Shown one piece after another: positions 1 through 40,125 of a stretch of DNA of 40,125 bases. The position numbers and the translations under genes were made by a program. The notes under the pieces were generated by a model, which was not told where the DNA came from, did no database searches, and saw only the letters and a list, made by a program, of their open reading frames with translations. Source of the DNA: Spirochaetaceae bacterium (GTDB lineage Bacteria > Spirochaetota > Spirochaetia > B11-G9). Position 1 is the first letter of the stretch, and each line of letters starts with the position of its first letter. The DNA is taken from positions 1-40,125 of the forward strand of contig WGCU01000040.1 in NCBI GenBank assembly GCA_015493635.1. The letters run 5' to 3'.

Positions 1-643
1 GTATATTCTCTATATAGTATAGCACCTGTCTATAAGAAAAACCTCGGGAACATAACTTTTTTATAAATTTTTCTTTTCCGAGAGGACCTCTCCTCTCTAG
101 TTTCTCCGCTGCCCGCTGAAGCATTCGCAGTTGTTCTTCTTCCGGATACAGTTCTGAAAGAATTTTTTCAGCCATGATTCTCTTTATGCCGGCCTTCATA
201 AGCCCTGCTTTCATCTTTACACTACCCTCAGGGTGTTTTTTTAACCGGGACAGGATCCAGCTGCGGCAGAAACGCTCTTCGTCAATGCTTCCTTCCTTCT
301 GCAGGACGGAAAGAACTTTCTGTATAATCTCTTCAGAAAATCCTTTTTGGACAAGTTTATGGTACAGCTGTTGAACCGAATATTCTCTTCCCGCAAGGTA
401 TTCCAGAGCCTTTCTCATTGCCGATACATACTCTGCCTGATGCTTTAAGGCAAGTACTTCACCGACAGTAAGGGATAATCCGGGAATTAGATTATGTTTT
501 TTTGCAAAACCGGGAGGCAATAAAAAAGAGGAGCCGTCTGAAAAAAGACAGTTGTCCTTTCCCCGAGCTCCTCTCTGTACAGCGCGAACTGTTATACTAA
601 CGTTTTGAGAACTGGAACTTTCTCCGAGCTCCTCTCTGTCCAT
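1..643 (-). CDS. recX: RecX family regulatory protein, C-terminus cut by window edge
   Basis: The minus frame is open from the ATG at 643 to the left edge (about 214 codons, no stop). RecX is a small helical-repeat protein that binds RecA filaments and limits recombination and SOS activity. The recognisable core starts near 430 ([11 protein letters not shown], then LVQKGF, then [12 protein letters not shown] and LMKAGI), matching the repeated three-helix RecX units. The next internal ATG, at 418, lies inside this core, so it is too late to be the start. The ATG at 643 lies inside rpsI, giving a 47-bp overlap with its 3' end, and has only a weak purine-rich stretch (GAGAGAAAGAAG) before it. 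The N-terminal part contains a peptide copied from the rpsI tail (see the repeat entry). It is last in the run rplM-rpsI-recX. Family assignment is firm; the exact start is uncertain. Confidence 0.8.
557..642. repeat. Imperfect direct repeat: rpsI tail duplicated in recX
   Basis: Positions 557-581 and 618-642 match at 23 of 25 bases, with an offset of 61 bp. The 618-642 copy encodes the conserved C-terminal QRGARRK of ribosomal protein S9. The 557-581 copy lies after the rpsI stop and, read in the recX frame, encodes QRGARGK. Because 61 is not a multiple of three, the same peptide falls in a different frame relative to rpsI. The identity is seen directly; a duplication origin is inferred. Confidence 0.75.
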
Positions 644-989
644 ACTTCTTTCTCTCAACCATACGGGGATCACGTGTTAAAAATCCGTTGGCTTTCAAGG
701 ATTTTCTGTTTGTATCATCGTAAGCTACAAGCACTCTCGCAATACCATGACGGCATGCTCCAGCCTGACCGGAAGGACCTCCGCCTCTAACATTGATAAG
801 AATATCATATTTTGTCTCTGTACCGGTTACACTCAGGGGCTGTTTTACAACATATACAAACGAAGGATTATTAAAATAATCATCTACACTTTTGCCATTA
901 ACACTGATAGTTCCGTTCCCTTCCCGCAGGAAGACTCTCGCTACAGCTGTTTTTCTCCGCCCTGTTCCTAATGCAAGATTCTTAACCAC
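597..989 (-). CDS. rpsI: 30S ribosomal protein S9
   Basis: This 130-residue protein has the full length of bacterial S9. It carries the [13 protein letters not shown]-terminal motif, the [19 protein letters not shown] centre and the invariant Lys-Arg C-terminus (FQFSKR), which reaches toward the P-site tRNA in the ribosome. The start is GTG at 989, preceded by AGGAG with a 7-nt gap. It follows rplM by 16 bp, the usual bacterial rplM-rpsI pair, and its 3' end overlaps the likely recX start. S9 is a core 30S head protein. Confidence 0.98.
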
Positions 990-1005
990 TTAACTACTCC
1001 TGACC

Positions 1006-1434
1006 TTAAATTTCCACTGTCTCAGGTTTCTGAGCTGTATGAGGGTGATCAGTACCAGCATAAACCTTCAAATTCGTAAAAAGCTTCCGCCCAAGCCGAT
1101 TGTGGGGAAGCATCCCTTTTACCGCATGCTCCATGGGATATGTGGGCTTTCGCTGTATCATATCAGAAAACCGTTCTGCTGTAAGCCCGCCGGGATATCC
1201 GGAATGACGGTAGTACATCTTGTTGTTTCGTTTATTACCGCTTACATCAACTTTATCCGCATTGATAATAATAACATAATCACCGACTTCCTGATGCGGA
1301 ACAAACTCCGGTTTATGCTTACCTCTTAATAAATTCGCGGCTTTTACCGCCACACGTCCAAGTCGTTTCCCGGAAGCATCAATAACATACCACTTCCGTT
1401 CAATATCACTTGGTTTAACAAATATCGTATCCAT
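1006..1434 (-). CDS. rplM: 50S ribosomal protein L13
   Basis: A full-length L13 of 142 residues. Typical segments are the WYVIDASGKRLGRVAVKAA N-terminus, GKHKPEFVPHQEVGDYVIIINADKV, and AVKGMLPHNRLGRKLFTNLKVY near the C-terminus. It is an early-assembling 50S protein and is paired with rpsI, as in most bacteria. In Escherichia coli L13 is known to repress its own operon through the mRNA leader. Here an inverted repeat just upstream covers the likely ribosome-binding region (see the separate entry), so similar control is possible but not shown. Confidence 0.98.
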   Translation of the reverse strand: MDTIFVKPSDIERKWYVIDASGKRLGRVAVKAANLLRGKHKPEFVPHQEVGDYVIIINADKVDVSGNKRNNKMYYRHSGYPGGLTAERFSDMIQRKPTYPMEHAVKGMLPHNRLGRKLFTNLKVYAGTDHPHTAQKPETVEI

Positions 1435-1442
1435 TTACTTCT

Positions 1443-1493
1443 GCCTCTATAATAAAATCAAACTGATAATGTAACCATTGTAGATTGAGAGGC
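1443..1493 (-). promoter_or_regulatory. Inverted repeat in the rplM leader, could mask its RBS
   Basis: On the minus strand GCCTCT (1488-1493) can pair perfectly with AGAGGC (1443-1448), enclosing 39 nt that include a possible AATG-GTTA-CATT mini-hairpin and an AATC/GATT match. The AGAGGC arm forms part of the purine-rich AGAGGCAGAAG stretch just ahead of the rplM ATG, so pairing would hide the likely ribosome-binding site. The pairing is seen in sequence; a regulatory role is inferred from known L13 autoregulation in other bacteria. A 6-bp outer stem is modest. Confidence 0.4.
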
Positions 1494-1518
1494 ATTTTTC
1501 CACATTTAGATCATTATG

Positions 1519-1827
1519 TCAATACTCAATCCCCTTTACCAGTTTAACGAGATGTACAATAAACGCTGATCCATACAAAACCTGGGGAAGTATTTTCAGA
1601 ATAAAATCCACATCAATAATCCCCGGCACGAGATAAACCCCTCCGTTTATCACTCCAAGCAAGGTTAACGTGCGTATTATTACTTCCACATAAGATATGA
1701 TGGCACCCATAATGACAAGCATCCATTCAATTTCCCTGGTGTGAGACCAGAGGAGAATCGCAAAAAAGGTTACGAGAGCTCCAATGGATACCTGTGAAAT
1801 TAACATAACAATATCTTTTGCCGCCAT
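1519..1827 (-). CDS. Small integral membrane protein of unknown function
   Basis: I do not recognise a family for this 102-residue protein. It has about three hydrophobic segments (roughly residues 5-26, 34-60 and 73-95) and few charged residues apart from SHTREIEW and the C-terminal KLVKGIEY. Its ATG (1825-1827) shares one base with the TAA of the upstream PLP-like gene, so the two are almost certainly translated together. It lies between that gene and rplM, with an 84-bp gap before rplM. Unbroken reading frame, overlap and hydrophobic profile support a real gene. Confidence 0.65.
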   Translation of the reverse strand: MAAKDIVMLISQVSIGALVTFFAILLWSHTREIEWMLVIMGAIISYVEVIIRTLTLLGVINGGVYLVPGIIDVDFILKILPQVLYGSAFIVHLVKLVKGIEY

Positions 1828-2627
1828 TATTCTGTCTCCTTTAAAAGTGTCAAGAATTTTCTTACCTGTCCGGGTTCATATTCAAGAGGAATAATTCCCG
1901 CACGGTCCGCGGAAGGAGGAAGGAATATTCCTGCAGAGAGAGCTTTTGCATAAAAGACGCTGTAAGCATCCTGTTCCATATTAAAAACAAGATACATGCC
2001 CCGGCGCTCCCAGAAAGAGGAATCAAAGCAGATAAGATCATTCTCCGGCGGAGCAGAAAGCTTCCCGGAGAGTTCCGAGATAACTTTAACAAGAGTATCT
2101 GATAGAAAGGGAGAAACAGTATCTGAAGGAGGCAGTTCCGCTCCGGGATCAGCTGCAGTGACGACAAAGGGAGTAAAATCTCCAGGAAAAGGGAGAACAG
2201 GGACAAGGAACGGTACTCCCGCCGGCTGGTCAGGAAGAAAAGGCCTCCACAGCATTACCTCGCCCCTTCGATGAGACAGAGGATCCTCTATCTTTACGCG
2301 GGACACAGGCTTATGGCAGGCAGCCGCGACAGCTTCAACCATCCGCTCCCTGTTCCTGTAGACTCTCACCGTACTGGCTGAAGGAAACAGTTTTTTTATC
2401 ATTCTCTCAACTCTTCCGCTATATACCGAAGGATAGGGAGCGAGGAGCCCCCGGGAAACTGTTGATTTTATTACCCGCTGTATCCCCTGCACCCGGTGTC
2501 CTAATAACGCCCTTCCATCATCCTGATAAAAATCAAGAAATCTCCGTCCGTCAGCAGTATAGAGAAAGTATCCTCTCGCTCTTCGTATGGAGGGTGCCGG
2601 AACATTGGAAAATATATCTTTCATCAT
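1827..2627 (-). CDS. Degenerate class III aminotransferase-like protein
   Basis: The first 90 residues of this 266-residue protein resemble the start of fold-type I class III PLP aminotransferases (GYFLYTADGRRFLDFYQDDGRALLGHR, then a helix and SASTVRVYRNRERMVEAVAAAC). The C-terminus (YAKALSAGIFLPPS...LEYEPGQVRKFLTLL) resembles the small-domain end of the same family, where LPPS is common. The central part that normally binds PLP, including an Asp-Glu pair and the catalytic lysine, is missing: members usually have over 400 residues. I infer a catalytically dead derivative, not a working transaminase. It sits 11 bp after uvrD and overlaps the next membrane-protein gene by one base. Its role is unknown. 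Confidence 0.6.
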   Translation of the reverse strand: MMKDIFSNVPAPSIRRARGYFLYTADGRRFLDFYQDDGRALLGHRVQGIQRVIKSTVSRGLLAPYPSVYSGRVERMIKKLFPSASTVRVYRNRERMVEAVAAACHKPVSRVKIEDPLSHRRGEVMLWRPFLPDQPAGVPFLVPVLPFPGDFTPFVVTAADPGAELPPSDTVSPFLSDTLVKVISELSGKLSAPPENDLICFDSSFWERRGMYLVFNMEQDAYSVFYAKALSAGIFLPPSADRAGIIPLEYEPGQVRKFLTLLKETE

Positions 2628-2638
2628 TATCTTTTACC

Positions 2639-4723
2639 TTACCACTCATTATCGGCAGATATTTTTTCAAGACTGGAATATTCAGGTAAAAATTGTGCGG
2701 TTCTCCCCGTTTCAAACCGGACAAGAATAACGATATTCCGACCGTTATGCCACTCTTTCCAGACTTGGCCTGTACCATACTCCGCATGATAGACCCAGGT
2801 ACCCGGCGGGAACGAGGAGGTTCGGGTTGTACCCGCCGGAGAGGCAATACAGCCTTCAGGCAGCTCTGCGAGAAACCGTGAAGGGCTTTGAAGGTTCAAC
2901 CGTCCCCATATTTTACGCTGCCGGCAGGAAGTCAGATACAGCTCCTTTTTTGCTCTCGTTATACTGACGTAGAAGATTCTCCGTTCTTCTTCCAGATCAT
3001 CTTCACTTTCATCAGGACGGGAAGGGAAAAGTCCTTCTTCCATACCGGTAATAATAACCCGGTCAAATTCAAGCCCCTTTGTATTATGCATCGTAATAAG
3101 GGTCACCCCGGGATGTGCTGCCGGATCATTTCCCGCAAGCCGGGAGCGGTCAAGCTCCATGTCTTCAAGAAACTGTACAAGGCCCTTCTCGCCGTCATCA
3201 TATCCGGATGCTGCATTAACCAGCTCTTCGAGGTTTTTTACCTTCTGGGTACCGGCTGTTTCATCCTGCCCCTTATGATAGGAAAGCAGTCCCGAAGCTT
3301 CAAGTACTGCTTTTGAAAATGTTCCAAGAGGAGCTTTCTCAAGCTGCCCCCGTGCATCCCGCAGAAACGACGTAAAGGTTCGTACAGCTTCTGCTCCCTT
3401 TTTCGGCAGATCGGGAATACTCCGTTCCGCCGAGGTTATCCAGTCAACACCCTCCCCGTAGGAACGTTCCTTAATTCTGGAAAGGCTCTTTTTCCCGATT
3501 CCTCTTGCGGGTTTATTAACAATACGTACAAATGCAATTTCATCAGACGGATTCAGAAGAAGCGAAAAAAGCGCAAGAGCATCTTTTACCTCTTCCCGAT
3601 CATAAAATTTCAGGGAACCGACTATTTTATAGGGAATCTGGCGGCTCAAAAAGTACGACTCAAAACTCAAGGATTGAGCATTGGTACGGTACAGTATTGC
3701 TGTTCCGTCATAATTACCGTCTGCAAGAAGGTCAGCACAGAACCTGGCTTCCTCCGTCTGATCATTAACCATGGTCACAACCGCCTTCGGTCCCTCATCA
3801 TTTTCCGTCCAGAGGGTTTTCCCAAGGCGATGAGCGTTTTTACGGACTACTTCAGAAGCAATTTTCAGAATAGTACCGGTGGAGCGGTAATTCTGTTCAA
3901 GCTTTATGACAGAGGCGCCGGGAAAACTTTTCGGGAATCCAATGATATTTTGTATTTCTGCTCCTCTGAAGCTGTAGATAGACTGATCATCATCTCCCAC
4001 AACACAGAGATAACTGCCTTCTCCATACAGCTGTTTTAAGAGTTCATACTGAGCTTTGTTTGAGTCCTGATATTCATCGACAAGAATAATGGAGAACCGT
4101 TTTCTTATCCGGTCCCTTATCTCTGCATTTTCTTCAAGAAGATGCAGCGTTTTGAGAATAAGATCTCCAAAATCAACACTTCCCGATTCCTTCATCCTTC
4201 TTTCATATGCTGAGTATATCTTCCTCATGCTGGAGTCAAAACTGATGGGAGACAGATCATCTTCCGGTGAGAGACAGTAATCCTTAGCCCGGCTGATTTT
4301 TCGTGCAAAAGGTTTTAGATCATTCTTTTTATACTCAGGAAACACACTGTGCAGAAGATTAAGAGAATCCTCATCATCATAGATGGAAAACCGGGCAGGA
4401 AGGTCAAGAAAACTGCCATGACGCCGGAGCAGCCAGGCTCCAAAGGAATGAAAGGTCCGTATCATGACTGCATCTGCTTCCGGAACCATACGGGAGACCC
4501 GCTCTTTCATCTCCAAAGCAGCTTTGTTTGTAAAGGTAACCGCTAGAATTGACCGGGGATCAACGCTGCAGCAATCTATCAGATATGCAATTTTTGTTGT
4601 AATAACCCTCGTTTTTCCCGATCCGGCACCGGCAAGAATAAGCAGCGGCCCGCCGGTATGCATAACAGCTTTGTACTGTTCGGGGTTCAGTTTTTGTAAG
4701 TATTCACGGTTATCACAGTTCAT
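2639..4723 (-). CDS. uvrD: UvrD/PcrA-type superfamily 1 DNA helicase
   Basis: A 3'-5' DNA helicase of the UvrD/PcrA/Rep group, acting in nucleotide-excision and mismatch repair and in clearing RecA or stalled forks. All motifs are present in order: Walker A AGAGSGKT, motif Ia TFTNKAALEMKER, motif II VDEYQDSN, motif III GDDDQSIYSFRGA, motif IV EQNYRS, motif V TMHNTKGLEFDRVII and motif VI FYVSITRAKKELY. A C-terminal extension has the PcrA/UvrD look (GTWVYHAEYGTGQV). I chose the ATG at 4723 (694 residues), with GGAGG 12 nt upstream; the ATG at 4753 has a poorer site and would add ten residues. It overlaps the rimO end by 11 bp, so the two are co-translated. Confidence 0.93.
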   Translation of the reverse strand: MNCDNREYLQKLNPEQYKAVMHTGGPLLILAGAGSGKTRVITTKIAYLIDCCSVDPRSILAVTFTNKAALEMKERVSRMVPEADAVMIRTFHSFGAWLLRRHGSFLDLPARFSIYDDEDSLNLLHSVFPEYKKNDLKPFARKISRAKDYCLSPEDDLSPISFDSSMRKIYSAYERRMKESGSVDFGDLILKTLHLLEENAEIRDRIRKRFSIILVDEYQDSNKAQYELLKQLYGEGSYLCVVGDDDQSIYSFRGAEIQNIIGFPKSFPGASVIKLEQNYRSTGTILKIASEVVRKNAHRLGKTLWTENDEGPKAVVTMVNDQTEEARFCADLLADGNYDGTAILYRTNAQSLSFESYFLSRQIPYKIVGSLKFYDREEVKDALALFSLLLNPSDEIAFVRIVNKPARGIGKKSLSRIKERSYGEGVDWITSAERSIPDLPKKGAEAVRTFTSFLRDARGQLEKAPLGTFSKAVLEASGLLSYHKGQDETAGTQKVKNLEELVNAASGYDDGEKGLVQFLEDMELDRSRLAGNDPAAHPGVTLITMHNTKGLEFDRVIITGMEEGLFPSRPDESEDDLEEERRIFYVSITRAKKELYLTSCRQRKIWGRLNLQSPSRFLAELPEGCIASPAGTTRTSSFPPGTWVYHAEYGTGQVWKEWHNGRNIVILVRFETGRTAQFLPEYSSLEKISADNEW

Positions 4724-6047
4724 CCAGGGGAACAGCCTCCAGATCAATTCCATTTCTCTTTACAATTCGGCAGCGGACCAGCTCTCCGGGAACTCTTGCT
4801 TTTTCCGAAAGGACTATCGTGCTCCCGTCAACTTCAGGAGCCTGAAAATATCCTCTCCCAAAGTACAGAGGTTCCTCTGCTACCCGCTCTTCAATAAGAA
4901 CATCCAGTTCCCGGTTTATGAATGCATCCATCCGCTGTTCAGTTATTTTTCCATGGGTATCTTCAAGGCGGGGCATAAATTTTTCCGCAGCATGAGTGTT
5001 CACATTACGGAAGGAATATGCTCTGGTATCCTCTTCCCGTGAATAGATAAAAAATCCGGCCCAGTCAAGTGATGCTTCTTCAAGAAAAGAGAGTAGCTCT
5101 TTCCGTTCTTCCGGTCCTTCCGACGGGAAACCTGCCATAAACGTAGAGCGAATAACAGCGGAAGGGAGCTCTCGTCGAATTGTATCAACAAGCTGAAGGT
5201 ATTTCCTGCTGTCTCCTCTTCTTCCCATCAAGGAAAGGACCTTCCTGTCTGCATGCTGGAAGGGCAAATCGAAGTACGGCAGAAATCTCCTGTCCTTTTT
5301 CATAAGCCCGAGGATTTCAAAGGGGAAATCATCAGGATAGATGTAGAGAAGCCGCACCCAGAAGGATCCCTCTATCTGTGATATTTTTTCAAGAAGCAAG
5401 AGAAATTCTCCGCTCCCTCGATCGGTTCCGAAAGCGGCAAGATCCTGGGCAATCAGGTTGATTTCAACAGTACCCTTCGTCACAAGCTCCCGTATTTCTG
5501 AAATAATATCCTCTGCCGGCCTGCTTCGAAGATTGCCACGTATAAGGGGGATGGCACAGTATGAGCAGCGGTGGTTGCATCCTTCTGATATTTTTACATA
5601 GGCTGAACCGGGGAACGAAAGAAGTCTCGACCGGGTTGGATATCCACCCCCCGCCTCCGGTATCAATGTCTGACGGGAACCAGCAATAGCTGCCGATAAT
5701 GCTTCAGGGGCTTTGTTTAAATCATGATTCCCGAATACACCGTCCACCTCGGGAAGCTGATCCAGGAGGGTACCCCCGTAACGCTGGGCAAAACATCCTG
5801 CCATAAGGATCTTTTTATCAGGGTACTGAGCCCTGAAAGAAAGCGTTGTTTCAATGGATTCTTTTTTTGCCGGTTCTATAAAACCGCAGGTATTAACAAC
5901 AATACATTCCGCATCATCGGGAGAATCAGTACATGACCACCCTGCTTCAGTGAGTTTTGTTATCATTATCTCTGCATCAACCTGATTTTTTGAACACCCC
6001 AGATTTTCGAGATAGAACGTATGACTGCTCATGTGCTGTACTGGCAT
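4713..6047 (-). CDS. rimO: Ribosomal protein S12 methylthiotransferase RimO
   Basis: A radical-SAM enzyme that adds a methylthio group to the conserved aspartate of ribosomal protein S12. The N-terminal UPF0004 domain has LGCSKNQVDAEIM and VNTCGFI, the central domain carries the radical-SAM cluster motif CNHRCSYC followed by AIPLIRGNLRSRP, and the C-terminus (from about INRELDVLIEERV) is a TRAM domain. The GCSKN and RG(N/D)LRSRP forms separate RimO from its tRNA-modifying relative MiaB. The start is taken at ATG 6047, with AAGAG 6 nt upstream; the longer start at 6092 overlaps the rodZ end. It lies 16 bp after rodZ and overlaps uvrD. Confidence 0.92.
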   Translation of the reverse strand: MPVQHMSSHTFYLENLGCSKNQVDAEIMITKLTEAGWSCTDSPDDAECIVVNTCGFIEPAKKESIETTLSFRAQYPDKKILMAGCFAQRYGGTLLDQLPEVDGVFGNHDLNKAPEALSAAIAGSRQTLIPEAGGGYPTRSRLLSFPGSAYVKISEGCNHRCSYCAIPLIRGNLRSRPAEDIISEIRELVTKGTVEINLIAQDLAAFGTDRGSGEFLLLLEKISQIEGSFWVRLLYIYPDDFPFEILGLMKKDRRFLPYFDLPFQHADRKVLSLMGRRGDSRKYLQLVDTIRRELPSAVIRSTFMAGFPSEGPEERKELLSFLEEASLDWAGFFIYSREEDTRAYSFRNVNTHAAEKFMPRLEDTHGKITEQRMDAFINRELDVLIEERVAEEPLYFGRGYFQAPEVDGSTIVLSEKARVPGELVRCRIVKRNGIDLEAVPLDEL

Positions 6048-6063
6048 ACTGTACTCTTGTTTC

Positions 6064-7161
6064 TTAGTTAACAGGAAAAAGCTGTAAATCAAACCGCCCG
6101 TTCTGATCGTTTTTCTTCCAGATAATAAGTGTCGCGGTTACCTCTCCCATTCTTCCGAATGAGACATCCTTTCCGCTTATCCTCGCACTTATGGCTCCGG
6201 CATTGGAAATCCACAGTCTGACTTCATTATCTACATCAAGACGCAGCGTTTCCCCTTTGTTGAAATACTTTTCTGACCTCTCACCATTATCAGCTATGTA
6301 CCGGACGAGACAGTACCCTCTAAAGAGCATGGTTAAAACGAAGGGAGCCTTTTTATCTTCGGACAAAATAACTCTAGCGCCCTCTTTTGATATACTGATA
6401 TTGTTTGATACCGGTGCCGCAGCCGCAGGCTCCGCCTTGGGCTGTGTATTTACAAACCGGTCAAACCGCAGTACCGCTCCTTTTACTTTTCTATCAATAT
6501 CATTAACAGTTATGGTAATATCTCCCTTCCCGTCATGATCCAGATCAACCGTTTTCGGTATTCCAAGTTTAAGATTCACTGTCCCGGAGGGATAGGAAAG
6601 AACAACGATATCAGTTACCGACTGCAAGTGTAGAAGTATTTTGCTGCTTCCTACCGGTACAAGGATACTATTTCCCTGTTTAAAGTATTTTTCAATAACC
6701 GAATCATTTACTTCATAAGTGGATTCATGGGAAGGAACGGCAGCTGGTTCCTGCTTTTTTTTCACTTTAGTACTTTTTACCCCGGTACCTTCCTGATGAG
6801 TCAGGTAAACAAATTTATAAAGCAGACCTCCGGCGACGGCGAGAACCAGAACAACAGCAATGATAAGAATCGCTGAAATTCGCGGGGGAGAAGATTCAAG
6901 CAGCTCTTCAATAGGGGCAGGCTGCTCCTGTAGCTTCATGTTTTTATAGAGTGTTACCATTTCATCTGAATCAAGTCCCAGATAGTCAGCATAATTATGC
7001 AGAAAACCGATAAGGTACGTATCTCCGGGAAATACTGAAAAATCTTCATCTTCCAAGGCACGCAGATACCTCTGCGCAATATTTGTTTCTCTTGAAACCT
7101 GTTCTATCGAGTAACCTTTATCTTCACGTACTTTTTTAAGTCTGTCACCAAGGGCTTCCAT
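6064..7161 (-). CDS. rodZ: RodZ-like helix-turn-helix membrane protein
   Basis: This 365-residue protein has a cytoplasmic HTH_25 domain (residues about 1-70, LKKVREDKGYSIEQVSRETNIAQRYLRALE), a single membrane helix near 107-130, a basic/Pro-rich linker (TKVKKKQEPAAVPS), and a periplasmic part ending in a beta-rich region similar to the RodZ C-terminal domain (ADNGERSEKYFNKGETLRLDVDNEV). RodZ links MreB filaments to the wall-synthesis machinery and sets rod or helical cell shape. The middle of the periplasmic region (KYFKQGNSILVPVGSSKILL) looks like an additional beta domain, which makes this longer than many RodZ proteins. It lies 2 bp after the LolA-like gene. Confidence 0.82.
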   Translation of the reverse strand: MEALGDRLKKVREDKGYSIEQVSRETNIAQRYLRALEDEDFSVFPGDTYLIGFLHNYADYLGLDSDEMVTLYKNMKLQEQPAPIEELLESSPPRISAILIIAVVLVLAVAGGLLYKFVYLTHQEGTGVKSTKVKKKQEPAAVPSHESTYEVNDSVIEKYFKQGNSILVPVGSSKILLHLQSVTDIVVLSYPSGTVNLKLGIPKTVDLDHDGKGDITITVNDIDRKVKGAVLRFDRFVNTQPKAEPAAAAPVSNNISISKEGARVILSEDKKAPFVLTMLFRGYCLVRYIADNGERSEKYFNKGETLRLDVDNEVRLWISNAGAISARISGKDVSFGRMGEVTATLIIWKKNDQNGRFDLQLFPVN

Positions 7162-7163
7162 AA

Positions 7164-7901
7164 TTACTGTCCCGGTTCAAAAAGAAAATTTTTCATCATA
7201 TATGCTGACGGCGGCGGATCATACTGAAAACGCACATCCGGCAGATTCTGATTTATCCGTATATTGGTAAAATCGTACTGAAATGTTTCATAATTAATCG
7301 TTATACCTTTCATTCTGCGTATCATTCCGTCTGCAGAAATTGACATAATAATCTGCCGGTATCCTTCATCTGTTTTTCTCCAGACCAGATTCAGTTTTCG
7401 AACCATTTCCTTTGAACCTTCATCGAGCGGTACAGGATCCGGACCTTTAAGGTACGCAACACTGTAGCCCTGTTTCAAAAGTTCCAGCCCCTGCTCATTC
7501 GCCATTATTGCAAGAGAAGTATTATTGTGCTTTTTAAGCTCCTGCTCCATAACAACATTCTGATTTGGTATATAAATAATCAGTGTCTGTCCGTTTACAT
7601 TGATAACCTGATCCTTCGGTTCTGAAAAGTTTATTCGCAGGAGATTAGGTGTCTTGTAAAAAAGGGTCCCCTTCATCTCACTCTTTTTTGTTGTTATAGT
7701 TATCCGCGCTGTATAATCCTTTATGGAACCGTATCCGGAAGAAATTGAGTCAAAGTATTTGGCAGCAGTAAGAATCTCCTGCCCGAAAACAACCGGAGTT
7801 CCAAGAATTAGAATTAACAGGAATAATAGACTGTATTTCTTTCTCATTTTCATCATCTTACTCATTGATGTAGCTTTGTCAAGATAAAAGATGTACGACA
7901 T
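7164..7901 (-). CDS. lolA: LolA-like outer-membrane lipoprotein carrier protein
   Basis: A signal peptide (about MRKKYSLLFLLILILGTPVVFG, residues 19-40 of the long form) is followed by a LolA/LolB-type fold: YGSIKDYTARITITTKKSEMKGTLFYKTPNLLRINFSEP and then VNGQTLIIYIPNQNVVMEQEL. LolA carries lipoproteins across the periplasm to the outer membrane; this one belongs to the broader LolA-like group seen in spirochaetes and could have a related but different cargo. The start is uncertain: ATG codons occur at 7901, 7865, 7856, 7853 and 7847, none with a strong Shine-Dalgarno sequence, and the ones near 7850 fit the signal peptide best. It lies 3 bp after the TPR gene and 2 bp before rodZ. Confidence 0.75.
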   Translation of the reverse strand: MSYIFYLDKATSMSKMMKMRKKYSLLFLLILILGTPVVFGQEILTAAKYFDSISSGYGSIKDYTARITITTKKSEMKGTLFYKTPNLLRINFSEPKDQVINVNGQTLIIYIPNQNVVMEQELKKHNNTSLAIMANEQGLELLKQGYSVAYLKGPDPVPLDEGSKEMVRKLNLVWRKTDEGYRQIIMSISADGMIRRMKGITINYETFQYDFTNIRINQNLPDVRFQYDPPPSAYMMKNFLFEPGQ

Positions 7902-7904
7902 CTT

Positions 7905-10328
7905 TTACTCATCTTTTGCAAACTCAGAGGCAAGATACCTCAGATAATTTTCTGACAGTTTTAAGGGCTCTCCGCAGTCACGGCAGGTAAAATGATTGTC
8001 CTTTATCGATTCCATGGCACAGGATACACAGTACACCTTACCGCAGGAAGGGCACTTCCCTGCCGGAGAATCGGGATGCGGTTCTCCAAAAAGTTTTAAT
8101 GTCCCTATTTCAGGAAGTACTTTCGGAACCCACCATTCATGATGGCAGATACTGCATTCGTATCTATCCATGGCAGCAGTACGGATTTCTTCCTGCAGCG
8201 CCTCAATCTGCTCTCTATTATATGAATCTGGAATCCGGTCAAGAAGTTCCTGCGCTTTTTTATAGTTATGCCGGGATACAAGAAACCGGGCATAGGCTGT
8301 TTTTACGGAAGCATCCTTCGGATCAAGTTTAAAAGCTTCCTGATACGCCATTTCAGCTCTCCGGAATTCCCCTTTCCTTTCCGCAATAAAGGCAATCTTC
8401 CGAAGGAGGGACGGTTCATTTTTTTCTGTCAGAAGCCGGGCAATAATTTCTTCCGCCTCGAGAAGTCTGTCCAGCTTTATAAGAATATCAGCGTAGTTTT
8501 CCTGATATATTCTCTTCCCCGGATCAATAGACTGTGCTCGGGAATAGGCCCGGGCAGCATCTTCAAATTTTCCTGCTTTTACCAGAAGGTTCCCCCGCTG
8601 ATTCACCACCTCAGGATTTTCATCATCGTTAACGAGAGCAAAAGCTTCCTCAGTTTTCCCTGCCCGCATAAGTGCTTCTGAATAGTTAATGCGTACTTCA
8701 CTGAGAGACGGATCCGTCTCAAAAGCACGTTTAAAAAACGAAAGCGCCCCTTCCAAATCATCGCCGTCCAGGGCAATAAGTCCCGCCAGATTCTGCACCC
8801 ACGGATCACTGTCATTATATTCAAGGGCTTTCTGTAGCGCAAAAGTGCTGTCTTTCCCCAAAAGATACAGATTTTCCGCGTAACGGAACCAGTACAGATA
8901 GTATCCGGGCTCTTCCTCTACAACCTTGGCAAAAATGGTATCCGCTCTTTTACGGTCACCTCTATCAGCGCAGATAAGGGCATACAGAAAATCTATCGAA
9001 CTATCCGCGCCACCGTTGTCTCTTAAGCGCTGAAAGACCTGAAACGCTTCCCCCGTTCTCCCGTCGTGAAAGAGCAGCTTTCCCCTATACATTTCAAGGA
9101 CAGGGTCATCTGGAACAAGACGCTCCATATGAGAAAGAACATGCTGCAGCATATCAAAATCTTCCGTATTGAAGAAGCTCGAAGCAGCTTCCTTCAGCAG
9201 TTCCACCGCTCTTTCCGGTTTCCCTGTTTTTTCACAGGCACGGGCAGCATTTAAACGGTAGATTCCGTTCTCTCTATCAAGAGCGGCTGCCTGTTCGTAA
9301 CAGATACCTGATGCATCAAAGTTTCCAAGAGCATCCTCAGCATTCCCCAGCAAATTCCATCCGAGAGGCTCCGCCTCCCATACTGCCGTAAAAGTTTTCA
9401 GAAATTCTTTCAACTGTAGAAACCTGTTCATCCGGTACAGGATACCTGCTTTTTCCAGAATAACATCTTTGTTGTCTGCACCATCGGGGAAACAGGATTC
9501 AACAGCCCTCAGAGCATCTTCTTCAAGATTGAGAAAATTATAGATCCTCGCCTCAAAGAGATAATCATCCTGTGCCGGACGGCGGGAAAGGTACGATTTC
9601 CGGAGCTGTATGAGAGCGGCGCTGTACTGCCCTATATCAAAGAAACGCCGGGCAAGATTTTTCCGGTTTATCCAGGGTATCCGCTCGTCTTTTACCCGTG
9701 TATCATAAAATTCCTCTACCTGCAGATCCCTTGATTCCACCTCCATACTGCGAAAAATGAACGCTGCAGTACTTCTGTCGTGATAATTCTGACCGGCGGC
9801 ACCAATATACCCGGTATCCACCGTTTCATCATCAATCTCCCCCACCCATACATCATTTATAAAGAGAGTAAAAAAGGTCCTGTGGGCAGAAACGGTCAGG
9901 GTGATACTGTTCTCTCCGGGCTGAGCCTCATAGGAAGTCCAGGGGATAAGCGTCCTTGGCGTGCTGTTAAATACAACATCAAAACGGAACATACCCTCAG
10001 GAGAAACCATAACGTAATAGTAGGTGCCATCGTTCGCATAGCGGAATACAACTCCCGAAGAGGCATAACCGTTCTCAGTTGAGGGTTCAATTTCCACGGT
10101 AAGAACAAAATTACGGTACCGGTATGGCCTGCAAAGCGTCCAGGCGAAAATGTTCTTCCGCTTCAGGAATAACGAAAGACCGTCCTGTGTTATACGGGAA
10201 CGGTAAGTCTCCTCTTCTTCTTCTGAAAAGGGAATATCCTTTCCACCGGCAAAATTGGTTCTCCAGTGTTCCTGAACGATGCTTTCAGGTTCGGGTTTTG
10301 ATTGTTTCTTTCTAAAAGGCCACCACAT
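7905..10328 (-). CDS. Large TPR protein with LamG-like front and zinc-ribbon tail
   Basis: An unusual three-part protein of about 807 residues. After a short basic N-terminus (MWWPFRKKQ) comes a beta-rich domain (about residues 35-200: SSGVVFRYANDGTYYYVMVS, LFINDVWVGEIDD) that resembles LamG/DUF1080 jelly-roll folds. A long series of tetratricopeptide repeats follows (for example ALSFFKRAFETDPSLSEVR and FEDAARAYSRAQSIDPGKR). The last 80 residues carry four CxxC pairs (CSIC, CPSC, CVSC, CRDC), as in two zinc ribbons or a RING-like fold. No signal peptide is visible, so it is probably cytoplasmic. The start is ATG 10328; a TTG at 10340 is possible. It is the first gene of the leftward run ahead of lolA and rodZ. 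It probably acts as an assembly scaffold, but the substrate is unknown. Confidence 0.8.
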   Translation of the reverse strand: MWWPFRKKQSKPEPESIVQEHWRTNFAGGKDIPFSEEEEETYRSRITQDGLSLFLKRKNIFAWTLCRPYRYRNFVLTVEIEPSTENGYASSGVVFRYANDGTYYYVMVSPEGMFRFDVVFNSTPRTLIPWTSYEAQPGENSITLTVSAHRTFFTLFINDVWVGEIDDETVDTGYIGAAGQNYHDRSTAAFIFRSMEVESRDLQVEEFYDTRVKDERIPWINRKNLARRFFDIGQYSAALIQLRKSYLSRRPAQDDYLFEARIYNFLNLEEDALRAVESCFPDGADNKDVILEKAGILYRMNRFLQLKEFLKTFTAVWEAEPLGWNLLGNAEDALGNFDASGICYEQAAALDRENGIYRLNAARACEKTGKPERAVELLKEAASSFFNTEDFDMLQHVLSHMERLVPDDPVLEMYRGKLLFHDGRTGEAFQVFQRLRDNGGADSSIDFLYALICADRGDRKRADTIFAKVVEEEPGYYLYWFRYAENLYLLGKDSTFALQKALEYNDSDPWVQNLAGLIALDGDDLEGALSFFKRAFETDPSLSEVRINYSEALMRAGKTEEAFALVNDDENPEVVNQRGNLLVKAGKFEDAARAYSRAQSIDPGKRIYQENYADILIKLDRLLEAEEIIARLLTEKNEPSLLRKIAFIAERKGEFRRAEMAYQEAFKLDPKDASVKTAYARFLVSRHNYKKAQELLDRIPDSYNREQIEALQEEIRTAAMDRYECSICHHEWWVPKVLPEIGTLKLFGEPHPDSPAGKCPSCGKVYCVSCAMESIKDNHFTCRDCGEPLKLSENYLRYLASEFAKDE

Positions 10329-10340
10329 AGATAGTATCAA

Positions 10341-10368
10341 AGTATATCAGAAACCCGCAGTACGTCCA
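10341..10368 (-). promoter_or_regulatory. Candidate promoter for the TPR-lolA-rodZ run
   Basis: On the minus strand TGGACG (10363-10368), a 16-bp spacer and an extended -10 TGATATACT (TATACT at 10341-10346) precede the gene. The predicted transcript start is only about 6 nt before the ATG at 10328, and no Shine-Dalgarno sequence is visible, so the mRNA may be nearly leaderless. It sits back to back with the tRNA promoter. Confidence 0.4.
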
Positions 10369-10378
10369 CCTCCCTCTA

Positions 10379-10407
10379 TTGATTATTTTTTAACTATGTA
10401 ATAACTT
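10379..10407 (+). promoter_or_regulatory. Candidate promoter for tRNA-Leu
   Basis: TTGATT (10379-10384), a 17-bp spacer and TAACTT (10402-10407) lie just ahead of the tRNA, placing a start site within about ten bases of the mature 5' end at 10419. It is the only good sigma-70-like match in the gap. Confidence 0.45.
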
Positions 10408-10418
10408 TTTATACGTAA

Positions 10419-10502
10419 GCCGGCGTGGCGAAATTGGTAGACGCAGCAGACTCAAAATCTGCCGGGGGCAACTCTGTATCGGTTCAACTCCGATCGCCGG
10501 TA
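10419..10502 (+). tRNA. tRNA-Leu (anticodon CAA)
   Basis: A class II tRNA with all four arms. The acceptor stem is GCCGGCG with CGCCGGT (a G-U first pair), the anticodon stem GCAGA/TCTGC encloses loop CTCAAAA with anticodon CAA at 10453-10455, there is a long variable arm typical of leucine tRNAs, and the T arm is ATCGG-TTCAACT-CCGAT. The discriminator base is A at 10502. The 3' CCA is not encoded, so it must be added after 3' trimming. It reads UUG codons. The next gene starts at 10507, with no terminator between. Confidence 0.96.
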
Positions 10503-10506
10503 ATTG

Positions 10507-11097
10507 ATGAAAAAAACAACGCTCAGTATCCTGTTTTTACTCGTTTCTCTATGGGGGTTTTCTGAAGAGCAGCCTCCTCAAAAAATCAGCTTCCTGCTGG
10601 GGGGCGGGTTCGGTTCTGCATTCAACATGTATGCTTCGACAAACACGGATACTATGACAGGAATAATAGATACAGGGAACTATTCCCGGGTGCCCCTTTA
10701 CTTTGATATCTACGGCGGTATAAAAGTTTTTGATAACTTTAATGCGGTCCTTACCATCGCGGATATTTTCGAGCGGTTTATTTCATCCTCCAGCTATCTG
10801 CAGCTGAATATTCTGCAGCTTTACCCTTCCCTGCAGTACCTTACACCGGTAAAAGGACTTTCAGCCAGCGCGGGATGGGGGATAGGGCTTCTTGTTCCCT
10901 CAACAAATATAAGCTCGTACAATACCTCTTTAAATACTGTAGAACCGGGTTCCGTTTTTCAGCTTTCAGTAAAGTATCAGTTCTACCAGGTTAAGGGCCG
11001 CCTGCTTCCTGAAGCTGGCATCCGCCTCTCCCATTGTGAACTGATAAACAGCACTATCACTTCAATTATTCTCTTTGCCCATCTTTCCTGGCAATGA
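10507..11097 (+). CDS. Secreted, probably outer-membrane beta-barrel-like protein
   Basis: A clear signal peptide (MKKTTLSILFLLVSLWGFSEE) begins at the ATG at 10507, followed by about 175 residues with alternating hydrophobic strands, many Gly and aromatic residues and a strand-like C-terminus (TSIILFAHLSWQ, aromatic near the end), as in small outer-membrane barrels. I cannot name the family. The start codon lies four bases after the last base of tRNA-Leu, so there is no room for an independent ribosome-binding site; the signal peptide rules out a later start. A TTG at 10504 would overlap even more closely. The stop overlaps the start of the uracil glycosylase gene (ATGA), so the two are probably co-translated. 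Confidence 0.75.
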   Translation: MKKTTLSILFLLVSLWGFSEEQPPQKISFLLGGGFGSAFNMYASTNTDTMTGIIDTGNYSRVPLYFDIYGGIKVFDNFNAVLTIADIFERFISSSSYLQLNILQLYPSLQYLTPVKGLSASAGWGIGLLVPSTNISSYNTSLNTVEPGSVFQLSVKYQFYQVKGRLLPEAGIRLSHCELINSTITSIILFAHLSWQ

Positions 11098-11837
11098 ACA
11101 CAGCTGAAGCTCTCCTCAAAGAAACAGAAAGGTTTGTTACCAGTACATCCTTCCTCCGTTTCTCTCCGTCTTCTGCAGCCGCCGTGTACAATCCCCTCAT
11201 CTATGCAGCGGAACCCTATGCAGACTATATCAGGAAATTCGCGGCGGGAAAAAAGAGGGTTCTTTTTCTTGGGATGAATCCCGGGCCATGGGGGATGGCA
11301 CAAACCGGAGTCCCCTTTGGAGAGATTGGAAGTGTTAAAAACTGGCTCGGTATAACCGGTGCAATCGGACATCCGGAAAAAGAGCATGAAAAAAGACCTA
11401 TAACCGGATGGGAGTGCCGCCGCAGTGAAGTAAGCGGAAGACGGTTATGGGGTCTTATGAAGGAACGCTATGGTACACCTGAAGTGTTTTTTAAAGATCA
11501 TTTTGTTGCAAACTACTGTCCCCTTGTTTTTATGGGGGAGACGGGAAAAAACATCACCCCCGACAAACTTCCCAAAAGAGAAAGGAATATTCTCTTTGAA
11601 CACTGCGACAGACATCTTACCGCGGTACTCGGCATACTCGAGCCTGAATACCTTATCGGTATAGGTAAGTTCGCAGAAAAACAGCTTGCTTCAGTGGTCT
11701 CACAAGGGGCTGCAGGCAAATCTTCTCCGGTAGTTTCATCGATTATCCACCCAAGTCCGGCAAACCCCCGGGCAAACAAAGACTGGAAAGGAGAGGTAAC
11801 CGCAAAACTTGTCACCCTTGGAGTCTGGGAAACATAA
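11094..11837 (+). CDS. SMUG1-type single-strand-selective uracil-DNA glycosylase
   Basis: Removes uracil and related lesions such as 5-hydroxymethyluracil from DNA, starting base-excision repair. The 247-residue protein has the SMUG1 signature GMNPGPWGMAQTGVPFGE (residues 60-77), the SEVSGRRLWG segment (111-120), the VANYCPL motif with its conserved Asn (138-144), and the second active-site loop HPSPANP (219-225). These agree with animal SMUG1 over nearly the whole length. SMUG1 proteins are less common in bacteria than UDG family 1, 4 or 5. It overlaps the preceding secreted-protein gene by 4 bp. Confidence 0.92.
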   Translation: MNTAEALLKETERFVTSTSFLRFSPSSAAAVYNPLIYAAEPYADYIRKFAAGKKRVLFLGMNPGPWGMAQTGVPFGEIGSVKNWLGITGAIGHPEKEHEKRPITGWECRRSEVSGRRLWGLMKERYGTPEVFFKDHFVANYCPLVFMGETGKNITPDKLPKRERNILFEHCDRHLTAVLGILEPEYLIGIGKFAEKQLASVVSQGAAGKSSPVVSSIIHPSPANPRANKDWKGEVTAKLVTLGVWET

Positions 11838-11848
11838 CTCCCCCGCGG

Positions 11849-12226
11849 CTACCCCAGATAGCCCTTTTCCACAACGAGAGCCATAACGTAAGTTAAAATA
11901 TCCTCTTCAATATCCTCAGCATATGCGTTTACCAGATCTCTTATTACCGTCCACTCCCCTTCATCAAGAGGGTCCTTTTTTGTATCATACGCTTCGTTAA
12001 AAAGCTCAACCACATCCACTAGGTGATATGCAAGATTTCTGAGATTCTCAACCGTTTTCCCTGTCCGGGTCAGATAGTATCCATACAGATCTTTTCCCAT
12101 CCCCTTTGGAAGTGTTGTCAATGACCGTACAAAAAGATCCTCAATCTTTTTTCTTTTTTCCTCTATGGAGGATTCCCCTTTCAACGCCTTTTCAATCCCC
12201 AGGTATAGTATGCGTGCTGAGCTCAT
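11849..12226 (-). CDS. Conserved-looking hypothetical protein, all-alpha
   Basis: I do not recognise this 125-residue protein. It is rich in charged residues and predicted helices (KGESSIEEKRKKIEDLFVRSLTTL, VENLRNLAYHLVDVVELFNEAYD, VIRDLVNAYAEDIEEDILTYVMALVVE) and has no signal peptide or membrane segment, so it is probably cytoplasmic. An AGGAGGAATTA stretch just before the ATG at 12226 is a strong ribosome-binding site. It lies 12 bp downstream of the OmpA-family gene and is probably co-transcribed with it. Confidence 0.7.
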   Translation of the reverse strand: MSSARILYLGIEKALKGESSIEEKRKKIEDLFVRSLTTLPKGMGKDLYGYYLTRTGKTVENLRNLAYHLVDVVELFNEAYDTKKDPLDEGEWTVIRDLVNAYAEDIEEDILTYVMALVVEKGYLG

Positions 12227-12238
12227 TAATTCCTCCTG

Positions 12239-13444
12239 CTAATTCTCCAGTATGGTTATCTCAACCCTTCTGTTCTTCTTCATTCCTTCAGGTGTACTAT
12301 TGTCGGCAACAGGGTTATCAGCCCCGAGACCGCGGATAACAATCTGCTCCCGGGGTTTTGCCCCGGACTCTATGAAGTACTGTGCGACTGCCGCCGCCCG
12401 TTCCCGGGACAGCTTCTTCCTTCCTTCCGGAGTACCGGCAAGCGCCGTATATCCGGTAACAAGAACATCCCGGCCGGGATATTTCTTCAACTTTTCCGCC
12501 AGCAGTTCAAGCTTCTTCTTTTCAGAATCAAGCAGATCCGCTGAATTAGCCGAAAAATGAATATTACTGAGGGTTATCGTAACTCCCTTATCCGTTGCGG
12601 TTACATTCATATCCTTTAAACGCGCTTTGTCAATACTTCCCTGAATATCGGTAACCATACGCTGCTTATCCATTTCAAGGGATTCAATCACCGAAGCCCT
12701 GGCAGTTCCTCTGAATGTATAAACGTTTCCCGACGAAAGATTAAACCGTATACTGAATTCCTCTTCATAGGAATAGGGCTTTCCTTCCTTATTATTCCAG
12801 AAAATAGTCTGATCCGAGTACCCCGTTACCTGAACCGGATAGAGACGGTACTTCCTGAAGGAAGCCGGGGTAATATATGAGATGGTATAGTATGCTGAAA
12901 TAATATCATACTCTTTCCCGTCCTTCTTCCCCTTTCCCAGGTAGGTATACTTTACATGTATGGGGTAGCGGAAGGGTTCGGGAATACCGTAACCATTCCG
13001 GAGGTCATGAACTTCTGCCCCGTCACCGTACCAGGTCTCCCCTTCTGTACGTATATCTTTTCCACTGAACAGCGGTACATCACGTACTACCGGCATGAAA
13101 TAACGCGCGTTGATTGTTATCTTTCCTCTGCTGTCGCGCCAGAACAGAGAATGATACTCCTGGGAAAGTTCATAGACATCCACATTCCCTTTCCTCTTCT
13201 CCGACGTTGAGAAGGTTGCATCAAGCATCCCTTTGCCATCCTGCACCTTTGTTACTTCTACCGAAATTTTATTAAGGATCTGGGCACTGTGATGATAACT
13301 GCCATTGACGTATACATTCTCGTTTACTTCTGATTTTATTTTATATTTCTCTCCCCACCGGTACTGATATTTAAATACTTCCCCGTTTACAGCAGACAGA
13401 CCCGCAATCAGTAAAACCAGCAGAATAGTTATTTTTCTCCGCAT
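12239..13444 (-). CDS. OmpA-family peptidoglycan-associated protein
   Basis: A 401-residue exported protein with signal peptide MRRKITILLVLLIAGLSAVNGE. A long beta-rich N-terminal domain (about residues 25-270) is followed by a complete OmpA_C domain (ITLSNIHFSANSADLLDSEKKKLELLAEKL, VTGYTALAGTPEGRKKLSRERAAAVAQYF, and NRRVEITILEN at the end), which binds peptidoglycan. It would tie an outer-membrane or periplasmic module to the cell wall. The start is ATG 13444 because GGGAGGAG lies 5 nt upstream; the alternative at 13483 would extend past this site. It is divergent from the pseudo-helicase gene. Confidence 0.85.
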   Translation of the reverse strand: MRRKITILLVLLIAGLSAVNGEVFKYQYRWGEKYKIKSEVNENVYVNGSYHHSAQILNKISVEVTKVQDGKGMLDATFSTSEKRKGNVDVYELSQEYHSLFWRDSRGKITINARYFMPVVRDVPLFSGKDIRTEGETWYGDGAEVHDLRNGYGIPEPFRYPIHVKYTYLGKGKKDGKEYDIISAYYTISYITPASFRKYRLYPVQVTGYSDQTIFWNNKEGKPYSYEEEFSIRFNLSSGNVYTFRGTARASVIESLEMDKQRMVTDIQGSIDKARLKDMNVTATDKGVTITLSNIHFSANSADLLDSEKKKLELLAEKLKKYPGRDVLVTGYTALAGTPEGRKKLSRERAAAVAQYFIESGAKPREQIVIRGLGADNPVADNSTPEGMKKNRRVEITILEN

Positions 13445-13476
13445 TTTATCTCCTCCCGGTACATTCCGGTTAAAAC

Positions 13477-13505
13477 TTGACAAATACCATAACTACTTAT
13501 ATCTT
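13477..13505 (+). promoter_or_regulatory. Candidate promoter for the pseudo-helicase gene
   Basis: TTGACA (13477-13482), a 17-bp spacer and TATCTT (13500-13505) lie about 35 bp before the GTG start. The -35 is a perfect consensus match. Confidence 0.45.
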
Positions 13506-13539
13506 TACCTGTAAGTAACAAAAACAGCAGGATAGTATC

Positions 13540-14634
13540 GTGTTTTATAATGTCAGTCATCAGGTTTCTCTTAAAAAAACAGTTGAACTTCTGGTAAAAT
13601 CCGGTTGTTCCTCAGTTACTCCCTTTCAATATACAGCATTTTCAGCTTTTTTCTCACGTAGAGACTTTGTTGCCAAATATTCCGCGGATGACGGCAAAAA
13701 TTTTGCATTTCTGGCTCCTCTCCTCGTTACTGACCGGGAAAGCAGTACCTCCCCGGAAACACTCATCCTGACAGACAGCGTAGCAGAGCTTGAACGGATA
13801 AGAACTGACTTTCAAACACTTAAAAAATATGCTGCCGGTGTAAAAGATCCGGTTTTCCTCCGGGACGAAGAACCAATAAAACCTGAAATTAAGCACTTGG
13901 CAAAAAAACCTGCTATAATTGTCGGCACAACCAATCGTATAATTGATCATCTACGGCGAAACAACATAGAATTACAGAATCTTAAATATCTGGTTCTTGA
14001 TATAACAGAAAACCAGAATAGGAATTTTTTTGATAAGGATGTCCTTTTTATTGCAACCAAAATATACCATCATGTGCGTACTGCTGTATTTCTCCCTCAT
14101 GACCACATTCTGGATTCTCTTGAAAACATTGTAAAAAGACCTATAGTATCATCACAGGAGCGTAAAATGACAAATCTGAATGAAGAGAGTATTAAAAGAA
14201 AAATCGATGATTTTATTTCTATCATCAAGGAGAGCGAAGACCCTATACTGCTTAAAAGTTATCAAAAACTCATCAAGAAGAATGTCCCTTTCCACTTAAG
14301 AGGATACTTTTCCGCATTTCTTCTTAAAAGTATTCTGGGAGGCAGCACCCCTTCCCGTTCCTCTGCTCCCGGCACCATTGCACCGGGCACAATGCAGACC
14401 CTTTTTATAAATATAGGGAAAACCCGCCGGGTATATCCTAACGATCTTTCCCGCTTTTTCCAAAAATCCCTGGAGCTTACACCGGATAAGATAGGACCAA
14501 TCAAAGTCCTCGCAAATTATTCTTTTATAGATATCAATAAAGATGCGGCAGAAGATGCAGTGGCCAAGCTGGACGGAACGACATACCGGGGAAAAAAGAT
14601 TACCGTCAACTTTGCCAGAAAGAAGGGAGAATAA
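13540..14634 (+). CDS. DEAD-box-derived pseudo-helicase with DbpA-type RNA-binding tail
   Basis: This 364-residue protein keeps the layout of a DEAD-box RNA helicase but has lost its catalytic parts. Residues 27-30 (TPFQ) match the Q motif, 47-54 (YSADDGKN) replace the TGxGKT P-loop, 129-140 (GTTNRIIDHLRR) match the TPGR region, and 151-158 (LVLDITEN) replace VLDEAD. Motif III (SAT) is gone. The second RecA domain is absent: after residue 205 the chain goes directly to a helical segment like the DeaD/CsdA linker (210-265), and residues 285-361 form a DbpA-type RNA-binding domain (LFINIGKTRRVYPNDLSRFF...IKVLANYSFIDI). I infer an RNA-binding adaptor without ATPase activity. Start GTG 13540, with AGGAT upstream. 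Confidence 0.75.
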   Translation: MFYNVSHQVSLKKTVELLVKSGCSSVTPFQYTAFSAFFSRRDFVAKYSADDGKNFAFLAPLLVTDRESSTSPETLILTDSVAELERIRTDFQTLKKYAAGVKDPVFLRDEEPIKPEIKHLAKKPAIIVGTTNRIIDHLRRNNIELQNLKYLVLDITENQNRNFFDKDVLFIATKIYHHVRTAVFLPHDHILDSLENIVKRPIVSSQERKMTNLNEESIKRKIDDFISIIKESEDPILLKSYQKLIKKNVPFHLRGYFSAFLLKSILGGSTPSRSSAPGTIAPGTMQTLFINIGKTRRVYPNDLSRFFQKSLELTPDKIGPIKVLANYSFIDINKDAAEDAVAKLDGTTYRGKKITVNFARKKGE

Positions 14635-14642
14635 GGAAGCCA

Positions 14643-15830
14643 TTACCTGAGTAAATAGGTTATTCCTACAAAGAAAAGCACTCCATTAACAAGAAAGTCC
14701 GCAAGAATGGCTGTGCTGGATAAAATTTCAAGTTTTAACGCCTTTTTTTCACTCTTTTCCGCCAGCGTAAGAGGATTCCCCGGAATAAGTATATTTTCTG
14801 CCATGGGGTCAGGGCTGCGGCGGATTACTTCTCCATCCGAATCTTTAACCTGAAACAGATAGAAATCATCTTCTAAAAAAGATGTTTTACGTACGGTAAA
14901 ATCGGTGCTGTACCTCTCCATTTCTCCTGCCCCGCATTTTTTCATTTCATACTGTGCCTCTGACAGCGATAGAGAGACCCTGCTGACAGATTCATAAAGC
15001 GATTCTTCGGCGAAAAAGCTCAAGGGGAGTTTAACAAGATCACGTTGAGCTCTCAACATTCGTGCTTTCTTCCATAAGTACCGGTATACATAGTAAAAAC
15101 CCAGCCCCGGCGGAGAAAAAAGCAGCAGAGGAACAAGACTCAGGAGCAGAGCGATTCCTGCAGGGAACTGCATATATGATTTTTGGAGGAGAATATAAAA
15201 ATAGATAAAGAGAGAAAAAGAACCAACGGTCAGAGATCCCGGAGTTGCCGGGTTCCAGTACTCATTCCGCTGTCTGCCCGTCCAGATAGCCTGGCTGAAG
15301 AAGGCTTCATCACTACAGTCGTAGATAACGACAAACAGTTTAGCATCAGGAGTTTCTACAAAGCATGTTTTCCCGTTCTTTCTGATTATACTTCCAAAAA
15401 CAAACATCCGTGTCCCTTCAGAGAGGGAAAAAATCCGGTCCCACTTTATTTTGCGCGGGGTTTCATCGGGATATCCCGCTTCTCCAATAGGAGAAGAGAG
15501 GTGAGGTGCCGACGGAAGAATATAAAGAGAAACACGGGACATATCAACACTGACAGAGAGATTATTACCGGACAGCCATAGCTCAGATTCTCCCTGAAGC
15601 GCCTGCAGAGACCCGAAAAATCGGTATGTTTCCCCCGGGATAGGTGCTTCGGTATGCAGACGGGCGTAATTCAAAAGCGGGCTGGAAACAGAAGAGATCA
15701 TTCTTTTCCTGAAATTTCTCCATTGGTGACGTACAGCAAAGGCTCCAATTCCGGGAACAAGGAAATAGAAAACCACCGCAATAGCACTGATAAAAAAGAG
15801 ATGTTTATAAACTAAAACTTGTAAAATCAT
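14643..15830 (-). CDS. Membrane protein of unknown function
   Basis: A 395-residue protein I do not recognise. It has an N-terminal membrane helix (about 9-31), a globular segment (about 40-195, containing TYRFFGSLQALQGESELWLSG and RMFVFGSIIRKNGKTCFVETPDAKLFVVIYD), two central helices (about 203-223 and 226-250), a second globular segment and a C-terminal helix (about 370-392). It converges on the pseudo-helicase gene with an 8-bp gap and is divergent from the hydrolase gene 28 bp away. Frame integrity and a short AAGG upstream of the start support a gene. Confidence 0.65.
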   Translation of the reverse strand: MILQVLVYKHLFFISAIAVVFYFLVPGIGAFAVRHQWRNFRKRMISSVSSPLLNYARLHTEAPIPGETYRFFGSLQALQGESELWLSGNNLSVSVDMSRVSLYILPSAPHLSSPIGEAGYPDETPRKIKWDRIFSLSEGTRMFVFGSIIRKNGKTCFVETPDAKLFVVIYDCSDEAFFSQAIWTGRQRNEYWNPATPGSLTVGSFSLFIYFYILLQKSYMQFPAGIALLLSLVPLLLFSPPGLGFYYVYRYLWKKARMLRAQRDLVKLPLSFFAEESLYESVSRVSLSLSEAQYEMKKCGAGEMERYSTDFTVRKTSFLEDDFYLFQVKDSDGEVIRRSPDPMAENILIPGNPLTLAEKSEKKALKLEILSSTAILADFLVNGVLFFVGITYLLR

Positions 15831-15857
15831 ACCATTTGCCTTACACTAAATAGTATC

Positions 15858-16526
15858 ATGGTAGAAAGAATTGTTATAGAACCATTTAATGAAAACGCCT
15901 ACGTTTTCTCTGAATGGAAGAAAGAGTGTATCCTTATTGATCCCGGAGGGGAACCTGATAAAATAATTTCCCACATGGTTGGAAAGAATCTTAAACCCCG
16001 GGGAATTGTGTGTACCCACGGTCACCTTGATCATATCGGAGGGATTCTCCGGATAAAAGATTTTTATCTGGACAAAGGGATAATACTGAAAGTAGCAGTA
16101 CATACAGAGGACAGACCGTTCTTTGGCCCTGAAGCCAAAGAAATGCACAGACAAAGCATGAAAGGGATCCCGGAGTCTCTCCTGGACGAACTGAACATAC
16201 CCCTTCATTCAATTCCTGATGCTGATATTCTTCTTAAAGAGGGAGATTTTCTTTTTGACTCACAGCTGGTAGTTATCCATACGCCGGGACATACACCGGG
16301 GAGTATTTCCCTGTACTGTGAATCCCAGAACTTCCTTTTTTCAGGAGACACACTTTTTTTTGAAAATGTCGGGAGAACTGATTTGCCGGGAGGGAACAGG
16401 GAATCGCTCCTTGAAAGTATAAAAGAAAAACTCTTTACCCTTCCCGATGAAACAAGAGTTATGCCGGGGCACGGCCCGCTTACAACTATAGAACGGGAAA
16501 AAAAGAATAATCCTTTTGTAAGTTAG
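15858..16526 (+). CDS. Metallo-beta-lactamase-fold hydrolase (glyoxalase II-like)
   Basis: A 222-residue cytoplasmic hydrolase of the MBL superfamily, binding two metal ions. The metal-ligand motif THGHLDHIGG, the second ligand segment IHTPGHTPGSISLYC, the aspartate ligand in FSGDTLF, and the final histidine in MPGHGP are all visible, with the LFFENVGRTDLPGGN loop typical of the YcbL/glyoxalase-II-like group. It probably acts on a thioester such as S-lactoylglutathione or a related thiol adduct, but the substrate is not shown. No Shine-Dalgarno sequence is seen before the ATG, although a TTGTAA-N17-TACACT promoter could place the transcript start within ten bases of it. The stop overlaps the convergent next gene by 4 bp. 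Confidence 0.88.
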   Translation: MVERIVIEPFNENAYVFSEWKKECILIDPGGEPDKIISHMVGKNLKPRGIVCTHGHLDHIGGILRIKDFYLDKGIILKVAVHTEDRPFFGPEAKEMHRQSMKGIPESLLDELNIPLHSIPDADILLKEGDFLFDSQLVVIHTPGHTPGSISLYCESQNFLFSGDTLFFENVGRTDLPGGNRESLLESIKEKLFTLPDETRVMPGHGPLTTIEREKKNNPFVS

Positions 16527-16900
16527 ACAAGACCGTTAACGAGGAGTCCTTTAAGACTCATAGCCGGCGTATAGGGTTTACGGGAACCAAGAAGCGTTTT
16601 AAGCTGGTCAGAATAACGGGCAACAAGCGCATCAGCTTTTTCCGGCGGAAGGCTGGAAAGGACGGGTTTTCCGGAAAGCGGTAATTTTCCTTCTCCTGAA
16701 AGAATATCAATAAGGGTATCAAGAGCCCGCAGACGGGTAATTGAAAACCCTTCGGAAGTGTTGGTGAAGGGAAGCGGCATAAGAGTGATATGTTTTAATC
16801 CCGTGTATTGGGCAGCAGAAGCAGGGACAGCCATATTTATACGTCCTGATCCGCTGCTTGCCCGGACAATACTGTTAAGTGATATTCCTGCTGTTTCCAT
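16523..16900 (-). CDS. Hypothetical protein
   Basis: I do not recognise this 125-residue protein. It has no membrane segment. A Ser/Gly-rich beginning (LNSIVRASSGSGRINMAVPASAAQYTGLKHI) precedes a helix (TRLRALDTLIDILSG) and a segment with KPVLSSLPPEKADALVARYSDQLKTLLGS. It has a strong ribosome-binding site (GGAGAAGGAAG just before the ATG) and lies 42 bp downstream of the DksA-like gene, probably in the same transcript. Confidence 0.6.
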   Translation of the reverse strand: METAGISLNSIVRASSGSGRINMAVPASAAQYTGLKHITLMPLPFTNTSEGFSITRLRALDTLIDILSGEGKLPLSGKPVLSSLPPEKADALVARYSDQLKTLLGSRKPYTPAMSLKGLLVNGLV

Positions 16901-16942
16901 CTTCCTTCTCCACTAATAATTTCGGAAAAAGGAAAAAAAAGT

Positions 16943-17302
16943 TTAGGATTTTAATTTACGTTCATCACTGCTTTTGCAGTCAATGCACATAAGAGCATAG
17001 GGGATTGCTTCAAGACGTTCAGTGGGTATTTTTTTACCACAGCGCATACATACGCCGTATCTTCCGTTTTTTATCCGGGAAAGCGCAGATTCTATCAGTT
17101 TAAGCCGTTTTACATCGCTGGCATTGAGGGCCTGCAGCGTCTTCTTGTCAATATCACCGGCAGCAACATCAGCAAGATCTTTTGGAGCCATATCTTCCAC
17201 AATAGTTTCAAATTCCTTGTTCTCGGATATGAGAGCCCGTATAATATCCTCTTTCGATTTGAGCAGCAGATTTTTCATTCTTTCTTCAAATACTTTATCC
17301 AT
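16943..17302 (-). CDS. DksA/TraR family C4 zinc-finger protein
   Basis: A 119-residue protein with an N-terminal helical hairpin (about residues 1-75, ending ALSRIKNGRYG) and the C-terminal four-cysteine zinc finger CMRCGKK...ALMCIDC with about 17 residues between the pairs. DksA-type proteins insert their coiled-coil tip into the RNA polymerase secondary channel and adjust promoter choice, often with ppGpp. I cannot see the acidic DxxDxA tip of true DksA, so this may be a shorter DksA/YocK-type relative instead. An AGGGG site lies 5 nt before the ATG. It is divergent from infA. Confidence 0.85.
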   Translation of the reverse strand: MDKVFEERMKNLLLKSKEDIIRALISENKEFETIVEDMAPKDLADVAAGDIDKKTLQALNASDVKRLKLIESALSRIKNGRYGVCMRCGKKIPTERLEAIPYALMCIDCKSSDERKLKS

Positions 17303-17341
17303 ATAAACCCCTCATGATGCAGAAGTGAATGAATTTGTATT

Positions 17342-17371
17342 AATATACTAAAAAAGTCAACTCCTTGACAA
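17342..17371 (-). promoter_or_regulatory. Candidate promoter for the DksA-like gene
   Basis: On the minus strand TTGTCA (17366-17371), an 18-bp spacer and TATATT (17342-17347) give a good sigma-70-type match. Its -35 shares bases with the -35 of the infA promoter on the other strand. Confidence 0.5.
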
Positions 17372-17393
17372 TTTTTTTTGATTATTTTACTAT
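17365..17393 (+). promoter_or_regulatory. Promoter for infA
   Basis: A perfect TTGACA (17365-17370), a 17-bp spacer and TACTAT (17388-17393). The predicted transcript starts near 17400, giving a leader of about 23 nt containing GGAGG at 17414-17418 ahead of the GTG at 17423. Confidence 0.65.
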
Positions 17394-17422
17394 TGGTTCA
17401 AATTAAGGGCTCTGGAGGATCT

Positions 17423-17641
17423 GTGGCTAAAGAAGAAGCGATTGAGGTGGAAGGAATTGTTAAGGAATCCCTTCCCAATACAATGTTTAAAGTAGAAATA
17501 AAAAGCGGTCATCTTATTCTGGCACATCTTTCAGGTAAAATGCGCAAACATTACATACGTATCGTTCCCGGAGACAAAGTCCGTGTTGCCCTTTCCCCTT
17601 ACGATCTCACCCGGGGAAGAATAATTTACCGGGAGAGGTAA
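17423..17641 (+). CDS. infA: Translation initiation factor IF-1
   Basis: A 72-residue OB-fold protein, the normal IF-1 length, that binds the 30S A site during initiation. Family residues are clear: [41 protein letters not shown] and [14 protein letters not shown]. The start is GTG 17423 with GGAGG 4 nt upstream; a longer upstream reading would add fifteen residues not present in the family. It stands alone under its own promoter, separated by 5 bp from the convergent smr gene. Confidence 0.96.
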
Positions 17642-17646
17642 TCCCG

Positions 17647-18027
17647 TTAATCCTGTTTCCTTATAAGAACCCACGTTGCTCCTGATCCGCCATGATGCTT
17701 ATCTGCCTTTCCGGTCTTCCCGGCTTTTCTGCATGAATCAAGGTATTCTTTCAGCCAGGTTCCGAGCACAGGGCCATCCTTTGAATGATTACCCTTTCCA
17801 TGAATAACAAGAACTTTCCGGAATCCTTCACGGGATGCTTCATTAAAAAAGAGATCAAGCGCAGCACGGGCTTCGGGAACAGTCATCCCATGAAGATCAA
17901 TAACATCGTCAATATTCATTCTCTCCGGATCAGGCGGCTGCTTACTGCTGTTTCTGTTACCGCTATCTTTATCCTGAAAGTTTTTCCAGGCATAATCAGA
18001 ATCAAGTATCTTCCCAAAATCCATCAT
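17647..18027 (-). CDS. Smr domain protein
   Basis: A 126-residue protein with a short N-terminal tail and one Smr domain. The DLHGMTVPEARAALDLFF, LVIHGKGNHSKDGPVL and HHGGSGATWVLIRK motifs correspond to the conserved DLHG, HGKG and C-terminal GGxGxTxV elements. Stand-alone Smr proteins are nucleic-acid-binding or nicking proteins, some linked to ribosome rescue; the target here is not shown. Its ATG overlaps the BatD stop (ATGA), making it the last gene of the Bat operon, an association that may simply be transcriptional. Confidence 0.88.
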   Translation of the reverse strand: MMDFGKILDSDYAWKNFQDKDSGNRNSSKQPPDPERMNIDDVIDLHGMTVPEARAALDLFFNEASREGFRKVLVIHGKGNHSKDGPVLGTWLKEYLDSCRKAGKTGKADKHHGGSGATWVLIRKQD

Positions 18028-20045
18028 TCAATACCTGTCAAAACTTTATATGGATCACTTTTACCGCCAAAAATGAAAAGATTATCCCTTTTAACCCAGC
18101 CTTTTACCCCGATGCCATTTTCAATAAAAATATACCCACCCGATGAGTTGACGACACTGACCGTTTCGCCTTCCTTCAAGGTAAATCCTGTTGCGGAACT
18201 GTCCCGCGGTATTTTTTTTACCTCTACCGTTCCATATCTGGCGATACCGTACTGACAGTGCCATTGATACGCAGAGTGGATCAATCCCCCCAGAGTAATG
18301 ACACTCAAACCAAATAAAAGAACCATACCAATAAAGTATATATTTTTTTTTCTTATAAAATAAAATACACCGATGAAGGCTCCGGCATTAAGAAGAATGG
18401 ACAGGATAAACAAATAGGTATCAGGGTATATACTGACGGGAATAGAAACAGGATATTTTACTCCTGCTGCTTTTTCAATAATATGGAGGAGGGATGCATA
18501 TTTCTTTTTTAACGGACTGTAACGGACAGCAATCTGTGCGGCATACACAGACTTCCCTGTCATACCCATCTTGTAGTAGTTTAATGCAAGATCATAATAG
18601 AGAGAGGAACTTCCGGGATATTCTTTCAACGCATCCAGATACATTCCTGAAGCCTGTAGATATGCACCCTTTTCATAGAAAGATATTCCGTCTTTCACTG
18701 TCGAAGCGCTCAGTCTGCTTCCTGCCAATGAAATCAGAACAAGCAAAATAAGTGTTGCTTTTTTCTTCCCGGCAAAAAAGAAAACAAGAAAAACGAGGGG
18801 CCCGGGGAGCAGCCAGAGGTAATTTGCAGCATCAAGATATCTCCCTGCTTTCACATGAGAGGAAGACCCTGCTACCGTTTCAGGAGAAAACGATGAGAGA
18901 GGGTCACTGGATTCCCCTGAATTCGAAGCACTGCCTGATACCCGGACGGATACTGTCCTCCCAGGGATTGACTCTACACGGCCGGTACCAGAATTCATAA
19001 AGGGGAAAGGAGGAACCTCAATAACCTTTTCTCCTTCTGAAGAAGCTGTGTAGGTAAACACTTTTCCCCGTTTTCCGATATACCCCTCAAGACTTCCTGA
19101 ATAATGCTGCGTATCTTTTTCTCCAATTAATGTCAGTCCCTTTACGTTAAGCCGGGGTATTTCGAGATAATTAAGATTCCCTGTTCCTTCGACCTCTACT
19201 GAGACAGTAACTGTTCCGTTTACTTCAAGGGTGTCCGGATGAACCGTAAACTCACGTTTAAAATCCCCTATGGCACCGGTGGAACGAATACTTTCAGGAG
19301 GAGCGTTGATGGTAAGATACAGAGGATGTGAAAAAGATGTTATTCCGTTTCCCGAAATCCTTATCTTCGGTATTTTTACTTTACCCGGACGGGAGGGAGT
19401 ATAAAGATATCCAGCAACGGGAATAGTATAAAGCTTCTTTGGACCTATCTGTACATCGGTAATCGGGCCGGGGTCATCTACACGGGTAAACAAGCCGTTC
19501 GATGGTAGAGGAACCCCCACCTTGTCAAAGATCATAATATCAGGCAAATTTTCCACAACAGCTACAAGCGGAACAGCCTGCCCTGTGTAAAAAGTTTTTC
19601 CTTTCAGTACCCAGGAACTATCAAAAGGAATGTAGATCTTCTTATTCTTGTAGATTCCGACACTGACAATTTTCGGAACAGTCACAAAAGCACCTCTGGG
19701 TGTTTTTATTTTAAAAGAACCGAGAATATATCTTCCTGTCTTTAACGCTGCAAAGGTGTAGGTAATCTTTGTTTTCTTTTTTGATTTTCCCGTCTCCGAG
19801 GCCAGATAATAACTCCGCACATACGGCCCCCTGACAAGCTTGAGAGCTATAGGGAAATCAGGAGCAGTTATACCAACCGAAGAGGGGTTATCGTAGTCCA
19901 GATAGATAATATAGGTAAACTGATACCCTTTTCTGACAGGATCAGGATGTAATTCTTCTATAAGATCCTCCGAATACCCTGACAAAGGAGCGGCAGCAAG
20001 AGAAAATAAAACCAATAAAACCATCAGTATGTTTCTACCAGTCAT
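18024..20045 (-). CDS. batD: BatD-like protein fused to TPR and SH3-like regions
   Basis: A 673-residue exported and membrane-bound protein with signal peptide (MTGRNILMVLLVLFSLAAAPLSG). Residues about 25-395 are the BatD-type beta-sandwich region (TVTVSVEVEGTGNLNYLEIP is typical). A membrane helix (about 415-432) is followed by a further hydrophobic stretch, two TPR-like units (about 450-515, GISFYEKGAYLQASGMYLDAL), two more membrane helices (about 545-595) and an SH3-like C-terminus (FTLKEGETVSVV...KGWVKRDNLFIF). The TPR-plus-SH3 portion resembles BatE, so this looks like a BatD-BatE fusion. Bat proteins form an envelope complex linked to stress tolerance in Bacteroides and spirochaetes. 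It overlaps batC and smr. Confidence 0.85.
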   Translation of the reverse strand: MTGRNILMVLLVLFSLAAAPLSGYSEDLIEELHPDPVRKGYQFTYIIYLDYDNPSSVGITAPDFPIALKLVRGPYVRSYYLASETGKSKKKTKITYTFAALKTGRYILGSFKIKTPRGAFVTVPKIVSVGIYKNKKIYIPFDSSWVLKGKTFYTGQAVPLVAVVENLPDIMIFDKVGVPLPSNGLFTRVDDPGPITDVQIGPKKLYTIPVAGYLYTPSRPGKVKIPKIRISGNGITSFSHPLYLTINAPPESIRSTGAIGDFKREFTVHPDTLEVNGTVTVSVEVEGTGNLNYLEIPRLNVKGLTLIGEKDTQHYSGSLEGYIGKRGKVFTYTASSEGEKVIEVPPFPFMNSGTGRVESIPGRTVSVRVSGSASNSGESSDPLSSFSPETVAGSSSHVKAGRYLDAANYLWLLPGPLVFLVFFFAGKKKATLILLVLISLAGSRLSASTVKDGISFYEKGAYLQASGMYLDALKEYPGSSSLYYDLALNYYKMGMTGKSVYAAQIAVRYSPLKKKYASLLHIIEKAAGVKYPVSIPVSIYPDTYLFILSILLNAGAFIGVFYFIRKKNIYFIGMVLLFGLSVITLGGLIHSAYQWHCQYGIARYGTVEVKKIPRDSSATGFTLKEGETVSVVNSSGGYIFIENGIGVKGWVKRDNLFIFGGKSDPYKVLTGIE

Positions 20046-20634
20046 TTACTTTCCCCCCGGGAGTATCCCCCCCTCCTTTTTCCGGCGCAAGTGAATTCTC
20101 CTCAAACCGTTTTACAAAATCAAGAACCCGCATGGCATCATCTTTCTTATTGCTCTTTGCTGATATTTGTACCGGTCCCGTTTTCGTTGATCCGCTTTTC
20201 CTTACACTCATTTTCAGGAGACAGTATTCAAGATCAATTTTAGTGCTGATATCAGAAGCATCAATCTTCAGGGCATCTTTAAAAGAAACGTACGCGTCTT
20301 CGTATCTGCTCATTTCAAAAAGGAGAACACCTCTATTGAAGTATGAAGCAAATTTTACGTCTCTGTTCGATGATTTTACCGAAACATTCCATTTATCAAG
20401 AGCGGAGGAAGTCTCCCCCAACGCGTAATACACGTTTCCTAGATTGTACGAGATATAATCGGTGAATCTTCCCGAAGCAGCCGCGTTTAGGTACATGAGA
20501 TTTGCATCCTGATAATCTCCCCGTGTATAGGCATAGTTCCCTGAAAAAACCTTCACATACATCCCCGGATTCCTGCAGGAAACAGAAATAAGGCTAAAAC
20601 CTGCCAGTAACAGGGCTAAAAAACGCTTTTCCAT
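20035..20634 (-). CDS. batC: BatC-like TPR lipoprotein
   Basis: A 199-residue lipoprotein: the signal ends at a lipobox (LISVSC, Cys at about 20). Several TPR units follow (YAYTRGDYQDANLMYLNAAA, ISYNLGNVYYALGETSSALDKW, SYFNRGVLLFEMSRYEDAYVSFKDALKID), then a basic, low-complexity tail (KSGSTKTGPVQISAKSNKKDD). BatC proteins are TPR partners of BatA and BatB. AAGGAT lies 6 nt before the ATG. It overlaps batB at its start and batD at its end. Confidence 0.82.
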   Translation of the reverse strand: MEKRFLALLLAGFSLISVSCRNPGMYVKVFSGNYAYTRGDYQDANLMYLNAAASGRFTDYISYNLGNVYYALGETSSALDKWNVSVKSSNRDVKFASYFNRGVLLFEMSRYEDAYVSFKDALKIDASDISTKIDLEYCLLKMSVRKSGSTKTGPVQISAKSNKKDDAMRVLDFVKRFEENSLAPEKGGGDTPGGKVNDW

Positions 20635-21575
20635 GGAATTATCCTTATTAAAATATAGAGGAATAAAAAAACAAGCGCAAACGAAAGGGGAAGGAGGTAC
20701 GAATCATTCCGGACGACTTCAACCCGGGAAGGAGAAATTTCAGATCTAAGGACTTTCATTACTCCTGAAAAGGCAGAAGGATCTGCCAGATTAAAGTAAT
20801 GACCTCCTGTTTCAACTGCAAAGTACTTTAGCACCGTTTCATCCAGTTTTGAAATAACAGGCTTTCCCTCTTTATCACGTATGGGCAATTCTTTCCCTTC
20901 AATGGTTCCGGCACCTATGACAATGGTATCAATTTCCTTCTCTTTCAGCAGTTTAACTGTTTCATTAAGTTTTCCGGATAAAGCCCCGCCGTCAGTAAAC
21001 AGAAGAATAAACCGTCTTCTATCATCTCCTGCGGGGAAAGAAACTGCTGCTGTTTTTACCCCTTCTTCTATATTTGTACCCTTTGAAGTCAAAATAGCAG
21101 GCGAAAGAGAGGCAATTCTATTTAAAACAGCTTCACTATCCTCGGTTACCGGGGCTATCCTAACACCTCGGCCCTTAAATACAACAATTCCATAACGCTC
21201 GGCAGGCAGTTCTCCCATTATACTCTTGGCAAAAAGTAAAGATCTTTTTAACCGACCTGGAGGGATATCATCACTGAGCATACTTCGTGAAATGTCAAAG
21301 GTAAAGACAATATCACCTTTGGGGGGGAGATCTGTAATTTTTCTGCTTTTACTGACAAACCCGGCAAGAGCAAAAACAGTTAAAAGCATAAATAAAATAA
21401 AAACAAGAGAGGAAAAAAACCATCTCAGCAGATACACGTCATGCAGCTGCTGTTTTCCCCACTTGCCTTCTGTCTGGAAAAGGTCATGTTTTCCTGTACG
21501 GAAGTTCTTAAAAAAGAGATAGGAAACAGGGATAATAAGGAGCAGAAACCATAAATTATCAGGATAGTAGATCAC
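20616..21575 (-). CDS. batB: BatB-like von Willebrand A domain membrane protein
   Basis: A membrane protein with two N-terminal helices, a VWA domain with a complete MIDAS start (DISRS near residue 94 of the short form, then TSKG and TDGG), and a C-terminal helix (LPLSFALVFLFLYILIRIIP). BatB pairs with BatA and is thought to be the target of the MoxR ATPase. The start is taken as GTG 21575 because GGGAGG lies 7 nt upstream and because it shares the G of the batA stop (TAGTG), giving 319 residues; an ATG at 21599 would add eight residues and lies within batA. Confidence 0.86.
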   Translation of the reverse strand: MIYYPDNLWFLLLIIPVSYLFFKNFRTGKHDLFQTEGKWGKQQLHDVYLLRWFFSSLVFILFMLLTVFALAGFVSKSRKITDLPPKGDIVFTFDISRSMLSDDIPPGRLKRSLLFAKSIMGELPAERYGIVVFKGRGVRIAPVTEDSEAVLNRIASLSPAILTSKGTNIEEGVKTAAVSFPAGDDRRRFILLFTDGGALSGKLNETVKLLKEKEIDTIVIGAGTIEGKELPIRDKEGKPVISKLDETVLKYFAVETGGHYFNLADPSAFSGVMKVLRSEISPSRVEVVRNDSYLLPLSFALVFLFLYILIRIIPWKSVF

Positions 21576-22576
21576 TATACTACCTCCCGAAGGAGCCATT
21601 TACGAATAAAAAAATTGTACAGAACAAGAAGAAATCCAATGAGGATAATCTCCCGGTGAACCGGCTTTGTTTCAATCTTCACCCGGGACCGCATCTCTAT
21701 TCTCTCAAGAGAATCTATAGAAGAAATAACGTTTTTCAATGCTCCCGGAGTAGCCGCAGAGAAGAAATTCCCCTTTGTCGATTCCGCAATCTTTTTTAAA
21801 AGTGCAGCATCATAGACTCCCTCATACATTCCCTTGAAGGTTTTTCCGGTACGGGGATCGGTATACTCAAGAGGAACTTCTCCGTTTGTTCCAAGACCAA
21901 TGGTAAATATTTTTACCCCCAGGGAAGCGGCAATCTCCGCGGCAGTCTCCGGCGTTATTTCTCCGGCATTATTTTCTCCGTCAGTAAGAAGAATAATAAT
22001 TTTCTCTTTTGCAGTACTGTTTTTTAAATGAAGACAGGCAATAGCAATACCCATGCCTATGGCAGTACCGTTACCCAGCTCCATTACTTTTAAAGAATGA
22101 AGCTGCTGTAGAAAAAAAGAGTAATCCAGGGTGGGAGGAACTTCCAGTACCGCATCCTTTCCAAATCCCACAAGCCCCACCGGGTCATGATCCCTGCCCT
22201 TTACAAAAGATTCTATAACCTTGACAGCCGCTTCAAACCGGTTGTCCGGAGAGAAATCCCTGGCAGCCATACTCGGAGATTCATCAAGAACAAACATGAT
22301 ATCGATACCCCTCGTAAGGTAAATCTTCTTTCTTTTTACCAGCTCAGGACCGGAAAGCGCAAGAATAAAGAGCGTCACCCCAACCCAGAAAGCCAGTGTT
22401 CCGGTAACTAACAAGATGCGCGTAAGACCAAAACCCGGTCTGAATATTTCCTTCTGCCAGATGGTAAAAGAAAAGGGGAATCTCCCTCCCCGGCCCGGCC
22501 AGAAATGACGCAGATAGATAAGGGGAGGAACAAACGAAAGGAGGAGAAGGAGCCCTGGATGAATAAAGGTGATCAT
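21575..22576 (-). CDS. batA: BatA-like von Willebrand A domain membrane protein
   Basis: A 333-residue membrane protein. Two N-terminal helices (about 5-22 and 53-75) precede a VWA domain with the MIDAS motif DESPS (98-102), GTAIGMGI and LLTDGENN, and a C-terminal helix sits at 306-323 before basic FIRKWLLREVV. The MIDAS site binds a metal and a ligand. BatA and BatB resemble each other and are thought to act in the periplasm as a complex. ATG overlaps the TGA of the preceding gene (ATGA). Confidence 0.88.
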   Translation of the reverse strand: MITFIHPGLLLLLSFVPPLIYLRHFWPGRGGRFPFSFTIWQKEIFRPGFGLTRILLVTGTLAFWVGVTLFILALSGPELVKRKKIYLTRGIDIMFVLDESPSMAARDFSPDNRFEAAVKVIESFVKGRDHDPVGLVGFGKDAVLEVPPTLDYSFFLQQLHSLKVMELGNGTAIGMGIAIACLHLKNSTAKEKIIILLTDGENNAGEITPETAAEIAASLGVKIFTIGLGTNGEVPLEYTDPRTGKTFKGMYEGVYDAALLKKIAESTKGNFFSAATPGALKNVISSIDSLERIEMRSRVKIETKPVHREIILIGFLLVLYNFFIRKWLLREVV

Positions 22577-23475
22577 TGTACGCTCTTCCCCCCGGTTGAT
22601 TCCTCAATACTCTTTTCTATTGACAGAACTGATTCTTTTACAATGCCCAGATCGTGCTCTTTTCTCCTGCTGCTGACCGTGACACCTCCAAATTTTATGG
22701 AATCTGAAAATATAACCATTGCTGCAGCGGAACGTACCATTGTTTTATCTTTTATAACTTTACCAAGATTCCTGCCGAAATCAGTTGAGGTAGTTGTCAT
22801 AAAATCGATACCTGTACGCTGGGACAGATACTTTCTGTATGCATCAGAAAGCTTAAAATAGAACTGCCTGCTGCTTATCCGGTCCCTCTCCTCCTGCAGC
22901 ACTTTCAGTACTTTGAGCAGCTGTTTTTTCGGTCTTCTCCCCCGCCGTGATGCAGCCGCACGGTGAATCTTCTTTTTTAACGTTCCGGCAAAACCGAGAA
23001 TAAATACCGGCCCGACAAATAAAAAGGCAATAATAATACCAAGAAGAAGCTTTGTTCCTGGAATCAGCAGGGGTTTTTTGATACCTTTAAACACTATCGT
23101 ACCATCTTCCAGAACAGACGCGGTATGTATTTTAACCGAATCGAGGAGTGTATCTCCCAGTTTCAATGGAGGGAGGGTCCGGGTTCCCGGAGCATAGGGA
23201 GTAAAAGCAATACGCAGAGAAACAGTTCCTTTTCCTTTCTTCAGCGTAACAGCATCATACGTCAGCCATTCGGATAGGGGAAGCTCTTCAGGCAGCTTGA
23301 TAAGCTTACCTTTTTCAGGCTGAAGCGTAACCCGGAGTTCAACTTTATCCCCCACATAGAATACTTTAGGAAGGAAGACTACATCTTTTACCTTTAACCC
23401 CGTATCAGAAAAAACAAAGCCGCTCCTTATCAGGAAAAAAGCAGTAAGCATGAGAAATAAAGTGATTTTTCTCAA
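22573..23475 (-). CDS. Bat operon accessory membrane protein (BatD/DUF4381-like)
   Basis: A 300-residue protein: signal peptide (MRKITLFLMLTAFFLIRSGFVFS), a periplasmic beta-sandwich (about 25-130, KVFYVGDKVELRVTLQPEKG), one membrane helix (about 140-165) and a cytoplasmic, very basic helical part (KKKIHRAAASRRGRRPKKQ...QFYFKLSDAYRKYLSQRTGID). This layout is typical of the uncharacterised protein encoded between DUF58 and BatA in Bat clusters. The start is TTG 23475, overlapping the DUF58 stop (TTGA) with GGAGGAAG upstream. Confidence 0.72.
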   Translation of the reverse strand: MRKITLFLMLTAFFLIRSGFVFSDTGLKVKDVVFLPKVFYVGDKVELRVTLQPEKGKLIKLPEELPLSEWLTYDAVTLKKGKGTVSLRIAFTPYAPGTRTLPPLKLGDTLLDSVKIHTASVLEDGTIVFKGIKKPLLIPGTKLLLGIIIAFLFVGPVFILGFAGTLKKKIHRAAASRRGRRPKKQLLKVLKVLQEERDRISSRQFYFKLSDAYRKYLSQRTGIDFMTTTSTDFGRNLGKVIKDKTMVRSAAAMVIFSDSIKFGGVTVSSRRKEHDLGIVKESVLSIEKSIEESTGGKSVQ

Positions 23476-24344
23476 TGTTTCTTCCTCCGGGAAAAGAAGG
23501 AAAGGAGTCGTAATACGGGATCATCACTGGTACTTATCTCAAGGGTAGGAATACCTCTTCTCAGACATTCTCTTCTCCAGAAGATGTCATTTGTTTCCCA
23601 GAATTCACGGTAGTCGGTACGGAACTTCCGGGAGTGACCCACTCCGTAAATTGTTGCCCCTGTTTCCGGATCCACCAGCTCAATGAGACCTGAAAAAGGA
23701 AACTCAAGATCCGAAGGGTCAGTTATTTTAAGTGCGATAAGATCATGTTTTTTCCCCAGCATGGACAGCTCTTTCCAGCATGGGGGCGTACGGAAGTCAG
23801 ACAGTATAATACAGATTCCTCTCCTGTTTAACGACTCATAGACAGTACGGATGGCTTTTTTAAGATCAGAACCTTTTCCCTTGGCTTTCAGATTCATTCC
23901 GTCTTCTATTAATCGAAAAACCTGCTTTTTCCCTTTCATGGGAGGAACCCATTTTTCAATCCTGTCAGAAAAAAAAACAGCACCCACTTTATCATTGTTA
24001 TGTACAGCTGAAAATGCCAGAAGCGAAGAAAGTATCGCGGCTGTGTCCTGTTTTCTGAATTTACCCGATCCTGCCCTGAGAGAGGCGGAAATATCCACAA
24101 TAAGAAAGAGAACAATCTCCCTCTCTTCCCTGAACGTTTTTGTGTAGGGAGCTCCGAGCCGGGACGTAACATTCCAATCTATAAACCGGGCATCATCACC
24201 CTCGGCATATTCCCGTACTTCATCAAACTCCAGTCCCGGACCTTTAAATACCGAGCGGTAATTTCCCGAGAGAAATCCGTCAACCAGTCTGGAAGAAACG
24301 AGCGGCAGATTCCGTATTTTTGCAAAAAGTTCAAGATTATTCAT
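23472..24344 (-). CDS. DUF58 domain protein of the Bat cluster
   Basis: A 290-residue soluble protein with the DUF58 signature (GPGLEFDEVREYAEGDDARFIDWNVTSR, about residues 35-62) followed by a VWA-like fold (VLFLIVDISASL, then ILSDFR). DUF58 proteins are almost always encoded beside MoxR and are presumed to be its cytoplasmic partner or substrate. It lies 5 bp after moxR, and its end overlaps the next gene. Confidence 0.9.
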   Translation of the reverse strand: MNNLELFAKIRNLPLVSSRLVDGFLSGNYRSVFKGPGLEFDEVREYAEGDDARFIDWNVTSRLGAPYTKTFREEREIVLFLIVDISASLRAGSGKFRKQDTAAILSSLLAFSAVHNNDKVGAVFFSDRIEKWVPPMKGKKQVFRLIEDGMNLKAKGKGSDLKKAIRTVYESLNRRGICIILSDFRTPPCWKELSMLGKKHDLIALKITDPSDLEFPFSGLIELVDPETGATIYGVGHSRKFRTDYREFWETNDIFWRRECLRRGIPTLEISTSDDPVLRLLSFFSRRKKH

Positions 24345-24349
24345 ACAAC

Positions 24350-25327
24350 TTAAGGAACAGGGACAACTTTAAGCATCTGACTTATCACATCATCGGCAGT
24401 AAGTTCTTCCGATTCGGCTTCATACGACAGGACTATCCGGTGACGCAGAACATCATACACAACAGATTTTACATCATCGGGGATGACAAACGTTCTTCCT
24501 TCAAAGAGAGCGTGAACCTTGGCACACCGGTACAGAAAGAGGGTTGCTCTTGTTGATGCACCGTAATCGATAAACCGGGAGTAAGACCGCAATCCTCCCT
24601 CTTTTGCCCGTGATGCGGCAATAACAGCAACAATGTACTCCTCTATCCGTTCATCGACAAGTATATCCTGAGCTGCTTGTTTCAGTTCCCCCAACTGCCG
24701 CAGGGAAAGGGTTTTCTTTACGGAGATTTTTTTATCAACTCCCATCCTGCGGAGGATGACAAGCTCTTCCTCCTGCGATGGATAGACAACTTTTAGCTTC
24801 ATGATGAATCTGTCAAGCTGTGCTTCCGGAAGAGGATAGGTTCCTTCCTGTTCAATAGGGTTCTGGGTAGCCATAACAAAAAAAGGATCCGGCAATGGGT
24901 AGGTCTGATCGCCGATGGTTACCTGGCGTTCCTCCATTGCTTCCAACAGGGCGGACTGGACTTTGGCGGGAGCTCTGTTCACCTCATCCGCGAGAATGAT
25001 ATTTGAAAACACCGGTCCTTTCCGGGCAACGAACTCCTGGGTCTGTTGCCGGTAGATAAGCGTTCCGATTAAATCCGCAGGCAGAAGATCGGGAGTAAAC
25101 TGAATCCGCTTAAAGCCTGTATCAATTACTTCGGAGAGGGTTTTTACCGTCAGTGTTTTTGCAAGACCGGGGACTCCTTCCAGAAGAACATGCCCCTCAG
25201 CGATAAGTGCCATAAGAATACCGTCTATCATGGCGTTCTGGCCTATGACTCTCCTATTAATCTCTTTTCTGCATGAATCAATATATTTTGATGATATGGC
25301 AATCCGCTCTTCAAGTTCTTTCAACAT
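24350..25327 (-). CDS. moxR: MoxR family AAA+ ATPase
   Basis: First gene of the Bat operon. The 325-residue ATPase has Walker A EGVPGLAKT, Walker B NIILADEVNRAP, sensor 1 VMATQNPIEQEGTYPLPEAQLDRF, and a C-terminal lid region (YIVAVIAASRAKEGG...SYSRFIDYGASTRATLFL). MoxR ATPases are thought to work as chaperones that insert cofactors or open VWA partners. I chose the ATG at 25327, since GGGGAA lies 4 nt upstream; an ATG at 25345 would add six residues but sits almost at the predicted transcript start. The operon appears to run from here to smr with every gene overlapping or nearly so. Confidence 0.94.
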   Translation of the reverse strand: MLKELEERIAISSKYIDSCRKEINRRVIGQNAMIDGILMALIAEGHVLLEGVPGLAKTLTVKTLSEVIDTGFKRIQFTPDLLPADLIGTLIYRQQTQEFVARKGPVFSNIILADEVNRAPAKVQSALLEAMEERQVTIGDQTYPLPDPFFVMATQNPIEQEGTYPLPEAQLDRFIMKLKVVYPSQEEELVILRRMGVDKKISVKKTLSLRQLGELKQAAQDILVDERIEEYIVAVIAASRAKEGGLRSYSRFIDYGASTRATLFLYRCAKVHALFEGRTFVIPDDVKSVVYDVLRHRIVLSYEAESEELTADDVISQMLKVVPVP

Positions 25328-25328
25328 C

Positions 25329-25358
25329 TTGTTCCCCGTAAACATTTGGCACTATAAT
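25329..25358 (+). promoter_or_regulatory. Candidate promoter for the PHP phosphatase gene
   Basis: TATAAT (25353-25358) is a perfect -10, with TTGTTC (25329-25334) 18 bp upstream. It overlaps the promoter of the Bat operon on the other strand, and between them lies the near-palindrome ATCAT-GT-ATGAT (25359-25370). Confidence 0.45.
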
Positions 25359-25378
25359 ATCATGTATGATACAATCAA
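25351..25378 (-). promoter_or_regulatory. Candidate promoter of the Bat operon
   Basis: On the minus strand TTGATT (25373-25378), a 16-bp spacer and TATAGT (25351-25356) lie ahead of moxR. The predicted transcript starts close to 25345. The spacer contains most of the near-palindrome ATCAT-GT-ATGAT, a possible operator that could affect both directions. Confidence 0.45.
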
Positions 25379-25396
25379 TAAGGACAGAGTGTAAAC

Positions 25397-26242
25397 ATGA
25401 TTTATGTAAATTATCACAGTCATTCCACATACTGCGACGGTAAAGGCAGTCTGGAGGATTACGTAACCGAAGCCCTGAAACAGAATTTAACAGTTCTGGG
25501 TTTTTCCAGTCATGCCCCTCTCCCTTTTCCCAACGACTGGACAATGAAAAAGTCCGCTCTAAAAGCTTACCTTACAGAAGCCGCCCAGTTAAAAAAGAAA
25601 TACAGAGACCGGATAGAGCTGTATACAGGACTTGAAATTGACTATATCAGCGGACTCATGGCACCGTCGGATCCTTTTTATGCTTCTCTTGATCTCGACT
25701 TTATTATCGGTTCCGTCCATGTGCTTAAGGATACATCAACAGGAGAGTATCCGGGAATTGATTATACTGACAAGGATATGGACCAGCTTCTTGCCGGCAG
25801 CTTTGACGGAGACTCAAGACGTCTCGTCCGGACATACTACTCCAGAGTCCGGTCAATGATACAAAAGGGAGGTTTTACCTTTCTTGGACACATGGACGTT
25901 GTCAAAAAGACAAATATAAACTCTAAATACTTTGATGAGCATGAACCCTGGTACTATGAAGAAATTCTTCATACACTGGATGCGGTCCAGTCCGCGGGAA
26001 TTATGATGGAAGTCAATACCGGAAACAGCAGATGGCAGGGAATTGAATCAATCTACCCCTCTCCATGGATCATAAAACTATGCAGAGAAAGGGAAATCCC
26101 CCTTGTGCTGAACTCCGATGCGCATCTTCCCGGAAGGCTGACTGTACACTTCGATAGGGCACTGGAAATTCTTAAAGATGCGGGATACCGGGAAACCATG
26201 GTACTGAGGGAAGGGGAATGGAGACCGGAAAAACTGGAATAA
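25397..26242 (+). CDS. PHP-family histidinol-phosphatase-like hydrolase
   Basis: A 281-residue metal-dependent phosphoesterase of the PHP superfamily, close to the HisK-type histidinol phosphatases. The metal-binding motifs are visible in order: HSHSTYCDG (7-15), FSSHAPL near 37, GLEIDY, GSVHVL, GHMDVVKK and the final NSDAH. No other histidine-biosynthesis gene lies nearby, so the substrate could also be another phosphate ester. AAGGA precedes the ATG by about 10 nt. It is followed 11 bp later by the HD-GYP gene, and the two probably share a transcript. Confidence 0.85.
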   Translation: MIYVNYHSHSTYCDGKGSLEDYVTEALKQNLTVLGFSSHAPLPFPNDWTMKKSALKAYLTEAAQLKKKYRDRIELYTGLEIDYISGLMAPSDPFYASLDLDFIIGSVHVLKDTSTGEYPGIDYTDKDMDQLLAGSFDGDSRRLVRTYYSRVRSMIQKGGFTFLGHMDVVKKTNINSKYFDEHEPWYYEEILHTLDAVQSAGIMMEVNTGNSRWQGIESIYPSPWIIKLCREREIPLVLNSDAHLPGRLTVHFDRALEILKDAGYRETMVLREGEWRPEKLE

Positions 26243-26253
26243 AGGAATAAACG

Positions 26254-27078
26254 ATGGAAGATCAGGAAAAGAGAATTCATGAACTTGAAAATGAAATCAA
26301 AAGTCTGAAAGATGTCCGGAAAACCCTGAGGCATAATTTCCAGGGGATGGTGCAGCTCCTCGTTGAAACAATATCCTTAAGCAACCGGTTTTTAGGCGGG
26401 CATCTAAAACGGACATCCGTTATGATTAAGTCTTTCCTTGAAAAGCAGAACCTCCCCAAAGATTCTGTTTTCTTCGCTTACTATGCCGCATTGCTCCACG
26501 ATATAGGACTTGTAGGGGAGGATGCGGTTATTATTGAAAAGCCCAGAGCAGAACTAAGCGAAGAAGAGGAGAAACTTTTTTTACTGCACCCCGTCCGGGG
26601 GTATGAAATTGTAAACTCCATCTATAATTTGAAACGTATAGCTGCCAGCATCCGTGCCCACCATGAAAACTATGATGGTACCGGGTTCCCTGACAAACTC
26701 ATCGGCAGGGAAATTCCAGAAGTATCCCGGCTTCTCCATATAGTGGACGACTTCGATCACTACCGGTTTAAATACAACTCCACACCGAAAGAAGCTGTTG
26801 CAAAACTGCTTGACGGAGCGGGTACTGTCTACGATCCGGAAATGGTTAATCAGTTTGAATCTTTTATCAACCTCTACTATCAGGATACATCCCATACTGC
26901 AAAAACGGTTAATCTTGACAGACTGGAATCCGGAATGTACCTTGATGAGGATATCATTCTGTCAAACGGAGTACTTCTTGCACCGAAAGGAATAATACTG
27001 GACAACCTTGCCGTTGCCAAAATACATTCATTCTCTTCAATGATCAGGGGCGGCCATGTGATCAGGGTTATCTATTAA
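26254..27078 (+). CDS. HD-GYP domain phosphodiesterase (probable c-di-GMP hydrolase)
   Basis: A 274-residue protein. An N-terminal coiled coil (about 1-28, RIHELENEIKSLKDVRKTL) precedes an HD-GYP domain: GGHLKRT (H50), ALLHDIGLVGEDAVI (H82-D83), LHPVRGYEI (H112), RAHHENYDGTGFP (H136-H137, with GFP in place of GYP) and IPEVSRLLHIVDDFD. The C-terminus (LESGMYLDEDIILSNGVLLAPKGIILD) is the domain often found after HD-GYP. Such proteins break down cyclic di-GMP. There is no receiver domain, so a signal would enter through the coiled coil or the C-terminus. AAAGGA precedes the ATG. Its tail overlaps the iclR-like gene by 11 bp. Confidence 0.85.
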   Translation: MEDQEKRIHELENEIKSLKDVRKTLRHNFQGMVQLLVETISLSNRFLGGHLKRTSVMIKSFLEKQNLPKDSVFFAYYAALLHDIGLVGEDAVIIEKPRAELSEEEEKLFLLHPVRGYEIVNSIYNLKRIAASIRAHHENYDGTGFPDKLIGREIPEVSRLLHIVDDFDHYRFKYNSTPKEAVAKLLDGAGTVYDPEMVNQFESFINLYYQDTSHTAKTVNLDRLESGMYLDEDIILSNGVLLAPKGIILDNLAVAKIHSFSSMIRGGHVIRVIY

Positions 27079-27826
27079 GAACATCGTCCATCTGCAGAAT
27101 TACTGCTATCTTTCCAGCTACTTCCTGAAGGTCCTTAACAAGGTGCATCATCCTTTCCCGGGTCAAGTGTGAAGATGAACCGGAAAAACTCACTGCACCG
27201 TAAAAATTTATCCGTTTCACATAGAGAGGAACACCAACACAGGACAACCCGAGCTCCATCTCTTCCTGTTCAAGACTGAATCCATTGCTTTTGACATCCT
27301 CAATCTGTTGAAGCAGTTTTTTCTTGTCCGTAATGGTGTGTGGGGTCAGGGGGGTAAGGCTGATATGCTTGATAATTTCATCCCGTTTATAATCAGGAAG
27401 CGCAGAAAGAACCGCTTTTCCAAGTGCGGTACTGTGAAAGGGGAGTCTGTCTCCCAGACGGGCACGCATCTGAAGCCCCCGTGAACTTTCAACTTTATCA
27501 AGATACAGTGCCGCCCCGTTGATGAGACCCGCAAAACTCAGCGTTTCATTTACGGTGCTGCTGCAGTTATAAACAAGGGGATGCACCCGTTCAACAATCC
27601 TGCTCTGTATATCCACCTGATGACCAAGAGAGAAAAGCTCCATCCCCAGAAACCAGCTTCCATTTCTTCTTTCCAGAAGATTTAGGGATTCAAGTGTTTC
27701 CAGATAACGGAACATCGTTGTTTTATTCATTGCAAGATGCCGTCCGAGTTCACTTAACGTAAGCTCTCCCTGATGATCTGCAACATACCGGATTATGGCA
27801 AACGCTTTTTTAACAGAGCTGCTCAT
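27068..27826 (-). CDS. IclR family transcriptional regulator
   Basis: A 252-residue regulator with an N-terminal winged helix (AFAIIRYVADHQGELTLSELGRHLAMNKTTMFRYLETLESLNLLER) and the C-terminal IclR effector domain (YLDKVESSRGLQMRARLGDRLPFHSTALGKAVLSALP, GFSLEQEEMELGLSCVGVPLY). The effector is unknown. It is divergent from the ABC exporter genes across a 161-bp gap, so it may control them and itself. AGGACG lies directly before the ATG. Confidence 0.9.
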   Translation of the reverse strand: MSSSVKKAFAIIRYVADHQGELTLSELGRHLAMNKTTMFRYLETLESLNLLERRNGSWFLGMELFSLGHQVDIQSRIVERVHPLVYNCSSTVNETLSFAGLINGAALYLDKVESSRGLQMRARLGDRLPFHSTALGKAVLSALPDYKRDEIIKHISLTPLTPHTITDKKKLLQQIEDVKSNGFSLEQEEMELGLSCVGVPLYVKRINFYGAVSFSGSSSHLTRERMMHLVKDLQEVAGKIAVILQMDDVLNR

Positions 27827-27925
27827 CGTCCTGTTTCTCTACGTTTCATTATTTGTACCTCAGTTCGTTTATACGTAACATACTATCCCATAATTGCCTT
27901 CAAGGGAAGAGAAAAACTAATTTTA

Positions 27926-27955
27926 TTGACCACGGCAGGGATCCTTAAGTATATT
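27926..27955 (+). promoter_or_regulatory. Candidate promoter for the ABC exporter operon
   Basis: TTGACC (27926-27931), an 18-bp spacer and TATATT (27950-27955), leaving a leader of about 27 nt before the ATG at 27988. Confidence 0.5.
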
Positions 27956-27979
27956 GGATGAATATGATACATTAAGGAT
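27941..27979. promoter_or_regulatory. Inverted repeat across the ABC exporter promoter
   Basis: ATCCTTAA (27941-27948) and TTAAGGAT (27972-27979) are perfect 8-bp inverted copies with centres 31 bp apart, close to three helical turns. The left arm lies in the promoter spacer and the right arm holds the AAGGA ribosome-binding site. Since the left arm is upstream of the predicted transcript start, an RNA hairpin is unlikely, and a dimeric regulator site (perhaps for the adjacent IclR protein) is a better guess. Confidence 0.4.
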
Positions 27980-27987
27980 GCCTCAGC

Positions 27988-30174
27988 ATGTTACGTCTTA
28001 CACGATATCTCAAACCGTACCTTCTTCTTATCATTTTTACTGTTGTTCTTCTTTTTATCCAGGCATATGCAAACCTTGCGCTGCCGGATTACATGTCTGA
28101 TATTGTCAATATTGGGATACAGCAGGGGGGAGTTGAGAATGCAGTACCTCTTGCTGTCAGTAAAAAGAAGATGGATATGCTTCTTCTTTTTATGAAACCC
28201 GGAGAAGCAAAACAGGTCCTTTCGGACTACAGCCTGATTGACACAAAGAGTCCGGATTTTAAACAGAATGTATTGAAATATCCCGCACTGCGCTCCGAAG
28301 CAGTGTACGTACGGAAAAATATTCAGTCTAAAGAGATACAGGCCCTGAATCCCGTTATGGGAAAGGCTTGGGTCATTGTTTCAGGCGGTAACCGGCCTGC
28401 TTTTGCTAAAAAGGGATTTGATCCGGCAAAACTGCTTAAGGGGATGAGTGAAAACGAACGGACTCTCATTATGCAGAAAATAATGGATAAGATTAATTCC
28501 ATGAGCCCCAAAATGATCATTCAAGCAGCGTCCATACCTATACGGCAGGAGTACGATGCCCTCGGCATGGACAAGGCCCGGCTTTCCATTCAGTATATGT
28601 ATCACACAGGCGCCTTGATGCTCCTTCTCACCCTCATTTCAGCTCTCGCTGCCATTACCACAGGACTCCTTTCAGCCAGAATTGCCGTAGGCTTCGCGCG
28701 GGATCTGCGTGCCGCGCTTTTTACCCGGGTAGAGAATTTCAGTGCCGCCGAGTTTGATACCTTTTCAACCGCCTCTCTTATAACCCGCTCCACCAATGAT
28801 ATCATGCAGATTCAGACGGCTCTTGTCATGCTTGTCAGTCGTGCTTTCTATGCTCCCATTATCGGTATCGGGGGCATTATCCGTGCGGTGGGGAAAAGCA
28901 CGTCCATGTGGTGGATCATTGCTCTTGCTGTCGGAATCCTTATAATGGTTATCTTTTCAATCTATAAAGTTATCGTTCCAAAGTTCAAAGTCATGCAGAA
29001 GCTTATGGATAAACTGAATCTTGTCGGCAGGGAGATTCTTTCCGGTATGATGGTTATCCGTGCTTTTAACATGGAAACCCACGAAGAAAAGCGGTTTGAC
29101 GGAACAAACAGGGATCTGACACAAACCATGCTGTCTATCAACAGGGTCATCGTTGTCCTTATGCCTGTTCTTATTCTTATCATGAACGGAATCTCCCTTC
29201 TCATTATATGGATAGGGGCAAAACAGGTGGCCGCTTCATCGATGCAGGTAGGGGACATGATGGCGTTTATGCAGTACGCCATGCAGATTGTCTTTGCATT
29301 TCTTATGCTCTCCATGATGTTCATCATGATTCCCCGGGCGGCTGTTTCCGGTGGCAGGGTCGCTGAAGTTCTTGAAACAGCACCTTCCGTTACCGACCCG
29401 GAAGAACCGGAGTCTTTTGGAACCGGTTTTGACGGTACGGTGGAATTCCGCGGCGTATCATTCCGATACCCGGGTGCAGAAGAAGACGCTCTCCACGATA
29501 TATCGTTTACCGTTAAAAAAGGGGAAACAACCGCTATTATAGGTGCAACCGGATCGGGAAAAAGCACCATTGTCCATCTTATCCCCCGGTTTTACGATGT
29601 TTCTACAGGCACAGTTTTTGTCGGAGGAAAGGATGTAAGACGGGTAACACAGCATGAACTTCGGGACAAAATCGGATACGTCCCCCAGAAATCAACGCTG
29701 TTTTCAGGTACCATCAGGGAAAATCTACAGTATGGTGATGAGAACGCAAAGGAAGAAAAACTAATGGAGGCAGCTGAACTTGCTCAGATATCAGATTTCA
29801 TACACTCATCACCGGACGGTATGGATTCTGAAATATCCCAGGCGGGAGTAAATGTCTCAGGAGGACAGAAGCAGCGTCTCTCCATTGCAAGAACCGTTGT
29901 AAAAAACCCTCCTATCTATATTTTTGATGACAGTTTCTCCGCCCTTGACTTTAAAACTGATGCTGAAATACGGCAAGCATTAAAAATACACGCCCGCTCA
30001 AGCAGTATTATTATCGTTGCCCAGAGAGTTGCAACCGTTAAACAGGCGCAGCAGATTATTGTCCTCGATGAAGGCCGGATTGTCGGCAAAGGGACACATA
30101 AAGAGCTTATGGAAACCTGCCGGCCGTACCGGGAAATTGCCATGTCCCAGCTTACCATGGAGGAACTCGCATGA
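27988..30174 (+). CDS. Heterodimeric ABC exporter, degenerate-site subunit
   Basis: A 728-residue ABC half-exporter: six membrane helices, then an ATPase domain with Walker A GATGSGKST (519-527), signature VSGGQ (623-627), Walker B ending in Asp-Asp (D647-D648) where the catalytic Glu should be, and Gln (Q679) in place of the switch His. These changes mark the non-catalytic site of a heterodimeric exporter, as in TM287/288 or BmrCD. Its LSGGQ-type signature is intact, so it completes the active site of its partner. A loop of about 170 residues between the first two helices (about 30-205) is an unusual extracytoplasmic insertion. Its stop overlaps the partner start (ATGA). Confidence 0.9.
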   Translation: MLRLTRYLKPYLLLIIFTVVLLFIQAYANLALPDYMSDIVNIGIQQGGVENAVPLAVSKKKMDMLLLFMKPGEAKQVLSDYSLIDTKSPDFKQNVLKYPALRSEAVYVRKNIQSKEIQALNPVMGKAWVIVSGGNRPAFAKKGFDPAKLLKGMSENERTLIMQKIMDKINSMSPKMIIQAASIPIRQEYDALGMDKARLSIQYMYHTGALMLLLTLISALAAITTGLLSARIAVGFARDLRAALFTRVENFSAAEFDTFSTASLITRSTNDIMQIQTALVMLVSRAFYAPIIGIGGIIRAVGKSTSMWWIIALAVGILIMVIFSIYKVIVPKFKVMQKLMDKLNLVGREILSGMMVIRAFNMETHEEKRFDGTNRDLTQTMLSINRVIVVLMPVLILIMNGISLLIIWIGAKQVAASSMQVGDMMAFMQYAMQIVFAFLMLSMMFIMIPRAAVSGGRVAEVLETAPSVTDPEEPESFGTGFDGTVEFRGVSFRYPGAEEDALHDISFTVKKGETTAIIGATGSGKSTIVHLIPRFYDVSTGTVFVGGKDVRRVTQHELRDKIGYVPQKSTLFSGTIRENLQYGDENAKEEKLMEAAELAQISDFIHSSPDGMDSEISQAGVNVSGGQKQRLSIARTVVKNPPIYIFDDSFSALDFKTDAEIRQALKIHARSSSIIIVAQRVATVKQAQQIIVLDEGRIVGKGTHKELMETCRPYREIAMSQLTMEELA

Positions 30175-32027
30175 ACACAAAATCAACACCGCGACCCATG
30201 TCCGGCAGAGGCATGATGGGACGGCACATGGGAATGAACAGCGGAGAAAAGGCAAAGAATTTCAAGGGAACCATGAAGAAACTCATTCAGTACCTTGGGG
30301 AATACAAACTTACCATAACCCTTACGCTTCTCGTTGCGGCAGGATCGACGGTATTTTCAATAATCGGACCAAAAACATTGGGAAAAGCAACCACAAAACT
30401 TTTTGAAGGCGCTATTTCCCAGATAACCGGAACAGGAACCATAGATTTCGGATATATCGGCCGGATTATTCTTATCGTACTCGGTCTGTATCTTTGCTCG
30501 GCACTGTTCAGATATGTACAAGGCTGGATAATGGCAGGAATCTCGGTAAAGATAACCTACCGCTTCAGACGTGATATAGCGGAAAAGATAAACAGGATGC
30601 CTCTTAAATATTTTGACGGAACAAGCCATGGTGAGGTACTCTCCCGAATTACCAACGACGTGGATACCATAAACAGAACGTTAAGTCAGAGTATGTCCCA
30701 GATTGTTACATCCCTGGCTACCGTAATCGGTATCCTTGTCATGATGCTGTCCATCAGCTGGCAGATGACCCTTATTGCTCTTACCATTATACCTGTCTCC
30801 ATGCTTATTGTAAGCATCATAATCAAACAGTCACAGAAATACTTTAAAATTCAACAGGAATATATCGGGCACCTTAACGGACATGTGGAAGAAATGTACG
30901 GCGGCCATACGGTGATGAAGGCGTTTAACGGGGAACAGAAAAGTATTGACAAATTTCAGGTTCTCAACAGTACCATGTACAAAGTCGGCTGGAAGGCTCA
31001 GTTCCTTTCCAGAATGATGATGCCGATAATGACCGTTGTCGGCAACCTCGGATATATTGCGGTAAGTATTCTCGGAGGTTACCTGGCTGTTAAAAAAACC
31101 ATTACCGTAGGGGATATCCAGGCGTTTATCCAGTATGTACGTAATTTTACACAGCCTATTACCCAGCTTGCCAACATTTCCAACGTCCTGCAGCAGACAG
31201 CCGCCGCGGCAGAGCGTATTTTTGAGTTTCTTGCAGAGGAAGAGGAACTGCCCGAAGCTGAAAACCCGGTGGAACTTACAGACGTATCGGGTAAAGTGGA
31301 GTTTAAGGGCATCCACTTCGGATACAGCCCGGATAAACCTGTTATAAAAAACTTTTCAGCCACCGCAGAACCCGGACAGAAAATTGCAATTGTCGGTCCT
31401 ACAGGGGCGGGAAAAACAACGATTGTAAAACTGCTTATGCGTTACTACGATGTTACTTCCGGACAAATTCTTATAGACGGACACCCGATACAGACATTAA
31501 GCCGTTCCCACCTGCGTACAATGTTCGGGATGGTACTTCAGGACACGTGGCTGTTCAACGGAACCATTATGGAAAACATCCGGTACGGGAATCCAGAGGC
31601 TACTGATGAACAAGTAATAGCCGCAGCAAAAACTGCACATGCCCACCACTTTATACGGACTCTTCCCCGGGGCTATGAAATGATTATCAATGAAGAAGCC
31701 AACAATATTTCACAGGGGCAGATGCAGCTTCTCACTATTGCCCGGGCAATTCTGGCAGATCCGAAGATGCTCATTCTCGATGAGGCTACAAGCTCTGTTG
31801 ATACATTAACCGAAATCCTGATACAGAAAGCCATGGACAACCTGATGCAGGGAAGAACAAGCTTTGTCATAGCCCACCGGCTCTCAACGGTAAAAAACGC
31901 GGATCTTATCCTTGTTCTCAACGAAGGGAATGTTGTGGAGCAGGGAACCCACAGCGAACTTCTCGCATCAGGAGGTTTCTACGCGGAAATATACAACAGC
32001 CAGTTCAGCTATAACGTCCCCGGTTAG
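30171..32027 (+). CDS. Heterodimeric ABC exporter, catalytic-site subunit
   Basis: A 618-residue ABC half-exporter with an N-terminal extension (MNTKSTPRPMSGRGMMGRH), six membrane helices (about 35-330) and an ATPase domain: Walker A GPTGAGKTT (409-417), Walker B LILDEATSS with the catalytic Glu (E538), and switch His (H569, AHRLSTV). The signature is ISQGQ (513-517), not LSGGQ. This is the complement of the upstream subunit: one full catalytic site and one degenerate site. The substrate may be drugs or lipids; none is shown. Its ATG overlaps the upstream stop. Confidence 0.92.
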   Translation: MNTKSTPRPMSGRGMMGRHMGMNSGEKAKNFKGTMKKLIQYLGEYKLTITLTLLVAAGSTVFSIIGPKTLGKATTKLFEGAISQITGTGTIDFGYIGRIILIVLGLYLCSALFRYVQGWIMAGISVKITYRFRRDIAEKINRMPLKYFDGTSHGEVLSRITNDVDTINRTLSQSMSQIVTSLATVIGILVMMLSISWQMTLIALTIIPVSMLIVSIIIKQSQKYFKIQQEYIGHLNGHVEEMYGGHTVMKAFNGEQKSIDKFQVLNSTMYKVGWKAQFLSRMMMPIMTVVGNLGYIAVSILGGYLAVKKTITVGDIQAFIQYVRNFTQPITQLANISNVLQQTAAAAERIFEFLAEEEELPEAENPVELTDVSGKVEFKGIHFGYSPDKPVIKNFSATAEPGQKIAIVGPTGAGKTTIVKLLMRYYDVTSGQILIDGHPIQTLSRSHLRTMFGMVLQDTWLFNGTIMENIRYGNPEATDEQVIAAAKTAHAHHFIRTLPRGYEMIINEEANNISQGQMQLLTIARAILADPKMLILDEATSSVDTLTEILIQKAMDNLMQGRTSFVIAHRLSTVKNADLILVLNEGNVVEQGTHSELLASGGFYAEIYNSQFSYNVPG

Positions 32028-32035
32028 TAAGTTCC

Positions 32036-33316
32036 TTACTTTTTAGCAAGGTGCTCCTGAGCAAGACGCTTCCCTTCTTCCTCATCTACCCGTTTCAGCA
32101 GAATTGCCCCTGCTACAAACAGAATAAGTATCGATAATATTCCGTAACGGTTACTTCCTGTCAGTACCGTAACAAGCCCCAGCAGTGTAGGGCCTATGAT
32201 GGTTGCAAACTTACCCAGCATATTAAAGAATCCGAAAAACTCGGCGGCCTTGTTTTCGGGGATCAGCCGGGTGTAGTAACTCCTGCTTAATGCCTGAATA
32301 CCACCCTGAAAAAGTCCAATAGCTACAGCAAGAAGATAAAAATGGAGAACCGTCCGCATCATGAAACCAAGAACCGTAATAATACTGTACGCAAGAATGG
32401 CTACAAACAGAGCATTCTTTACCCCAATCTTCTGAGCAAATTTATGATAGATAAGAGCCGCGGGAAACGCGACAAACTGAACAAGAAGAAGCGCAACAAT
32501 GAGAGACTGTGAAGGGAACCCGAGGGCGACACCATAATCAACTGCCATTTTTATGATGGTATCAACTCCATCGATATAAAACCAGTAAGCAAGAAGAAAC
32601 AACCCGATAACTTTAAGGTGTTTCAGGACGCTTAGCGTATGGACAAGCTGCTTCCAACCCGCCGAAACCGCTTTCCCGAGGGAAAGGGTCTCTTCATCCT
32701 TCGGTTCTTTTACAAAAATCATGATGGGGAGACTAAAAACTGTCCACCAGACCGCGACACTTAAAAATGAAATACGGATCGCGGTAGGACCGTCAGCAAT
32801 ACCGAATAGTTCCGGTTTAAGATACATGAGAACATTCACCGCAAAGAGCAGCCCGCCTCCAATATACCCGAGAGAAAATCCCAGAGAAGAAACATAATCA
32901 ACTTTTTTTGGAGAAGCAACACCGGGAAGAAGTGAATCGTAAAAAATATTCCCGCCGGCAAACCCGACCGTAGCCAGGGCATAAAAAGCGGCAGCCATCT
33001 GCCAGTGTCCCTTCTGAACAAACCAGAGAGCACCGGTCATTATAATACCCAGAAACGCAAAAACACTTAAAAACTTCTTTTTAGCGCTGCCTTTATCAGC
33101 GATTGCTCCCAGAACCGGAGCAAGAGCCGCAACAATGATTGAAGCAATTGAATTTGCAAGTCCCAGGTAGAACGTACTTAACTGAACTGTTTCCCCGGTG
33201 GACCAGTATGCCTTAAAAAAAACAGGGAAAAATCCAGCCATTACCGTTGTCGCGAAAGCACTGTTTGCCCAGTCATACAGAGACCATCCCCATATGGCGC
33301 TTCTCGTATCTTTCAT
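32036..33316 (-). CDS. MFS transporter of the UMF1/Atg22-like family
   Basis: A 426-residue, about twelve-helix transporter. The opening WGWSLYDWANSAFATTVMAGFFPVFF is the hallmark of the UMF1 (Atg22-related) branch of the major facilitator superfamily; the loop ADKGSAKKKFL follows helix 2. Atg22 in yeast exports amino acids from the vacuole, but bacterial substrates are unknown. GAAGGAG lies 6 nt before the ATG. It converges with the ABC genes across an 8-bp gap. Confidence 0.87.
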   Translation of the reverse strand: MKDTRSAIWGWSLYDWANSAFATTVMAGFFPVFFKAYWSTGETVQLSTFYLGLANSIASIIVAALAPVLGAIADKGSAKKKFLSVFAFLGIIMTGALWFVQKGHWQMAAAFYALATVGFAGGNIFYDSLLPGVASPKKVDYVSSLGFSLGYIGGGLLFAVNVLMYLKPELFGIADGPTAIRISFLSVAVWWTVFSLPIMIFVKEPKDEETLSLGKAVSAGWKQLVHTLSVLKHLKVIGLFLLAYWFYIDGVDTIIKMAVDYGVALGFPSQSLIVALLLVQFVAFPAALIYHKFAQKIGVKNALFVAILAYSIITVLGFMMRTVLHFYLLAVAIGLFQGGIQALSRSYYTRLIPENKAAEFFGFFNMLGKFATIIGPTLLGLVTVLTGSNRYGILSILILFVAGAILLKRVDEEEGKRLAQEHLAKK

Positions 33317-33358
33317 ATATTACTCCTTCGGTGATTCCCTGTGTATTGTACCGCTGAA

Positions 33359-34039
33359 TCATACTCTGTCAAAGAATTTTTTTTCATAAACTTCGCTTTT
33401 TTTTATGGACTTTCTAAACCAGTCCAGCAGGATATTGGTTTCCCGGCTTTTGTCTATCTCCCAGGGGATATCTGAACACCGAAGTTTGTACGTCAGATGG
33501 TGAAGAATGATTGCACAGGACACTGAAATATTATAACTCTCGACAAAACCGTACATGGGAATTTTAAGAAAGACATCCGCATGTGAAAGCACATCATCAG
33601 AAAGGCCGTGCATCTCTGTACCGAAAAAGAGGGCTGCTTTCCCTGCGGCTACATCAAAATCTTCAAGGTCTACATCGTTACGGTGAGGAGTTGTGGCAAC
33701 AATTCTATATCCATCCTTCTTAAGCCCCTCTATTATTCGTAATGTATTTACTTTTTCAGAATCATACCGGTGCAGGGTCAGCCACTGGCTGCTCCCGAGG
33801 GCAACTCCGGGATTAACCCGGTACTTGTTCCTGTTCTCAATGATATGAACATCCTGCAGACCGAATGCATCACAGCTTCGTAATACCGCACTTGCGTTAT
33901 GGGGTTGAAAGATATCCTCTAAAACAATGGTGAGATAATCTGTTCTCCATGCAAGAACCCGTTTCATTTTCTCAAGACGTTCTGGGGTAACAAAAGAGCT
34001 GAAAAACTCAGCAAGCTCCCGGTCTGTATCCTTATGCAT
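33359..34039 (-). CDS. trmH: TrmH-like SPOUT RNA 2'-O-methyltransferase
   Basis: A 226-residue methyltransferase with the SpoU/TrmH motifs: motif 1 PHNASAVLRSCDAFG, motif 2 ALFFGTEMHGLSDDVL and motif 3 IPMYGFVESYNISVSCAIILHH. The motif set matches TrmH, which makes Gm18 in the tRNA D loop; rRNA is another possible substrate. The C-terminal extension is basic (FRKSIKKSEVYEKKFF). Its start overlaps the preceding GHKL-like gene by 8 bp. Confidence 0.85.
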   Translation of the reverse strand: MHKDTDRELAEFFSSFVTPERLEKMKRVLAWRTDYLTIVLEDIFQPHNASAVLRSCDAFGLQDVHIIENRNKYRVNPGVALGSSQWLTLHRYDSEKVNTLRIIEGLKKDGYRIVATTPHRNDVDLEDFDVAAGKAALFFGTEMHGLSDDVLSHADVFLKIPMYGFVESYNISVSCAIILHHLTYKLRCSDIPWEIDKSRETNILLDWFRKSIKKSEVYEKKFFDRV

Positions 34040-34715
34040 AGGAAAATTCTCGAACCTGCTCCTCCACAGGAACAGATGCTTCTTTTAAATTTAATTCCAA
34101 AGCGGATATCGTTTGGTCTTTATAGGAATAGATACGAAATTTAGGATGAATAAATCCCATATTTTTTAGCATCTGGGAAATCATGACAATACCAAGTCCC
34201 GCCCCTTCACTGAAATCTTCCAGCTCGGGATATGTACGTGCCAGATCCGTTGATTTTTTAGCAATTGCAAATTTGGTATTAATTTTCCGCTCCTCTTCTC
34301 TCGTTAAAGGTACATTGTTCCTTATGGCCATCATCAACACCGAATCTCTGCGCATGAAGTAAAATTTAAGAAAGAGCCCCTCATTCTTTAACGCTGTATG
34401 GTACTGTTCCATGTTGGCAATTACCGATTCTTTAAACCCTTTCATTCCTTCTTCATAGTCCAGAGGGTCAGTAATAGCAAGCCCCTTTTTCCGGAAATAT
34501 ATCCGCTTGGTATTCGCTTTGTGGGCATTACCCGCGAGCTCATGAATACAGTACGAAAGCTTATTCTGTAACTGGTCTATTCCAATTTCATCCAGATACA
34601 TGGAAAGAATTCTGTCAATATATCGCCGCTCCCTGACGAAATAAGAATAGGTAGTCAGAGAGAGTATTCTTGAATTTTTTATTGCATAATCAACAGTTTC
34701 CAGATTAAAAGCCAT
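34032..34715 (-). CDS. GHKL (HATPase)-like protein of unknown function
   Basis: The 227-residue protein contains pieces of a histidine-kinase-type ATPase fold: an N-box-like CIHELAGNAHKAN (57-68, E59 and N63) and a G2-like EGAGLGIVMISQML (170-183). The G1 box, which should have Asp-x-Gly, reads AIRNNVPLT (130-138), so ATP binding is doubtful. I infer a regulator related to the anti-sigma kinases, possibly in the partner-switching group beside it. It is divergent from the phosphatase gene and followed by trmH with an 8-bp overlap. AAGGAT precedes the ATG. Confidence 0.6.
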   Translation of the reverse strand: MAFNLETVDYAIKNSRILSLTTYSYFVRERRYIDRILSMYLDEIGIDQLQNKLSYCIHELAGNAHKANTKRIYFRKKGLAITDPLDYEEGMKGFKESVIANMEQYHTALKNEGLFLKFYFMRRDSVLMMAIRNNVPLTREEERKINTKFAIAKKSTDLARTYPELEDFSEGAGLGIVMISQMLKNMGFIHPKFRIYSYKDQTISALELNLKEASVPVEEQVREFSYA

Positions 34716-34865
34716 CGAGGATCCTTTTACACATGTGATTCATATCGGCACCCGGGACTATAAAATAAAGTAGCTGAATTGTACAGATAAAAGGGAAAAT
34801 TATCTGGATATTGTGATCAAACCTGTGGTAGTATAGGGTATTGCTGTAGTTTTTGGAGTTTTTGG

Positions 34866-37031
34866 ATGAGAATACGGGTAAAATTAACCCTTATGGAAAT
34901 GATAGTAGTTGCTGGTTTTATCGTTGCCATTACTGTCCTTTTCTATTACAGCAGAATTATCATTCAGTTAAAGGATTTTGAAATTCAATCCCAGAAGGTT
35001 TTATCATCCCTTGAACAGATAGAGCTACGAGCGAACGGTCTGTTGACAACTGGCAGTGATATCGTCGATCTCAAACATGATCTTGTAGACAAAATTGCCG
35101 ATTTCAATACAGGAGTGGGAAAACTCCAGCACTACAAAGTCGTTTCCTATCTGCCTGCTGCTGAAAAAAAACAGATGCAGGATCTTATTCATCAGTGGAA
35201 CCGGATGTATGAACTCTACTATCTTTCCGTTTTTAAAATACTTGACGCAATTATCGCCACTCCCCATCTGAACGATTTCGGCAATATAGGTATTCTTAAT
35301 ATCCGCGACAAGATGTATAAAACGCGAATTATTTCCGATAAAGAACTCCGCACCTTCTACCAGCTGGAAGGCGGGGTTCTGGTAATGAATCAGAAAACAT
35401 CCGACTATGCAACCAAGGGCAGAACCTACATGGAAAAAATAAAGGTTGTGTTTGATCAAGCCATACAGAAAAGCACCTATACAGCCGCAGGAATCGGCGG
35501 TCTTTCTATTCTTTTAGCTCTCTCTGCCATGATCCTTTTTGCCCGGAGAATGGGGAAACGGATCGGTCTTATGCATAATGCCATACAATCGGTAGCGGAA
35601 GGAGATTTCTCAAAAACCCTGGTCATTAAATCAAAAGACGAGTTTGAAGATTTTGCCCGGAACTACAATGCTCTTAAAGAAGAGCTGTGGAGTAAACTTG
35701 ACTCCGTACTGGACTTTATGAAAGAGATCGGTGGTTCCATTTCTCTGGGAAATTTGTACAGCCTTGATAAAATACTGGAAATTGTTATTAAATCTGCGGT
35801 AAAAAATACATCTGCCGATGCCGGTGCTATTTTCATGATCAGTGAGGAAGATGAAACTGTCGTCGAAAAACGGACAGCCATGGGATATCTTCCCCCGCTC
35901 ATCTCCATTCCGGAAGAAAAAACAGGCAGCCAGGAAGATATTGAAGAATATGAAGCCGAGCATCCTATTGCTCTGGGAGAAACCCTTATTGGTGAAGCAA
36001 TTATAAACGGGGAAAGCATACTCGTACGAAACTCCCGGGATAGTGATGAACTTAAAGATCATCAGGATCCCGGTTCTTCTCTCTATATCAGCTCCCTGGC
36101 TGTTGTTCCCCTTGTTATAACAGGGCGGGTACTGGGAGCTATCGTTATTGGTAAAACAACGGAAAATACCAGTTTTACCGATATTGACTTCAGCCACTTG
36201 AAGACCTTCAGTGACTATGCTGCGTTAACCATAGACAATATGTTTAATTATCAGGAGCTTGTGAACAAGAGCGAGCTTTACCGGGAAATCAAGGTAGCCG
36301 CTGATATTCAGAAGAATCTTCTTCCCGTCAGAATCCCGGATTCTAAAGCTCTTGACGTTTCAGCGTTCAGCAGAGCAGCCAAGGGTGTCAGCGGTGATTA
36401 CTACGACGTATTCAGGCTGACAAAAGATAAAGTTGCGGTGCTGATCTGTGATGTTGTCGGGAAGGGTGTTCCCGCCGCCCTTCTTATGGTCATGATACGA
36501 ACCATTATCCGCCTTGTTTCTTCACCTGCACGTAACGCGGCTGAGATACTGACTATTCTCAACAGAGGTATAACAAGCAGAATAGAGGTAGACCAGTTTG
36601 CAACCATGAGTATCATTATCTTTCATGAGAAAACAGGTGAAGTTGAGTATGCGAATGCGGCTCATTCTCCTCTGCTGCATTATAAAAAACGGTTCAGCAG
36701 ATTTACCGAAGTTGATGCCCCGGGGCTTCCCATCGGAATTGAAAGCAAAGAACACTACAAACAGGAACTTTTTAAAACAGAGAAAGGGGACATTCTCATC
36801 TTTTATACTGACGGAATTACTGAAGCCCGGAATGCCAAACACGATGAATATTCCCAGTTTTCCCTGCAGCGTATTATTAAAAATAACGCAGACCTTCCTG
36901 CTGCCAAACTTGTTGATCTTGTAAAGACCGATCTTGGAAACTTTGTGGGGTTAACTGCGCAGCATGATGACCAGACCATAATTGTAATGAAGATAAAACA
37001 ATCTACTGAAAACGCAGGGTCAGCGTTATAA
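34866..37031 (+). CDS. Membrane HAMP-GAF-PP2C (SpoIIE/RsbU-type) serine phosphatase
   Basis: A 721-residue membrane protein. One membrane helix (about 10-32), an extracytoplasmic sensor region (33-203), a second helix (about 205-226), a HAMP domain (227-280), a GAF domain (about 300-460), a coiled coil leading to AREIQ-like KVAADIQKNLLP (477-487), and a PP2C phosphatase domain (about 490-710) with Asp ligands in SGDYYD (509-514), CDVVGKG (528-534), YTDGITEARN (647-656) and DDQT (701-704). Such phosphatases dephosphorylate an RsbV-type STAS protein, freeing it to bind an RsbW-type kinase. The likely partners lie 1-2 kb downstream on the other strand. GGAG lies 7 nt before the ATG. Confidence 0.9.
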   Translation: MRIRVKLTLMEMIVVAGFIVAITVLFYYSRIIIQLKDFEIQSQKVLSSLEQIELRANGLLTTGSDIVDLKHDLVDKIADFNTGVGKLQHYKVVSYLPAAEKKQMQDLIHQWNRMYELYYLSVFKILDAIIATPHLNDFGNIGILNIRDKMYKTRIISDKELRTFYQLEGGVLVMNQKTSDYATKGRTYMEKIKVVFDQAIQKSTYTAAGIGGLSILLALSAMILFARRMGKRIGLMHNAIQSVAEGDFSKTLVIKSKDEFEDFARNYNALKEELWSKLDSVLDFMKEIGGSISLGNLYSLDKILEIVIKSAVKNTSADAGAIFMISEEDETVVEKRTAMGYLPPLISIPEEKTGSQEDIEEYEAEHPIALGETLIGEAIINGESILVRNSRDSDELKDHQDPGSSLYISSLAVVPLVITGRVLGAIVIGKTTENTSFTDIDFSHLKTFSDYAALTIDNMFNYQELVNKSELYREIKVAADIQKNLLPVRIPDSKALDVSAFSRAAKGVSGDYYDVFRLTKDKVAVLICDVVGKGVPAALLMVMIRTIIRLVSSPARNAAEILTILNRGITSRIEVDQFATMSIIIFHEKTGEVEYANAAHSPLLHYKKRFSRFTEVDAPGLPIGIESKEHYKQELFKTEKGDILIFYTDGITEARNAKHDEYSQFSLQRIIKNNADLPAAKLVDLVKTDLGNFVGLTAQHDDQTIIVMKIKQSTENAGSAL

Positions 37032-38166
37032 TATTCAAGCCCCTTTCCGGAAGCTGATTGATATTTGCTTCAAAATAGATCTGCTGCTCCCTGCAGGCCT
37101 CATCCATAAACGAAAGATAGTAGAGCCCCAGATCAGATCCCATTTTTTCTTCCGTTTCATCCTGATAATAATCAAGAAGTGATTTCTTTCTGATGTCAAC
37201 GGATTTCTTATCGTTTATATCCTGCTTCAGCTTCTGATATTCCTGGTCTTTGTTAAAAATAACAATCTGAAACTTGTTTCCCGTTCCGATTGACGTCCGT
37301 GCACTGTGAATGATCCAGGAAAGTGTTAAAAATTCCTGGTGTTTATCCAGGTATTTTAACAGTTCTGTCCGTACAATTTCGTTGGAAAGTATTTTATTGA
37401 TATCCACTTTGTTTTTATAAATCCTGCTGGAAAGCTGCTTCAGCTGACTAAGTTCCGCGTTTATTGAAAACTCCATAATCATTAGTGAAAGATATTCCGC
37501 TATCTTTGCCTTCTCAATATAAGTGGAAAGATTTTTAATAATACTGAGAAACAGTGAATCAAAATCACCGTATTCTTCAGAAACAGACAGAACATACCAG
37601 GTAAATGCATCAACATTATCCAGATACTTCATCCCGAGCATTTTTAGTTTAGCTTGCTCTTCCTTAGGGCTGGAAGATTCCGGCAGCATGGAAAGAGCCT
37701 TGACTGTTATCTCATTCTTGTATCTTCCGATTTTGTCATCCAGACCGATGGTAAGCTTCCCGTTTGCATCAAACCGCTTTATTGTCGTCTCGTCAAGTAT
37801 TTTCTTGGGGTTTGCACGGTTCCAGTGTGCCACAAAGGTTGTTTTCAAAACTCTGGAAAGAACGTATGTATTGAATCTTTTATAGAGGATTCCATAAAAA
37901 ATAAGCTTGGAGGTATCCATTATTTCACTGCGCTTAACGGTAAATGCTGTTCTGACAACCTCGATTCTTGAAGCATAGTCTGCAACAATCATACGCTGTA
38001 CAGATGCCGCGGTATACTGACTGAGACTGATACCATACCCTATAGTATTATCTGAAAGACGTTGTTTCTCTAGTCTTTTATTATGTGTCCGGAAAAAAAG
38101 TATCCCTTCATCCGTCAGCGTTAATCGCAAAGGTAAATTTATCTGAGGATTCTTCTTTCCTTCCAT
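37003..38166 (-). CDS. Hypothetical protein with remnant GHKL-like C-terminus
   Basis: I do not recognise the first 200 residues of this 387-residue protein. In the rest, YLSLMIMEFSINAELSQLKQL (225-245, E232 and N236) resembles an N box, and GSDLGLYYLSFMDEAC (343-358) resembles a G2 box, with FQIVIFN (299-305) between them. The G1 Asp-x-Gly is not present. I infer a degenerate GHKL protein working with the RsbW/RsbV pair directly upstream, 29 bp from rsbW. It converges on the phosphatase gene with a 29-bp overlap. Confidence 0.6.
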   Translation of the reverse strand: MEGKKNPQINLPLRLTLTDEGILFFRTHNKRLEKQRLSDNTIGYGISLSQYTAASVQRMIVADYASRIEVVRTAFTVKRSEIMDTSKLIFYGILYKRFNTYVLSRVLKTTFVAHWNRANPKKILDETTIKRFDANGKLTIGLDDKIGRYKNEITVKALSMLPESSSPKEEQAKLKMLGMKYLDNVDAFTWYVLSVSEEYGDFDSLFLSIIKNLSTYIEKAKIAEYLSLMIMEFSINAELSQLKQLSSRIYKNKVDINKILSNEIVRTELLKYLDKHQEFLTLSWIIHSARTSIGTGNKFQIVIFNKDQEYQKLKQDINDKKSVDIRKKSLLDYYQDETEEKMGSDLGLYYLSFMDEACREQQIYFEANINQLPERGLNIITLTLRFQ

Positions 38167-38195
38167 TCCTTACCTTTCCTACTGTATTAAAGAGG

Positions 38196-38744
38196 CTATC
38201 TATTTAACTCAAGGCCGTATTTCTTTTTCCCGAAATTTTTATACACAGCTATACAGTTCTTCTTATTGTTAAAGACAACACCACCGTCCCAATATTCCAG
38301 CGCTGCGAAAAGAGCGTTGCCGCCGTCATTCTCATTACTTTCCTCAGTCCGGAAAGCAAAATATTTCTCCATCTCCTCAAAATTCTGACTCGCGAAACAT
38401 TCATTCCGTTTTTTGTTGAATTCATTCCACTCTTCCAGTTTCTGGAAACCCTTTCCTTCATCTTCAACAATGACATGTGCATGATCAATACTGAAATCCG
38501 CCCAGACACGAACCTTCTTGTTAATATCATTTTTATTTCCATGACGCACAGCATTCTTGATAAGCTCACTTATCTGCTGTTCAAGAAGGTTGATTTCTTT
38601 TATTTCCGGGGGAGCTTTCTGTACGATAAGCATTGAAAAAAAGCGTACCTGTCTGATATCGGAAGGGAATTCCTTAAAAAAGTACCCCTCTCTTTGAAGT
38701 AATGCATTATTATCATCAATTATTATCTCTTTTTCCGTTTCCAT
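38196..38744 (-). CDS. rsbW: RsbW-like anti-sigma-type serine kinase
   Basis: A 182-residue GHKL ATPase. The N box ISELIKNAVRHGNK (58-71), the G1 box VIVEDEGKGF (91-100) and the glycine-rich NDGGNALF (139-146) are present, so ATP binding is likely. RsbW-type kinases hold a target (usually a sigma factor) and phosphorylate an RsbV-type antagonist. It lies 20 bp after the rsbV-like gene. The target is unknown because no sigma factor gene lies in the window. A long charged insert (KKRNECFASQNFEEMEKYF) separates G1 from G2. Confidence 0.82.
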   Translation of the reverse strand: METEKEIIIDDNNALLQREGYFFKEFPSDIRQVRFFSMLIVQKAPPEIKEINLLEQQISELIKNAVRHGNKNDINKKVRVWADFSIDHAHVIVEDEGKGFQKLEEWNEFNKKRNECFASQNFEEMEKYFAFRTEESNENDGGNALFAALEYWDGGVVFNNKKNCIAVYKNFGKKKYGLELNR

Positions 38745-38764
38745 TCTGTTTTCCTTTTAAAACT

Positions 38765-39103
38765 TTAAGATTCAAGCTGTGCGACTGCTTCCCTTAAAGA
38801 GGGAACTATCGGAAAATAATGAGTCAATTTAGTAAGGCGGATTACTTTCTCAACAGAACCGTGTACATTAACAATTTTCAACTTTTTCTGTGCTTTTTTA
38901 ATAGTACTGTAGATGTGTATCAGAACACCTATACCGCTGCTGTCGATATAATCAACCTTTGCTAAATCCAGTACAAAAAGTCCAATACCCTTGGCAAGCA
39001 TCTTTGCAACAATATTTTTTAGTTCAAACGCACTGTAAAGATCCATATCTCCGATAACTTCTACTATATAGACGGAAGAGTATTTCTTTAATTTAATCTC
39101 CAT
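38765..39103 (-). CDS. rsbV: RsbV-like STAS anti-sigma-factor antagonist
   Basis: A 112-residue STAS protein. VLDLAKVDYIDSSGIGVLI carries the phosphorylatable serine of the DSSG motif; the remainder (VVNVHGSVEKVIRLTKLTHYFPI) is typical of the family. Unphosphorylated RsbV binds RsbW and frees the kinase target. It is first in the leftward operon (rsbV-rsbW-387-residue gene), with candidate promoter TTGACG-N17-TAGGTT. Confidence 0.88.
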   Translation of the reverse strand: MEIKLKKYSSVYIVEVIGDMDLYSAFELKNIVAKMLAKGIGLFVLDLAKVDYIDSSGIGVLIHIYSTIKKAQKKLKIVNVHGSVEKVIRLTKLTHYFPIVPSLREAVAQLES

Positions 39104-39142
39104 AACCCACCCTAGTGTATTGCGTTAATCATTGTGCTATAA

Positions 39143-39171
39143 AACCTATCACTATATGACACTCCCGTCAA
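39143..39171 (-). promoter_or_regulatory. Candidate promoter of the rsbV-rsbW operon
   Basis: On the minus strand TTGACG (39166-39171), a 17-bp spacer and TAGGTT (39143-39148), about 40 bp before the rsbV ATG. Confidence 0.4.
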
Positions 39172-39235
39172 GTAGAGATTTTAGAGCATTTTTACCATAT
39201 TGGGTTACTATGTTTTTACTATGGTTTTTCTCTTC

Positions 39236-39264
39236 TTGACCAGAGTCTTATTACGAATTAAACT
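39236..39264 (+). promoter_or_regulatory. Candidate promoter for the small secreted protein
   Basis: TTGACC (39236-39241), a 17-bp spacer and TAAACT (39259-39264). AAGGA follows 7-8 nt before the ATG at 39284. Confidence 0.45.
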
Positions 39265-39283
39265 GGAAGAGAAGGATATACAC

Positions 39284-39745
39284 ATGAAAAAATTTATTGT
39301 TGCAGTTTTCCTGCTTGGATCAGTTTTTACACTCTCTGCCCAGAGTAATATTAATTTCGATATAACTCTAAAAAAGATTTCGACTCTTGTTACCGAAGGG
39401 AAAACTGATGTTATCAACCCGAATCAGTTCATGGTTATCGAAGGAACCGTTTCCGCCCGGGAAGTTCTTAACCCTGATAAAAATAAATTTTCTGCTGTTC
39501 TTGAACTTAGCGCGGGACAATGGGAAGGGACTGAAAAGATTGATATCTACCACTGCTATGTCCGGCTTGACGGCAGCGAGTTTGTTCCCATGATCCCAGT
39601 CCGACGGTCACGGAAACCCAACCCCGCGGAAATTAAACTTAATTCAAAAGTACTCATCCTTGCCAAATATCTCGGCTACAACGAAGACGAAAAGGGCAAC
39701 AAAATCCCCGTCCTTCAAGGAATCAAGGTACGCAAAGGGCTGTAA
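39284..39745 (+). CDS. Small secreted protein of unknown function
   Basis: A 153-residue exported protein: signal peptide MKKFIVAVFLLGSVFTLSAQS, then a beta-rich domain (VIEGTVSAREVLNPDKNKFSAVLELSAGQWEGTEKIDIYHCYVRLDG) and a basic C-terminus (GNKIPVLQGIKVRKGL). The core looks like an OB-type or related small barrel, but I do not recognise a named family. The start is ATG 39284, chosen for the signal peptide and the AAGGA upstream; a longer start at 39200 is not supported. It stands alone, divergent from the rsbV operon. Confidence 0.7.
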   Translation: MKKFIVAVFLLGSVFTLSAQSNINFDITLKKISTLVTEGKTDVINPNQFMVIEGTVSAREVLNPDKNKFSAVLELSAGQWEGTEKIDIYHCYVRLDGSEFVPMIPVRRSRKPNPAEIKLNSKVLILAKYLGYNEDEKGNKIPVLQGIKVRKGL

Positions 39746-40008
39746 GCACTCTCTGTTAAGTTTTCTCCTCCACAAGCATCCGTCTACACTGGATATTTCG
39801 CCTGCCCAATACGCTCTATGCTGGTTCTGACTCGTGTAACAGATGGTATATCACCATTAAAATCCAAAAAAGAAGGGGTTATTTATTGAGGATAACGGAC
39901 GTTAACGATAATTCTTGTCAATTTTCTTTTGGGTTCCGTTACTTCTTAAACCATATACATTATTTAAAATAGTAGATGGGTGTACGACAATTTTGTTTTT
40001 CACCATCG
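39746..40008. other. Gene-free stretch between the secreted protein and the transposase
   Basis: I see no supported gene here. A + frame from about 39757 to 39971 is open for some 70 codons but has no usable early start and no recognisable family. The stretch holds an inverted palindrome TAACG-GA-CGTTA (39893-39904) and the left arm of a 9-bp inverted repeat (GTTAACGAT, 39901-39909) whose right arm overlaps the transposase stop. Confidence 0.5.
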
Positions 40009-40013
40009 TTAAC
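39901..40013. repeat. 9-bp inverted repeat beside the transposase end
   Basis: GTTAACGAT (39901-39909) and ATCGTTAAC (40005-40013) are perfect inverted copies 95 bp apart. The right arm contains the transposase stop codon. A similar ATCGTTTAAC lies at 40116-40125. They may be part of an element end or remnant; a role is not shown. Confidence 0.35.
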
Positions 40014-40125
40014 CGGCTTTTCGTTCATCCATAAAGTTTTCATATCTTCCGCTGAGTCTTGAACATCGAAGGGCAATAATGCTGTTGGCTCCCCGGACCG
40101 TCCAATGCATCCCCGATCGTTTAAC
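40009..40125 (-). mobile_element. C-terminal end of a transposase, cut by window edge
   Basis: The minus frame is open from the right edge to a TAA at 40009-40011. It encodes RSGMHWTVRGANSIIALR followed by CSRLSGRYENFMDERKAG, which closely resembles the C-terminal tail of DDE transposases of the ISKra4-like group (a GMxW..GAN....LR....SGR.E pattern). Only the last 38 residues are in the window, so whether the element is intact cannot be seen. The family name is from memory. Confidence 0.6.

Follow-up and report, generated by a model that had tools for sequence, protein, structure and literature searches.

What does a DEAD-box helicase become once its motor is lost, and which of its parts remain in use? 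The question is raised by a gene in a stretch of 40,125 nucleotides (the window) from a 3.27-Mb, 98% complete genome of spirochaete type. The initial annotation described the product as a dead DEAD-box helicase turned into an RNA-binding protein, with altered P-loop, DEAD and SAT motifs, the second RecA domain (RecA2) missing, and a helical linker and a DbpA-type RNA-binding domain (RBD) retained. This description is borne out, RNA binding itself being predicted from sequence. The frame runs without interruption from GTG (13540) to TAA (14634) on the forward strand, encodes 364 amino acids and is preceded by a Shine-Dalgarno-like AGGA (13529-13532); the gene stands alone on its strand, with its flanking genes on the opposite one. 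Pfam assigns residues 27-169 to the DEAD family (44.7 bits) and residues 287-356 to the DbpA RBD (PF03880, 66.5 bits against a curated cut-off of 25.6). Helicase_C is absent from the protein in the same search, and all Helicase_C matches of the genome are on other contigs. With the intact DeaD of the same genome as reference, motifs I, II and III are all degenerate (Table 1), and RecA2 with motifs IV-VI, degenerate in full-length relatives, is missing here altogether; of the hallmarks of a DEAD-box helicase, only the RecA1 fold is present. In the predicted structure (mean pLDDT 82.8), this fold is followed by the linker as three helices (215-265) and by a domain resembling an RRM, and RecA1 superposes on those of CshA and DeaD with a TM-score of 0.83-0.85 and an rmsd of 2.2-2.5 Å. 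The protein is basic (pI 9.6), with an RBD net charge of about +5.8.

Table 1. Features of the pseudo-DEAD-box gene and its product in the window.
Feature	Position	Strand	Evidence
Promoter-like TTGACA-17-TATCTT	13477..13505	+	10/12 consensus positions, 35 bases before start codon; consensus match only
Pseudo-DEAD-box protein, 364 aa (RecA1 - helical linker - DbpA RBD)	13540..14634	+	ORF, Pfam, motif comparison, model
Pseudo-RecA1 domain, residues 1-205	13540..14154	+	Pfam DEAD 44.7 bits; TM 0.83-0.85 to CshA/DeaD RecA1; dN/dS 0.06-0.24 in related pairs
Degenerate motif I (Walker A, P-loop), YSADDGKN for AQTGTGKT, residues 47-54	13678..13701	+	Comparison with intact DeaD; loss family-wide
Retained motif Ib block TTNRIIDHLRR, residues 130-140	13927..13959	+	T, R, D, R, R 83-100% in 82 RecA1-bearing members
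Degenerate motif II, DITE for DEAD, residues 154-157	13999..14010	+	Comparison with intact DeaD; family alignment
Degenerate motif III, LPH for SAT, residues 185-187	14092..14100	+	Comparison with intact DeaD; family alignment
Short low-confidence joint at position of missing RecA2, ~residues 206-212	14155..14175	+	pLDDT <50 at 207-212; ~150 residues here in full-length relatives
Helical linker, residues 213-268, at position of DeaD/Hera dimerisation domain	14176..14343	+	Three helices, pLDDT ~70-91; invariant R254 and others
DbpA-type RNA-binding domain, residues 285-361	14392..14622	+	PF03880 66.5 bits; matches YxiN RBD 2g0c/3moj

Homologues with the same loss exist, and the window protein exemplifies one of several states within a family that, in the searches made, is confined to Spirochaetia. 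After removal of duplicates, truncated ends and true helicases, 107 curated members fall into three architectures: RecA1 plus RecA2 (34), RecA1 only, the window type (48), and linker plus RBD only (25). Conservation counts given below use a 36/46/25 split, as two members that are full-length by size (L131 and L082) were later reclassified as RecA1-only. Full-length members give weak Helicase_C matches in Pfam, and a predicted two-RecA model matches DbpA (Foldseek E ~3e-30). The best 80 of 274 relatives from an alignment query of genomes all came from spirochaetes; direct single-sequence scans of viral and genome contigs returned no match. A family match was found in 54 of the 59 genomes searched, some of these matches being true helicases. 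The 20 genomes listed without a match in the phylum search all belong to one group (f20; ~0.9-1.8 Mb; G026, G048 and others) that is Borrelia-like by inference, and some other spirochaete families also had no member in that search; these absences are soft, because many of the genomes are metagenome assemblies.

Across Spirochaetia, the gene order is OmpA-like protein, pseudohelicase, 395-aa protein, metallo-hydrolase, Smr and Bat. Since these neighbours recur around all three architectures, the members are orthologues. The most constant neighbour is the 395-aa protein, a predicted membrane protein (14643-15830, minus strand in the window) with no Pfam family above cut-off. Two small conserved neighbours in the window (11849-12226 and 16523-16900, both minus strand) also have no Pfam match.

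The ATPase motifs are lost in every member. An intact DEAD box is seen in none of the 82 RecA1-bearing proteins, full-length ones included, which indicates that catalytic death came first and domain loss later. The third residue of motif II is A in 0/36 full-length and 3/46 RecA1-only members; in motif I of the RecA1-only members, K is found in 37% and T in 26%. Motifs V and VI of RecA2 are near chance in full-length members; of motif VI, the arginines checked are canonical in 0-11%. The subsequent losses were followed on a tree of the neighbouring genes, which is independent of the pseudohelicase itself. The three states require at least 16 changes on this tree; if only losses are allowed, the best rooting gives 14 losses of RecA2 and 9 of RecA1, exact counts that are soft because the tree was made by a quick method and its branches are long. 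With weak forks collapsed and lost branches merged, the lower bounds are at least 7 losses of RecA2 and at least 6 of RecA1. These counts assume that all lost domains are ancestral, an assumption supported by the homology to DbpA that persists along the whole length.

The RecA1 domain that remains retains its fold and is under purifying selection. Among 17 related pairs, dN/dS is ~0.06-0.24 in RecA1 and mostly <0.1 in the RBD; several dS values are near saturation, and the closer pairs (dS 0.1-0.3) agree. RecA1 is thus in use and not decaying. Conservation concentrates in the motif Ib patch (T..R.IDHIRR), of which T, R, D, R and R are kept at 83-100% in the RecA1-bearing members, and in an F..D following motif II (92-100%). 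Motif Ib contacts RNA in DEAD-box proteins; its conservation here could instead reflect a structural role or a protein interface. Motor death before domain loss, at one locus and with parallel losses of RecA2 and RecA1, amounts to a natural experiment that separates RNA-binding from motor functions.

The end point of this reduction is seen in Treponema, where the whole RecA part is absent. The linker-plus-RBD member of a 1.14-Mb genome (L180; G110:C1:1124747-1125430, minus strand; 25.2 kDa) scores 149 bits against the family profile, compared with at most 85 for proteins outside the family. It adjoins pcrA and lies near L13 and S9, genes that are found ~9-13 kb from the pseudohelicase in the window. 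Position and a mass of ~25 kDa, with no direct accession match, suggest that it corresponds to T. pallidum TP1029, annotated as ‘DbpA RNA binding domain protein’. By transcript level TP1029 ranks in the top 50 genes of T. pallidum, where it is listed under rRNA processing (PMC8525777); its 25-kDa product has been detected by mass spectrometry and recorded as uncharacterised (PMC5015957). By this correspondence TP1029 would share with the window protein the family profile and the nearby pcrA, L13 and S9, and differ from it in consisting of linker and RBD only; a concrete hypothesis is thereby gained for a highly transcribed protein.

Which RNA, then, may these proteins bind? Hairpin 92 of 23S rRNA is the known ligand of the DbpA and YxiN RBDs. 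Its binding by the DbpA RRM recruits DbpA to nascent ribosomes (PMC7973409). The family RBD matches that of YxiN (2g0c/3moj), and the main-chain guanine pocket I-G-x-I common to the YxiN and Hera RBDs (PMC3695512) is kept, with G in 90/107 members. Lys 427 of YxiN, which reads the hairpin-92 uridine, has a Lys counterpart in the window protein and in only 12 of the 107 members overall, so that hairpin 92 may not be the target of the family; the RBD of Hera, which is similar in structure, does not recognise the loop of the hairpin (PMC3695512). The retention of an RNA-facing patch, a basic linker and the RBD without an ATP site points to ATP-independent RNA binding, and these features argue strongly for RNA binding as such. 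The case for a ribosomal role is weaker, and the lack of any ribosome-assembly gene directly adjoining the pseudohelicase counts against it.

On balance, we lean towards an ATP-independent RNA-binding pseudohelicase linked to rRNA or the ribosome. It could have arisen in the following manner: A DbpA/DeaD-type helicase would have been duplicated in early Spirochaetia, and one copy would have ceased to bind and hydrolyse ATP but retained the parts that contact RNA, namely the RecA1 face bearing motif Ib, the basic helical linker and the DbpA-type RBD. The dead copy would then have been trimmed repeatedly, RecA2 first, giving the window state, and RecA1 next. In the surviving protein, the RBD presumably docks on structured rRNA, RecA1 may provide a second contact, to RNA or to a partner, and the linker may dimerise as in Hera. 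The role of the pseudohelicase, during assembly of the large subunit or on the ribosome itself, would be that of a passive chaperone or placeholder. A fuller proposition has in our estimate about an even chance of being correct: the dead motor would serve a ribosome-linked function as an RNA-binding scaffold, and many Spirochaetia lineages would be dismantling it in parallel, down to a linker-plus-RBD protein abundant in Treponema.

Among the alternatives, a post-transcriptional regulator fares best, although it is unlikely. The RBD and pseudo-RecA1 would bind mRNAs or small RNAs in place of rRNA and control translation or stability, as might be expected from the change at the residue reading the hairpin-92 uridine and from the versatility of RRM-type domains (PMC3695512). 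The absence of the family from the Borrelia-like genomes and other spirochaete families likewise argues that ribosomes do not need it universally. The ribosome-linked reading is favoured instead by the high transcript level of TP1029 and by an RBD that descends directly from those of DbpA/DeaD, for which 23S rRNA is the best-known ligand.

The proposal of the initial annotation that the protein guides an active DEAD-box helicase to its RNA is somewhat less probable still. The full-length DeaD that this would call for is present (contig C8 of the genome, 553 aa, all motifs and an RBD of its own), along with other intact helicases; a second DbpA-domain protein, an intact RBD-bearing DeaD, accompanies the pseudohelicase in 34 of 53 genomes, this one included, and helicase-cofactor pairs are known (PMC9539457). 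A DeaD that carries its own RBD needs no guide, however, and in the other 19 genomes, among them the well-assembled G014, G039 and G057, the pseudohelicase is the sole DbpA-domain protein. Such a DeaD is therefore not an obligate partner, and guidance of a DeaD sharing the same RNA is not supported as a general rule; a helicase without an RBD could take its place. RecA2 loss appeared commoner beside a second DbpA-domain protein (24/30 versus 10/23; Fisher p 0.009, kinship ignored), but this association did not survive phylogenetic pairing (5 independent pairs, p ~0.5). Three close relatives contain a third DbpA-domain frame (G002:C203, G004:C195 and G006:C299; 461, 286 and 163 aa, respectively); the 461-aa frame is an intact helicase, and the two shorter ones could be fragments or products of further reduction.

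A competitor that occupies the DbpA/DeaD site of pre-50S particles and delays assembly, also raised initially, is improbable: in E. coli, a DbpA mutant devoid of helicase activity has a dominant-negative effect and prevents the assembly of 50S subunits, to judge by the title of Sharpe Elles 2009 as cited in PMC7973409, but in the 19 genomes mentioned there is no DbpA-domain helicase to compete with. Finally, a pseudogene or assembly artefact, which the missing domain and altered motifs might suggest, is ruled out by the intact frame, by ~47 other members of the same architecture in independent assemblies, most of them at the same locus, and by a RecA1 dN/dS well below 1.

Kinases provide familiar examples of pseudoenzymes, but few pseudohelicases have been validated; Utp25 was described in 2022 as the first with full validation (PMC9539457), and no bacterial counterpart was found in the literature searched, the coverage of which is incomplete. 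If the term is taken as for Utp25 (Def), to mean that the fold of a helicase is kept while its motifs no longer function, the window protein and its RecA1-bearing relatives are pseudohelicases. A pseudohelicase is also expected to be needed by the cell with its motifs dispensable; the observation bearing on this in the family is purifying selection. This eukaryotic component of the SSU processome shares with them the dead DEAD-box motifs and, putatively, the link to ribosome assembly (PMC9539457), and weak CMS1 and Utp25_C matches occur in the family in Pfam; in contrast to it, Utp25 keeps both RecA domains, has no DbpA RBD and has not been described to undergo serial domain loss. The resemblance is best regarded as analogous and does not imply common descent. 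Hera of Thermus thermophilus likewise carries a dimerisation domain and an RBD, its main RNA-binding part, behind the helicase core (PMC3695512), but it has both RecA domains and hydrolyses ATP. The closest relatives are DbpA, YxiN and DeaD (CsdA), with the same order RecA1-(RecA2)-linker-DbpA RBD, a superposable RecA1 and the PF03880 domain; unlike these, no member of the family has ATPase motifs, RecA2 is gone in the window protein and most members, and both RecA domains are gone in Treponema. What the comparison adds to the initial annotation is the Spirochaetia-wide extent of the family, the death of the motor ahead of any truncation, the many losses of RecA2 and the lack of the whole RecA part in Treponema. 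If the proposed reading is true, the family offers a deletion series made by nature, from which the parts of a DEAD-box protein that can function in the absence of ATP may be read.

Stand-alone linker-plus-RBD proteins of ~165 aa also occur in other classes of the phylum (L175-L179 and L185-L187). They were rejected as members, with 68-85 bits against at least 149 and no neighbours in common with the window locus, and possibly represent a second, independent reduction of a DeaD.
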